The notes under the pieces were generated by a model. It did no database searches. It saw only the letters and a list, made by a program, of their open reading frames with translations, and was not told the DNA's origin. DNA of 64,000 bases from an uncultured Clostridia bacterium (lineage in GTDB: Bacteria > Bacillota > Clostridia > Christensenellales > Borkfalkiaceae): the NCBI GenBank assembly GCA_947597925.1, contig CANQFA010000001.1, forward strand, positions 310,001 to 374,000, written 5' to 3'. This document shows, in pieces, positions 1 through 64,000 of this stretch; positions within the stretch are counted from its first letter, which is position 1, and each line of letters begins with the position of its first letter. Made by a program: the position numbers and the translations under genes.

Positions 1-3
1 GGT

Positions 4-996
4 ATGAAGACACGCTATTTTCACATCTTCTGCACGCTCACGAAGCGCCACCTCATGGTCTTTTTCAAGAACAAGGTGCGCCTCATGTATACCCTGCTCG
101 TGCCCGTCATCATCTTTGCGGTCTACCTCCTCTTCCTGCGGGGGCTCGAGCTCGGCATGGTGCAAAATATCCTGAGCGACCCCGCGCTCGGACTCGGTGC
201 CGACGTGATCGCCGACGTGCAGCTGCACAAGTATATCGAGACGCTCGTGGACAGCTGGATGCTCTCGGGCATCATCGGGCTCTCCACCATCACCGTGGCG
301 CTGCAGACGAATACCGTCATCGTGGAGGACAAGGAAAACGGCGTCAACCGCGACTTCGCCTCCTCGCCCATCCACAGAAATCTCCTCATCGCGAGCTATT
401 TCGTCTACAACTTCCTCGTATCCGCGCTCATCTGCCTCGTCTTCTATCTCGTCTGCCTCGTCTATCTCGCGGCAATGGGGGAGCTGCTCATCTCCTTCGG
501 CGAGGTGCTCCTCTCCCTCGTCGTGATGTTCTTCGCGACCGTCGCCTCTACGCTCATGACCGTCTTCATCTGCTCCTTCGTCAAGACGGAGGGAACCATG
601 ATGAGCATCGTCGCCATCTTCTCGACGGCCGTGGGATTTCTGATCGGCGCCTACATGCCCCTCGGCATGATGCCCGACTGGGTGCAGGGCATCTGCGGAT
701 TCATCCCCGGGACCTATGCCTGCTCGCTGCTCCGCTACGCCTTCATGAAGACGCCGCTCGCCGAGCTCACGGCCTATGTGCAGGGGCTGGACCTTCCCGC
801 AGGGGCCTTCGAAAAGCTCCTCGAGGGGGTCGCGGGGACCTTCGGCTACGACATCAGTTTCTTCGGCGTTCCCGTTCCGCCGCACTTCCAGGCGCTCGCG
901 CTCGCGGTGTATATCGTCCTCTTCGTCGCGCTCAATATCGGCGTGGGCAGCAAGGTAGCCGAGGTGCTCGGCATGGGAAGACGAAAAAAGAAGTGA
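4..996 (+). CDS. ABC-2 type transporter permease
   Basis: 330 aa multi-TM protein with ABC-2 permease-like pattern; ATPase partner probably upstream of window. Confidence 0.8.
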   Translation: MKTRYFHIFCTLTKRHLMVFFKNKVRLMYTLLVPVIIFAVYLLFLRGLELGMVQNILSDPALGLGADVIADVQLHKYIETLVDSWMLSGIIGLSTITVALQTNTVIVEDKENGVNRDFASSPIHRNLLIASYFVYNFLVSALICLVFYLVCLVYLAAMGELLISFGEVLLSLVVMFFATVASTLMTVFICSFVKTEGTMMSIVAIFSTAVGFLIGAYMPLGMMPDWVQGICGFIPGTYACSLLRYAFMKTPLAELTAYVQGLDLPAGAFEKLLEGVAGTFGYDISFFGVPVPPHFQALALAVYIVLFVALNIGVGSKVAEVLGMGRRKKK

Positions 997-1012
997 TTTT
1001 CTGAAAAAAATG

Positions 1013-1040
1013 TACCGCTCCGCTCGGGGCGGTATTTTTT
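1013..1040 (+). terminator. intrinsic terminator after ABC-2 permease
   Basis: TACCGC...GCGGTA stem followed by TTTTTT. Confidence 0.75.
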
Positions 1041-1052
1041 CGTTTTGCGGGA

Positions 1053-1066
1053 ATGGGGTGCGAAAA
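1053..1066 (+). repeat. intergenic 14-mer ATGGGGTGCGAAAA, copy 1
   Basis: exact match to two other intergenic sites. Confidence 0.85.
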
Positions 1067-1131
1067 CCGAGGGAAACATTGTGAAGACGCGGTGAAAAGA
1101 TGGGCGCGGAGAGGCGGATTTTCAAATCAGG

Positions 1132-1160
1132 TTGATTTTTTCGCGCAGATATGGTATAAT
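1132..1160 (+). promoter_or_regulatory. sigma-A type promoter TTGATT-17-TATAAT (extended TGg)
   Basis: -35 at 1132-1137, -10 at 1155-1160, 17 bp spacer. Confidence 0.75.
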
Positions 1161-1198
1161 GAGGATACATGGAATCAAGCTCACGGGAGGATGCGATC

Positions 1199-4100
1199 AT
1201 GAAGAGAGCAAAACTCGGCATCTTTGCGGTCTTTCTTTCGGCGGCCCTGTTTGCGCCCGCCTGCCTTTCCGTGTCCGCGGAAGGGGGGCATGACTACGAC
1301 TACGCCCGCGCGGGCGATGTGGGCGCGGTGACCTATACCGCCGTCGATCTCCTCGCAAAGCTCGGCATCACCCCCTCCGAAGAGGAGAGGGACTATCTCC
1401 TCGAAAAGGGGCTCTTTACCCTCCGCTACAGCCCCGCGCTCTCGGCGGGCGCCGCCTCGGTGAATTTTGAGGACGGCGAACTCACGGTGGACGTCTCGCC
1501 CGTCTTCTACACTGCGAAAAACGGGCAGACGGTCGTGTGGACCCCCCTCACGGTGGACGGCGGCGGGACCCTCTCGGGGGATGCCCTGCACTACGAGACG
1601 ACCCCCGCGGAGGGCAAGGACTCTGTGACGGTGCGCTTCGGGAGCACCCTCACCGTCGCGGCCGAAGACGTCAATGCCGTGCTCACTGCGGCCTATGATG
1701 CGGGCATGGGTGCCGCCGAGAAGCTCGCGGAGAAGGAACGGGCCTATGCGGAGGAGAAGCGCACCTACGACGCCTCCGTCGCCGCATACGAGGCATATCA
1801 GAGCGCCCTCACGGCCTATGAGGAGGACCTCGAAGAATATCATATCTATCAGAACGCCCTCGCGCTCTGGCGGGAGCAGGACGAAGCATACCGCAACTAT
1901 CTCGAAAGATACGAGGCCTATCTCGAGGAGCAGCGCACCTACTATGACTTCAACTCCGTGCTCAGCGAATACCGCGCGAAGAAGGCGGAATACGACCGCT
2001 ATCTCGAGGACTATGCCGACTACGAGAGGCGGTACGAGGACTATCTCGCAAGTCTCGACTCCGAGGAGGCGCGCGGCCAGCTCGCCCGCCTGAAGATCCT
2101 CGACTACCTCACCACGCCCTCCACCTCCTTACAGCGCACCCTCTACTCCGCCATCACGGGGAGCGCCGTCTCCTTTGTCCTCGACATGAAGGAGACCCTC
2201 GTGCGGTACAATCTCGTGGACAAGAAGGTCATAGACCGCACCGAGGAGGTGACGCGGCGCCTCCGCAACGAACTCGCCGCCCTCGAGGCCTGCACCACGG
2301 ACCGCGACCGCTATATCTACTACAAGACCTACTATACGACGCTGCGGGACGACTTCTGCGACCTCTTCCGCTGCCTCGACTACATGTACCAGAACCCCAA
2401 CTTCAGCGTGCATGGGCCCATCCATGACCGCACCGAAAACGATCAGAACCGCAAGTTCTGGATCCTGCTCGCCCAGCTCTACTATTTCTGCAATGCCATC
2501 ACGGACGGGCAGGTCTCCACCTATAACATCAAGTACAACTTCGGCTATAAGGAGAAATATCCCTACCGCTATTTCGACAGCAGCTACCGCATCGACGGCA
2601 AGACGCCCGCCGAGATCCTCGAAAACGACCCCGCGGCCCTGCTGCAGGACGGGGAAAATGCCGCGCCGCCCGAGAGCGGATATCTCCTTCCCGAGCCGCC
2701 CGAGCCGCCCGAGCCCGTAGAGGACCCCGGAGAGGCGCCCAACCGCCCTTCTTCGCCGCCCATCGCGCCCCGCGAGGTGACGCCGCCCGGCCCCGAGCCC
2801 GAGCTCGTCCTCGAGCCCGTGAGGCCGCAGGAGGTACCCATGCCCGCGGGAGAGCCTCGGAAATACACGCCCACCGCGGAGGAGAGCGCCCTGAAGGCGG
2901 CCTACGATGCGGGGAAATTTTCCGACCGCAAGGCAAGTCTTCGCAAGGAGGACTTCCTCTGGGAAGTGGAGACCTCGGTCGACCGCTATTTCCGCAACGC
3001 CCGCACCGTGGTCGTGGAGTACTACGATGGGGAGCGCCTCCTCGGCACGGACGACGTGATGCGGGGAGATTTCCTCACGCCGACCGTCGCGGAGCCCACG
3101 CGCGAGGAGACGGGGTATACCTACACCTTTGCGGGCTGGAATGACGGGACGGGGGCGCCCTTTGACCTCACGAAGGCCATCGATACCGACGCGGCGACCA
3201 TCCGTCTCTATGCCCGCTTCACGCGCACGCCCAACCTCTATGACGTCATCTGGGAAGTGGACGGCGCGATCAGGCAGGGCAAGGCCGCCTATAGGTCCGT
3301 GCCCGCCTACGACGGGGCGATGGGGCCTCTCGTAAAGGAACGCGCGGGCGTGCGAAAATATTTCTTCCTCGGCTGGCGGGATGAGGCGGGCAACTTCTAC
3401 CCCGCGGAAGAGGACGGCAGCGCGGCATTGCCCGAGATGGGCCTTTTGACCGTGCGCTACTCGGCCGTCTTCGAGGGGAGCGCGGAGGTGACCTTTGTCC
3501 TGCGCGGCGAGAGCATCACCCTCGCCGTCCGCGGGGGAGAGCGGCCCGTCTGCCCCCTCGATACCTCCTCGGTCTATGACCGCAACTATTTCTACGAATT
3601 CCTCGGCTGGGAGGGGGAAGAGGGGGTCTATGCGCCCGATGAGCTTCCCCTCGCCGAGGCGGACGGCACCGCCCGCTATACCGCCTCTCTCCGCCGCACC
3701 CCCCTCGCGGGATACGGCGACCTCGCGGGAGACGTCGTCCTCGAAAACGGATACTATACCGCGACCTGCGCCACGGGGAGCCCGCAGAGCTTCCGTCTCG
3801 GCGCCCTCTTTGTCATCGCCGCGAAGGGAGGCGCGGGGATCCGTGTCCGCACGGCGGGATGCACGATGATCCTCGATAGCGGCGCCGTGAAGACTGCCGC
3901 CGAGGCGGGGGCCGACGAGCTCCTCCTCCGCGCGGTGAGGATGGCGGACAGGAGCGAATTTTACTTCGGACTGGGGGAGGGCCTCTCCGTGGACGCCGTG
4001 CTGCGCATCACGGGGGACTTCGCGGGATACCGCCTCCTCGAGGAAGACGGCGCGGGCGCGCTCTCCTTCTGCGGATTCGATCGCGAGGGGGAGCGGCAGG

Positions 4101-5071
4101 TGAGCTTTGCCGTCCGTGCGGGCTGCCGCTATGAGATGTGCCCCTTCTATACCCTCTCTCCCGCAGAGGAGGGATATCCGCTCACGATCGAGACGGGACT
4201 TCCTCTCCTCGACATCGGCGGCCTCCTTCTCGTGCAGGCGCGCGCGGGAGATGAGGTCTTCCTGCGTCTCGGCGAGCCCGCTTCGGGAAAGCAGATCGCG
4301 GGCGTTTCCGCCGTAGAGGAGGTGAGCGGCGCACCCATCGTACTTGAAGAGCGGGAGGGGGGATATGCCTTCCGCATGCCCGCCGCCGACATCCTCGTGA
4401 CCGTGCGGACCGCGGATATCCTCTATACGGTGCGCTTCTATGCCGAGGGCGTCCTCCTCTATGAGGCGCAGGTGCCCTACGGGACCGACCTCACCGAGCT
4501 TGCACCGCCCGCCATGAAGCCCGCGGACAATACCGCCGTCTACCGCTTTACGGGGTGGGATGTGCCCCTTGCGCCCGTGACGGGAGATGCGGAATATCAT
4601 GCCGTATTCGCCGCCGAAGAGCTCCCGCCCGCGCAGGGGCCCTCGCGCACCGCACAGCTCATCAATCTCCTCTCCCTCGTCCTGCCCATTGCCGCCGCCG
4701 TGCTCGTCGTCGCCGCGGCGGGGCTCACCGTATTCCTCGTCCTTCGCCGCAGGAAGAAGCGTAAGGGGGCGCAGGCCGCAGCGGACACGGCCGCCGAAAC
4801 GCCCGCTCCGGACATGGATACGGCGAAAGAAGTCACTTCGGACATGGATACCGCGGAGGAGCCCGCCTCGGACATGGATGGGGTAGAAGAGGCCACAGAG
4901 ACGCCCGAAATGCAAGAAGAGCCCATAGAGACGACAGAAGAGGTCGTAGAGGCGCCCGAAGAGGTCCCCGAGGCCGAAGAGGGCGAGGTCTCAAAAACCG
5001 ATGATATCCCGCCCGAACTGGAAGAGGAGGGGGAGAAAACCGACGATATCCCGCCCGAAAGCCCGCAGTGA
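1199..5071 (+). CDS. large membrane-anchored surface protein: signal peptide, Tyr-rich coiled coil, Pro-rich linker, InlB/Flg_new-like repeats, C-terminal TM and acidic cytoplasmic tail
   Basis: MKRAKLGIFAVFLSAALFAPACLSVSAEG signal peptide; start moved from 1169 to ATG 1199 because of promoter -10 at 1155 and SD GGGAGG; TM near the C-terminus followed by RRRKKRK. Confidence 0.75.
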   Translation: MKRAKLGIFAVFLSAALFAPACLSVSAEGGHDYDYARAGDVGAVTYTAVDLLAKLGITPSEEERDYLLEKGLFTLRYSPALSAGAASVNFEDGELTVDVSPVFYTAKNGQTVVWTPLTVDGGGTLSGDALHYETTPAEGKDSVTVRFGSTLTVAAEDVNAVLTAAYDAGMGAAEKLAEKERAYAEEKRTYDASVAAYEAYQSALTAYEEDLEEYHIYQNALALWREQDEAYRNYLERYEAYLEEQRTYYDFNSVLSEYRAKKAEYDRYLEDYADYERRYEDYLASLDSEEARGQLARLKILDYLTTPSTSLQRTLYSAITGSAVSFVLDMKETLVRYNLVDKKVIDRTEEVTRRLRNELAALEACTTDRDRYIYYKTYYTTLRDDFCDLFRCLDYMYQNPNFSVHGPIHDRTENDQNRKFWILLAQLYYFCNAITDGQVSTYNIKYNFGYKEKYPYRYFDSSYRIDGKTPAEILENDPAALLQDGENAAPPESGYLLPEPPEPPEPVEDPGEAPNRPSSPPIAPREVTPPGPEPELVLEPVRPQEVPMPAGEPRKYTPTAEESALKAAYDAGKFSDRKASLRKEDFLWEVETSVDRYFRNARTVVVEYYDGERLLGTDDVMRGDFLTPTVAEPTREETGYTYTFAGWNDGTGAPFDLTKAIDTDAATIRLYARFTRTPNLYDVIWEVDGAIRQGKAAYRSVPAYDGAMGPLVKERAGVRKYFFLGWRDEAGNFYPAEEDGSAALPEMGLLTVRYSAVFEGSAEVTFVLRGESITLAVRGGERPVCPLDTSSVYDRNYFYEFLGWEGEEGVYAPDELPLAEADGTARYTASLRRTPLAGYGDLAGDVVLENGYYTATCATGSPQSFRLGALFVIAAKGGAGIRVRTAGCTMILDSGAVKTAAEAGADELLLRAVRMADRSEFYFGLGEGLSVDAVLRITGDFAGYRLLEEDGAGALSFCGFDREGERQVSFAVRAGCRYEMCPFYTLSPAEEGYPLTIETGLPLLDIGGLLLVQARAGDEVFLRLGEPASGKQIAGVSAVEEVSGAPIVLEEREGGYAFRMPAADILVTVRTADILYTVRFYAEGVLLYEAQVPYGTDLTELAPPAMKPADNTAVYRFTGWDVPLAPVTGDAEYHAVFAAEELPPAQGPSRTAQLINLLSLVLPIAAAVLVVAAAGLTVFLVLRRRKKRKGAQAAADTAAETPAPDMDTAKEVTSDMDTAEEPASDMDGVEEATETPEMQEEPIETTEEVVEAPEEVPEAEEGEVSKTDDIPPELEEEGEKTDDIPPESPQ

Positions 5072-5211
5072 TGCAAAACCGCGGATATCCCGCCCCTTTT
5101 TCCGCCGCCGCGCGCGAAAACACAGGATATCATGCCCCTTCGGACATGTCCCCCGCGTGCGTCCGTGCCGATGCATCGAGGCGGAGCACCCGAAGGAGGC
5201 GCCGAAGAGCC

Positions 5212-5241
5212 GAAAGCTGCGGATATCCGCGGCTTTCTTTT
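5212..5241 (+). terminator. hairpin/terminator downstream of surface protein gene
   Basis: AAAGCtGCGGATATCCGCgGCTTT followed by a T-rich run. Confidence 0.6.
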
Positions 5242-5335
5242 TGCCGCATAGCTCCAATCCGCAAAGGAAATTTAGCGAAACCGCAAAATTGAGAAAAATT
5301 CTCTGTGGTAAGCGAAAAATTTTGTCGAATATCTA

Positions 5336-5364
5336 TTGACATTCACGAAAAAATACATTATGAT
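5336..5364 (+). promoter_or_regulatory. strong promoter TTGACA-17-TATGAT
   Basis: -35 at 5336-5341, -10 at 5359-5364, 17 bp spacer. Confidence 0.8.
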
Positions 5365-5456
5365 ATTGCTGTGAAAATATCAATATACGGGGACTCGGCC
5401 TCTTTCGGGCGGCCCGTACGTTGCATATTGAAAATCTTTTGTAGGGAGAGTATCGT

Positions 5457-8400
5457 ATGAAACAGATCGGTAAACGGCTGACACTCGCCGTCGTCCTGCT
5501 CCTCTCCTTCGTGCTCATGCTGATGGGGGTCATTAGCCTCTGTCCCGTGAATGCGGAGGAAGAGACGAACAAGCCGGAACAGGTCAAGTCGGACTGGTTC
5601 GAGCTTGTCTATGACGACGATTCGCTCGAGTTCCGCCTGAGCGGCGATTTCCGCAGCTATCTCGACGCCAACCGCGGGGACATCTCCGAGCTCCGCAGCG
5701 GCATTGTCCAGGCAGTCAAGCGCATCGTGATGAAGGGCATCTTCTCCAATCAGATGAATGCCGCGAGCGGCGCGCAGGCGCTGTCCGTCAGGGCAGACAC
5801 AGACATCCCCGCGATCCCCGGGGTGGACCTCGACAACTTCGATTGGGGCAGCGGCAACCTCAGAGACTTCAAGGACTATATCGTCGATCGTCTCAGTGAG
5901 CCCAGCGAACTCGAGAAATATGTGAAGGGCGAATACGATACCCTGCTCGACTACGCCATCAGCGAATATGTCGGCTCGCAGGACACCTCCACCGAAGAGC
6001 TCAAGGAAGAGGTCTACGGCAAGATCCATGATAAGATGGATCAGGTGATGGACGAAGTCCTCGACAAGTTCGAAGAGAAGTTCGTCGAACAGTGCGAAGA
6101 GCAGATCCAGCAGGAGTTCGAAAAGCTCAAGGATAACGAAGAGTATAAGGATAAGACCGAGGAAGAGCTCAAAGAGCTTGCCCAGCAGGCCGCCAAGGAT
6201 GCATGGTTCGAGGAGAAAGAGATCAACCCCGCGGACCCCGCGCAGAGCATGAAGGACAAGGTCAATGAGCGCGTCGAGTACGTCGAGGAAAACGGCGGCA
6301 GCGTCTCCCTCTCGGTAGACGACCTCATCGGCGCACTTGACATCGTCAAGGTCGACGGCGCCACCGTCTTCGAGTCGGGCAGCCTCTCCTTCGGGGGCAT
6401 CAAGCACGTCCTCACCCTCCTGCCCAGACCCGCCACCCTCGCCGAGTACACCGACGAGCAGATGGCGAATATCCTGAAAGACATCGATGTCGACCTCACG
6501 ACGACGTACGGCGACGTGAACTTCAAGGTCTCCTTCGGCTTCTACGGCAATACCAATGTCATCCGCAAGGCGGCGAAGGCCATTGCGAAAGTCATCGATG
6601 TCACGGGCAATTCGCAGGACCTCCACGTCACGCTCAATCCTCCCGCAGCCTTCACCAAGCTCATGAAGGTCGCCGTCGAGTCCGCACAGTTCACCGATGC
6701 ACAGAAGAATCACATCTTCTCCCTCTTCGGCATGACCGTGAGCGAGATGTACGACAAGGCGACGAGCTATGAGCTCAGCGAGATCGTCGACTTCCTCAAG
6801 GGTCTCGACTATGCGAAGTTCCTCAACAGCGCCATCAGCGCCGACTTCCTCAATGAGTACTTCGGCAGCTATCTCGAATCTCTCCTCGGGCATCCCATCA
6901 CCGATATGGATGCGACCGTCGACAAGTTCATCGACAAGGTGCACGACTACTTCGTGAAGTTCGAGGGCAGACTGGAGACGCTCACCGTGGAGCAGGTCGA
7001 GAACTGGCTCAAGAAACTTCCCGGGTTCGGCGAAGTCAATGTGCCCGAAAAGCTCGAGCGTGCGGCGCAGAAGCTCCTCGACTTCGCAAAGAGGATCGAT
7101 TGGGCGAAGTATGACGCCGCTTATATCCGCGACATCCTTGCCAATAACCCCGAAGCATTCAACGGCGAGATCGTGAAGTATCTCGAAGACTTCGGGATGA
7201 CCTTCGACGAATACTACGGCACCTTCCTCAACTACGTCGAAAAGCTCTACAATAATATCCCCGAAAGACTCAAAGACGGCAGCCTCACGGGTATTTATCA
7301 GGGCGCGGGCGCGTTCGCGTACGAGGGCACCTTTAACTTCGACCTCGCAAACGTCTTCGGGCGCATCGCGAACTTCTTCAGAAACCGCGGCTTCGAGGGC
7401 GTGGGCGACTTCCTCGACAAGGCGGCGGGCAGCTTCTCCGGCGAGCGCTCCCTCCACCTCACCCTCAATGCCACCGTTCCCAACCTCTATAAGGTCACCT
7501 ATGTGATGGGCGAAGAGACGCGCGAGGGCTTCCTTCCCGCGGGGACCAACGGCGAGACCGTGGCGGTCCTCTCCAACCATCCCGAGATCGTGACCGAAGA
7601 GGGCACCTATACGGTCCTCGGCTGGATCAAGGCCGGCACCACCTATGTGGACGAGTCGAGCTTCCTTGCCGAGATGCCCGCAGAGGACATCGAGCTCATC
7701 CCCGTGACCGACTTTGACATTCAGAGCTTTGTCAATGAAGAGGCCGTGGAGAAGGAGTTCAATGGGACCTACGGCAACGAATATGTCCTCAGCGCCACCG
7801 CAAAGGGCCTGAATGCGGAATATACATACGAATGGTACCGCGCAGAAGGGGAGAAGGTCGAAGATCTCACCCTCACGCAGGTCGCGGACAGCGGCGAGTA
7901 CTATGTCGTCGTCACCGATACCCTCACGGGATATCAGAAGAAGTCCGAGTCCTTCACGGTGACCATCGATCCCGCAGTCATCACCATCCTCTCCACCGCT
8001 TCGCTTGAGTACAGCGAAGGCACGGCGGGCACCTGGGCGGATTACACGAAGGCGCTTCCCTACAGCGCTGCAGGGTACACCGTCCGCCTGAAGGCAGGTT
8101 CGTACACCGTCGCACCCGCGACCCTCGCGGAAGAGGCGGCGGAAGTGCTCACCATTCCCACGGCAACGCAGACCAACGTCGGCGAGTACACCTATAAGGT
8201 CGCTCTTGCCGAGACCGACCTCGCGGCCAACTACACGCTCGCATATGCGACGGGCGCCACGGAGGAATTCGGCTGGGCCATCACGAAGGCCACCATCACC
8301 GTGACCGACGTCACCTGGACGGGCGCACAGGAAGGCAAGATCACCTTTGACTACGACGGCGAGGAAAAGACCGTCGAGGCGACCGTCAACTTCGAGGAAG

Positions 8401-10541
8401 GTAACTACGCCGAGTACATCGACAAGACCATCACCTCCGATCCCGCTCCCATCAAGGAGCCCGGCGACTACACCGTGACCCTCACGATCGCGCTGAAGTC
8501 GGCCTATGCAGCAAACTATGTCCTCGAAGGGACCCTCACCTACACCGTCAATGTGACCGTGGAAGTCGAGGAAGACCACATCATCGACCTCACGGGCGCC
8601 ACCCTCACGGCTCCCGCAAGCCTCGTCTATGACGGACAGGGCAAGGTATTTACCATCGGCGGGCTCGACGCCGAGACGCTCGGCCGCCTCGAAGTCGTGT
8701 ACTACAAGCAGGGCGAGACCACCAAGCTCGCCGCCGCTCCCGTGGATGCGGGCAACTACACCGCACAGATCGCGGTCACCGCAGCCGCCACGGCAGAGGG
8801 CTACATCATCAAGAGCGGCACCGAGGTCAGCCGTGACTTCGCCATCACGCCGCAGGAAGTCACCGTGACCGCCGCGCTCAGCGCCACCGAGTTCGAAGCC
8901 GACGGCACCGAGAAGACCGTCACCGTCAACGTGACGCCTGCCACCTCCGATGCATTCACCTACACCGTCACGGGCGACACGGCCAAGACCGAGGCGGGCA
9001 CCTACACCGTGACCGTCACCTTCACCGCCGCAAGCGCCAACTACCTGCTCAAGATCAACGGCGGCACCGCGCTCACCGTGACCCTCTCCTGGACCATCAA
9101 GGAGAAGTCGGAGCCCAAACCTCCGATAGACGACAAGGAGAACTACGAGAAGGACTACGCTTGGGAGTTTGACGATGTCATCATCACGCTCAAGGCGGGC
9201 ACCCTTCCCAAGACCTACACCTTCGCCGAACCCAAGAAGGTCGACCTCGCCGATCTCCTCGACGAGATCAAGAAGATGGACGGCATCAAGGACGGCAGGT
9301 ACGACGGCATCGCCGCCTATGAGATCAGCCTGCTCAACAACGGCGAAGCTGCCGCAGTTCCCACGGGCGTCCAGTTCACCGTGAAGATCAAGCTCACCTC
9401 CGAGCTTGCGAAGAGCACGAACTTCACCATCGTCCACGTGAAGAACGGCGCAGTCGATACCTCCTTCAGTGCATCGAACACCTCGGAGACCATCGGCGGA
9501 AATACCTACCGCGTCTTCACCGCGTCGAGCTTCTCCACCTATGCCGTCGTCGGTACCACCGTAAACGAGACCGGCAACTGGTGGCTCCTCATCGCGCTCA
9601 TCGTCATCGCAGTCCTTCTCCTCATCGCGCTCATCCTGCTCATCGTCCTCACCGTCAAGGTAAGCCACGCTGAGGCCAATGTCGAAGAGCCCGCGGCCGA
9701 AGAGGTCGTCGAGGAAGAGACCGCCGAAGAGACCGAAGAGGTCGCAGAGGAAGAGCCTGTCGCCGAAGAGGTCGCAGAGGAAGAGCCTGCAGCCGAAGAA
9801 GAGGCGCCTGCGGAAGAGGCCGCGGCCGAAGAGCCCGCAGCCGAAGAAGAGGCACCTGCGGAAGACCTGCTCGCACCCGAGCCTACCGATGATATCCTCG
9901 GCGAAGAGGGCATGATCGCGGCACTCGTCGATCAGGCAGAACCTCCTGCAGCGGAGACCATGACCGTCTACGACCGCAGCTTCAAGGCACGCCTCATCCA
10001 GGCAGAGCCCATCCCGAAGGGATACTACAACGAACTCAAGAACTACATCCTGTCCTACAAGCCCGTACACGCGCGCATCAGCTGGGGTTGCGAGACCTTC
10101 ACCAAGAGCCGCGAGAAGATCTGCAAGCTCAAGTTCAAGGGCAAGTCGCTGTACATGTACATCGCACTCGATCCCGAGACGCTCGACGCCAAGTATCACC
10201 ACAAGAACGTCTCCGATGTCGCCAAGTATGCGAGCGTGCCGACGCTGCTCAAGATCCGCAGCAACCGTGCACTCAAGTATGCGAAGCAGCTCATCGATCT
10301 CGTGATGCAGAGACTGGGCGTCGAACAGGGCGAAGTGGAGAACGTCGACTACACCCTGAACAGCATGACCACGGCAGAACTCCTCGAAGAGGGCCTCGTC
10401 CGCAAGAAGGAGATCGCCGCACCCGAATTCTGGAATGCGGAAGCCGATGACGTGCTGAAGAATGCGCCCGACTATTCCGAGACCGAGCTTCCCGAGGAAG
10501 AGGCCAAGGAAGAGGAGAACGCAGAGGGCGATGAAGACTGA
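5457..10541 (+). CDS. giant surface protein with MBG-like beta-sandwich repeats, one C-terminal TM, Glu/Ala-rich linker and a conserved cytoplasmic domain
   Basis: 1694 aa; signal peptide; repeated YTVTVTFTAASANY/YDGxxKxxT type modules; TM WWLLIALIVIAVLLLIALILLIVLTV; C-terminal block YDRSFKARLIQAEPIPKGYYNELKNYILSYK... Confidence 0.75.
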   Translation: MKQIGKRLTLAVVLLLSFVLMLMGVISLCPVNAEEETNKPEQVKSDWFELVYDDDSLEFRLSGDFRSYLDANRGDISELRSGIVQAVKRIVMKGIFSNQMNAASGAQALSVRADTDIPAIPGVDLDNFDWGSGNLRDFKDYIVDRLSEPSELEKYVKGEYDTLLDYAISEYVGSQDTSTEELKEEVYGKIHDKMDQVMDEVLDKFEEKFVEQCEEQIQQEFEKLKDNEEYKDKTEEELKELAQQAAKDAWFEEKEINPADPAQSMKDKVNERVEYVEENGGSVSLSVDDLIGALDIVKVDGATVFESGSLSFGGIKHVLTLLPRPATLAEYTDEQMANILKDIDVDLTTTYGDVNFKVSFGFYGNTNVIRKAAKAIAKVIDVTGNSQDLHVTLNPPAAFTKLMKVAVESAQFTDAQKNHIFSLFGMTVSEMYDKATSYELSEIVDFLKGLDYAKFLNSAISADFLNEYFGSYLESLLGHPITDMDATVDKFIDKVHDYFVKFEGRLETLTVEQVENWLKKLPGFGEVNVPEKLERAAQKLLDFAKRIDWAKYDAAYIRDILANNPEAFNGEIVKYLEDFGMTFDEYYGTFLNYVEKLYNNIPERLKDGSLTGIYQGAGAFAYEGTFNFDLANVFGRIANFFRNRGFEGVGDFLDKAAGSFSGERSLHLTLNATVPNLYKVTYVMGEETREGFLPAGTNGETVAVLSNHPEIVTEEGTYTVLGWIKAGTTYVDESSFLAEMPAEDIELIPVTDFDIQSFVNEEAVEKEFNGTYGNEYVLSATAKGLNAEYTYEWYRAEGEKVEDLTLTQVADSGEYYVVVTDTLTGYQKKSESFTVTIDPAVITILSTASLEYSEGTAGTWADYTKALPYSAAGYTVRLKAGSYTVAPATLAEEAAEVLTIPTATQTNVGEYTYKVALAETDLAANYTLAYATGATEEFGWAITKATITVTDVTWTGAQEGKITFDYDGEEKTVEATVNFEEGNYAEYIDKTITSDPAPIKEPGDYTVTLTIALKSAYAANYVLEGTLTYTVNVTVEVEEDHIIDLTGATLTAPASLVYDGQGKVFTIGGLDAETLGRLEVVYYKQGETTKLAAAPVDAGNYTAQIAVTAAATAEGYIIKSGTEVSRDFAITPQEVTVTAALSATEFEADGTEKTVTVNVTPATSDAFTYTVTGDTAKTEAGTYTVTVTFTAASANYLLKINGGTALTVTLSWTIKEKSEPKPPIDDKENYEKDYAWEFDDVIITLKAGTLPKTYTFAEPKKVDLADLLDEIKKMDGIKDGRYDGIAAYEISLLNNGEAAAVPTGVQFTVKIKLTSELAKSTNFTIVHVKNGAVDTSFSASNTSETIGGNTYRVFTASSFSTYAVVGTTVNETGNWWLLIALIVIAVLLLIALILLIVLTVKVSHAEANVEEPAAEEVVEEETAEETEEVAEEEPVAEEVAEEEPAAEEEAPAEEAAAEEPAAEEEAPAEDLLAPEPTDDILGEEGMIAALVDQAEPPAAETMTVYDRSFKARLIQAEPIPKGYYNELKNYILSYKPVHARISWGCETFTKSREKICKLKFKGKSLYMYIALDPETLDAKYHHKNVSDVAKYASVPTLLKIRSNRALKYAKQLIDLVMQRLGVEQGEVENVDYTLNSMTTAELLEEGLVRKKEIAAPEFWNAEADDVLKNAPDYSETELPEEEAKEEENAEGDED

Positions 10542-10562
10542 TCGCCAATGACCTGAAAAAAG

Positions 10563-10588
10563 CACCCGCCGCGAGGCGGGTGTTTTTT
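10563..10588 (+). terminator. intrinsic terminator
   Basis: CACCCGCC gcga GGCGGGTG TTTTTT. Confidence 0.9.
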
Positions 10589-10625
10589 CGTGGCGGGGAC
10601 GGGGCGTAAAAATTTCCAAAAACAC

Positions 10626-10654
10626 TTTACAGCGGAAACGTTTTGTATTATAAT
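10626..10654 (+). promoter_or_regulatory. promoter TTTACA-17-TATAAT
   Basis: -35 at 10626-10631, -10 at 10649-10654. Confidence 0.75.
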
Positions 10655-10675
10655 AGTAGCGTAAGAGGAAGTGTT

Positions 10676-11497
10676 ATGCGCAATCTGTTCGATAGCTGGA
10701 AGTATATCTTCCGCAACCTGTTGATGGTCCTGCCCTTTGCCGTCGTGCCCGCCGTCTTTCTGGCGCTCACGCTCGACTACGAGGCCATCTCGCAGCTCAT
10801 GCAGAAGTTCTTCTCGGGAGGACTTCTCGATCTCACCTTCGTGGACTATTTCCGCGCCTTCAGCCTGGTGCGGATCGATGGGCTCGGCGCCATTTTCAGC
10901 GTGCTCGCCTATTTCGTGTCCTGCTTCGGGGCGGCCCTCCTGCTCACCTATGTGGAGAAGCACATGCGCATCGGGAAGCGCTCTCTCTCGGGCGTCCTTC
11001 GCGGCGCGCTCGGGCTCTATCCCTCCGTGCTCCTCATCACCCTCGTCTATGTCGCCCTCTATGAGCTCTGGGCGCTCCTGCTCTCCGCGCTCCTCTTCTT
11101 TGTCTCGGAGAGCACCGTCCTCGCCCTGCTCTATGTCCTCTTCTTCGTCCTCTTCCTCGCGCTCTCCTATGGGCTCCTGTATGTCGTCGCCGTCTTCTAT
11201 CTGTGGCTTCCCTGCCGCCAGATCACGGGCTTCGGCTATTATGACGCGCTCCTCTACTCCTACCGTCTCCTCGGAAGGGTGCGGTGGCGCCTCGTGCTCT
11301 CCTATCTCATCTCCTTTGCGGCGGCCCTTGTCCTCATAGGAGTTGCGGCCTTTGCGCCCATCTATGTCTTCCTCCTCGTAGGTCTCCTCGTCTTCGCACT
11401 GCTCTTTTTGAGTTTCTGCGTGCGCATGGAGGTCGCCTATTTCCGCGCGGACAAGCTCGACCGCGAGGATCTCATCCATTCTTACAGGGAGTATTGA
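10676..11497 (+). CDS. polytopic integral membrane protein of unknown function
   Basis: many TM segments; start moved from 10643 to ATG 10676 because the ORF start overlaps the promoter; SD GAGGAAG. Confidence 0.7.
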   Translation: MRNLFDSWKYIFRNLLMVLPFAVVPAVFLALTLDYEAISQLMQKFFSGGLLDLTFVDYFRAFSLVRIDGLGAIFSVLAYFVSCFGAALLLTYVEKHMRIGKRSLSGVLRGALGLYPSVLLITLVYVALYELWALLLSALLFFVSESTVLALLYVLFFVLFLALSYGLLYVVAVFYLWLPCRQITGFGYYDALLYSYRLLGRVRWRLVLSYLISFAAALVLIGVAAFAPIYVFLLVGLLVFALLFLSFCVRMEVAYFRADKLDREDLIHSYREY

Positions 11498-11501
11498 TTC
11501 T

Positions 11502-12464
11502 ATGCGCTTCAGACGGACTTTTTCCATCACGGTCGACTGTTTTCCCGAGGTCTTCAAACTGCTCGCCTATCGCCTGCTCACGGGCATCCTGTTCGGCAGT
11601 CTCGGCTACCTCATCCTGTCGCTCGGCCTCTCCTTTATCGTGAGCAGCAGCGAGCTCGCCGCCTTCGGTGACCTCCTGCCCGACTTCTTCCGTGCGCTTG
11701 CCGACACCATCAATGCGTCCGACCCCGCCGCCTTCCGCGCCTTCCTCGAGACGGTGCGCGGCGCGATAAAGGACTTTGCCGACCTCCTCATGACGAACAT
11801 GGGGTCCATCGTGGGCTCGGTCATCGGGGTCGTGCTCATGTATATCCTGCAGCGCATCGTAAACGGCGTGGCGCTCTTCGCCATCACGAGCTCGGTCCGC
11901 GACCGCATGGATTCGGGGGTGCAGACCCGCTTCGCCGTCTCCTATTTCCGCAACCTCACGAAGGCCATCCTCTATGAACTGTGCTATGTCCCCATCGCCT
12001 TTGTCTTTGACCTCCTGTCCATCATCGTGAGCTGGTGCGTCTTCTTCTATATCCCGTCCCTGATGCCCGGGTGGGGGGTGGCCTCCGTGCTGCTCTCCCT
12101 CGTGATGCTGATGAGCTCGCTCCTCTTCCTGCAGGCGCTCAAGCTCACCATCATCTCGGCATGGATGCCCGCCATGATCGTGGACGGACTGTCGGTGGGG
12201 CGCGCCCTCGCCGTCTCGGTAAAGGGCAAGACGCAGTTCTGGCGGAGGCTGGGCGGCTTCCTCGTCACCTGCTACCTCATCGTCGTCGTCAATGTCGCCT
12301 TCGGACTCTTCACGCTGGGCAGCGGACTGCTCATCACCATCCCGCTCAGCTTCGTCTTCCTCGCCGTCATGCAGCTCGTCAACTACTACGAGGTCAACGG
12401 CAGGAAATATTTCGTCACCAGAAACGAGATCGCAAACCTTCCCGAGGAATTCGGGACCAAATGA
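11502..12464 (+). CDS. polytopic integral membrane protein, probably paired with the preceding gene
   Basis: 320 aa multi-TM; 4 bp after upstream stop. Confidence 0.7.
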   Translation: MRFRRTFSITVDCFPEVFKLLAYRLLTGILFGSLGYLILSLGLSFIVSSSELAAFGDLLPDFFRALADTINASDPAAFRAFLETVRGAIKDFADLLMTNMGSIVGSVIGVVLMYILQRIVNGVALFAITSSVRDRMDSGVQTRFAVSYFRNLTKAILYELCYVPIAFVFDLLSIIVSWCVFFYIPSLMPGWGVASVLLSLVMLMSSLLFLQALKLTIISAWMPAMIVDGLSVGRALAVSVKGKTQFWRRLGGFLVTCYLIVVVNVAFGLFTLGSGLLITIPLSFVFLAVMQLVNYYEVNGRKYFVTRNEIANLPEEFGTK

Positions 12465-12508
12465 GCTTTCGGCGGCGCATGCCGTAACGATATCAATGGA
12501 GGGAACTT

Positions 12509-14227
12509 ATGAGCTATCAGGAACTTTATGAGCAGTGGCTGCACGATCCCCGTCTCGCGGCGGAGGACAGAGAGGAGCTCGAGGGGCTCCGCGGAAATGA
12601 CAAGGAGCTCGAGTACCGCTTCGGCGGCGAGCTCGAGTTCGGCACCGCGGGCATGCGCGGGCTCATCGGCTGCGGCACCAACATGATGAATGTCTACACG
12701 GTGCGCCGTGCGACCCGCGGGCTCGCGGAATACATCGGGAGCTTGGGAAAGGAGGCCTGCGCGCGCGGCGTGGCCATCTCTTATGACACCCGCAAAAATT
12801 CCCGTCTCTTTGCCGAGGCGGCGGCTTCCGTCCTCGGGGCATACGGCATCCGCGTCTACCTCTTTACCCGCGTGCATCCCGTGCCCATGCTCTCGTATGC
12901 GGTGCGCAAGCTCGGCACCGTGGCGGGCATCATGATCACCGCCTCGCACAATCCCAAGGAATACAACGGCTACAAGGTCTACGGCGAAGACGGCGCGCAG
13001 ATGTCGCCCGAAGCCACCAAGGAAGTCGTGGCGTATATCTCGAAGATCACGGACTATCTCGCCGTGCCCGAAGGGGGAGACGGGGGGCTCGTGGGGACCG
13101 TCCCCGCGAGCGTGGACGACGACTATATCGCCGAACTCAGCAAGCTCACCCTCTCGAAGGGGGCCGTGGAGCGGTGCGGGAAGAATATCAAGCTCGTGTA
13201 CACGCCCGTGCACGGCTCGGGGTATGTGCCCGTGATGCGCATCCTCGAGAAGCTCGGCATCCATGCGACCGTCGTGGAGGAGCAGACGAGCGAAGACCCC
13301 GCTTTCTCCACCGTGGCCGTGCCAAACCCCGAGTATAAGGAGACCCTCGCCATGGGCATTGCCCTCGCCGAGAAGATAGGCGCCGATGTCGTATTCGGTA
13401 CCGATCCCGACTCCGACCGCCTCGGCGTCGCCGTACGGAGCGAAGACGGAGAATATCACGCGCTCTCGGGCAACCAGGTGGGCATCCTCCTCCTCGACTA
13501 TATCCTCACCCGCCTCAAGGAAGAGGGGACGCTGCCGAAGAATGCCGCCGTCGTCAAGTCCTTCGTCTCCACGGGGATGGCGGCGCTCATCTGCAGGGAA
13601 TTCGGCGTCGCACTCTTCGAGACGCCCGTGGGCTTCAAGTTCATCGGCGAGAAGATCAAGCTGTGGGAACAGGACGGCTCGCACACCTTCGTCTTTGGCT
13701 TCGAGGAGAGCTGCGGCTATCTCCGCGGTACCCATGCCCGCGATAAGGACGCCGTCGTCGCCTCCATGCTCTTCGCGGAGATGGTCTGCTACTACACCGA
13801 TATCGGCAAGTCGGTCTACGGCCGCCTCATGGAGATCTATCGGAAATACGGCTATGTGCTCGACTGCAACATCTCGGTGCAGTATGCGGGGCTCAACGCG
13901 ATGAAGGAGATGAATGCCGTCGTGGACGCCCTGAAGAGCATCTCGCCCAAGAAGTTCGGGCCCTTCGAGGTGGAGGCCGTGCGCGACTACTCCGCCTCCG
14001 TGCGCCGCGTGAAGGGAGGCAAAGAGGAGACGCTCGACATCCCCAAGTGCAACTGCGTGTATTATGAACTCGCGGGCGGCGGATTTATCTGCGTGCGCCC
14101 CTCGGGCACCGAGCCCAAGCTCAAGATCTACTACTCCGTCAAGGCGGAGAGCGAGGAGAAGGCGCAGGAAGTGCTCGCCTCCGTCCGCGACGACGTCACG
14201 GCCCTCCTCCGCTCCGCGCAGGAATGA
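12509..14227 (+). CDS. pgcA: phosphoglucomutase/phosphomannomutase
   Basis: ITASHNPKEYNGYKVY active-site motif, GTDPDSDRLGVAV metal-binding loop, RPSGTEPKLKIY. Confidence 0.92.
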   Translation: MSYQELYEQWLHDPRLAAEDREELEGLRGNDKELEYRFGGELEFGTAGMRGLIGCGTNMMNVYTVRRATRGLAEYIGSLGKEACARGVAISYDTRKNSRLFAEAAASVLGAYGIRVYLFTRVHPVPMLSYAVRKLGTVAGIMITASHNPKEYNGYKVYGEDGAQMSPEATKEVVAYISKITDYLAVPEGGDGGLVGTVPASVDDDYIAELSKLTLSKGAVERCGKNIKLVYTPVHGSGYVPVMRILEKLGIHATVVEEQTSEDPAFSTVAVPNPEYKETLAMGIALAEKIGADVVFGTDPDSDRLGVAVRSEDGEYHALSGNQVGILLLDYILTRLKEEGTLPKNAAVVKSFVSTGMAALICREFGVALFETPVGFKFIGEKIKLWEQDGSHTFVFGFEESCGYLRGTHARDKDAVVASMLFAEMVCYYTDIGKSVYGRLMEIYRKYGYVLDCNISVQYAGLNAMKEMNAVVDALKSISPKKFGPFEVEAVRDYSASVRRVKGGKEETLDIPKCNCVYYELAGGGFICVRPSGTEPKLKIYYSVKAESEEKAQEVLASVRDDVTALLRSAQE

Positions 14228-14263
14228 GGGAAAAAATTTTTCGAAAGAGCGGGGCAAAAGCGT

Positions 14264-14292
14264 TTGACAAGCGCCGCGCGCTCTGCTATAAT
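14264..14292 (+). promoter_or_regulatory. promoter TTGACA-17-TATAAT (extended TGc) for rpsU
   Basis: -35 at 14264-14269, -10 at 14287-14292. Confidence 0.85.
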
Positions 14293-14333
14293 AGCAAGGA
14301 AATAAGTGCTTCGGCGAAGGAGGGTTGAGAGGA

Positions 14334-14510
14334 ATGTCCACGATCAGAGTCGGCGATAACGAGAGCTTGGAAAATGCGCTCCGCAGATTCAAGAAGAAGT
14401 GCTCGCGCGACGGCATTATCGGTGACCTCCGCAAGAAGGAGTTCTATGAGAAGCCCTCCGTCAAGAAGAGAAAGAAGTCGGAAGCAGCGAGAAAGAGAAG
14501 CAGAAACTGA
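14334..14510 (+). CDS. rpsU: 30S ribosomal protein S21
   Basis: [55 protein letters not shown]. Confidence 0.95.
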
Positions 14511-14514
14511 GAAG

Positions 14515-14542
14515 ATCCGTAGCGAAAGCTACGGATTTTTTT
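14515..14542 (+). terminator. intrinsic terminator after rpsU
   Basis: ATCCGTAGC gaaa GCTACGGAT TTTTTT. Confidence 0.92.
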
Positions 14543-14571
14543 GCGGAAAATGTAGAAAAAAGGAGCATGGT

Positions 14572-14964
14572 ATGGAGCGGTCGCTGAAGACGCTTGCAAA
14601 AGAGGCAAAGATGCGCATGAAGAGGGGTTTCTGGCAGGAGCGCAAGCAGCGCCTCGAGGACGAGCGCACGTATGCGAAGGAGCAGGGCATCAACGAGAGC
14701 AAGCTCGAGCTCTACTTCCGCGACAAGGTGGACGCCGAGATCAAGGGGGAGACGCCCGACGAATTTTACCTCAAGGTCAAAAAGCTCCTCCTCGAGGAGG
14801 GGGAGGTGTCCGACGCCATAGGACGGCTCACCGACCGCGCCTATTATGCCTCGCTCTCCTACGAGGAAAAGCAGCGCTACAGTCTCGAACTCTCGGAGAG
14901 ATATCTCCGTGCCCTCGAGCGCTTCAAGCGGGAATACGAGTTCGAACTGCGCGGCAGGGTATGA
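14572..14964 (+). CDS. conserved hypothetical protein, basic helical, about 130 aa
   Basis: ATG 14572 with upstream AGGAG; MERSLKTLAKEAKMRMKRGFWQERK...GEVSDAIGRLTDRAYYASLSYEEKQRY. Confidence 0.75.
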   Translation: MERSLKTLAKEAKMRMKRGFWQERKQRLEDERTYAKEQGINESKLELYFRDKVDAEIKGETPDEFYLKVKKLLLEEGEVSDAIGRLTDRAYYASLSYEEKQRYSLELSERYLRALERFKREYEFELRGRV

Positions 14965-14980
14965 GCGCATAAAATGCGAC

Positions 14981-14994
14981 ATGGGGTGCGAAAA
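14981..14994 (+). repeat. intergenic 14-mer ATGGGGTGCGAAAA, copy 2 (upstream of pcrA)
   Basis: exact match. Confidence 0.85.
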
Positions 14995-15022
14995 ACGCCC
15001 TCTCGGCCGCGGCGGAATTTGC

Positions 15023-15051
15023 TTGCCATTTTTCCCGTAATGTGATACAAT
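15023..15051 (+). promoter_or_regulatory. promoter TTGCCA-17-TACAAT (extended TGa) for pcrA
   Basis: -35 at 15023-15028, -10 at 15046-15051. Confidence 0.75.
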
Positions 15052-15060
15052 ATACGGGAT

Positions 15061-19384
<4,324 letters not shown>

Positions 19385-19390
19385 AGAAGA

Positions 19391-19411
19391 ACCTCCCGCG
19401 GGAGGTTTTTT
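19391..19411 (+). terminator. intrinsic terminator after ligA
   Basis: ACCTCCCGCGGGAGGTTTTTT. Confidence 0.75.
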
Positions 19412-19423
19412 CTTGAAAATCAC

Positions 19424-19452
19424 TTGCAAACCGCGCGCGCGCGTGATATAAT
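19424..19452 (+). promoter_or_regulatory. promoter TTGCAA-17-TATAAT (extended TGa)
   Basis: -35 at 19424-19429, -10 at 19447-19452. Confidence 0.8.
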
Positions 19453-19482
19453 AGGGGAAAACACAGCAAAGAAGGTCTTCCG

Positions 19483-20349
19483 ATGTATAGCATGACGGGT
19501 TACGGAAAGGGAGAATACAGCGAGGGCGGCGTGACGCTCACCGCAGAGGTGCGCTCGGTCAACAACCGCTACCTCGATGTCGCCGTCAAGAGCCCCCGCG
19601 TCTTTCTTGCCGCAGAGGAGCTCATCCGCTCCCTCGTGCGCGGCTTCGTCTCGCGCGGGCATGTCGACGTCTTCATCTCCTATACCGACCGCCGCGAGAA
19701 GGCAAAGACCTTTACGGTGGACTATGCCCTCGCCCGTGCCTACCGCGATGCGGCTGCAGCACTCGGAAAGGAGGGCATTCCGAACGATCTCACGGCTTCC
19801 TTCCTCCTTCGCCAGCCCGACGTGGTCCGCGCGGAAGAGGAAGAGTCGGACGACGAGCTCCTCCTCACCGCCCTCAGGGAGGCCCTCACGCGGGCGCTCG
19901 AGGCACATAGGGCCATGCGTCTCGCCGAGGGGACCCGCCTCGAGGCGGACATCCTCTCCCATATCGAGGTCATCGCACGGCAGAGGGAGGAGATCGCGGC
20001 GCGCGCCCCCGCAGTCGCAACCGAGTACCGCGAAAAGCTCACGGCGCGCATGCAGGAATTTCTCGCGGGCAAGGTGGAGGAGACGCGCATTTTGACCGAG
20101 GCCGCCATCTATGCCGACAAGTGCGCCATCGACGAAGAGCTCGCCCGCCTGTCGTCGCATATCGCGGAGTTCCGCAAGATCTCCTCTTCCGAGCAGGTGG
20201 GCCGCAAGCTCGACTTCCTCATTCAGGAGTTCAACCGCGAGTGCAATACTATCTGTTCCAAGTCCAACGACAAGGAGATCACGCGGACAGCACTCGGCAT
20301 GAAGAACGAGATCGAGAAGGTCCGCGAACAGATCCAGAATCTCGAATGA
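19483..20349 (+). CDS. yicC: YicC/YloC family endoribonuclease
   Basis: MYSMTGYGKGEYS...VRSVNNRYLDVAVKSPR...RKLDFLIQEFNRECNTICSKSND. Confidence 0.92.
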   Translation: MYSMTGYGKGEYSEGGVTLTAEVRSVNNRYLDVAVKSPRVFLAAEELIRSLVRGFVSRGHVDVFISYTDRREKAKTFTVDYALARAYRDAAAALGKEGIPNDLTASFLLRQPDVVRAEEEESDDELLLTALREALTRALEAHRAMRLAEGTRLEADILSHIEVIARQREEIAARAPAVATEYREKLTARMQEFLAGKVEETRILTEAAIYADKCAIDEELARLSSHIAEFRKISSSEQVGRKLDFLIQEFNRECNTICSKSNDKEITRTALGMKNEIEKVREQIQNLE

Positions 20350-20912
20350 TGAAAAGAGGACTGCTTATCTGCATTTCGGGCCCCTCGGGCGTGGGGAAGG
20401 GCACCGTCGTCAGGGAACTTCTGCGCACCGACCCCACCCTCTCGCTCTCCGTCTCCTGCACCACCCGTCCGCCCCGCAAGGGGGAAAGGGAGGGCACGGA
20501 CTACTTCTTCCTCACGAAGGAGGCCTTTGAAGCGGAGATAGCAAGGGGCGAATTCATCGAGTACGATGCCCATTTCGGCAACTACTACGGCACGCCGCGC
20601 AGCTATGTGGAGCGGGAGCGCGAGAGGGGGCAGTGCGTCCTCCTCGAGATAGATGTGGAGGGCGCCCTCCGCGTCAAGGAACATGAGGAGGGGGTCGTGA
20701 CCATCTTCCTCGCCCCGCCCGGGGAGGAGGCGCTCGAGGCGCGGCTCCGCCACCGCGGCTCGGAGGACCCCGCCCAGCTTGCTCTCAGGAAGGCGCGCGT
20801 CGCCTATGAGATGTCGCGGGCAAAGGAATACGATCATCTCGTCGTCAACGACGACCTCGAGAGGGCGCTCGGCGAGGTGCGTGCCATCATCAGACAGGAA
20901 AAAAACAAGTAG
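20346..20912 (+). CDS. gmk: guanylate kinase
   Basis: ISGPSGVGKGTVVRELL; TTRPPRKGEREGTDYFFLTKEAFEAEIARGEFIEYDAHFGNYYGTP. Confidence 0.95.
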   Translation: MMKRGLLICISGPSGVGKGTVVRELLRTDPTLSLSVSCTTRPPRKGEREGTDYFFLTKEAFEAEIARGEFIEYDAHFGNYYGTPRSYVERERERGQCVLLEIDVEGALRVKEHEEGVVTIFLAPPGEEALEARLRHRGSEDPAQLALRKARVAYEMSRAKEYDHLVVNDDLERALGEVRAIIRQEKNK

Positions 20913-20924
20913 GAGTGTGAAGAT

Positions 20925-21146
20925 ATGATAAACGAACCCTCGGTAGACGCGCTCGTCCGCAAGCTCGGCTCGGAAGAAGAGCCGATCTCCCGCTATGAGC
21001 TGTGTGTCGCCATCTCCAAGCGCACCCGCCAGATCATCGAACAGATGCAGTCCACGGGCGTGACGGAACTCCCGGGCAAGCAAAAGGAGATCGTCCTTGC
21101 CTGCCAGGAGGCGATGGGCGGCAAGTTCAAGAGCGTAAGAGATTGA
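20925..21146 (+). CDS. rpoZ: DNA-directed RNA polymerase subunit omega
   Basis: small protein SRYELCVAISKRTRQI following gmk. Confidence 0.88.
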   Translation: MINEPSVDALVRKLGSEEEPISRYELCVAISKRTRQIIEQMQSTGVTELPGKQKEIVLACQEAMGGKFKSVRD

Positions 21147-21151
21147 GTGGA

Positions 21152-21180
21152 TGCCCCGCCTTGTGACGGGGCAGTTTTTT
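21152..21180 (+). terminator. intrinsic terminator after rpoZ
   Basis: TGCCCCG ccttgtga CGGGGCA GTTTTTT. Confidence 0.85.
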
Positions 21181-21181
21181 C

Positions 21182-23359
21182 ATGATGTTTGCGGAGGTCA
21201 TCGTAGATATCGCGCACAGCGATGTCGACAGGATCTATGACTATGCGTGCGGCGAAGACGTCGTGCGCGGCATGCGCGTGGTCGTGCCCTTCGGCAAGGG
21301 CGTGACGACGGGCTTTGTCATGCGCGTCAAGGAAAGGACGGAGCTTGACCCCGCGCGCATCCGCAAGATCCTCCGCTACGAGGAGGAGCTCCCGCCCCTC
21401 ACCGCCGAGTCCCTCTTCCTCGCGGAGAAGATCTCGGCGCGCTACCGTGTGCCCATGGCGCTCACCCTCCGCCTCTTCCTGCCCTCCGAGATGCGCACGG
21501 GCAAGGTCTCCAAGCGCTACGAGACGGTCTATCTCCCCTGCGAGGGGAGGACAGAGGAGGAGATCCCGCCCCGCGCGGTGAAGCAGAGGGCGCTCTTCCG
21601 CCATCTCACCGAAGTGGGGGAGGAGGAGAGCGCGCGCCTTCGGGAGGAGTACGGCTCCGCCGTCAAGGCGCTCTCGGATGCGGGCTTTCTCCGCGCCGAA
21701 AAGAGGCGGGTCTTCCGCGACCCCTACCGCGGGGCATCGGCAGAAAGTACTCCCAAAAAACTCACCCCATCCCAACAAAACGCCGTCGACACGGTCAAAA
21801 ATACGGACAAGACGGTGACCCTCCTCCACGGGGTCACGGGGAGCGGAAAGACGGAGGTCTACCTCTCCCTCATTGCCGACACGCTGAAGGCGGACAAGAC
21901 GGCCATCTTCCTCGTGCCCGAGATCTCCCTGACGCCGCAGATGCTCTCCCAGCTCCGTGCCCGCTTCGGGAGCGCCGTCGCCATTCTGCACAGCGGCCTC
22001 TCCGCGGGGGAGCGCTATGACGAGTGGCTGCGTCTCCGCGAGGGGGAGGCGAAGATCGCCGTCGGCGCCCGCTCGGCCGTCTTTGCGCCCGTCGAGAGGG
22101 TGGGCCTTCTCGTCATCGACGAGGAGCACGACGGCAGCTATTCCTCGGAGACGGCTCCCCGCTACGAGACCTTCGGCATCGCCCTGATGCGCGCCCGCTA
22201 CAACGGGTGCAAACTGGTCCTCGGCAGCGCCACGCCCTCGGTGGAGACCTATCGCCGCGCCGTGATGGGAGAATTCGAACTCGTAAAACTTCCCGAGAGG
22301 ATCAATGCCCGACCCATGCCCGAGGTGAAGCTCGTCGATATGCGCCGCGAGGTGAGGCGGGGCAATGCCTCTCCCTTCTCCGAACTTCTCTCGGAAAGGC
22401 TCGGAGAATGCCTGAAAAAGGGCAATCAGGCCATCCTCTTTCTCAACCGCAGGGGATATGCGAAGACGGTCATCTGCCGCGACTGCGGCTATGTCGCGAA
22501 GTGTACCCAATGCGACGTCGCCCTCACCTATCACAGCGACGAGGGCGCCCTCAAGTGCCACTACTGCGGGTCGAACTATCGCATGCCCCCCGCCTGTCCC
22601 GCATGCGGCGGCAGGCATCTCGGCTATGAGGGCGTGGGGACGCAGCGCATCGTGCTCGACCTCAAGAAGCGCTTTCCCGCCGCGCGCATCCTCCGCATGG
22701 ATGTGGACACGACGAGCGGGAAGGAGGGGCACTACCGCATTCTGAAGCAATTTGCCTCCCACGAGGCAGATATCCTCGTCGGGACGCAGATGGTCGCCAA
22801 GGGACACGACTTTCCCTCCGTGACCCTCGTGGGTATCCTCGATGCGGACATGAGCCTGCACTTTGCCGACTATCGGAGCGGCGAGAGGACCTTTCAGCTC
22901 GTCACGCAGGTCGCGGGAAGGAGCGGGCGCGCACAGGAGCCCGGGGAAGTCGTGCTCCAGACCTATGACCCCGAAAACGCCATTCTGCGCTCGGCGGCGG
23001 CCTATGACTACGAGGGCTTCTATGCCCGCGAGATCTCCATGCGCGAGGCCATGCTCTTCCCGCCCTTTGCGAAGATCGTGCGCGTCATGGTCACGGGGGA
23101 GGAGGAGGGCGCGGCCGTGGAGGTCCTGCGCGGGGTCTATACCGCCCTCAAGGAGCTCTACGACGCCCATCCCGAAGAATTTCTCTTCTTCAACCGCATG
23201 CATTCGCCCATCAAGCGCATCCGCGGCAAATACCGCTATCAGGTCCTCATGCGCCTCCTCGGCGGCGGCATGCTGAAGGAGATCTACCGCATCGCATCCG
23301 AGGTGCGGGAGCGGGACGTCCTCGTCTATGTGGAGGAGGACCCCGCCAACCTGAGCTGA
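21182..23359 (+). CDS. priA: primosomal protein N' (replication restart helicase)
   Basis: LLHGVTGSGKTEVYLSLI, DEEHDGSY, CRDCGY...CTQCDVALTYH...CHYCGS Zn ribbon. Confidence 0.95.
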   Translation: MMFAEVIVDIAHSDVDRIYDYACGEDVVRGMRVVVPFGKGVTTGFVMRVKERTELDPARIRKILRYEEELPPLTAESLFLAEKISARYRVPMALTLRLFLPSEMRTGKVSKRYETVYLPCEGRTEEEIPPRAVKQRALFRHLTEVGEEESARLREEYGSAVKALSDAGFLRAEKRRVFRDPYRGASAESTPKKLTPSQQNAVDTVKNTDKTVTLLHGVTGSGKTEVYLSLIADTLKADKTAIFLVPEISLTPQMLSQLRARFGSAVAILHSGLSAGERYDEWLRLREGEAKIAVGARSAVFAPVERVGLLVIDEEHDGSYSSETAPRYETFGIALMRARYNGCKLVLGSATPSVETYRRAVMGEFELVKLPERINARPMPEVKLVDMRREVRRGNASPFSELLSERLGECLKKGNQAILFLNRRGYAKTVICRDCGYVAKCTQCDVALTYHSDEGALKCHYCGSNYRMPPACPACGGRHLGYEGVGTQRIVLDLKKRFPAARILRMDVDTTSGKEGHYRILKQFASHEADILVGTQMVAKGHDFPSVTLVGILDADMSLHFADYRSGERTFQLVTQVAGRSGRAQEPGEVVLQTYDPENAILRSAAAYDYEGFYAREISMREAMLFPPFAKIVRVMVTGEEEGAAVEVLRGVYTALKELYDAHPEEFLFFNRMHSPIKRIRGKYRYQVLMRLLGGGMLKEIYRIASEVRERDVLVYVEEDPANLS

Positions 23360-23383
23360 CAGCAAAGAACGTGAGGTGATATT

Positions 23384-23836
23384 ATGATCCGTGAAATCGT
23401 ACAGATCGGAGATCCCGTGCTCCGCAAGGTGGCACAGCCCGTGCAGAACTTCGACGAGGAGCTCGCCGCTCTCCTCGACGACATGAAGGAGACGCTCATA
23501 GCGGCCGAGGGCGCGGGACTTGCCGCGCCGCAGGTGGGGGTCTCTCTCCGCGTCGTCTGCGTGCTCGTGGAGGAGGGATATTTCGAGTTCGTCAATCCCA
23601 TCTTCGTCTGGCAGAAGGGAGAGCAGACGGGCCCCGAGGGGTGCCTCTCCGTCCGCGGGAAGTCGGGCATCGTGACCCGCCCCTCCAAGGTAAAGCTCCT
23701 CTTCTATGACCGCAAGGGGGAGCGCTATTCCCTCGTCGCACGGGACTTCTTCGCCCGTGCCGTCTGCCATGAGCTCGACCACCTCGACGGCATCCTCTAC
23801 ACCGACAAGGCGACCGATGTCCGCGCGGAGGACTGA
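23384..23836 (+). CDS. def: peptide deformylase
   Basis: GAGLAAPQVG, GPEGCLSVRG, VCHELDHLDGILY motifs. Confidence 0.95.
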   Translation: MIREIVQIGDPVLRKVAQPVQNFDEELAALLDDMKETLIAAEGAGLAAPQVGVSLRVVCVLVEEGYFEFVNPIFVWQKGEQTGPEGCLSVRGKSGIVTRPSKVKLLFYDRKGERYSLVARDFFARAVCHELDHLDGILYTDKATDVRAED

Positions 23837-23855
23837 GCCCAAAAAGGAGCAAGTC

Positions 23856-24779
23856 ATGAAAATCGTCTTTGCGGGAACGCCCCTCTTTGCCACCCTGCCC
23901 CTCGCCGCGATCGCGGACGCGGGCTATGAAGTGGCCGCCGTCCTCACCCAGCCCGACAGGCCGCAGGGGAGAAAGGGCATCCTCACGCCCTCCCCCGTCA
24001 AGGAAGAGGCGCTCTCCCGCGGCCTTCCCATCTTGCAACCCGAACGTCTGAAGTCGGACATGGGTGCCCTCGAAGAGGTCGGAGCCGACCTCATGGTCAC
24101 ATGTGCATATGGGCAGATCCTCACGCAGGAGGTTTTGGACCTCTTCCCGATGGGCGTGTGGAATCTCCACGCCTCCCTCCTTCCCGCCTACCGCGGTGCG
24201 GCGCCCATTGCCCGCGCCCTCATCGACGGATGCCGCGAGACGGGGGTCACCGTCATGAAGACGGAGCGCGGGCTCGACACGGGGGACATGCTGCTGAGGG
24301 CGAAGACGCCCATCTACGACTCGGATACCTGCGGCACGCTCGGGGAGCGGCTCTCGCGCATCTCCGCGGAGCTCATCGTCGAGGCACTCGGCATGATAGA
24401 GCGGGGGAATATTTCCCTCGAAAGGCAGGGGGAGGGCTTCACCTGCAAGAAGGTGAGCCGCACCGAGGTGGACTTCACGCGGACGGCGCGCGAGGTCTCC
24501 TGCCTCATCCGCGGCCTCTCGCCCGCGCCCTTTGCCTATGCGCGCATCGGGGGGCTCGTCCTCAATTTCTGGTTCGCGGAGGAAGTGCCCTGCGAGGAAG
24601 AGGTCCCCGCGGGCACGGTGGTCTCCGCTTCGCCGCGGGAGGGACTTCTCGTGAAGTGCGGCGAGGGCGCCGTCAGGATCACGGAACTGCAGCCCGCGGG
24701 CGGGAGGAGGATGTCCGCACGCGACTTTCTGAACGGAAAAAAAGTACAAAAGGGGATGCACTTTGAATATCTTTCTTGA
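23856..24779 (+). CDS. fmt: methionyl-tRNA formyltransferase
   Basis: MKIVFAGTPLFA, VLTQPDRPQGRK, NLHASLLPAYRGAAPI. Confidence 0.95.
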   Translation: MKIVFAGTPLFATLPLAAIADAGYEVAAVLTQPDRPQGRKGILTPSPVKEEALSRGLPILQPERLKSDMGALEEVGADLMVTCAYGQILTQEVLDLFPMGVWNLHASLLPAYRGAAPIARALIDGCRETGVTVMKTERGLDTGDMLLRAKTPIYDSDTCGTLGERLSRISAELIVEALGMIERGNISLERQGEGFTCKKVSRTEVDFTRTAREVSCLIRGLSPAPFAYARIGGLVLNFWFAEEVPCEEEVPAGTVVSASPREGLLVKCGEGAVRITELQPAGGRRMSARDFLNGKKVQKGMHFEYLS

Positions 24780-25980
24780 GCCGTATCGCATCCTGAAGAG
24801 GGTGCTCGGCGAAGGGGCCTTCCTGAAGATCGCCCTCTCCGAAATTCGGGAAAAGGAACACGGACGGAGCGTGAAGATCATCTATGGCGTCCTCGAGCAC
24901 TACGGGGAGATCGGGCGCGCCATCTCCTCCGCCGTCCAAAAATGGCCGCAGTTTTCGGTGGAGCTCATCTTCCGCATCGCCATTTTCAGCATGGACTTCA
25001 TGGACATGCCCCGCCCCATTGCGGTCAACGAGGCGGTCAACCTCACGAAGGCGCTCAAGATGGACAGGCTGGCGCCCTTCGTCAACGCCGTGCTCCGTAC
25101 CTACGATCCCGCTAAGGTGCGCCTGCCCGAGGGCGAGGCGGGACTGTGCCTCAGGAGCAACTTTCCCCTCTTTGCGGTCAGGGAGATGATGGGGCAATAC
25201 GGCGAGCGGGCAGACGCCATCCTCACGACGCGCTCAAAGGGGCTCACCGTCCGCTTCGTGCGGGGGGAAGAGGACTACCTCGACCGTCCCCATCTCGACA
25301 CGCCCTTTGCGGGGGTCTATGTCTTCGAGCATTTCCGCAGGGACGGGCGTTTCTTTTCGGGCGACTATACCTTCCAGTCGGTGGGCTCCGTCGCCGTGTG
25401 CAGTGTCGTGGAGCCCTGCGAGCGCCTCCTCGATGCCTGCGCCGCACCCGGGGGGAAGAGCGTCCTCCTCGCCTCGAAGTGCAAAAAGGTAGTCGCCTGC
25501 GAACTGCACCCGCACCGAACGAACCTCATCGGGCAGTATTTTGCAAGGATGGGGGTGGAAAACGGCGAGGTGCTCCGTGCCGACTCCACCGTCTTCCGTC
25601 CCGAGTTCGAGGAGGCCTTTGACGGGGTGCTCTGCGATGTCCCCTGCTCGGGCTTCGGCACGGCATCGGAAAATCCCGACATCCCGCTCATGAAGGACGA
25701 GGACTATGTAAATGCCCTCATCCCCGTCCAGCGCGCCATCCTCAAAAATTGCGCCCGCTATGTAAAGAAGGGCGGCTGCCTGTACTACGCCACCTGCTCC
25801 ATCCTGCAGCGCGAAAACGACGACGCCGTGGCGGAACTTCTCGAGGAAAACCCCGACTTCGAGCCGCAGGAGATCTCCTGCCCTCTCTCCAATGAAAGGA
25901 CGGAGTTCGGGCTCCAATTTCTCCCCGATACCGCCTTCGGTGCGGGTTTTTATGTCGCCAAACTTCGGAGGAAGGCGTGA
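24763..25980 (+). CDS. rsmB: 16S rRNA m5C methyltransferase, RsmB/Sun-like (TTG start)
   Basis: NusB-like N-terminus plus LDACAAPGGKSVLLA, CDVPCSGFGT, YATCSILQREND. Confidence 0.88.
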   Translation: MNIFLEPYRILKRVLGEGAFLKIALSEIREKEHGRSVKIIYGVLEHYGEIGRAISSAVQKWPQFSVELIFRIAIFSMDFMDMPRPIAVNEAVNLTKALKMDRLAPFVNAVLRTYDPAKVRLPEGEAGLCLRSNFPLFAVREMMGQYGERADAILTTRSKGLTVRFVRGEEDYLDRPHLDTPFAGVYVFEHFRRDGRFFSGDYTFQSVGSVAVCSVVEPCERLLDACAAPGGKSVLLASKCKKVVACELHPHRTNLIGQYFARMGVENGEVLRADSTVFRPEFEEAFDGVLCDVPCSGFGTASENPDIPLMKDEDYVNALIPVQRAILKNCARYVKKGGCLYYATCSILQRENDDAVAELLEENPDFEPQEISCPLSNERTEFGLQFLPDTAFGAGFYVAKLRRKA

Positions 25981-27011
25981 AGAAGGTCCTGCTCGATCTG
26001 AGCTATGCGGAGCTTGCCGCACTCACGGAGTCGCTCGGCGAGAGGGCATACCGCGCCCGCCAGCTCTACGAGGGCCTCATGCAGGGCAAGAAGCTCTCCG
26101 CCATCCCCATCCCATATGCCATGCGGGAGCGCCTCCTCGAGGAATATGAAGAGGAGCCCGTCGCCATCCGCGAGGTCTTTACGTCGAAGGACGGCACGCA
26201 GAAGTTTCTCTTCGAACTTGCGGACGGCAACCTCATCGAGGGCGTGCTCATGTCCTATCACTATGGGAAGACGCAGTGCGTCTCCACGCAGGTGGGCTGC
26301 AGGATGGGGTGCAAATTCTGCGCGTCGACCCTTGGCGGGCGGGTGCGCGACCTCACGGCGGGGGAGATCCTCGGCCAGATCCTTGCGGTCAACCGAAGGG
26401 AGGGCGGCACCCTCAGAGAGCGCGCCGTCGGCAACGTCGTCCTCATGGGCAGCGGCGAGCCCTTTGACAACTATGAAAATGTCGTGCGCTTTCTCCGCAA
26501 CCTCTCCGCGGAGGGGGGCATCTGCATCAGCCCGCGCAACGTGAGCCTCTCGACCTGCGGCCTCGTCCCCGAGATGAAGCGGTTTGCGGACGAGGGCATC
26601 CCCCTCAACCTCACCGTCTCCCTGCACGCCGTGACCGACGAGGAGAGGCGGCGCACCATGCCCATCGCAAACAGGTATTCCATCGCCGAAATCTTGGAGG
26701 CGTGCAATAAATATTTTGAGAAGACGGGGCGGCGGTACATCTTCGAATATTCGCTTATCGAGGGAGAGAACGCGGACATGGTACACGCGGAAAAGCTCGC
26801 AGCTCTCCTGAAGGGGCGTCCCTGCCATGTCAATCTCATCCGCCTCAACGAGGTGAAGGAGAGAAACCTGCAGGGGACGGACGAGAAGACCGCACAGAAA
26901 TTTCTGGAGAGGCTGACGGAGCTCGGCATCTCGGCGACCCTCCGCCGCAGCATGGGGAGCGATATCGGCGGCGCCTGCGGCCAGCTCCGCGCGAAGTACA
27001 TCGGCAAATAG
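25977..27011 (+). CDS. rlmN: 23S rRNA (adenine2503-C2)-methyltransferase
   Basis: GCRMGCKFCAST radical SAM motif; VVLMGSGEPFDNYENV; SLHA. Confidence 0.95.
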   Translation: MKKVLLDLSYAELAALTESLGERAYRARQLYEGLMQGKKLSAIPIPYAMRERLLEEYEEEPVAIREVFTSKDGTQKFLFELADGNLIEGVLMSYHYGKTQCVSTQVGCRMGCKFCASTLGGRVRDLTAGEILGQILAVNRREGGTLRERAVGNVVLMGSGEPFDNYENVVRFLRNLSAEGGICISPRNVSLSTCGLVPEMKRFADEGIPLNLTVSLHAVTDEERRRTMPIANRYSIAEILEACNKYFEKTGRRYIFEYSLIEGENADMVHAEKLAALLKGRPCHVNLIRLNEVKERNLQGTDEKTAQKFLERLTELGISATLRRSMGSDIGGACGQLRAKYIGK

Positions 27012-27070
27012 CCCTTGCGTCATTTGAGATGATGGAACGGGAAGGCCTGTCCCGACGGGCATTATAAAAT

Positions 27071-27095
27071 GTCATTCTGAGCCTGTCGAAGAATC
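27071..27095 (+). repeat. GTCATTCTGAGCcTGTCGAAGAATC interspersed repeat
   Basis: imperfect palindrome; second copy inverted at 29563-29587. Confidence 0.8.
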
Positions 27096-27151
27096 GCCTT
27101 AGCCTTGCGTCATTTCAAGGAGCGACCCTATTCGGAAAAAAGGAGGAAGTC

Positions 27152-27799
27152 ATGCATATCAAGATCGCGCCATCCATATTGGCGAGTGACTTTGCGCACT
27201 TCGGGGAGACCGTGCGCCTCTTGGAGGAGCGCGGCGCCGACCTCATCCACTGCGACGTGATGGACGGAAATTTCGTGCCGCCCATCACCTTCGGCGCGCA
27301 GGCGGTGGCGGCCATGCGTCCGCACACCCGTCTCCCGCTCGACTGTCACCTCATGGTCCTCCATCCCGAGACCCATGTCGAGGACTTCGCGAGGGCGGGC
27401 GCCGACCTCATCACCGTGCATGCGGAGGCATGCGACCTAAAAGAGCTCTTTGCCCTCATCGGAAAGTACGGCATCAAAAAGGGCGCCGTCATCAACCCCG
27501 AGACGGAGGCAGAGGCCCTCTTCGATGTCGCAGAGGAAGCCGACCTCCTCCTCGTCATGAGCGTGCACCCCGGCTGGGGCGGGCAGAAGTTCATTCCTTC
27601 CTCCCTCAAAAAAATAGAGGCCCTGCGCGAGCACTGCATCAAGATAGGGCGGCCCGACCTCGACATCGAGGTGGACGGCGGGATCAACGAGGAGACGGCG
27701 AAGGAGGTCATTGCGGCGGGCGCCAATGTCATCGTGGCGGGCAGCGCCGTCTTCCGCTCGAGCGACATGGCGGGGACCATTTCGAGGCTGCGCGGATGA
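27152..27799 (+). CDS. rpe: ribulose-phosphate 3-epimerase
   Basis: KIAPSILASDFAHFGE, HCDVMDGNFVPPITFG, VHPGWGGQKFI. Confidence 0.95.
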   Translation: MHIKIAPSILASDFAHFGETVRLLEERGADLIHCDVMDGNFVPPITFGAQAVAAMRPHTRLPLDCHLMVLHPETHVEDFARAGADLITVHAEACDLKELFALIGKYGIKKGAVINPETEAEALFDVAEEADLLLVMSVHPGWGGQKFIPSSLKKIEALREHCIKIGRPDLDIEVDGGINEETAKEVIAAGANVIVAGSAVFRSSDMAGTISRLRG

Positions 27800-28413
27800 A
27801 AGAGCGGATCCTCATCCTCCTCAACGGAGAGCCCTATGCGGGCGAGATCTCCGCGGAGGACGCCTATGTCCTCTGCTGCGACGGCGCCTACTTATGGGCA
27901 AAGGGAAGGGTGCGCATCGATGAAAATATCGGCGACTTCGACTCCCTCTCCGAGACGCCCGTGCCCGCGCCCCGCGAGGTCTTTCCCTCGGAGAAAAATG
28001 AGACGGACGGCGAGCTTGCCTTACAGCGTGCCTTGGACATGGGTGCCACGGAGATCGTCATCTATGGCGGCGGCGGGGGACGGGAGGACCACTTCCTCGG
28101 CAATCTCCACCTCCTCTACAGGGCGAATGCTGCGGGGGCGCATGCCGTGCTCAGGACAAACGGCGCCGACATCTTCCTCCGCGGCGAGGGAAATTGCGGA
28201 TTTTCCTGCAAGAAGGGGCAGACGGTCTCCCTGTTGCCTTTCGGCGGCGACGCGCATATCATGATGATGTGGGGACTCAAGTATGCGGAGCGCGATGTGT
28301 GGCTCCGCTACGGCTCCACGCGCGGCATCTCCAACCTCACGACGGGCGAGGACTTTTCGTTTGCGGTGGGGGAGGGGTCCGTGCTCGTCATCATCAGCGA
28401 GGAGGGAAGATGA
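27796..28413 (+). CDS. thiN: thiamine pyrophosphokinase
   Basis: CDGAYLW, IGDFDSLSE, GGGGGREDHFLGNLHLL; overlaps rpe stop. Confidence 0.9.
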   Translation: MKERILILLNGEPYAGEISAEDAYVLCCDGAYLWAKGRVRIDENIGDFDSLSETPVPAPREVFPSEKNETDGELALQRALDMGATEIVIYGGGGGREDHFLGNLHLLYRANAAGAHAVLRTNGADIFLRGEGNCGFSCKKGQTVSLLPFGGDAHIMMMWGLKYAERDVWLRYGSTRGISNLTTGEDFSFAVGEGSVLVIISEEGR

Positions 28414-28471
28414 TCGTCTGTTTCAGGCTCCCGCGCATCGTCGGGCGCATCGTTCGCATCTTTTACAGGGG

Positions 28472-29401
28472 ATGAACTATCTCGATCTGCACGCAGACAC
28501 TCTCACGAAAGAGGAGGGTGTCTTTCATATTACGGAGGAGGCGCTCCTCGCGGGCGGATGCGCCCTGCAGTGCTTCGCGGCCTTTGTCGACCCGAGGAAG
28601 GGGGAGGGCTTTTCGCGCGCCTCGGAGCTTGCGGACGCCTACGACAAGATGTGCCGAAGCGGACAATTTTGCCCCTTTCCCGAGGGGATGGGAGAGAAGA
28701 TCTGTACCCTTCTCACCGTGGAGGGAGGGGAGGCGCTCGGCGGAAAACTCGAAAATCTCGGGCGGCTCTATGCCCGCGGCGTGCGCATGCTCACCCTCAC
28801 GTGGAACCTGCCCAATGCGCTCGGCTTTCCCAATTTTATGAATTACGGAGGGGTCCATGGCAAACATGGTGCCCTCCTTTCCCGTGAGACGGAGCGCGGG
28901 CTCACGCCCTTTGGACGGGAATGCGTCCTCCGCATGGCCGAGCTCGGAATGATCGTCGATGTCTCCCACGGAAGCGACAAGCTCCTCCTCGAGACCGCGG
29001 AGCTTCTGAAGGGGACGCCCTTCGTCGCGAGCCACTCCTGCGCGGCGTCTGTCCATGCCCACCCGCGCAACCTGACCGACGGCGGCATCCGTGCGATCGC
29101 GGAGAGCGGCGGGGTCATAGGGCTGTGCTTCTGCGTCTCCTTCCTCTCGGACGACGGGTCGGAAGAGGGACAGCGGGCGGCCCTCCTCGCCCACGCGGAG
29201 CATATCCTGAGGACGGGCGGGGAAGACGTGCTCGCCATCGGGAGCGATTTCGACGGTATGCCGCAAAGCCCCTACATGCGGACGGCCGCCGACATGCCCC
29301 GCCTCCTCGGGGAATTTTCCCGCGCCTTCGGCAGCCGCATCGCCGAGAAGATCGCCTATGAGAATGCTTTGCGGGTTCTGGAAGATGTCTTGCTTCCCTG
29401 A
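28472..29401 (+). CDS. membrane dipeptidase (peptidase M19 family)
   Basis: DLHADTL, LTLTWNLPNALG, IVDVSHGSDKL, PFVASHS, IGSDFDG. Confidence 0.88.
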   Translation: MNYLDLHADTLTKEEGVFHITEEALLAGGCALQCFAAFVDPRKGEGFSRASELADAYDKMCRSGQFCPFPEGMGEKICTLLTVEGGEALGGKLENLGRLYARGVRMLTLTWNLPNALGFPNFMNYGGVHGKHGALLSRETERGLTPFGRECVLRMAELGMIVDVSHGSDKLLLETAELLKGTPFVASHSCAASVHAHPRNLTDGGIRAIAESGGVIGLCFCVSFLSDDGSEEGQRAALLAHAEHILRTGGEDVLAIGSDFDGMPQSPYMRTAADMPRLLGEFSRAFGSRIAEKIAYENALRVLEDVLLP

Positions 29402-29562
29402 CTTTCGTCATGGGGCGAAATGACGTGGAGGAGAAGACGAAAGCGTTCCGATAATGTCATGTTGCCCCGCGCGAGGCTTCTACTAAAGGACTAAGCGCGG
29501 CACGAGGAGCGCAGCGACGAAGTAGCGTAGTCGAAACATCGCATTCGTCTTAAGACTGCGGC

Positions 29563-29587
29563 GATTCTTCGACAAGCTCGGAATGAC
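29563..29587 (-). repeat. inverted copy of the GTCATTCnGAGC..GTCGAAGAATC repeat
   Basis: GATTCTTCGACAAGCTCGGAATGAC; reverse complement matches 27071-27095 with two mismatches. Confidence 0.8.
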
Positions 29588-29748
29588 ATGATAAAACGCC
29601 GCGTCGTGACATTATGCGTCTTGGCACGAACGGCAAGGTGTTTAATACGTCATTCCGCCAGACCGTACCCATTACGTCATTTCGGCGGAGAGAAAAATAA
29701 AAAAACGGGAAGGGCGGAGGCACTTCCCGTTATATCGTATCGGAGGGG

Positions 29749-32700
29749 TTACAGGGCGCGGATGGACTCCACGGGCTTCTTCCTTGCCGCCAGCCAGACG
29801 GGGAGGAAGGTGGAGATGAGGGCGATCGCGAGGGCAAGCGCCATCATGAGCAGGGCGGAGAGGGGACCGAAGACGAAGAGCGCGACTTCGATGCCCGCCT
29901 CTGCCTTCAGGATCCCATTGAGGAAGGACGCCATAAAGACGGAGCCGATGAGGGAGATCACGGTGCAGATGAGCACGATGATGCCGCTCTCGGCGAAGAA
30001 GATCTTGAAGACGTCTACCCCGCGGGCGCCCACCGCGCGGAGGATGCCGATCTCCTTCTTCTTATTGGAGATGCTCATGGAGATGAAGTTGAAGAGCATG
30101 AGGGAGGCGAAGAGCGCCAGCACGACGCCCACCCACAGGAAGACCTGCGAGAGCATATCGATGATGGTATTCACCAGGACGGTGATGTTGTCGTACAGCC
30201 TGTTGTTCATCTGATAGTAGACGTCGCGCTCGTCCACGATCCCGAGACGGGCGAAGAGGGCGGAGAGGGCGGCGTCCGTCTTCTCGATGGGCGCGAAGAG
30301 GTAGAGGAAGGTCGCATCGCTCTCGGGCGTATAGGCCGTCGTCTCGCTGCGGTCATTGTAGTACATGCCGTCGAGGCTGTCGTAGAAGGACTGCGAGCAA
30401 TAGACGCCTTCATTGTACGACACATTGCCCTCGGGCGGCAGGTAGTATCCCACGACGGTGCATTCGGAGGCGCGCATGTCGCTGTCGCCGTGGTAGATGG
30501 CGAGCTTGAAATAGGGCGCGTATTCCTCCAGTGCGCTCGCGAAAAATTCCTTCGCCTCCTCCCCGACCTCGTCCTCCGCCGCGGGATAGATCACGGAATC
30601 GATCTTGGAGAAGAACTCCACATAGGCGTCGCTCCACGCCAGCTCGGCGGTATGATAGGCCTCCTGTGCGGCGTCATGGGCCTCCTGTGCGGCCAGCCAT
30701 GCGTCATAGGCGGGCTTCTTTCTCTCCCATTCGGCATGCGCCTCGCGGTAGCCCTCCTCGTCGTCGCCGAATTGCTCGGGCGTGGGCTCCTCGCCGGGAT
30801 ACTCGGGCATGGGATCCGTGAAGGGTTCGGGTTCCGTGGGAGCGGGGTTTACCTCCTCGTAGACGCTGTTAAAGAGGAGCCCAATGGCGCGGAGGGGAAG
30901 CACGAACTGGTCCTTTTCGAGGCTGCTCTTTCCCTTCGCCTCGCCGAAGAGGGTCACGGGGAGCTTGAGCTCCGCCTCGGGGTCATAGACCGCGAAGGAA
31001 GCCGTCTCGAAGACGGTCTGCGGGCCCATCTCGTAGGAGCCTGAGTCGTGCTTGAAAGAGAGCCAATCTGCGCCCATGGGGAAGTAGGGGACAAAGGTCG
31101 GGGTCGAGCTCATGAAGCCGTCTGCATACGCGTCGATGTATTCCTGCGAGACGAAGGCGACGGTGGCGAGCGAACTCGGCAGGAAGTTGCCGAAATCCAT
31201 CTGGAGCATGGCGTCGAAAGAGGACTCCTTCAGCGCCTCGTACTTTTCGGGGATGCCGCCGTCGTCGAAGACCGCAGTCACCTTCGGCGCGACATCTTCT
31301 CCCGCATAGCGGACGGGGATGCGCTTCCCGATGAGATCGGCTTCCGAGGAGATCTTTACCTCGCTGCCGATGCCGTACGGCCGTCCGTCTTCATCGACAT
31401 TGATGTCAAAGAAGGTCCCGTTTTCCGCGCAGTCGAGGAAATAGGAGCTCACGGCGATCTCGTCGAGCCCCTCGGGATAGCTGTCGCCGAGCTGCACGCG
31501 GATGGGATGATCTTCGGGCAGCGCCGCATAGTAGGCGATGGAGGGCTGGTAGTAGTAGGACTTCTCGATCGGGATATCGAGATTGGCGATGGACGTATTA
31601 TACGACCTGTACGCCCCGAAGGCGGTGTCGCCGAAGGAGGCGACCTCCGCGGGCGTGAAGAGGGCCTCTCTGTGGTCCGTATAGGAGTACTGACCGCCAT
31701 AGCTGCACTCCACCTCGTAGTACTTTCGGAAGGGGGCATAGGCGTAGTCGCTGTTTTTGAAGGATTCCACGAGCACGGCATTGCCGTCGTAAAACATCAT
31801 CGTCGAGGAGAGCCCGAAGAGGATGAAGGAGACGACGGAGAGAAGGATGGTCATGAGGAGGCGGAAGGGCTTCAGGCGCAGGCCCGAGGCGCCGATCCTG
31901 ATGGCCTTGCCCGCGGGAAGGCGGGAGCGGATGAACTTGGTCTTGGAGCCGTCGTAGGCTTCGGGCGCCTTTTCGGGGGTGTCGCGGAACTTCTCCCGCG
32001 CGCCCTCGTCGTCGATGTGCGCCGCCCGCCTGAAGCTCGCGACATCCTTTTCTCCGCGGGAGATGATGACGTCGCCCTCGCCCTCGGTGAGGAAGGCCTC
32101 GATCGCGGCGAGCTCCTGCCTCGAGAGGGGACCTCCGCGGTGCACGGTGAGCGTGTCGTCGCCGTGCCGCACGATGGCGCCCGAGACCTTTGCCTCTTCA
32201 CGCACCTTGGTCTCATCGGAGACGATCTTTCCGTCCTTGAGTTCCACGATGCGGTCGCCGTACGTCTCGGCAAATTCGCGGTCATGGGAGACGACGATGA
32301 CGAGGCGGGTCGCGGAGAGCTTTTTCAGCGTCTCGAAGACCTGCTTTCCCGTGGTGCTGTCGAGGGCGCCCGTGGGCTCGTCCGCCATGATGATCTGCGG
32401 GTCCTTGACGAGGGCGCGGGCAATGGCGATGCGCTGCTTCTGGCCGCCCGAGAGGGTATTCGGCTTGCGCTTCGCGAAGTCCTCGAGCTCGACGTCGCGG
32501 AGGATCTCCCCGATCTTCTCGCGGTCCTTCTTCTTTCCCTGCAGCTCGAGCGCGAGCGCGATGTTGTCCTCGACATTGAACTCATTGAGGATGTTATACT
32601 CCTGAAAGATGAAGCCGACGAAGGTATTTCGGTAGGAGTCGAAGTCGCCGCCCGAGAAATCTTTCGAGCTCTTTCCCATGACGATGACTTCGCCGCTCGT

Positions 32701-32874
32701 GGGTTCGTCGAGCCCGCCCGCGAGGTTGAGGAGGGTGGACTTGCCCGAGCCCGACTTTCCGAGCAGGAAGACGAGTCCCGTCCTGTCGAAGGAGATGGAC
32801 ACGTCGTCGAGTGCGCGCGTATCCTCTCCGCCCTTCGTCTTGTAGATCTTTGTGAGGTGCTTGAGTTCCAGCAT
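29749..32874 (-). CDS. ABC transporter with fused ATPase and FtsX/MacB-type permease
   Basis: LGKSGSGKSTLLNLAGGLD, LSGGQKQRIAIARAL, C-terminal FtsX TMs; large extracellular insert. Confidence 0.9.
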   Translation of the reverse strand: MLELKHLTKIYKTKGGEDTRALDDVSISFDRTGLVFLLGKSGSGKSTLLNLAGGLDEPTSGEVIVMGKSSKDFSGGDFDSYRNTFVGFIFQEYNILNEFNVEDNIALALELQGKKKDREKIGEILRDVELEDFAKRKPNTLSGGQKQRIAIARALVKDPQIIMADEPTGALDSTTGKQVFETLKKLSATRLVIVVSHDREFAETYGDRIVELKDGKIVSDETKVREEAKVSGAIVRHGDDTLTVHRGGPLSRQELAAIEAFLTEGEGDVIISRGEKDVASFRRAAHIDDEGAREKFRDTPEKAPEAYDGSKTKFIRSRLPAGKAIRIGASGLRLKPFRLLMTILLSVVSFILFGLSSTMMFYDGNAVLVESFKNSDYAYAPFRKYYEVECSYGGQYSYTDHREALFTPAEVASFGDTAFGAYRSYNTSIANLDIPIEKSYYYQPSIAYYAALPEDHPIRVQLGDSYPEGLDEIAVSSYFLDCAENGTFFDINVDEDGRPYGIGSEVKISSEADLIGKRIPVRYAGEDVAPKVTAVFDDGGIPEKYEALKESSFDAMLQMDFGNFLPSSLATVAFVSQEYIDAYADGFMSSTPTFVPYFPMGADWLSFKHDSGSYEMGPQTVFETASFAVYDPEAELKLPVTLFGEAKGKSSLEKDQFVLPLRAIGLLFNSVYEEVNPAPTEPEPFTDPMPEYPGEEPTPEQFGDDEEGYREAHAEWERKKPAYDAWLAAQEAHDAAQEAYHTAELAWSDAYVEFFSKIDSVIYPAAEDEVGEEAKEFFASALEEYAPYFKLAIYHGDSDMRASECTVVGYYLPPEGNVSYNEGVYCSQSFYDSLDGMYYNDRSETTAYTPESDATFLYLFAPIEKTDAALSALFARLGIVDERDVYYQMNNRLYDNITVLVNTIIDMLSQVFLWVGVVLALFASLMLFNFISMSISNKKKEIGILRAVGARGVDVFKIFFAESGIIVLICTVISLIGSVFMASFLNGILKAEAGIEVALFVFGPLSALLMMALALAIALISTFLPVWLAARKKPVESIRAL

Positions 32875-32901
32875 AGAGACCTCCTGAATGTCTGTAGCCC
32901 C

Positions 32902-32929
32902 ATTCTATCATGGGGGGGGGTACTGTCAA
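32902..32929 (-). promoter_or_regulatory. promoter TTGACA-16-TAGAAT with a C9/G9 tract in the spacer
   Basis: - strand: TTGACA GTACCCCCCCCCATGA TAGAAT; SD GGAGG before ATG 32874. Confidence 0.8.
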
Positions 32930-32955
32930 GTGATTTTTTGATATTTTTCGATTTT

Positions 32956-32984
32956 ACTTTATCATATCTTACAGAGGATGTCAA
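32956..32984 (-). promoter_or_regulatory. possible second, distal promoter TTGACA-17-TAAAGT
   Basis: - strand -35 at 32979-32984; weak extended -10 TGATAAAGT. Confidence 0.4.
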
Positions 32985-33026
32985 GTGTTTGGGAAAAGGA
33001 ATGCTTGCGAGGCAGGTGAACCCTCG

Positions 33027-33189
33027 CTGTCCCCTTGAGGGGAAAGTCCCCGCGAGGAACGAGCGGGGAATAGGGGTGTTCTTCCGATGCCGTGTTGTTT
33101 CCCACCCCCTCAGTCGCTGCGCGACAGCTCCCCCTCAAGGGGGCGCCAAGGGAGCTTTTCTGCGTTCCTCGCGATACGGCTTCCCAAGG
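33027..33189 (+). repeat. intergenic interspersed repeat, copy A
   Basis: CTGTCCCCTTGAGGGGAAAGTCC...CCACCCCCTCAGTCGC...CTCCCCCTCAAGGGGGCGCCAAGGGAGCTTTTCTGCGTTCC...CGGCTTCCCAAGG; offset 474 bp to copy B. Confidence 0.9.
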
Positions 33190-33198
33190 TCTGCGGGG

Positions 33199-33288
33199 CA
33201 TTCGCATTTCCATGCTCATTCGCATGGACATTGGCATTCTCTTTTTCTTTTTCATTTACATTCTCATGTTCATTTACATTCTCATTAG
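33199..33288. repeat. low-complexity (CATTCn)-like degenerate hexamer tract
   Basis: gcattcgcatttccatgctcattcgcatggacattggcattct...ttcatttacattctcatgttcatttacattctcatt. Confidence 0.7.
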
Positions 33289-33500
33289 GTTATCCGAAAA
33301 AAAACCATTGGTTTTGTAAAGAGGACAAATCGCACGGCCTTTCGCGGCTTCCGAGAGGGCGCAAAGAGGGGGCTTTTTCGCTTCGATCGCCGAGGTCTGT
33401 CTACTTCTATTTTACCACACTTTTTTCCTTTCTCCGCCCTTAAGTGCCACCTTTTTGCGAAAAAATAAAAAAGAAGGGACGAGATCGTTTCTCGCCCTTG

Positions 33501-33667
33501 CTGTCCCCTCGAGGGGAAAGTCCTCGCGAGGAACGAGCGGGGCAAAGGGGTGTTCTTCCGATGCTGTGTTGTTCTCCACCCCCTCAGTCTCGCTTCGCTC
33601 GCCGGCTCCCCCTCAAGGGGGCGCCAAGGGAGCTTTTCTGCGTTCCTTGTGATTCGGCTTCCCAAGG
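33501..33667 (+). repeat. intergenic interspersed repeat, copy B
   Basis: near-identical to 33027-33189. Confidence 0.9.
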
Positions 33668-33715
33668 GGGCGCCGAGCAAGCTCGTCTGCGTTCCTTGCG
33701 ATTCGGCTTTCCCTC
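33667..33715 (+). repeat. partial third copy of the repeat tail
   Basis: gggcgccgagcaagctcgtctgcgttccttgcgattcggcttt vs gggcgccaagggagcttttctgcgttccttgtgattcggcttc. Confidence 0.75.
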
Positions 33716-33723
33716 CGAAAAGC

Positions 33724-33751
33724 GAAAAGCCGACAGCGGGGGCTGTCGGCT
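33724..33751 (-). terminator. terminator hairpin downstream of rpmB
   Basis: AGCCGACAGC cccc GCTGTCGGCT TTT on - strand. Confidence 0.7.
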
Positions 33752-33767
33752 CATTCGAAGTGTTCGG

Positions 33768-33956
33768 TTATACGCGCTCCACTTTGTCGCTCTTGAGGCA
33801 GCGCGCGCATACGTAGTCGGTCACGACTTTGCCGTTTTGCTTGTAGGTGACCTTTTGCACGTTTGCCGCAAACGTTCTCTTCGTCTTGCGGTTGGAGTGG
33901 CTGACATTGTTGCCCGCCGTCTGACCTTTTCCGCAAATACTGCACACTCTCGACAT
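33768..33956 (-). CDS. rpmB: 50S ribosomal protein L28
   Basis: [36 protein letters not shown]. Confidence 0.94.
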
Positions 33957-34022
33957 ATTTCCACCTCCACGGGATGTCCCGAAAGACTGCACGCGGCCCC
34001 TTGGCGCCGCATGGCATTGTCT

Positions 34023-34051
34023 ATCATACCATTTCGGATGGAAAAAATCAA
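34023..34051 (-). promoter_or_regulatory. promoter for rpmB, TTGATT-17-TATGAT
   Basis: rc of ATCATA 34023-34028 and AATCAA 34046-34051. Confidence 0.7.
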
Positions 34052-34110
34052 TTAAAAACGGGGGTCCGCACCGAAAAAATTTCCCGATTCCAAATTTTTT
34101 TCAAAATCGC

Positions 34111-34139
34111 TTGCAAAAAACGGCAGGATAGAGTAGAAT
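34111..34139 (+). promoter_or_regulatory. promoter TTGCAA-17-TAGAAT
   Basis: -35 34111-34116, -10 34134-34139. Confidence 0.7.
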
Positions 34140-34160
34140 AGGGGAAGAGGTTCAAGCATT

Positions 34161-34511
34161 ATGTCAGTGAGCACGAGTAACGCATACGGAAAAATTTCTA
34201 TCTCCGATCTGGCGATCGCCAAAGTCGCGTCTTGGGCTGCGGTCGAGAGCTACGGCATCGTCGATACCGTGGCACGCCGCTTCACGGATACCATTGCCGA
34301 GCTTCTGAAGCGGGAAGCAAGCGGCAAGGGCGTCAAGATCTCCACGCAGGGCAATCGCATCTTCATCGAGGTCTACGTCATCATCAAGTACGGTGTCTCC
34401 ATCGAGGCAGTCGCCGAGTCCCTGAAGGAATCCATCAAGTATAAGGTGGAGAGCTTCACGGGCATGATCGTGGATACCGTCAATGTCAATGTCATGGGAC
34501 TCAAACTCTGA
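34161..34511 (+). CDS. Asp23/Gls24 family envelope stress protein
   Basis: GKISISDLAIAKVASWAAVESYGIV...IKYGVSIEAVAESLKESIKYKVESFTGMIVDTVNVNVMGL; located between rpmB and DAK2 protein as in Firmicutes. Confidence 0.9.
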   Translation: MSVSTSNAYGKISISDLAIAKVASWAAVESYGIVDTVARRFTDTIAELLKREASGKGVKISTQGNRIFIEVYVIIKYGVSIEAVAESLKESIKYKVESFTGMIVDTVNVNVMGLKL

Positions 34512-34542
34512 GCCTCCCGTTTATCTTTTGGGAGAAAAGTGA

Positions 34543-36186
34543 ATGCAGAAAACGATCAACTGCGCGCTGTTCCGCAAGATGGTCCTCGCGGGCGCGCGCG
34601 CACTCGAAAACAACCGGGCTAAGGTAGACGCACTCAATGTCTTCCCCGTGCCCGACGGCGACACCGGCACCAACATGTCGCTCACGCTGCAGTCGGCGGT
34701 CAAGGAGCTCTCTTCCTCCGCATCCAATAGTTTTACGGATGTCTGCGACCTCGTCTCCAAGGGCGCTCTGAAGGGCGCGCGCGGAAACTCGGGGGTCATC
34801 CTTTCCCAGATCTTCCGCGGCATATGCTCGGTGCTCCGTGTCTCCAAACCCGAGGTGGACACCCGCACCTTTGCGCGGGCCCTCGAGCAGGGCACCAAGG
34901 TAGCCTATAACGCCGTGTCCATCCCCAAGGAGGGAACCATCCTCACCGTCGTCAGGATGATGAGCGAATTTGCCGTCAAGAATGCGGGCAAGTACCGCGA
35001 CTACGAGACCTTCCTTCCCGCCGTCATCGAGGAGGGAGACAGGGCGCTCCAGAAGACCCCGGAGCTCCTCCCCGTCCTCAAAAAGGCGGGTGTCGTGGAC
35101 TCGGGCGGCATGGGCCTCATGACCATCATGCGGGGATTTCTGTCCGCGCTCATGGGCGAGGAAGTCACAGAGATGCCGCAAGAGACGGCACCCATGTCCA
35201 TGGATGACGACTTCGGAGACAATTCCGACATCATCAATATGGACCTCGGCGACATCCAGTTTGCCTACTGCACCGAGTTCTTTGTCATCAACTTAAAGAA
35301 GAGCACCACGCTTGCCGACATCGACAAGCTGCGCGAGAAGCTCATGAAGATAGGCGACTCCGTCATCTGCATCGGCGACCTCGAGATGATCAAGGTGCAC
35401 GTGCATACAAATACCCCCGGCGTCGCCCTCACCTATGCCCTCGAGCTGGGCGAACTGGACCGCCCGAAGATCGAAAATATGCTCGAGCAGAACAGACAGC
35501 TCAAGGCAAAGGTGGCCGCCGAGAAAAAGGAGCAGGGCATGCTCGCCATCTGCACGGGAAAGGGCATCGAGGACATCTTCAAGGACCTCTTCGTGGACCG
35601 CGTCATCGAGGGCGGACAGACCATGAATCCCTCCGCCTCCGACATCGCTACCGCCGTGCAGAAGATCAATGCGGACAACGTCTTCGTCTTCCCCAACAAT
35701 AAAAATATCATCCTCGCCGCAGAGCAGGCAAAGGCACTCGTGGAGAACAGGACCATCCATGTCATCCCCACCAAAAATATCCCGCAGGGGTTTGCCGCGG
35801 CGCTCGCCTTCTCGCCCGATGTCTCCGCCGAGGAAAACAAGACCAACATGATCCATGCCCTCGACAATGTCAAGTCGGGGCAGGTCACCCATGCCGTGCG
35901 CACCACCAATGTCAACGGCTTCAAGATCAAGGAGGGGGATATCATCGGTCTGGACGACAAGAAGATCCTCGCGCGCAGCGACAACATCGACGACGCCGTG
36001 CTCACCCTCCTCGACAAACTGAAAGAGGACTATCACGAGGTCATCACCCTCTACTATGGGCAGGACGTCAGCGAAGAGGACGCCGCCGCGCTGACCGAAA
36101 AGGTGCGGGAGGCCTTCCCCGACTGCGACGTGGACTATCATAACGGCGGACAGCCCGTCTACTACTACCTGGTGTCATTGGAATAA
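34543..36186 (+). CDS. fakA: DAK2 domain fatty acid kinase subunit (FakA/YloV-like)
   Basis: NVFPVPDGDTGTNMSLT, GARGNSGVILSQIFRG, VVDSGGMGL, C-terminal DegV-like. Confidence 0.9.
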   Translation: MQKTINCALFRKMVLAGARALENNRAKVDALNVFPVPDGDTGTNMSLTLQSAVKELSSSASNSFTDVCDLVSKGALKGARGNSGVILSQIFRGICSVLRVSKPEVDTRTFARALEQGTKVAYNAVSIPKEGTILTVVRMMSEFAVKNAGKYRDYETFLPAVIEEGDRALQKTPELLPVLKKAGVVDSGGMGLMTIMRGFLSALMGEEVTEMPQETAPMSMDDDFGDNSDIINMDLGDIQFAYCTEFFVINLKKSTTLADIDKLREKLMKIGDSVICIGDLEMIKVHVHTNTPGVALTYALELGELDRPKIENMLEQNRQLKAKVAAEKKEQGMLAICTGKGIEDIFKDLFVDRVIEGGQTMNPSASDIATAVQKINADNVFVFPNNKNIILAAEQAKALVENRTIHVIPTKNIPQGFAAALAFSPDVSAEENKTNMIHALDNVKSGQVTHAVRTTNVNGFKIKEGDIIGLDDKKILARSDNIDDAVLTLLDKLKEDYHEVITLYYGQDVSEEDAAALTEKVREAFPDCDVDYHNGGQPVYYYLVSLE

Positions 36187-36190
36187 GAAA

Positions 36191-36218
36191 AAAGGAGCGG
36201 GGCGCGCCCCGCTCTTTT
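36191..36218 (+). terminator. terminator-like perfect palindrome between fakA and recG
   Basis: GAGCGGGGCGCGCCCCGCTC TTTT. Confidence 0.65.
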
Positions 36219-36238
36219 CATATGAAAAGGAGGCATGT

Positions 36239-38239
36239 ATGCGGCTCAGGGATCTGAAGGGGCTCGGCATCAAGCGCGTGCAGGATTTTCAGAAGATCGG
36301 CATCACCACGACGGAGGAGCTCGTGCGCTATTTTCCGCGCACCTATCTCGACATGACGAACCGCGTCTCCGTTCGCGAGGTCATGCACGGCGACATGGCG
36401 CTCATTGCCTGCACCCTCGTCTCCGTGGAGCCGATACGCACCAAGGGCAAGCTCAAGATCCTCCGCGCCCTCCTCGAGCAGGGGCGGGACAACTTCACCG
36501 CGGTCTGGTTCAATCAGCCCTATCTCGCTTCGAAACTGCAGCCCGGGGAGTACCTCTTCTACGGGCGGGTGCAGGACTACTACGACCGCATCTCCCTCAT
36601 CAATCCCACCTACGAGCGCATCGACGCCAATAAGAAGCTGAGGGGGCTCGTGCCCGTCTATCCCCTGAAGAGCGGGCTCGCCCAATGGGTGGTGCGGGAC
36701 GCCGTGGCGCGCGCCCTCGAGGCGGAAAATTTCCGCACGATCATCCCCGAAGTGCTCTGCAGAAAGTACGGCCTCATGCCTCTCGGCGAGGCCTTTCGCG
36801 GGGTCCATGTCCCGAAGAGCAATGCAGAACTTGTGCGCTGTTCGGAGCGCATCGCCCTCGAGGAGTACTTCACCCTCATCGCCGCCTTTAAGCTCATCAA
36901 GGGGGACAGGGGGGAGGCCCGCCTGCGCCGCTACACCGTGACGGAGCGCGAAGTTGCCGCCTTCGAGAAGCGCTTTCCCTTCACCTTTACCCCCGGACAG
37001 CAGGGGGCGGTGCGCGCCATCTACGACGACCTCACGGGCCCCGTGCGCATGAACAGGCTGTTGCAGGGCGATGTGGGCAGCGGCAAGACGGCCGTCGCGC
37101 TCACGGGCATCTTTATGGCGGTGCGCTCGGGCTTTCAGGCGGCATACCTCTCGCCCACCGAAGTTCTGGCGGCGCAAAATTTCGCCATTCTGAAGAAGCT
37201 CTTTCCCGACTACCGCGTGGGGTACCTCGCGGGCGCCTCGACGGCGGCGGAAAAGCGCGAGCTCAAGCGCAAGCTCTTCGAGGGGGAGATAGACATCGTC
37301 TGCGGCACCCATGCCCTCATTCAGGGCGATGTTTTCTTCAAAGACCTCGCCTTTTGCGTGTGCGACGAGCAGCACCGTTTCGGCGTCGCCCAGAGAAATA
37401 CCCTCTCCGAAAAGGGGGAGACGGATGTCCTCGTCATGTCCGCCACGCCCATCCCGCGCACCCTCTCCCTCGTCTTTTACGGCGACCTCGACGTGACGAC
37501 CATCCCCGACAAGCCCAAGGACCGCATCCCCGTCTCCACCGCCGTCATTCCCGAGAGGAAATATGACAGCATGTACGGCTGGATCCGCGGAGAGATCAAA
37601 AAGGGCAGGCAGGCCTACTTCGTCTGTCCCAAGATCGAGGACGACGAGGGGGAGGTGATGAGCGTCACCGAGCTCTACGAAAAACTCTCCGCCATGCTGC
37701 CCGAAGTGCGCTTCGCCCTCCTTCACGGAAAGATGAAGGAGAAGGAAAAGGCGGATACCATGTCCGCGTTCAAGGCGAAAAAATACGATGCTCTCGTCTC
37801 CACCACGGTCATAGAGGTGGGCGTGGACGTGCCCGACGCCACGGTGATGGTCATCTACAATGCCGAGCGCTTTGGGCTCTCCCAGCTCCATCAGCTCCGC
37901 GGCCGCGTGGGGCGGGGGAGCGAAAAGAGCTACTGCTTCCTCCTCGCGGGGACGGAGAGCGAGACGGCGATGGAGCGGCTCAAAATTTTGGTGGCGACGG
38001 GCGACGGCTTCGCCCTCGCCGAAAAGGACCTCGAGCTCAGGGGGAGTGGGGATTTCCTCGGCACCCGCCAGAGCGGAAAATTTCTCTCCGAGATCAAAAA
38101 TCTTCGGTACGGCACCGAGGTCATCTTCACAGCAAAAAAGCTCGTGGACGAGGCCTTTGAGCGCCGCCTGAACTACGACGAGATCCGCGCCGCCGCCATG
38201 GAGAAGTACGAAAGTCTCAAGGACGTCGTCCTCAACTGA
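36239..38239 (+). CDS. recG: ATP-dependent DNA helicase RecG
   Basis: LLQGDVGSGKTAVALTG, DEQHRFGVAQR, MSATPIPRTL, RGRVGRGSEKSYC. Confidence 0.95.
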   Translation: MRLRDLKGLGIKRVQDFQKIGITTTEELVRYFPRTYLDMTNRVSVREVMHGDMALIACTLVSVEPIRTKGKLKILRALLEQGRDNFTAVWFNQPYLASKLQPGEYLFYGRVQDYYDRISLINPTYERIDANKKLRGLVPVYPLKSGLAQWVVRDAVARALEAENFRTIIPEVLCRKYGLMPLGEAFRGVHVPKSNAELVRCSERIALEEYFTLIAAFKLIKGDRGEARLRRYTVTEREVAAFEKRFPFTFTPGQQGAVRAIYDDLTGPVRMNRLLQGDVGSGKTAVALTGIFMAVRSGFQAAYLSPTEVLAAQNFAILKKLFPDYRVGYLAGASTAAEKRELKRKLFEGEIDIVCGTHALIQGDVFFKDLAFCVCDEQHRFGVAQRNTLSEKGETDVLVMSATPIPRTLSLVFYGDLDVTTIPDKPKDRIPVSTAVIPERKYDSMYGWIRGEIKKGRQAYFVCPKIEDDEGEVMSVTELYEKLSAMLPEVRFALLHGKMKEKEKADTMSAFKAKKYDALVSTTVIEVGVDVPDATVMVIYNAERFGLSQLHQLRGRVGRGSEKSYCFLLAGTESETAMERLKILVATGDGFALAEKDLELRGSGDFLGTRQSGKFLSEIKNLRYGTEVIFTAKKLVDEAFERRLNYDEIRAAAMEKYESLKDVVLN

Positions 38240-38295
38240 CATTGTATTATAAGTACAGCTTATAGCTGGTATAAGTAATTTTTATATCTCAAAAT

Positions 38296-38324
38296 TTGCC
38301 TTTGCGGCGAGAATTTGCTATAAT
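38296..38324 (+). promoter_or_regulatory. promoter TTGCCT-17-TATAAT (extended TGc) for gdhA
   Basis: -35 38296-38301, -10 38319-38324. Confidence 0.75.
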
Positions 38325-38328
38325 ATAG

Positions 38329-39708
<1,380 letters not shown>

Positions 39709-39728
39709 GGAATATTGCACGGAAGAAG

Positions 39729-39753
39729 CGGCACGGAAGACGTGCCGTTTTTC
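39729..39753 (+). terminator. intrinsic terminator after gdhA
   Basis: CGGCACG gaaga CGTGCCG TTTTTC. Confidence 0.88.
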
Positions 39754-39763
39754 TTTGCGATTT

Positions 39764-39785
39764 TATTTCGATAAATTTCGAAATA
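39764..39785. promoter_or_regulatory. operator-like palindrome TATTTCG...CGAAATA (site 1)
   Basis: inverted repeat. Confidence 0.55.
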
Positions 39786-39831
39786 TGGCAAAATAGGGGC
39801 ATTTTTCCCCGAAATTCGGCATAAAATATGG

Positions 39832-39853
39832 TATTTCGATAAAAATCGAAATA
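39832..39853. promoter_or_regulatory. operator-like palindrome TATTTCGAT aaaa ATCGAAATA (site 2)
   Basis: perfect 9 bp inverted repeat upstream of the DUF368 gene. Confidence 0.6.
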
Positions 39854-39880
39854 AAATTTCCGAAAAAAGGGGAGGGTGCG

Positions 39881-40756
39881 ATGAAGGAAAGCGGGGGAGC
39901 GGCGGCAATTTTCGAGAGGGTGATAAAGGGTGCCGCGATGGGCATCGCCTTCGTCATCCCCGGCTTTTCGGGCGGGTCGGTCGCCGCCATCCTCGGCATC
40001 TACGAGGAGCTCGTGGGCGCCGTGGCGGACCTCTTTCGGCACTTCGGAAAGAGCGTGCGCATCCTCCTTCCCGTCGCGCTCGGCATGGCGCTCGGGTTTG
40101 CGGCGCTCCTCTTTCCCATCCGCTATGCCCTGGAGCGCTTCCCCCTGCCCACCGTCGCCCTCTTCGTGGGGCTCGCGCTCGGCGGCCTCGGGCCTCTCGG
40201 GGAGCGGGCGGGAAAAAGGACTTTCCGCCATGTCCTCCTCTTCACGCTCGCCCTTCTTTTCTCCGCCGCCTTTGCCTTCTTCCCCAAGGCGACGCCCGCG
40301 GAGGGCTTCCTCTATCATCTCGGCCCCGCGGGATACTGCGCCCTCTTCGGCGTGGGAGCGCTCGCCTCCTGCGCCCTCGTCGTCCCCGGCATCTCGGGAT
40401 CCATGCTTCTCCTCATCCTCGGGTATTATGCCCCGCTCTCGGAGCTTCTCACCGACTTTCTCCTCTTCGGGCGGGAGGCCGCGGCGAGCCTCGCCGTCCT
40501 CGCCGTCTTCGGCGGGGGAATGCTCCTCGGCTTCTTCCTCATCTCCCACTTTATGCGCGCCCTGCTCGGGCGGTATCCCCATGCCGTGTACTGCGCCATC
40601 CTCGGGCTCATCTTCGGCTCGTCGGCGGGGGCGATCGTCCCCGTGGCGGGTGCGGGCACTCCCCTCATGTGGGGCTGCGCCCTCCTCCTCTTTCTTCTCG
40701 GCATGGCGGGGGCATGGCTCTTTACCCGCTTTCTCGGCAGGAAGAGGAGGGGCTGA
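39881..40756 (+). CDS. DUF368 polytopic membrane protein (PopT-like undecaprenyl phosphate translocase family)
   Basis: GAAMGIAFVIPGFSGGSVAAILGIYEEL and VVPGISGSMLLLILGYY repeats characteristic of DUF368. Confidence 0.88.
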   Translation: MKESGGAAAIFERVIKGAAMGIAFVIPGFSGGSVAAILGIYEELVGAVADLFRHFGKSVRILLPVALGMALGFAALLFPIRYALERFPLPTVALFVGLALGGLGPLGERAGKRTFRHVLLFTLALLFSAAFAFFPKATPAEGFLYHLGPAGYCALFGVGALASCALVVPGISGSMLLLILGYYAPLSELLTDFLLFGREAAASLAVLAVFGGGMLLGFFLISHFMRALLGRYPHAVYCAILGLIFGSSAGAIVPVAGAGTPLMWGCALLLFLLGMAGAWLFTRFLGRKRRG

Positions 40757-40811
40757 GCAAAGTTTTTTCGGAAAATCGCGCGGGAATTTTCTCAAGCGGC
40801 ATGCCGAACAG

Positions 40812-40840
40812 TTGCCCATTGTCCCAAAATATGGTATAAT
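40812..40840 (+). promoter_or_regulatory. promoter TTGCCC-17-TATAAT (extended TGg)
   Basis: -35 40812-40817, -10 40835-40840; drives TIR gene. Confidence 0.78.
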
Positions 40841-40871
40841 CCCATAGTGAGATACATTCGGACGGAAGGAT

Positions 40872-43211
40872 ATGGGAAGCACAGCGAAGAGTTACCACTG
40901 TAAAAATTGCGACGCCCCGCTCGACCTCAAGGGGATGATGGGCGGCGTGGTCACGTGTAAATATTGCGGGGAGCAATGGACCTTCCCCAACAGGGAGAGT
41001 CCCGCCGCCAATGAGATCATGCTCGGCGAGCACTATCTCGACGTCGCCGACTTTGACCGAGCGCGCGCCTGTTTTCGCAAGGCGGCCGAACTCGCGCCCA
41101 AGGAGCCCGAGGCGTACTTCGGGCTTGCGCGGGCAGAACTGCGCGTGCAGTTTATCCGCGACCTGAGCACGGGGGAGCCGCGCATCCGTCCCATCTGCCA
41201 CGAGATCTCCGCGGCGAACTTCACGGAGAATGCGAACTACCTGAAGGCCGTCTCCCTCGCCACCGACGAGCAGAAGGCCATCTACCGCGCGCGCGGCAGG
41301 GAGATCGACCACATCCGCGAGGAATTTTATAACCTCCGCAAGCAGCGCCTCGACTACGATGTCTTCCTCTGCACCAAGGTCTCTGGCGGCAGCACGCAGG
41401 AGAGCCACGAGACGCTCAAGCTCTATGAAGCGCTGAAGAAAGAGGGCATCCGCCCCTTCTACTCGGAAGTGGATGCCAAGGGCCGCACGGGCGAGGACTA
41501 CGAGGCGCTTATCCTCTATGCCCTCATGCAGTCGGAGAGCATGATCGTCGTGTGTTTCCACGAGGGCTACCTCGACACGCCGTGGGTCAAAAACGAATAT
41601 ACCCGCTTCATGGAGTTTGTCAAGGGCGGGAAAAAGGAGCTCGGCGCGCTCACCATCCTCTATCAGGAGAAGAACGGGCGCATCGAGCACCTGCCGGGGT
41701 TCGAGGGCGTCGTCGAGGGGATCGACCTCGACAGGCCCGATGCCTACACCCGCGCCATCAACCATGTCAAAAAGTTCGCGGAGGGGAAGCGCAGGCGGCA
41801 CAGCGCGGAGGCTGAGCAGATCCGCAAGGAGGCCGAGCTCCTCGCCGAGGAAAACGAGGCGAACCGCCTGAAGCTGGAGGCGGAAAAGGAGAAGACGCGG
41901 CAGGAGGAAGACCGCCGCCGTCACGAACTCGAACTGCAGCGGCAGGAGGAGAGGAGAAAGGAGCGCGAGAGAAAGGAAGCCGAGCGCAAGGAAAAGCACG
42001 AGGAGCGGGCCGCCGCAAGGAAGGAGCGGCTCGAAAGCCTCGGCGAGGGGCTTTCGGAATTCTTCGGCGGGGTCGGGGACTTCTTCTCGAATTTCGGCGA
42101 GCACTTTTCGGGCATCGGCGAATGGGCTCAGAAAAAGTCCATTCCCTTCTGCGTCGTCATGCTCATCCTCGCCGTAATCGAAGTGGCGGGAGCGACCTTC
42201 GCCGTGAGCTATCCCTTCGCGGTGCATATCGTGGGCGGGAGCCCCGAACTGACTGCCTATATCGTCGTCCTCTCCCTGTTTGCCGTCTTCCTGATCCTGC
42301 ATCTCACCATCTATCTCATTGCCTACCGTCTACATGGACTTGCTTTCTTCGGGGCCGCTATGGGCTTGGTGGGGCTCGTGGCGATGATCTGCATCCTCAT
42401 CGGCTGGTTCTGCAACAGCATGGGCGCCTGGCTCTGGGTCTTCTTTGCCTTCGGTCTCATCGCCGCGTTCTTTTCGTCGGTTATCAATGAGGTGATAAAC
42501 GAAGAGGTCTTCTATGAGGACGAAGATTTTACTATCGGTGCGGCCTTTACCGTCACGGCGGCTATTGTCTTTGCTGTCTTCTGTTCGCTCTGCGGGATCC
42601 TCTTTAGCGTGCAGAACGCGGAAGACGGCTATGAAGAGGGGTTCTACTATGATGTCCTCGAGGACGGCACGGCAGAGGTCTATGTCTATGAATACAATAC
42701 GGATGAGATCGTCTTCCCCGCGGAGATCGGCGGCCGTCTGGTCACGAAGATCGGCGCCCCCGTCAGGACGGGAGGGAAGGTGCTGAAGTCCGTGACGGTG
42801 CCCGACGGGGTCCTCGTCATCGAACACGATGCCTTCCGCGACTGCGTGGCGCTCTCCGAGGTCTCCCTGTCGCTCACGGTCACGAAGTTAGAGGCACGGG
42901 TCTTCATGAATTGCTCGCGGCTCAAGGAGGCGGTGCTCACGGAGAGCATCACGGAATTCGGTTCGGAGTGCTTCAGAAATTGCACGTCGATCGAGGCCGT
43001 CACCATCCCCGACAGCGTCACGCGCATAGGGGCAAATGCCTTTAAGGGGTGCGTCCGCCTCAAGAGCATCACATTGCCCGCGTCGACCATGTGGAGGGGC
43101 GACGGGTACTGGACGACGCGCCTCATTACCCTCGATTCCACGATGGACTATATCCTCGAATGTTTCATGGAGGACGGGCAGAATTTCACCAAGGAACAGG
43201 TATCATCTTAA
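40872..43211 (+). CDS. Zn-ribbon / TIR domain / coiled-coil / multi-TM / leucine-rich repeat (LRR_5, BspA-like) membrane protein
   Basis: CKNC..CKYC ribbon; YDVFLCTKV...GEDYEALILYALMQSESMIVVCFHEGYLDTPWVKNEYTRF TIR signature; several TMs; VTVPDGVLVIEHDAFRDCVAL...ITIPDSV-type LRR_5 units. Confidence 0.82.
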   Translation: MGSTAKSYHCKNCDAPLDLKGMMGGVVTCKYCGEQWTFPNRESPAANEIMLGEHYLDVADFDRARACFRKAAELAPKEPEAYFGLARAELRVQFIRDLSTGEPRIRPICHEISAANFTENANYLKAVSLATDEQKAIYRARGREIDHIREEFYNLRKQRLDYDVFLCTKVSGGSTQESHETLKLYEALKKEGIRPFYSEVDAKGRTGEDYEALILYALMQSESMIVVCFHEGYLDTPWVKNEYTRFMEFVKGGKKELGALTILYQEKNGRIEHLPGFEGVVEGIDLDRPDAYTRAINHVKKFAEGKRRRHSAEAEQIRKEAELLAEENEANRLKLEAEKEKTRQEEDRRRHELELQRQEERRKERERKEAERKEKHEERAAARKERLESLGEGLSEFFGGVGDFFSNFGEHFSGIGEWAQKKSIPFCVVMLILAVIEVAGATFAVSYPFAVHIVGGSPELTAYIVVLSLFAVFLILHLTIYLIAYRLHGLAFFGAAMGLVGLVAMICILIGWFCNSMGAWLWVFFAFGLIAAFFSSVINEVINEEVFYEDEDFTIGAAFTVTAAIVFAVFCSLCGILFSVQNAEDGYEEGFYYDVLEDGTAEVYVYEYNTDEIVFPAEIGGRLVTKIGAPVRTGGKVLKSVTVPDGVLVIEHDAFRDCVALSEVSLSLTVTKLEARVFMNCSRLKEAVLTESITEFGSECFRNCTSIEAVTIPDSVTRIGANAFKGCVRLKSITLPASTMWRGDGYWTTRLITLDSTMDYILECFMEDGQNFTKEQVSS

Positions 43212-43251
43212 GCCGACCGCGGCGAAAAAATCAACATAAGGAAGGGATATC

Positions 43252-44829
<1,578 letters not shown>

Positions 44830-44845
44830 AAAAGAAGTTTTTCGC

Positions 44846-44877
44846 GGGACCTGCCCCTTTTCGGCGGGTCCCTTTTT
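44846..44877 (+). terminator. intrinsic terminator after ABC-F gene
   Basis: GGGACCTGCC ccttttc GGCGGGTCCC TTTTT. Confidence 0.9.
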
Positions 44878-44952
44878 GCATAGAGAGGGGACGCATTGCG
44901 CGCGTGCGGAAACAAATATTTGGAAAATCCCAAAAAAAGTGCGTCAATCCCA

Positions 44953-44981
44953 TTGAAATTTGCGCGCAAAAATGATATACT
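44953..44981 (+). promoter_or_regulatory. promoter TTGAAA-17-TATACT (extended TGa) for ftsK
   Basis: -35 44953-44958, -10 44976-44981. Confidence 0.8.
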
Positions 44982-45021
44982 GTACACTGAAATCATATCC
45001 GATTCCCGCAAGGGAACAAAA

Positions 45022-48000
45022 GTGAGGCAATTTGTGAACGGATTCGGCCGCGACGCGCGAAACGGAAACAGCGGAAAAACTTCCATACTTACGAAGGAGA
45101 CGGTGGGCATGACCCTCCTTTTATTCTCTGCCGTCGTCCTCTTTATCACGGCGACGGGCCCCCTCCTCTTCGGCGATGTGGGGCTCGCCATCACGGCATT
45201 CTTTACGGGGGTCTTCGGCTACTTCGTCTTCCCGCTCCTCCTGCTCGTCATGACGCTCTCCGTCATGCTCATCAGGGGGAAGGTCTTCGGCGGACAGTGG
45301 GTCCTGCGCGGCACCCTCCTGACGGTCGCCGCCTTCTTCATCGTCCATACCGCGACGGCTGAGGGGGTCTTTGCGTCCTCCGCGGAGTACGGCGGCTATC
45401 TCGGCGCATGCTTTTCGGCGGCGTCGGAGGGGATCGCACATGCGACGGGCGGCGGCGCCCTCTTCGGGCTCATCGTCTATCCCGTCCGCTATGCCCTCAC
45501 GGCGGCAGGGGCCTATGCCGTCTTTTCCCTGCTTACGGCGGCCGCCCTCGTCTGGTTCCTCTTTTTGACCCCTCTCGGAAAGCTCGTGCGCAGGTCCTCC
45601 GTAAGGAAGGAGGCGCCCGCGCAGAAGGAGAGCCGTCCCACCTCCTTCGAGGATCTCCCCGTGCCCGCCCGCACGCCCATGCCCGCTGCGGCACAGGCAG
45701 GCGGAAGCAATCCTCCTCGCCCGTCCTACATGGCACCGCAGAGCTATCCCGCAGCGTCGACGCAGAGGACCTCTTACCCCGCGGCTTCGGCGCAGAGGAC
45801 CTCCTATCCCGCGCCCGCTCCCATCACTTCGGCGCAGGGCACGGCGTCGGACGGCCGTCAGCGTCCGCCCATGGCAGATCCCTATGCCCGCCGCACGGTG
45901 GAGCCCCGTCCCGCGGCGCCGAAGAGGGGATATACTGCAGAGGAGAGTCGCGGCATCCTCTTCGGCGGTTCGCCCTCGGAGCGCTACCGCAACAACCTCA
46001 TCTTCGATGAAAACTCCGCATTTAACCGCCCGCGGAGCAGTACCCTCTACAGACAGCCGCCCGTCGCCGAGCGGCCTGCGGAGAGGCCCATCATAGAACA
46101 GCCCGCAGAGAGACCCGCGGAGAGACCCGCGGAGGCTTCGGACTATTCGGGAAGATTTTCGGAGGAGGCCGAGAGGGACCGCGCGCCCCTGCCCCGCCGC
46201 ATCCGTTCCGCGCCGCGCGACTTCTCGGAGCGGGGGGAGGAGCTCGACTACGGACAGCTTCCCTCCTACCGCACCGCCGATCCCGCGCCCGCGATTCCCG
46301 AAGAGCCCCCCAAGGAGTCCCGGCTCGCCGACCCCGCCGAGTCTCGCTTCGGGCGGCTCGCCGATCCCGCCGAGTCCCGCTTTGCCGAGGACAAACCCGA
46401 GGAGCCCTTCGACCGCTCCGACCGCGGTTTCGGCCTCCCCGAACGCGGCAGGGAAGATTTCTCGCGCGGCGATGACTTGACCCGAGGAAGAGAAGATTTC
46501 TCGCGAGGAGATGACTTCACCCGCGGAAGGGAAGATTTTTCGCGCGGCGATGACTTGACACGCGGAAGGGAAGATTTTTCGCGCGGAGATGACCTCACCC
46601 GCGGAAGAGAAGACTTCTCGCGTGGAGAGACGGGCTTCGGCGGACGGCTCTCCGACCCCGCCGAGAGTAGGGACTTCGGGAGAGAGGAGCCCGCGGACCC
46701 CGCGCCCGCAGAGCGCACCTCGCGTGCGGACATCTTCGACGATGACGAGGGGGAGGGCGATTACCGCGCGGTGGACGGCGTGGACTATACTCCGCCCATG
46801 CCCGACCGCAGCGAGAGAGCTATCAGGAGCATCTCCGACCGCTCCGTGGGGCGCGCCGCTTCCGTTCCCATGCCCGAACCCGAGCCCGAGCCCATGCCCG
46901 CGCCCGCACCCGCCCCGGCGCCCAAACCCAAGCGCCGTCCCAAGAAATACCGCCGTCCCGCGCTGACCCATTTCGAGCAATATGACGACGCCTCCGAGGT
47001 CTCGCAGGAGGAGATCGGGCGCAACTCGGGCATCATCCTCGATACCCTGAGCAGTTTCCGCATCGAGGCGGCCGTTGCCAAGGTCACCTGCGGCGCCCGT
47101 GTCACGCGGTACGACATCGAGATCCCCAAAAATGTCCCCGTCTCCATGGTGACCAAGCGCGACCGCGACATCGCCATGCGTCTCATGGTGCGCGACGGCG
47201 TGAATATGTATGTCAACAACGAGACGGGCTCCGTCTCCATAGAGGTGCCCAATAAGAAACCCGCCACGGTGGGCATCCGCTCCATCCTCTTTGCGGAGGA
47301 ATACACCAATGCCAAGCCCACCTCCCTCTCCTTTGCCCTCGGCAAGGACATCGAGGGCAGAAATGTCTGCGGGGACATCGTGAAGATGAAGCACCTGCTC
47401 ATCGCGGGCAGTACGGGCTCGGGCAAGTCGGTCTGCCTCAACGCCCTGCTCATCTCCCTCCTCTGCAAATACGGTCCCGAAGACCTCCGCCTCATCCTCA
47501 TCGACCCCAAGAAGGTGGAGTTCGCGGTCTACGACGGCATCCCGCACCTCATGATCAACGAGATCATCACCGAGGCGCCCAAGGCAGTCTCGGCGCTCAA
47601 CTGGGCGCTCAAGGAGATGGACCGCCGCTACGGGCTCTTCGAGCAGAAGACCAAGTCGGGCGCCGTGGCCATCCAGAATATCGACGGCTACAACGAGAAC
47701 CGCACCGAGGACGAGGAGAAGCTCCCCAAGATAGTCATCGTCTTCGACGAGCTCGCCGACTTCATGGCGGTGGCGAAGAAGGACATCGAGGAGCGCATCC
47801 AGCGGCTGACCGCAAAGGCGCGCGCGGCGGGCATCCATCTCGTCATCGCGACCCAGCGTCCCTCGGTAGACGTCATCACGGGCGTCATCAAGGGCAACCT
47901 GCCCACCCGTATCGCCTTCCGCACCATTCAGGAAGTCGACTCGCGCACCATCCTCGATGAGTCGGGCGCCGAGAAGCTCCTCGGGAACGGCGACATGCTC

Positions 48001-48420
48001 TACCGCACGGAGGGCATGTTCAGCTGCCTGCGCGTGCAGGGCGCCTACCTCAGCGGCAAGGAGATCCACGACGTCATAGAGGACGTGAAGGCAAATAACG
48101 AGGCCTACTTCGACGAAGAGGTCTCCGAATACATCAACCGCGCGGGCGGAAGCTCGGAGGGCGGCGCCGCAAACTTCGAGGGGGACGGCGGACAGGTCTC
48201 CGATGCCTATGTCAAGGCGCTCGCCGTCGTCGTCAAGCTCGGACAGGCCTCCATCTCCCTCATCCAGAGGAGGTGCGGCGTGGGCTACAACCACGCGGGC
48301 AAGATCATAGAGTGGATGGAGTCGATGGGGTATATCTCGCCCTTCGACGGCAAGGCAAAGGCGCGCGGCGTGCTGCTCACCAAGGAGGAATTCGAGGCGA
48401 AGTACGGTCCGCTCGAGTAA
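45022..48420 (+). CDS. ftsK: FtsK/SpoIIIE family DNA translocase
   Basis: GSTGSGKSVCLNALLISLL; IDPKKVEF; gamma domain; GTG 45022 preferred because the longer ORF start lies upstream of the promoter. Confidence 0.92.
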   Translation: MRQFVNGFGRDARNGNSGKTSILTKETVGMTLLLFSAVVLFITATGPLLFGDVGLAITAFFTGVFGYFVFPLLLLVMTLSVMLIRGKVFGGQWVLRGTLLTVAAFFIVHTATAEGVFASSAEYGGYLGACFSAASEGIAHATGGGALFGLIVYPVRYALTAAGAYAVFSLLTAAALVWFLFLTPLGKLVRRSSVRKEAPAQKESRPTSFEDLPVPARTPMPAAAQAGGSNPPRPSYMAPQSYPAASTQRTSYPAASAQRTSYPAPAPITSAQGTASDGRQRPPMADPYARRTVEPRPAAPKRGYTAEESRGILFGGSPSERYRNNLIFDENSAFNRPRSSTLYRQPPVAERPAERPIIEQPAERPAERPAEASDYSGRFSEEAERDRAPLPRRIRSAPRDFSERGEELDYGQLPSYRTADPAPAIPEEPPKESRLADPAESRFGRLADPAESRFAEDKPEEPFDRSDRGFGLPERGREDFSRGDDLTRGREDFSRGDDFTRGREDFSRGDDLTRGREDFSRGDDLTRGREDFSRGETGFGGRLSDPAESRDFGREEPADPAPAERTSRADIFDDDEGEGDYRAVDGVDYTPPMPDRSERAIRSISDRSVGRAASVPMPEPEPEPMPAPAPAPAPKPKRRPKKYRRPALTHFEQYDDASEVSQEEIGRNSGIILDTLSSFRIEAAVAKVTCGARVTRYDIEIPKNVPVSMVTKRDRDIAMRLMVRDGVNMYVNNETGSVSIEVPNKKPATVGIRSILFAEEYTNAKPTSLSFALGKDIEGRNVCGDIVKMKHLLIAGSTGSGKSVCLNALLISLLCKYGPEDLRLILIDPKKVEFAVYDGIPHLMINEIITEAPKAVSALNWALKEMDRRYGLFEQKTKSGAVAIQNIDGYNENRTEDEEKLPKIVIVFDELADFMAVAKKDIEERIQRLTAKARAAGIHLVIATQRPSVDVITGVIKGNLPTRIAFRTIQEVDSRTILDESGAEKLLGNGDMLYRTEGMFSCLRVQGAYLSGKEIHDVIEDVKANNEAYFDEEVSEYINRAGGSSEGGAANFEGDGGQVSDAYVKALAVVVKLGQASISLIQRRCGVGYNHAGKIIEWMESMGYISPFDGKAKARGVLLTKEEFEAKYGPLE
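46447..46629 (+). repeat. in-frame tandem repeat, 39 bp unit encoding GREDFSRGDDLTR, about 4.7 copies
   Basis: direct reading of FtsK linker. Confidence 0.92.
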
Positions 48421-48428
48421 ACGAAACC

Positions 48429-49748
48429 ATGAAGAAGACCTTTTACATGCTCTCTCTCGGCTGTGACAAGAACCGCGTCGACGGCGAGCGGCTGCTCGGC
48501 GAAGTCCTTCGCCGCGGCTGCGCCATCACCGAAGACCCCCGCGAGGCCGAGGTCATCATCATCAATACCTGCGCCTTTCTGAATGCGGCGCGCGAGGAGT
48601 CCCTGAATGCCGTCCTCGACCACAGCCTCCTCCGCGGGGAGGGGGGAAAGCTCGAGAAGCTCGTCGTCGCGGGGTGCCTCCCCGAAAAGTTCGGCAAAGA
48701 GCTGCAGATGGGCCTGCCCGAGGCGGATGTCCTCCTCGGCGTCAAGGATGTCTCCATGCTCTTCCCCGCCCTCGAGAGGTCCTACCGCGAGGGACGGGTG
48801 AATGCCGTGGGACAGGGCACGGGCATGCGCACGGAGCGCTATGTCTCCACCCTGCCCCATCTCAAATACCTCAAGATCGCCGACGGCTGTTTCAACCACT
48901 GCACCTATTGCCTCATCCCCAAGATCCGCGGGAAGTACGTCTCCTATCCCATGGAGGAGCTCGTCGCCGAGGCAAAGGGGCTGGGGAGGACGGAGGAGCT
49001 CATCCTCGTCGCGCAGGACACGACGCGGTACGGCGAGGACGTCGGGAAAAATCAATTTGTAAAACTCATCGAAAAAATTTCCGAACTTGACAACATCTGT
49101 CATATCCGACTCCTATACTGTTATCCGGAGGCCATCGGGGAGGAGCTCATCCGCGAGGTGCGCGACAACCCCAAGGTCCTCAAGTACCTCGATATCCCCA
49201 TGCAGCACTCGGAGGACCGCATCCTGAAGCTCATGGGGCGGCGGGGAAGGCGGGAGGAGCTCGAGGCGCTCGTGGAAAGGCTTCGCGCCGAGATCCCGGA
49301 GATCGCCATCCGCTCCACCTTTATCGCGGGATTTCCCTCCGAGACGGAGGCGGAGCACGAGGCGCTGCGGGCATTTCTTCGCAAGATGCGCCTCGAGAAC
49401 TGCGGATTTTTCGCCTATTCGCGCGAGGAGGACACGCCCGCCTACAAGATGGCGGGGCAGGTGCACCCCATGACGAAAAGGCGCCGCGTGCGCGAGCTCT
49501 ATGAGACGCAGGCGGAGATCTCGGCGGCCAAACTTCGGACATGGGTGGGGCAGACGCTGTCTGTCCTCGTGGACGGAGAGGAGGAGGGAAACTTCGTCGG
49601 CAGGGCATATTTTCAGGCGCCCGAGATAGACGGCAGCGTAATTTTCACCGCCTGCGGCCACAAGATCTCCGCGGGAAAAGTCTATAAAGTCAAAATCGTT
49701 GGCTCGGAAACTTACGACCTCATCGGTCAATGCGAGGAGGAATTATGA
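48429..49748 (+). CDS. rimO: ribosomal protein S12 methylthiotransferase
   Basis: LGCDKNRVDGE, NTCAFLNAAREES, DGCFNHCTYCLIPKIRGKY, C-terminal TRAM. Confidence 0.94.
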   Translation: MKKTFYMLSLGCDKNRVDGERLLGEVLRRGCAITEDPREAEVIIINTCAFLNAAREESLNAVLDHSLLRGEGGKLEKLVVAGCLPEKFGKELQMGLPEADVLLGVKDVSMLFPALERSYREGRVNAVGQGTGMRTERYVSTLPHLKYLKIADGCFNHCTYCLIPKIRGKYVSYPMEELVAEAKGLGRTEELILVAQDTTRYGEDVGKNQFVKLIEKISELDNICHIRLLYCYPEAIGEELIREVRDNPKVLKYLDIPMQHSEDRILKLMGRRGRREELEALVERLRAEIPEIAIRSTFIAGFPSETEAEHEALRAFLRKMRLENCGFFAYSREEDTPAYKMAGQVHPMTKRRRVRELYETQAEISAAKLRTWVGQTLSVLVDGEEEGNFVGRAYFQAPEIDGSVIFTACGHKISAGKVYKVKIVGSETYDLIGQCEEEL

Positions 49749-50350
49749 ATTTACCCAATAAGATCACGTTGACGCGCATCGTCATGATCCCCGTGTTCGT
49801 CCTGTTCTTTTATCTCGACGTCATGCCCTATCACGAGATCGCGGCGGCCGTCGTCTTTGCGCTTGCGGCGTTTACCGACTTTTTGGACGGCTACATTGCC
49901 CGCAAGTATCATCTCGTCACCAACATGGGCAAGTTTCTGGACCCCATTGCCGATAAAGTGCTCGTCTCGACGGCGCTCATCCTCATGCTGACCCGCCCTG
50001 CGGTCTTCTCCTACGGGGGATTTGCGGGATGGGGCATCGTTGCCGCGGGCATCTCAGTCGCCCTCATTCTCGCGAGAGAGCTCATCGTGAGCGGATTCCG
50101 CCTCATCGCGGTGGAGCGGGGCATCGTCCTCGCCGCCGACAAGCTCGGCAAGGTAAAGACGGTCACGCAGGACCTCGCCGTCTTTACGCTGCTCGTCACC
50201 ATGTCCTTTCTCGGGAGCGCGGGGTGCATCGTGGGGTGCGCCATCGGCTTTGCCCTCCTGCTTGCCGCCGCCCTGCTCACGGTCATCTCGGGCGCGAACT
50301 ATCTCATCCGCAACCGCGCGGTGCTCGGAGAAGAGGAGGCAGAGGGGTGA
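49745..50350 (+). CDS. pgsA: CDP-diacylglycerol-glycerol-3-phosphate 3-phosphatidyltransferase
   Basis: MNLPNKITLTRIVMIPVFV; DFLDGYIARKYHLVTNMGKFLDPIADK. Confidence 0.94.
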   Translation: MNLPNKITLTRIVMIPVFVLFFYLDVMPYHEIAAAVVFALAAFTDFLDGYIARKYHLVTNMGKFLDPIADKVLVSTALILMLTRPAVFSYGGFAGWGIVAAGISVALILARELIVSGFRLIAVERGIVLAADKLGKVKTVTQDLAVFTLLVTMSFLGSAGCIVGCAIGFALLLAAALLTVISGANYLIRNRAVLGEEEAEG

Positions 50351-51417
50351 AGTGCGCCGCCGTCGTGCTCTGTAACAGGAGAAATTCTCTCTCGGCCGTC
50401 GACTATGTGTCCGTGACGGATGCCCTGCTCTCGGGCGGGGTCACCCTCTCGGAGGTCGCCATCCTTCCCTACGACGACGAGACGGCGCTCACCTCCGCGC
50501 TCGTGCGCCTCGGCGATGCGGGCGGCCTCTTCGTGATCTGCAGCCGTGTGCTCTTCGAGGCGGCCCTGCAGGGGGTCTCACTCGTCGCCGGGAAAGCTCC
50601 CGAGGGCGAGCTCTTCGAGACGGAAAAGACGCTTTACGCCGTGCTGACCGCGGACATGGATGGGGTCAATGCGGTGAAGGAGCGCGTGATCCCCGCCCTC
50701 GACAGACTGCGCGGGCAGAGCTTTTTCCGCACCGTCCTCTGCACGGTGGGCGCCTCGGGTGAGGAGCTCCGCTCTGCCATGGAGCATGCGCGGGGCGCGG
50801 GAGAGGGATATTTTATCCACTGCACCGAGCGCTACGGCGCTGCCCGCCTCGAGGTGGTCTATGATCGCACGACGCCCAAATACACGGTGGACGAGGCGGT
50901 GCGCATCCTCATGGACGAGCTCGGGGAATATGTCTATGCGACGGAGGAAAAGACCATCGCCGAGCGCCTCGTGGAGGCCCTGAAGGTGCGCCGCATGACC
51001 GTCTCGACGGCCGAATCCTTCACGGGCGGGGGCGTGGGACGCGCCATTGTCCGCGTGCCCGGGGCGAGCGCCGTCTATTTCGAGGGGCTCAATACCTATC
51101 ACCCGAAGTCCAAGATGGCGCGGCTCGGCGTGACGCCCTTTACCGTGGACCACCGCGGGACGGTGTCCGATGAGACGGCCTACGAGATGGCGGCGGGGCT
51201 CATCGTAGAGGGAAACTGCGACCTCGCCATTGCCACCACGGGGGTCGCGGGGCCCGATGCCGACGAAAAGGGCAACCCTCCGGGACTGTGCTACCTCGCC
51301 GTGGGCACGCGCGAAAAGGTGGAGATCTTCCGCTATCAAATAGCGGGCGACCGCGAGACCGTCACCGAGACGGCGATCAATCTGGCCCTGTTTCTTGCAT
51401 ACAGGTCCTTAAAATGA
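50347..51417 (+). CDS. cinA: CinA family protein, divergent N-terminus and conserved C-terminal amidase domain (GTG start)
   Basis: STAESFTGGGVGRAIVRVPGAS...ATTGVAGPDADEKGNPPGLCYLAV; located between pgsA and recA. Confidence 0.85.
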   Translation: MKCAAVVLCNRRNSLSAVDYVSVTDALLSGGVTLSEVAILPYDDETALTSALVRLGDAGGLFVICSRVLFEAALQGVSLVAGKAPEGELFETEKTLYAVLTADMDGVNAVKERVIPALDRLRGQSFFRTVLCTVGASGEELRSAMEHARGAGEGYFIHCTERYGAARLEVVYDRTTPKYTVDEAVRILMDELGEYVYATEEKTIAERLVEALKVRRMTVSTAESFTGGGVGRAIVRVPGASAVYFEGLNTYHPKSKMARLGVTPFTVDHRGTVSDETAYEMAAGLIVEGNCDLAIATTGVAGPDADEKGNPPGLCYLAVGTREKVEIFRYQIAGDRETVTETAINLALFLAYRSLK

Positions 51418-51444
51418 GAAAAAACTCCAAGGAGACTACAGTAT

Positions 51445-52479
51445 ATGGAACCCAATGAAGAGAAAGTCAAGGCGCTGCAGCAGGTCCTGTCGCAGATCGA
51501 AAAGGAATACGGCAAGGGCGCCATCATGAAGCTCGGGAGTCAGGCGGGCAATACCGACATCGAGGTCATCCCCTCGGGATGCCTCGCCCTCGATCTCGCG
51601 CTTGGGATCGGGGGATTCCCCCGCGGAAGGATGATCGAGATCTACGGCCCCGAATCCTCGGGCAAGACCACGGTCGCCCTCCATGCCGTCGCCGAGGCGC
51701 AGAAGCTGGGCGGCATCGCGGCCTTTATCGATGCGGAGCATGCGCTCGACCCCGTCTATGCCAAGAAGCTGGGCGTCAACCTCGACGAACTCTATGTCTC
51801 CCAGCCCGACACGGGCGAACAGGCGCTCGATATCGTCGATGCCCTCGTGCGCTCCTCGGCGGTGGATATCATCGTCGTGGACTCCGTGGCTGCGCTCACG
51901 CCCAAGGCGGAGATCGAGGGGGATATGGGAGATTCCCATGTCGGCCTGCAGGCGCGCCTCATGTCGCAGGCGCTCAGAAAACTCACCGCCATCGTCAATA
52001 AGTCCAAGACGTGCGTCATCTTCATCAACCAGCTCCGCGAAAAGGTGGGTGTCATGTTCGGCAATCCCGAGGTGACCCCCGGCGGCAAGGCGCTCAAGTT
52101 CTATGCCTCCATCCGCATCGACGTGCGCAAGACGGAGATGCTCAAGGACACCGAGGGCCCCTCGGGCAACCGCACCCGCGCAAAGGTCGTGAAAAATAAG
52201 CTCGCGCCTCCCTTCCGTCAGGCGGAGTTTGACATCATGTACGGCGAGGGCGTGTCGCAGGAGGGGTGCGTCATAGACCTCGGTCTCCAGTTCGGCGTGA
52301 TCGTGAAGAGCGGCGCATGGTTCAGCTATAACGACAATAAAGTCGCAAACGGCAGAGAGAAGATGCGGCAGTTCCTGAAGGATAACCCCGAGCTTATGGA
52401 GGAGATGATCGCGAAGATCCGCGTGAAGGCAAAGGGCGCGCCCGTCGACGAAGTTGCGGGCAGCGAGACGGACGAATAA
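51445..52479 (+). CDS. recA: recombinase RecA
   Basis: [57 protein letters not shown]. Confidence 0.97.
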
Positions 52480-52485
52480 CATTTC

Positions 52486-54402
52486 ATGAAATATCAATTT
52501 TTGAAAGTTGCGGCGGCGAGCCCCGCGCTTCGGGTCGCCGACCCCGCATATAACGCAAAAGAGATCATCGGGATCATAGAGGCGCAGGCGAAGAAGGGGA
52601 CGGAGCTCCTCGTCTTTCCCGAACTCTGCCTCTCGGGCTATACCTGCGGCGACCTCTTCCTGCAGGAGACGCTCCTCACCGGGTGCCTCACTGCGCTCAA
52701 GGAAGTCGTCGCCCGCACAAAGGGGCATACCATGCTCGTGTTTGTGGGCCTGCCCGTCTCCTGTCACGGCAAGCTCTACAACTGTGCCGCGGGGATCTCC
52801 GGCGGCAAGATCCTGGGGCTCGTGCCCAAGAGCTATCTTCCGAATTACAACGAATTTTACGAGGCGCGGTATTTCTCGCCCGCACCCGAGGGGGTCTCGC
52901 GGATCTCCCTCGGCGGGGGGGAAGAGGGCGACGCGGTCTTTTCCGCCGAGCTCGTCTTCCGCGATGAAGATCATCCCGAGATTGCCGTAGGCTGCGAGAT
53001 CTGCGAGGACCTCTGGGCGCCCGAGTCGCCCTCCGTGAAGCTCGCGAAGAGCGGCGCGGCCGTCATCGTCAACCTCTCTGCCTCCAACGAGACGGTGGGG
53101 AAGAGAGAATATCGCCACAAGCTCCTCGCCGCGCAGTCGGGAAAAAATCTCTGCGCCTACGTCTATGCCGACGCGGGCACGGGGGAGTCCACCTCGGACA
53201 TGGTATTCGCCGGCAACAACATGATCTATGAAAACGGCACCTGTCTCGCCGAGAGCCTGCCCTTCTCGGGGGAGATCTGCGAGGCGGAGGTGGACGTCGG
53301 CTTCCTCGCGAGCGAGCGCAGAAAGCTCACCACCTTCCGCACCGACCCTGAGCACGGCGATCGGTTGGATGCGTCCTTCGTCACGGAGGGGGACCTGACG
53401 CTCCGCAAAGTCGACCCGCTCCCCTTCGTCCCGCATGACAGGAGCATCCTCTCCGAGCGCGCCGCCCTCATCCTCGACCTGCAGGCGCATGCACTCGCAC
53501 GGCGCATCTCTCAAATTCAAGCAAAGACGGCGGTCATCGGCGTCTCGGGCGGACTCGACAGTACACTTGCCCTCCTCGTCGCCTGCCGTGCCTTCGATCT
53601 CCTCAAAAAGGACAGGCGGAGCATTTTGGCCTATACCATGCCCGGGTTTGGCACGTCGAAAAAGACCAAGCGCAGCGCAGACGACCTCATGGAGGTGCTC
53701 GGCGTCTCGGCCTCTGCCGTCCCCATTTCCGAGACCGTCCTCTCCCACTTCGGGGACATCGGCCACGATCCCGCCGTGCACGACGCGACCTATGAAAACG
53801 CGCAGGCGCGCTATCGCACCATGATTTTGATGGACGTTGCGAACAAGACGGGCGGGCTTGTCATCGGCACGGGCGACCTCTCCGAGCTTGCCCTCGGCTG
53901 GTGCACCTACAATGGCGACCACATGTCCATGTACGCCGTCAATTCCTCCGTCCCCAAGACGCTCGTGAAGTACCTCGTCCGCGCGGAGGCAAACCGTCTC
54001 GGCGGCAGGGTGCGGGCCGTCCTCGAAGAGGTCCTCGGTACCGAGATCTCGCCCGAGCTCCTCCCGCCCGACGAGAGGGGAAATATCTCTCAGAAGACGG
54101 AGGACCTCATCGGACCCTATGAGCTCACCGACTTCTATCTCTGGCACTTCCTGAGGAGGGGGGACGGCCCCGCCAAGACGCTCTACCTCGCCGAGCGTGC
54201 CTTTGCAGGCAGGTACGACCGCGCCACCCTGAAAAAGTGGCTCGTGAGCTTCTACAGGAGATTTTTCTCCCAGCAGTTCAAGCGCAACTGCGTGCCCGAC
54301 GGCGTGAAGGTGGGCTCCGTCTCCCTCTCGCCGCGCGCGGATCTCCGCATGCCCTCCGATGCCTCCGCGGCCCTCTGGCTCGAAGAGGCGAAAAACTTAT
54401 AA
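52486..54402 (+). CDS. nadE: glutamine-dependent NAD+ synthetase
   Basis: N-terminal nitrilase domain (FPELCLSGYTCGDLF) plus GVSGGLDSTLALLV synthetase domain. Confidence 0.94.
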   Translation: MKYQFLKVAAASPALRVADPAYNAKEIIGIIEAQAKKGTELLVFPELCLSGYTCGDLFLQETLLTGCLTALKEVVARTKGHTMLVFVGLPVSCHGKLYNCAAGISGGKILGLVPKSYLPNYNEFYEARYFSPAPEGVSRISLGGGEEGDAVFSAELVFRDEDHPEIAVGCEICEDLWAPESPSVKLAKSGAAVIVNLSASNETVGKREYRHKLLAAQSGKNLCAYVYADAGTGESTSDMVFAGNNMIYENGTCLAESLPFSGEICEAEVDVGFLASERRKLTTFRTDPEHGDRLDASFVTEGDLTLRKVDPLPFVPHDRSILSERAALILDLQAHALARRISQIQAKTAVIGVSGGLDSTLALLVACRAFDLLKKDRRSILAYTMPGFGTSKKTKRSADDLMEVLGVSASAVPISETVLSHFGDIGHDPAVHDATYENAQARYRTMILMDVANKTGGLVIGTGDLSELALGWCTYNGDHMSMYAVNSSVPKTLVKYLVRAEANRLGGRVRAVLEEVLGTEISPELLPPDERGNISQKTEDLIGPYELTDFYLWHFLRRGDGPAKTLYLAERAFAGRYDRATLKKWLVSFYRRFFSQQFKRNCVPDGVKVGSVSLSPRADLRMPSDASAALWLEEAKNL

Positions 54403-54414
54403 TACGTCCCATGC

Positions 54415-54447
54415 AAAAGCCGCCCGAGTTTCTTCGGGCGGCTTTTT
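54415..54447 (+). terminator. intrinsic terminator after nadE
   Basis: AGCCGCCCGA gtttct TCGGGCGGCT TTTT with A-tract upstream (probably bidirectional). Confidence 0.9.
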
Positions 54448-54467
54448 CATGGAGATAAAATGGCATT

Positions 54468-55076
54468 TTAGTTTTTGGGGTCGGGCGGCTGTCCCACATG
54501 GGCCTTCCATTTGCATTCGGAGAGGTCGAATTCCGAGAACTTCGCGGCGAAGGAGGAATCCTCGGGTGAGCAGGCATAGACCCCGAAGGCGATGCGGCCT
54601 GCGGCCTTTTTCAGGTGGCAGATGCGCATCTGGTGAAAGGCAATGCCGTCAAAGGAGCACTCCACGCAGAAGTCGTCTTCGCGGCGGCTGAGGCGGTACC
54701 AAATCTCGCGGATGGAGGCGTCGATCTCCGCCGTCGCCCAGTCGGAATATCCGTCGTTCGTGACCACGCTGCCGAGGTGGCCGAACTTCTCGGTCTCGTA
54801 CTCCACGGCGGCCTTCAGCCAGTTTTTCCCGTCGAGATAGACGGCGACGCCGCATTGGTCGAAGCGATGCCCGCTCGCGCGGAAATCCGCCTTTACGGTG
54901 AAGCTGAAAAATTTTTCCTCCGTCTCCATGAGGAGGAGGGGCGCATTGTCGTTGCAGAAGTGGTAGTAGGTATTTTGCCACAGGTCGGTGTGCGGCTCGG
55001 TGACGATCTCGAGCACCCCGTCCGCAATCGAATGCTTTTTGGGCTCGCGCGTCCATTTGAAGAGGGTCAGGTCCAT
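54468..55076 (-). CDS. DUF1349 family protein (concanavalin-like)
   Basis: MDLTLFKWTREPKKHSIADGVLEIVTEPHTDLWQNTYY...YLDGKNWLKAAVEYE...SRREDDFCVECSFDG. Confidence 0.8.
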   Translation of the reverse strand: MDLTLFKWTREPKKHSIADGVLEIVTEPHTDLWQNTYYHFCNDNAPLLLMETEEKFFSFTVKADFRASGHRFDQCGVAVYLDGKNWLKAAVEYETEKFGHLGSVVTNDGYSDWATAEIDASIREIWYRLSRREDDFCVECSFDGIAFHQMRICHLKKAAGRIAFGVYACSPEDSSFAAKFSEFDLSECKWKAHVGQPPDPKN

Positions 55077-55176
55077 AGTGGGGCTCCTTTTGGAAACTTT
55101 CCCCACTATCATACCACACTTTCGCCCGACTTGCAACAAAATCTTCGCGCCCCGAGAAAAAAGTGCGGGAAAATGC

Positions 55177-55205
55177 TTGACAGGCAATACTATGCAATGT
55201 ATAAT
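55177..55205 (+). promoter_or_regulatory. promoter TTGACA-17-TATAAT for padR
   Basis: -35 55177-55182, -10 55200-55205. Confidence 0.8.
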
Positions 55206-55225
55206 ATTATGCGAAGGAGGGCATT

Positions 55226-55537
55226 ATGGACATTCAGATGAAAAAGGGACTATTGGATGTCTGCGTGCTGGCGCTTCTCGCGAAGGGGGACTCCTACGGC
55301 TATCAGCTCGCTGCAAGCCTCGGCGAGGTGGTGGAGGTCTCCGAGTCCACGCTCTACCCCATCCTCAAGCGGCTCGAAAACGCCGGCCAGCTCTCCACCT
55401 ATTCGTGGGAATTCGGCGGGCGGCTCAGGCGGTATTATCGCATCACGCAGGCGGGGCGGAAGCGCCTCGCGCAGTTCGACGACGATTGGAAGGAGCTCGA
55501 AAAACTCCATGCCTTCATCAAAGGGGGGAAAGTATGA
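55226..55537 (+). CDS. PadR family transcriptional regulator
   Basis: LLDVCVLALLAKGDSYGYQLAASL...ESTLYPILKRLENAGQLSTY...RRYYRITQAGRKRL. Confidence 0.93.
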   Translation: MDIQMKKGLLDVCVLALLAKGDSYGYQLAASLGEVVEVSESTLYPILKRLENAGQLSTYSWEFGGRLRRYYRITQAGRKRLAQFDDDWKELEKLHAFIKGGKV

Positions 55538-57021
55538 CGAAGAGAAAGTATCTGAAGAAGCTTAAGGCGGCGCTGAAGGGGGTGCCGAAGCGCGAGCGCG
55601 AGGAGCTCGTCGCCTACTATGCGGAACTCATCGACGAATCGTATGCCCACGGCAAGACGGAGGAGGAGATCTTTTCCAAGCTCGACCCGCCCGAAGCCGC
55701 CGCGGAGAACTATCTTCGCGAGCGCCCGACGCTCAGAGAGGAGGAAGAAGGGGGGCATGTCCGAAACGCGGCGTTCGATTCCGAAAAATTCGTGCTGCGG
55801 ATCCTTGCCGTGTTCGCGTCGTTCAACCTTGCCGTGCTTGCCCTCGCGTCTGCGGCAGCGGGGTACTTCCTCGCCACCGAGGGCGTCTTTGACTTCTTCT
55901 TCTCCTTCGGACTCCTCGTCTCGGGGCACGCGGCGATCTTTTTCGCGCAGTGGGGGATGGCCTTCGTCCTGTTCGCGCTCGCGATGCTCCTCGTGATGCT
56001 GACGGTCTTTCTCGTCAAGGCGCTCGTAGGCATGTGGCGAGCCGTCTGCGGCCGTCCTTTCGACATAAAATTTATGAAGAAGGGCACGCGGTGCACCCTC
56101 ATCACGTCGTGTGCGATGCTGCTCGGCGGCGCGCTCCTCTTCGTGTCGGCCTTCGGTGCGCTCGGGTTCGACTACAAAAATCTCGCCGTGACGGGGGACA
56201 TCATCGACCATGAGCAGGAGATCTCCTTCTCCGATGCGCTCACCCTGGAGGCGGACGGTCTGGATATCACGGTCAAGCGGTCGGAGGACGAGACGTGCAA
56301 GCTCCTCTACCGCGATTTCCCCGAGAAGCCCATCACGTTTGCCTATGCGGACGGGAAGGTCACGCTCAACTATCCGGAGAATGCCATCGGCCTTATGGAT
56401 GACATCGGGGTCCTGTGGCGGCACGGGCTGCTCATCGAAGTTTTGGGGGGCAGCACGCGGGATGCAGTGCTCTTGCTCCCCGCTTCCTTCTCCGGCGCCC
56501 TCACCGTGAAAATGGACGACGGCGACGTATCCATCGCAGACATGGTATACACCGATCTCGTCATATCTGTCCAATTCGGGACCATTTCCCTCGAAAATAT
56601 CACGGCCGATACAGTGAGCGCGGAGACGGAGTATGGCGACATAATACCGGAAAATGTCGAGGCCGACACGGTGAACGCGGAGACGTGGTACGGCGACATC
56701 AGGCTGCATGACGTCAAGGCCGAGAGCGTCCGCACAAAGACGGGCAGCGGCGACATCGCGCTACAGAATGTCACGTGCACGCACGCGACCGTAAGCACGA
56801 GGAGCGGCGCCGCTACACTGGAAAATCTCAGCGCCGATGACATCTCCCTGCGCGCGGACAGCGGGTCTGTTACGGGGACGATCTCGGGCAGTGAGGAGGA
56901 GTACACCATCACGGCCTCGGTCGGCACGGGCAGCTGCAATCTGCATGACCGCACGGGCGGCTCCAAAAAGCTCGAGGTGCAAGTCTCCGCCGGAAGCGTG
57001 CGCGTGGAGTTTACGGGATAG
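55534..57021 (+). CDS. DUF1700-DUF4097 fused membrane protein
   Basis: MTKRKYLKKLKAALKGVPKREREELVAYYAELIDE (DUF1700) followed by TMs and repetitive adhesin-like DUF4097 strands; overlaps padR stop. Confidence 0.85.
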   Translation: MTKRKYLKKLKAALKGVPKREREELVAYYAELIDESYAHGKTEEEIFSKLDPPEAAAENYLRERPTLREEEEGGHVRNAAFDSEKFVLRILAVFASFNLAVLALASAAAGYFLATEGVFDFFFSFGLLVSGHAAIFFAQWGMAFVLFALAMLLVMLTVFLVKALVGMWRAVCGRPFDIKFMKKGTRCTLITSCAMLLGGALLFVSAFGALGFDYKNLAVTGDIIDHEQEISFSDALTLEADGLDITVKRSEDETCKLLYRDFPEKPITFAYADGKVTLNYPENAIGLMDDIGVLWRHGLLIEVLGGSTRDAVLLLPASFSGALTVKMDDGDVSIADMVYTDLVISVQFGTISLENITADTVSAETEYGDIIPENVEADTVNAETWYGDIRLHDVKAESVRTKTGSGDIALQNVTCTHATVSTRSGAATLENLSADDISLRADSGSVTGTISGSEEEYTITASVGTGSCNLHDRTGGSKKLEVQVSAGSVRVEFTG

Positions 57022-57077
57022 CCTCCGCAAGGGGGCTCTCCTCATGCGGAGAAAATTTTTCACAGAAAAAGATTGTA

Positions 57078-57093
57078 GTTAGCAATGGCGAAC
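57078..57093. promoter_or_regulatory. feo palindrome 1: GTTAGC AATG GCGAAC
   Basis: one-mismatch copy of palindromes 2/3. Confidence 0.6.
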
Positions 57094-57120
57094 TTTTTTC
57101 GAAAATTTTTCTCCAAACGG

Positions 57121-57149
57121 TTGACAGGGGGGATGTGACGTGATAAAAT
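57121..57149 (+). promoter_or_regulatory. promoter TTGACA-17-TAAAAT (extended TGa) for feo operon
   Basis: -35 57121-57126, -10 57144-57149. Confidence 0.8.
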
Positions 57150-57156
57150 GATTACA

Positions 57157-57172
57157 GTTCGCAATGGCGAAC
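57157..57172. promoter_or_regulatory. feo palindrome 2: GTTCGC AATG GCGAAC, at predicted +1
   Basis: perfect 6 bp inverted repeat. Confidence 0.7.
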
Positions 57173-57176
57173 CAAC

Positions 57177-57201
57177 CTTCCGCAGGGAGCGGAAGTTTTT
57201 T
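57177..57201 (+). terminator. leader terminator/attenuator in feo 5' UTR
   Basis: CTTCCGC aggga GCGGAAG TTTTTT. Confidence 0.75.
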
Positions 57202-57211
57202 CGGGAGATGA

Positions 57212-57227
57212 GTTCGCCAATGCGAAC
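57212..57227. promoter_or_regulatory. feo palindrome 3: GTTCGC CAAT GCGAAC, just upstream of SD
   Basis: perfect 6 bp inverted repeat. Confidence 0.65.
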
Positions 57228-57244
57228 CAAAGGAGATCGTGACT

Positions 57245-57457
57245 ATGCCGCTTTTACTCGCACCCATCGGTCGGGAGGTCCGCATCGTGAAGATCGTGGC
57301 GGACGACAAGACCAAAAAGCACCTCTTGAACCTCGGCGTCCTTGTAGACGGGACCATCACCGTGCTCTCTTCGAGCGGGGGGAGTGCCGTCTGCCGCGTG
57401 AAGGACGGGCGGCTCGCGCTGGACCGCAACATCGCCGCGAGGATCTATGTGGCCTGA
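57245..57457 (+). CDS. feoA: FeoA domain protein (first)
   Basis: KKHLLNLGVLVDGTITVLSSSGGSAVCRVKDGRLALDRNIAARIYV. Confidence 0.85.
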   Translation: MPLLLAPIGREVRIVKIVADDKTKKHLLNLGVLVDGTITVLSSSGGSAVCRVKDGRLALDRNIAARIYVA

Positions 57458-57495
57458 ACTCGCAAAATCGATCTCGAATGGAGGCATTTGAATCT

Positions 57496-57729
57496 ATGAC
57501 AAAACTGCTCAGTGAATTTTCCGTCGGCGAAAGGGGCATCGTGAAGCTCGTTTCGGGCGAAGGAAAGCTCCGCAGGAGGCTCTTCGACATGGGCGTGACG
57601 CCCGGTGCCGAAGTGCTCCTCCGAAAGAAGGCACCCCTCGGCGACCCCATCGAGGTCACCATCCGCGGGTATGAGCTCACCCTCAGAAAGACGGAGGCGG
57701 AGCTCGTGACCATGGAGGTGAAGAGATGA
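57496..57729 (+). CDS. feoA: FeoA domain protein (second)
   Basis: LRRRLFDMGVTPGAEVLLRKKAPLGDPIEVTIRGYELTLRKTEA. Confidence 0.92.
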   Translation: MTKLLSEFSVGERGIVKLVSGEGKLRRRLFDMGVTPGAEVLLRKKAPLGDPIEVTIRGYELTLRKTEAELVTMEVKR

Positions 57730-60077
57730 TGAAGTTCGCCTTGGCGGGCAATCCCAACTGCGGGAAGACGACCCTCTTTAACCTCCTCACAGGCTCCACC
57801 GCCTATGTCGGCAACTGGCCCGGGGTCACGGTAGACAAGCGGGAGGGGACCTACAAGCGCGGGGAAGAGCCCGTGAAGATCGTGGACCTCCCCGGCATCT
57901 ATTCGCTCTCGCCCTATACCCCCGAAGAGGTCATCTCGCGCAACTTTATCCTCGATGAGAGGCCCGACTGCGTCATCAACATCGTGGACGCGACCAATCT
58001 CGAGCGCAACCTCTACCTCACCACCCAGCTCATGGAGATCGATGTGCCCATCATCATCGCCCTCAACATGATGGATGCGGTGGAGAAGAGCGGGGACACG
58101 ATCAATGCCAAGGAGCTCGAAGGAAAGATCGGCCTGCCCGTCGTCGCCATCTCGGCGCTGAAGGGGACGGGGATCCGAGAGCTCATGGACCGCGCCGTCT
58201 CGGTGGCAAAGTCGCCGCGTGCGGGCGTCACCGTACTGCATGATTCTCCGCTCGCGCACCTCGTCCGCGATGTCACCATCGCCCTCAAGGGTGCCAAGGT
58301 AGAGGCGCCCCTCTTCCACGCCGTAAAGCTCGCCGAGATGGACGAGATAGAAGTGAAGATGCACCCCGAGCTCGTGGGCATGGTCGACGAATTTAAGGCG
58401 ACCTTCGAAGATGATACCTTCGGCGACGACCTCGAGGCGGTCGTGGCGGATGCGCGCTACAAGTACATCGCTGCGAACTATTCGGCGGTATATAAGAAGA
58501 AGAGCGAGGGCGAAGGACTCTCCCGCTCGGACAGGGCGGACAAGGTGCTGACGCACAGAGTGTGGGGGATCCCCATCTTCCTCGTCATCCTCTTTGCCAT
58601 CTTCCACCTCACCTTCTCGGAGGACTTCCTCTTCTTGAGTGCCATCTCGGGCGGCCTTCCCACCCTTGCCGACCTCGGCTTCGATACGGCCAATCCCGGT
58701 GTCGCCCTCCTCGCCTGCTTCTACGACGGGGCGGTCTTCTCCCCGGGCGTGATGCTCACCAACCTCTTCGGCTGGATGCTCAACTGGGTGTCCGTGCTCA
58801 TCGACCTCATCTGCGGCGGGGCGCCGCTCTGGGTCGGGAGTTTCCTGAATGATGGGGTTTGGGGCGGTCTCTCCGCCGTGCTCGGCTTCCTGCCGCAGAT
58901 CCTCGTCCTCTTCCTCTTCTTCTCCATTCTGGAGGACTCGGGCTACATGGCGCGCGTCGCCTTTATCCTCGACCGCATCTTCCGCAAGTTCGGGCTCTCG
59001 GGCAGGGCATTTATGCCCATGATCATGGGATTCGGCTGCAGCCTTCCCGCCATGATCAATACCCGCACCCTCGCCGACGAAAAGGAGCGCACGGCGACCA
59101 TCCGTGTCATCCCCATGTTCTCGTGCGGGGCGAAGCTGCCCATCCTCACCGCCATCGCGGGGGGCATTGTGCAGGTCTTCGGCGTGGGCAATGCCGACCT
59201 CATCACCTACGGCATGTACCTCATCGGCATCGTGACGGCCATCGTCTGCGTCCTCGTGATGCGCAATACGACGATGCGCGGCGAGACGCCTCCCTTCATC
59301 ATGGAGCTTCCCGCCTATCACCTGCCCCTCTTCAAGGGCCTCATGATCCACCTGTGGGACAAGACGAAGCACTTCGTGAAGAAGGCCTTTACCATCATCT
59401 TTGCCTCCACGATCGTCATCTGGTTCCTCTCCAACTTCTCGTGGAATTGGCAGTTCCTGCCCGAAGAGATCGAGTATGAGGGGGAGGTCATCCTCGCCAA
59501 CCTTCATGCCGACAGGAGCATTTTGGGCTCCATAGGGATGCTCATCCAGCCCCTCTTCACGCCGCTCGGCTTCGGCTCCCAGCTGCAGGCCTTCGGTTGG
59601 GTCTTCGCCGTCGCCGCGCTCACGGGACTTGTCGCCAAGGAAAATGTCATCGCGACCTTCGGCACCCTCGCGGCCTGCGTGGCGGGCGCCTTCATCTCCA
59701 CCGAGGAGGGCGTCGTCGAGGCCGTGACGATGATCGAGGCGACGGGCATCACCATTCCCGCACTCATCTCCTTCATTGCCTTCAATATGACGACGATCCC
59801 CTGCTTTGCGGCCTGCGCCACGGCGAGGGCGGAGCTCCCCGAGGGCAAATTTAAGTGGACCCTCCTCTTCTGGGTCGCGACGAGCTACCTCGTGGGGACG
59901 GCCATCTACCTCATCGGCAGTTGGTGGTGGACGCTCTTCCCCATCCTCGCAGTCGTTGCGGCGGCCGTAGTCGGGATCATCTTCTGGAATAAGAAGCACC
60001 CCATCGAAAAGGAAGGCACCATGTCCGAGGAAGAGACTCTCAAAGAGGCCGCAGCGGCGGACGGAGGCAGCGTATGA
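57726..60077 (+). CDS. feoB: ferrous iron transport protein B
   Basis: ALAGNPNCGKTTLFNLLTGSTAYVGNWPGVTVDKREG; NERN-like DxxN; Gate and C-terminal TM motifs. Confidence 0.96.
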   Translation: MMKFALAGNPNCGKTTLFNLLTGSTAYVGNWPGVTVDKREGTYKRGEEPVKIVDLPGIYSLSPYTPEEVISRNFILDERPDCVINIVDATNLERNLYLTTQLMEIDVPIIIALNMMDAVEKSGDTINAKELEGKIGLPVVAISALKGTGIRELMDRAVSVAKSPRAGVTVLHDSPLAHLVRDVTIALKGAKVEAPLFHAVKLAEMDEIEVKMHPELVGMVDEFKATFEDDTFGDDLEAVVADARYKYIAANYSAVYKKKSEGEGLSRSDRADKVLTHRVWGIPIFLVILFAIFHLTFSEDFLFLSAISGGLPTLADLGFDTANPGVALLACFYDGAVFSPGVMLTNLFGWMLNWVSVLIDLICGGAPLWVGSFLNDGVWGGLSAVLGFLPQILVLFLFFSILEDSGYMARVAFILDRIFRKFGLSGRAFMPMIMGFGCSLPAMINTRTLADEKERTATIRVIPMFSCGAKLPILTAIAGGIVQVFGVGNADLITYGMYLIGIVTAIVCVLVMRNTTMRGETPPFIMELPAYHLPLFKGLMIHLWDKTKHFVKKAFTIIFASTIVIWFLSNFSWNWQFLPEEIEYEGEVILANLHADRSILGSIGMLIQPLFTPLGFGSQLQAFGWVFAVAALTGLVAKENVIATFGTLAACVAGAFISTEEGVVEAVTMIEATGITIPALISFIAFNMTTIPCFAACATARAELPEGKFKWTLLFWVATSYLVGTAIYLIGSWWWTLFPILAVVAAAVVGIIFWNKKHPIEKEGTMSEEETLKEAAAADGGSV

Positions 60078-60235
60078 GTTGGTGGGAGATCCTCATCATC
60101 ATCGCGGCGGCGGCCTTTGTCGCGGGCGTCGCGGTGTGGTCCTTTGTCAAGAGAAAGAAGGGAAAGGGGGGATGCGCGGACTGCTGCGGAAACTGCTGCG
60201 GCTGTGCGGGCTGCTCCCACCCCGAAAAGAAATGA
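60074..60235 (+). CDS. FeoB-associated Cys-rich membrane protein
   Basis: 53 aa MSWWEILIIIAAAAFVAGVAVWSFVKRKKGKGGCADCCGNCCGCAGCSHPEKK; overlaps feoB stop; absent from supplied ORF list. Confidence 0.88.
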   Translation: MSWWEILIIIAAAAFVAGVAVWSFVKRKKGKGGCADCCGNCCGCAGCSHPEKK

Positions 60236-60302
60236 GCTCATCCTCACGATCTCCATAAATCTTCGTAAATCCCTCTCCGCTCGGAGGGGGATTTACGGTA
60301 TC

Positions 60303-60340
60303 AAAAAGGGGAGACTTCCGCAAGAGGTCTCCCTTTTCTC
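60303..60340. terminator. bidirectional terminator between convergent feo and aspA units
   Basis: AAAAGGGgAGAC...GTCTCCCTTTT. Confidence 0.7.
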
Positions 60341-60364
60341 AAAAATAGCAAATGGGGTACGGTT

Positions 60365-61777
60365 TTACTTGGTTTCCGGCCGCTCGATGCACGGTTCGGT
60401 GAGCAGGAGGGGGTCGAGCACTTCATCGAGCTTTTCCGCCTCCATGAGTCCCTCGCGGAGGACGATGTCGCGGATGGACTCGCCCGTCTTCAGGGACTCC
60501 TTTGCGATCTCCGCCGCCTTCAGGTAGCCGATATAGGGGTTGAGCGCGGTCACGATGCCCACACTGCGGTTGACCCATTCGGCGCACCGTTCGCGGTTGG
60601 CGGTGATGCCCACGATGCAGTTTTCCGAGAGCGTCCTGACCGCCCCCGTGAGGGCGCGCAGGGACTCGAAGAGCTGATAAAAGATGACGGGCTCGAAGGC
60701 ATTGAGCTCGAGCTGTCCCGCCTCCGCCGCCATGGTGACCGTCACGTCGTGCCCGATGACGAGGAAGGCCACCTGATTGACGACTTCGGGGATGACGGGA
60801 TTGATCTTCCCGGGCATGATGGAGGAGCCGTTTTGCTTGGCGGGGAGGATGATCTCGCCGAGACCCGTCCTCGGTCCGCTCGACATCAGGCGGAGGTCGC
60901 TCGACATCTTCGACAGGTTGACGGCGAGTGCCTTGAGCGTGCCCGAGACGGCGGCGAAGCAGTCGACATTTTGCGTGCCGTCAAAGAGGTCTTCCGCCCG
61001 CTTCAGGTTTTCGCCCGTGAGCGCGGAGAGCTCCTCGGTGATGTGGGTGAAGTAGGCCTCCCGCGCATTGATCGCCGTGCCGATGGCGGTCGCGCCGAGG
61101 TTGATGGTGCGCATCTCCCCGAGCGAGGTCTCTATGCGTTCCCGCGAGCGGGCAATGGAAGTCGCGAAGGCGTGGAAGGCCTGCCCGAGGCGCATGGGCA
61201 CCGCGTCCTGCAACTGCGTCCTGCCCATCTTGAGGATGTCGTCAAATTCCTTCGCCTTGCCGAGGAGGGCCTTTTCGAGCCGCGAGAGGGCGGAGAGGAG
61301 CTCCTTTGCGAGAGAGAGCACGGTGAGCTTTCCCGCCGTGGGGATGACGTCGTTTGTGGACTGCTCCATGTTGACATCGTCATTGGGGCTCACCTTGGAG
61401 TAGTCGCCCTTGGTGCCGCCGAGGTGCTCTATGGCGATATTGGCGATGACCTCGTTGACATTCATATTGGCGGAAGTGCCCGCGCCGCCCTGCACGGCAT
61501 CGACGATGAAGTCCTTCCTGTGCTTGCCGCGCAAGATCTCGTCGCAGGCGGCGATGATGGCCTCTGCCTTCTCACGGTCGAGGAGCCCGTAGTGAGCGTT
61601 TACCTTGGCGGCGGCCTTCTTGATGAGGACGATATTCCTCACGAAGGGAAGGTTGAGCCGAATGCCCGTGATCTCGAAATTTTCCTTTGCCCGCAGGGTC
61701 TGGATCCCGTAGTAGGCGTCGCTGTCTACGGCGAGTTCGCCCACGGAGTCCCGCTCGGTACGGAATTCTTTTTCCAT
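60365..61777 (-). CDS. aspA: aspartate ammonia-lyase
   Basis: GSSIMPGKINPVIPEVVNQV signature; EKEFRTERDSVGELAVDSDAYYGIQTLRAKENF. Confidence 0.93.
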   Translation of the reverse strand: MEKEFRTERDSVGELAVDSDAYYGIQTLRAKENFEITGIRLNLPFVRNIVLIKKAAAKVNAHYGLLDREKAEAIIAACDEILRGKHRKDFIVDAVQGGAGTSANMNVNEVIANIAIEHLGGTKGDYSKVSPNDDVNMEQSTNDVIPTAGKLTVLSLAKELLSALSRLEKALLGKAKEFDDILKMGRTQLQDAVPMRLGQAFHAFATSIARSRERIETSLGEMRTINLGATAIGTAINAREAYFTHITEELSALTGENLKRAEDLFDGTQNVDCFAAVSGTLKALAVNLSKMSSDLRLMSSGPRTGLGEIILPAKQNGSSIMPGKINPVIPEVVNQVAFLVIGHDVTVTMAAEAGQLELNAFEPVIFYQLFESLRALTGAVRTLSENCIVGITANRERCAEWVNRSVGIVTALNPYIGYLKAAEIAKESLKTGESIRDIVLREGLMEAEKLDEVLDPLLLTEPCIERPETK

Positions 61778-61817
61778 AAGTCGCTCCATGTAGTTGCATT
61801 TTTCGGAATCGAGCATT

Positions 61818-61846
61818 ATTATACCCCTTTCCCCCTCCCGCGTCAA
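61818..61846 (-). promoter_or_regulatory. aspA promoter TTGACG-17-TATAAT
   Basis: rc of ATTATA 61818-61823 and CGTCAA 61841-61846. Confidence 0.75.
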
Positions 61847-61898
61847 CATTTTTTCGGAATTTTTTCAAAAAAGGCGGGGCATATCCCATGAAATAAAT

Positions 61899-61927
61899 TT
61901 GTGAAAGCAGGGGGAATGTGCTATAAT
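61899..61927 (+). promoter_or_regulatory. promoter TTGTGA-17-TATAAT (extended TGc)
   Basis: -35 61899-61904, -10 61922-61927. Confidence 0.7.
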
Positions 61928-61953
61928 GGACGGTGAGAAAGGGGGGAAGTGCC

Positions 61954-64000
61954 ATGATCGAAGTCAAGGGTCTTACGAAGGTCTATAAGAGCAGGAAGGG
62001 CGGCAAGTGTGTCGCCCTCGACCATATCAGCTTTACCCTCCCCGACAGGGGATTTCTCTTCGTCGTGGGAAAGAGCGGCAGCGGCAAGACGACGCTCCTG
62101 TCCCTCCTCGGGGGACTGGATACCGTCACTTCGGGGGAGATCATCGAGAACGGAAGACATATCGAGAAATTTTCCCTCGGCGAGCAGGTCTACTATAGAA
62201 ATTCGACGATAGGGTTCATCTTTCAGGACTTCCACCTCGTAGACGACTTGACCATCTATGAAAATGTCCTCCTCGCTCTGCAACTGCAGGGGGAGAAGGA
62301 CGGAGAGAAGGTCATGAAGGCGCTCGAGGAGACGGGGCTTGCGGAGTACAGGGACCGCTATCCGAAGGAGCTCTCGGGCGGACAGCAGCAGCGGGTCGCC
62401 ATTGCAAGGGCGCTCGTGAAGGAGCCCTCCATCATCCTCGCGGACGAGCCCACGGGCAACCTCGACAGCAAGACGACGGTGCAGATTTTAGACCTTCTCA
62501 AGGCGCTCTCGAAGACCAAGCTCGTCGTCATCGTGTCGCACAACTTAAGCGACGCCGAGCACTATGCCGATGAAATCATGGAGCTCTCGGACGGGAAGAT
62601 CTTACAGCATGTGCGGCGCAATTCCGCCTTCGATCCCCGCCTGCGGGTGGAGGGGGATACCCTCGTCATTCCGAGCGGGCAGGAATTTTCGGAGGAAGAG
62701 TTTGCGGAGGTCAACTCCTTTATGAAGAAGTGGTATCTCCGCGGCGCGCGCCCCGCACGGGACCGCTTTCTTCCCATGGAGGGACGAAAGAGGGGTACCA
62801 TGCCCGAGGGAGGGCCTCTCGAAAAGAGGCACTTAAGGTTCGGGCAGAGGGTAAAACTTGCGGGGAAATTTACCCGCCGCGGCGCACTTCGCGCCTGCGC
62901 CTACGCCGTCATCCTCGCCGCCATCATGGTGGTTTTGGGGCTTTCCCAGCTCATCATGAACTTCAACGGCGGCGAAGTCATCGCAAAGGAGATGGCGAAG
63001 CGGGACCTCTCCTGCACCTCCTTCATCAAGGACGACAACGACACCTACGAGAGGCTCGATACGACCCGCATTGTCGATGTCGAGGAGGGCGACCTGCGGA
63101 AATTTTATGACGCGGGGTATGAAGGAAAGGCCTATCCCCTCATCAACTACTCCTTTTATCTGACGAGCGATACCGTGCCCGTCTTCCAGAGGAAGCTCAC
63201 GCCCAAGGGCGGGCTCTATGACCTCGAATCGACCCGCGGCCTCCTCGTCACGGAGGAGAGTTTCGTCGAGAGGGCCTTCGGAAAGCTCGAATATGCGGCG
63301 CTTGCCGAGGAGCAGAGGAGCTATGGCGTCTTTCTTACCGACTTTGTCGCCGATGTCCTGCGCGCCGCCCGCCCCGCCGATTTTCCCTCCTACGAAAGTT
63401 TTCTCGGGCAATTTGCGGGATTCACCCTTCACAAGTACGGCTATATCAACGGAATTATCGACACGGGGTACAAAAAACGCCATGGAGATCTCGTGGCAAA
63501 ACTCGGCGACCCCCGCATCTCCCGAGAGGAATTGAGCAAAATTGCCGCGACCGAAGAGTACCTGACCTTTTACGACGAGCTGTACCAATATCTGAGTATC
63601 GCCTACTCTTTTAACCCAAACGTCGCGGAGGAGCTCGTATCTCCTGCAGCGAGGCAGTTTGTCAGCGCGGGCATCAGCGCCTTCGAGTACGGCGGGAAGA
63701 CCTTTACGTGGCAGGACAACCACTTCTCCTATGCGGGCATGAAAAATTCCGTGCCCCTTCGGGACAACGAGATCCTGATGAACTATGCGATCTACAATGC
63801 GATCTTCCAGACGAACTATACGCCGCAGACCATGGGCACCTTTACGCCGCATGAAGTGAAATATTCCTACTACCGGCTCTGCGATCGGGAGAGGTCGCAG
63901 AAAAAATTCGAGATGACGCTCAAGATCGTCGGGCTCGCGAACTACGACGGGATCCGGTGCAATGTCGCCGACAATGTCTTTCTCGAGATGCAGAAGGCGG
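61954..64000 (+). CDS. ABC transporter, fused ATPase-permease, truncated by window end
   Basis: ATG 61954; [51 protein letters not shown]; first [21 protein letters not shown]; no stop before 64000. Confidence 0.88.

Follow-up and report, generated by a model that had tools for sequence, protein, structure and literature searches.

The transporter gene and its promoter region

The locus considered here lies on the minus strand of the window, by which we mean the whole stretch of 64,000 nucleotides that was analysed. It comprises a gene for an ABC transporter, a ribosome-binding site and two promoters, the nearer of which has a homopolymeric tract between its hexamers:

29749-32874, minus strand: ABC transporter of 1041 aa in a MacB-like arrangement, its ATPase at the N-terminus and its FtsX permease at the C-terminus; the coordinates include the stop codon (Pfam)
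32880-32885, minus strand: ribosome-binding site AGGAGG (sequence)
32902-32910, minus strand: extended -10, TG-A-TAGAAT, with the hexamer at 32907-32902 (sequence and promoter scan)
32912-32920, minus strand: C9 tract (G9 on the plus strand) within the 16-bp spacer 32908-32923 (sequence)
32924-32929, minus strand: -35 hexamer TTGACA of the proximal promoter (sequence and promoter scan)
32956-32984, minus strand: distal promoter TTGACA-17-TAAAGT, a transcript from which would cross the tract (promoter scan)

The assignment of the downstream gene to the ABC transporters, made in an earlier note on this DNA, agrees with the Pfam matches: ABC_tran scores 107.6 bits and FtsX 64.2 bits, both exceeding the respective gathering scores of 25 and 25.5. 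Like the MacB-type ABC transporters, the window protein combines an N-terminal ATPase and a C-terminal FtsX permease in a single chain, and MacB chains are among its best PDB matches; however, these matches span only the ATPase (residues 1-230), the middle region being large and diverged, and against the MacB equivalog the protein scores 203.8 bits, below the NCBIfam whole-protein cut-off of 966. The neighbours within reach are on the opposite strand, save for the small rpmB, and the transporter gene is therefore probably transcribed alone. Genome G023 has a syntenic homologue (52% protein identity) that is without a tract promoter and stands in the order recG, DAK-domain gene, asp23, rpmB, transporter, dipeptidase (names from inspecting the translations). 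The window has a second ABC/FtsX-type frame (880-aa open frame) at 61954-63024 on the plus strand, with 42% identity to the query across the latter's first 382 residues.

On the minus strand the proximal promoter reads TTGACA (32929-32924), GTA-CCCCCCCCC-ATGA and TAGAAT (32907-32902), followed by AGGAGG and by the ATG at 32874, with a gap of 27 bp between promoter and gene. The letters and coordinates originally given for it, TTGACA-GTA-C9-ATGA-TAGAAT with a 16-bp spacer, are exact on that strand. Of the seven promoter-like sites between 30000 and 36000 (1.9 in shuffles), it scores the highest. The homopolymer sits between the two hexamers of a recognisable sigma-70 promoter with a gene directly downstream. 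The distal promoter, which had likewise been named before, is present as a pattern (TTGACA-17-TAAAGT), 55 bp upstream of the proximal one. Both -35 boxes fall within a repeated 12-mer (TGTCAAGTGATT / TGTCAAGTGTTT on the plus strand; window 32924-32935 and 32979-32990, 55 bp apart), which suggests a local duplication. Further upstream are two direct copies of about 170 bp (window 33021-33189 and 33495-33667), with stretches that are 92% identical and 474-478 bp apart, and with palindromic parts; the gap holding them is about 840 bp in the window versus only about 105 bp at the syntenic locus of G023.

Two further features of the region were considered as family traits and rejected. Tandem promoters, as part of the design, were found at only two of 108 family sites, which is near the random rate. 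An inverted repeat round the -10 (CCCCAT-GATAGA-ATGGGG), a candidate operator, is no family feature, the complementary downstream run being present at only 3/121 sites.

Occurrence of long G/C tracts in promoter spacers

In the G+C-rich window, a run of nine G or C is by itself nothing improbable: 1.59 are expected, and one or more turned up in 65 of 100 shuffles. It is the setting that is improbable. The 1.62-Mb genome has only three G/C runs of eight or more, whereas its base composition would predict about 168, and promoter spacers account for two of the three. The second of these, TTGACATTTCAT-G10-TGC-TATAAT, precedes a gene whose secreted product has a fibro-slime match below threshold. 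The third run (L098:15561-15569; G000 contig C9:29560-29568) is inside a 464-aa histidine-kinase ORF that adjoins a response-regulator gene, where it is a possible frame-shifting switch.

The distribution of such tracts points well beyond this genome. Spacer tracts of G7 or longer were recovered from 37 of 61 genus genomes and from 46 of 297 genomes of the order, with nothing from the reversed-pattern control in either set; across the phylum they were seen in 6/398 genomes, where the control gave two matches. The genus search amounts to about 100 real matches versus none for the reversed pattern. In principle, the window tract could be a chance run or an assembly artefact, and the expectation of 1.59 such runs per shuffled window accords with this. 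Nevertheless, the concentration of two-thirds of the genome's long runs in spacers, the genus-wide matches and the recovery of this same promoter from G764 (below), an independent assembly, leave this explanation with a very small chance of being right; although the run by itself is unremarkable, we reject a chance origin on its setting and recurrence.

Homologues of the window gene were searched for in 103 genus genomes. The one in G764 (77% DNA identity over 1153 bp, 51% protein identity) is preceded by TTGACA-TTA-C9-ATGC-TATAAT, likewise with a 16-bp spacer, while the surrounding bases have changed; the contig stops one base before the -35 and the comparison ends there. This sole homologue comparable for length at the window promoter carries the same C9. 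No long tract was found upstream of nine other homologues (L102, L259, L262-L267, L269); L261 and L268, having no readable start, were left out of this reading. Judged by these upstream regions, the C9 promoter is common to at least two species and is not general for the transporter gene. At a different locus, beside a clpB-like gene, the homologues of G018 and G011 have the promoters TTGACT-N9-G9-TATAAT and TTGACA-N9-G10-TATAAT, respectively; in these and most other cases the tract is on the opposite strand from that of the window. Together with G276, from another family of the order, these genomes provide instances of ABC/FtsX transporters with poly-G spacer promoters.

C-tract promoters, the type seen in the window, occur in 14 of the 61 genus genomes. 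Of the 15 C-tract matches, six belong to a single rplM promoter, which has a C7 tract and 17-bp spacing and is identical in six genomes; hence, spacer G/C runs can be inert. This promoter of the ribosomal protein L13 gene (L193 and its matches in G076, G056, G065, G007 and G006) offers a natural fixed-tract control. The G018 genome has 14 tracts of at least eight: eight lie between TTGACA-type hexamers, one is borderline (TTAACA, TATGCT), and five are inside ORFs with no promoter call. Related genomes, too, have long G tracts inside ORFs (L063, L244-L247, L249). In L244 the tract falls near residue 225 of an ABC/FtsX-type protein, and in L063 it is apparently early in a lipoprotein; these are possible translational switches.

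The genes downstream of the tract promoters are strongly biased in their products. By a simple heuristic rule, a lipobox is called in 72 of 118 downstream proteins versus 11 of 198 background ORFs drawn from the same regions and the window (P ~1e-27). Pfam domains in these targets include List_Bact, InlB-type repeats, BspA-type leucine-rich repeats, zinc-ribbon proteins and ABC transporters. Thus, tract promoters stand before several surface-lipoprotein genes, the window's own target being a transporter.

Spacing and length of the tracts

That other promoters mostly have a 17-bp spacer, as had been remarked in the earlier note, is confirmed by a count in two genus genomes: 107 of 143 tract-free perfect promoters are at 17 bp and 12 at 16 bp. 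The same spacing prevails in the genus among promoters with A7+ tracts (76/83) and those with exactly G5 (53/69). Promoters with G8+ tracts depart from it: only 8/76 in the genus are at 17 bp and most are at 15-16 or 18-19 bp, these sites being partly non-independent as some represent related cassettes. When each spacing is counted once per genome, for the genus and the order together, 6/78 are still at 17 bp. Shuffling tract lengths among the flanks gives an expectation of 11.3 promoters at 17 bp versus the eight seen (P 0.16). We accordingly make no case for a close matching of tract to flank; the bias away from 17 bp stems instead from the flank lengths combined with the tract mode of 9. 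An effect common to any homopolymer is likewise rejected, as A7+ tracts stay at 17 bp. The off-17 spacing is the strongest single argument for long G tracts being special, because the remaining promoters are so tightly held at 17 bp. The window promoter, at 16 bp, fits the tract class.

While the hexamers are constant, the strand, spacer position and length of the tract vary: in the family it is 7-14 long, lies 1-11 from the -35 and 0-9 from the -10, and is G or C on the coding strand. Lengths of 7, 8, 9 and 10 are represented by 5, 21, 62 and 17 unique promoters, i.e. with a mode of 9 and no fall-off from 7. Such a strong centring on 9 is compatible with an alternative in which the G/C run would set promoter activity directly, as a structural element or a binding site (a regulator operator, a G-quadruplex or A-like DNA), whose exact length is no switch and for which an off-17 spacing is the optimum. 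The clustering of spacings at 15-16 and 18-19 without an even spread also speaks for it, as does the uniformity of tracts among paralogues. In G002, about 20 near-identical tract promoters (L107-L112, L152-L157), mostly of the form TTGACA-A[AG]CA-G8-TGG-TATAAT with 15 bp and situated before a family of related lipoproteins, nearly all have G8, and about 16 paralogous promoters of this genome have G8 without exception; a set of promoters in G045 all have G9. This is unlike the prediction of frequent slippage alone. On the other side, the variable strand, position and length are unlike those of a fixed site, which we disfavour on these grounds; moreover, G5 tracts stay at 17 bp, and two separate spacing clusters misfit one shifted optimum. 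On balance, we regard a binding or structural role as unlikely.

Evidence on length differences comes from the closest pair of genomes, G001 and G071, which gave just two well-aligned tract pairs at >90% identity. In the first, a 5.1-kb alignment with 97% identity has six gaps, one of which is in the tract of a sister promoter: G8 versus G9, with spacings of 16 and 17 bp and identical flanks. The other runs of at least six in this alignment are of the same length, save for one substitution. The second pair shows a one-base difference at the tract edge (14 vs 15). Tract lengths differ in more distant pairs too.

It might still be argued that the window promoter is a normal, stable one: 16 bp with an extended -10 would be adequate, the distal promoter would do most of the work, and the run would be tolerated rather than used. 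This is in keeping with the ordinary promoters at 16 bp (12/143), the presence of both the extended -10 and the distal promoter, the tract-free homologues, and the rplM C7 fixed at 17 bp in six genomes. Speaking against it are long runs that are rare in the genome yet concentrated in spacers, the retention of the C9/16-bp layout in G764 despite changed surrounding bases, and the biases in spacing and targets at the sister promoters. Hence, we consider a stable promoter quite improbable.

A candidate spacer-length switch and its counterparts

The reading that we favour, with a probability of about 0.72, is that the window promoter is a spacer-length (porA-type) phase-variable promoter, belonging to an order-wide set that mostly drives secreted lipoproteins. 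The earlier proposal of a phase-variable transporter promoter holds up as a candidate, a spacer-length device being strongly favoured, on comparative grounds, by the recurrence, the off-17 spacing, the sister-site length difference and the surface targets. Further support comes from the tract mode of 9, from the variable strand, position and length of the tract between constant hexamers, and from the C9 kept in G764. Its framing as an ABC-transporter case is right as to the target; the site is, however, not isolated, being one member of that mainly lipoprotein set. Replication slippage in C9 would add or remove single base pairs between the -35 and -10, such that C8, C9, C10 and C11 would give spacings of 15, 16, 17 and 18 bp, the best fit being C10 (17 bp), with differing transcription of the MacB-like transporter. 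The predicted outcome is a standing population variety in cell-surface proteins. That tract lengths change by slippage inside a population, and that expression follows, we infer. Counting against this reading are the uniform tracts of G002 and G045, the equal lengths in the window and G764, the nine homologues that lack the tract, and the opposite strand of most other tracts; moreover, lengths read from metagenome-type assemblies may reflect a consensus or errors.

The switching originally envisaged gives way to a prediction of graded tuning, as opposed to a clean ON/OFF change. That the transporter would be tuned rather than switched off is suggested by the second, 17-bp promoter upstream, by the extended -10 (TGA-TAGAAT), and by the spacing of 16 bp, which is also that of 12/143 ordinary promoters. 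The distal promoter probably supplies a basal level while the tract tunes the output; it could also mask any switch.

For the order as a whole, we offer a conjecture with even odds: long spacer G/C tracts would be a main device by which surface lipoproteins and envelope transporters are varied. Tract and flank lengths would usually miss the 17-bp optimum by one or two bases, leaving most loci weak by default, and single slips would raise individual genes. If true, the order holds a large set of contingency loci that can be found by one sequence pattern and read from metagenomic reads without culture, and this would explain how its cells vary their surface. The recurrence of the tracts suggests a random retuning of surface display across the order. 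The contrast at 17 bp (11% of long-G-tract promoters versus 92% for A tracts and 77% for G5) would furnish a statistical signature for phase-variable promoters from assemblies alone, and tract-length spectra at the roughly 100 tract loci would be a clear test of switching.

Among the open-licence papers searched, we recognised none on G/C-tract promoters in the present clade and found none on slippage in gut Clostridia with metagenome-assembled genomes. In the gut bacterium Bifidobacterium breve, deep sequencing has uncovered mixtures of G-tract lengths in pilus genes, and the authors of that study mention G-tracts in promoter spacers too (PMC9187656). Unlike the present tracts, those tested there cause frameshifts within coding sequences, and the organism is of another phylum.

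By their anatomy, the tract promoters appear to resemble two known systems, namely those of porA and vlp. In the porA promoter of Neisseria meningitidis, gain or loss of one base in the spacer poly-G is reported to alter porA transcription (PMC3899988). Both cases have a G/C homopolymer between the two hexamers; however, porA is a single outer-membrane protein gene, whereas the promoters described here precede many unrelated genes, mostly for lipoproteins, are order-wide and are known from sequence alone. In Mycoplasma hyorhinis, a poly-A in the promoter region of several vlp surface-lipoprotein genes is associated with ON/OFF transcription (PMC10502178). Homopolymeric promoter tracts before multiple surface-lipoprotein genes are thus shared with vlp. 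The differences lie in the base and in the breadth of the targets: vlp combines poly-A with one paralogous lipoprotein cluster, whereas here poly-G/C is combined with many unrelated lipoproteins and transporters, and the A-tract promoters of the present genus keep to 17 bp.
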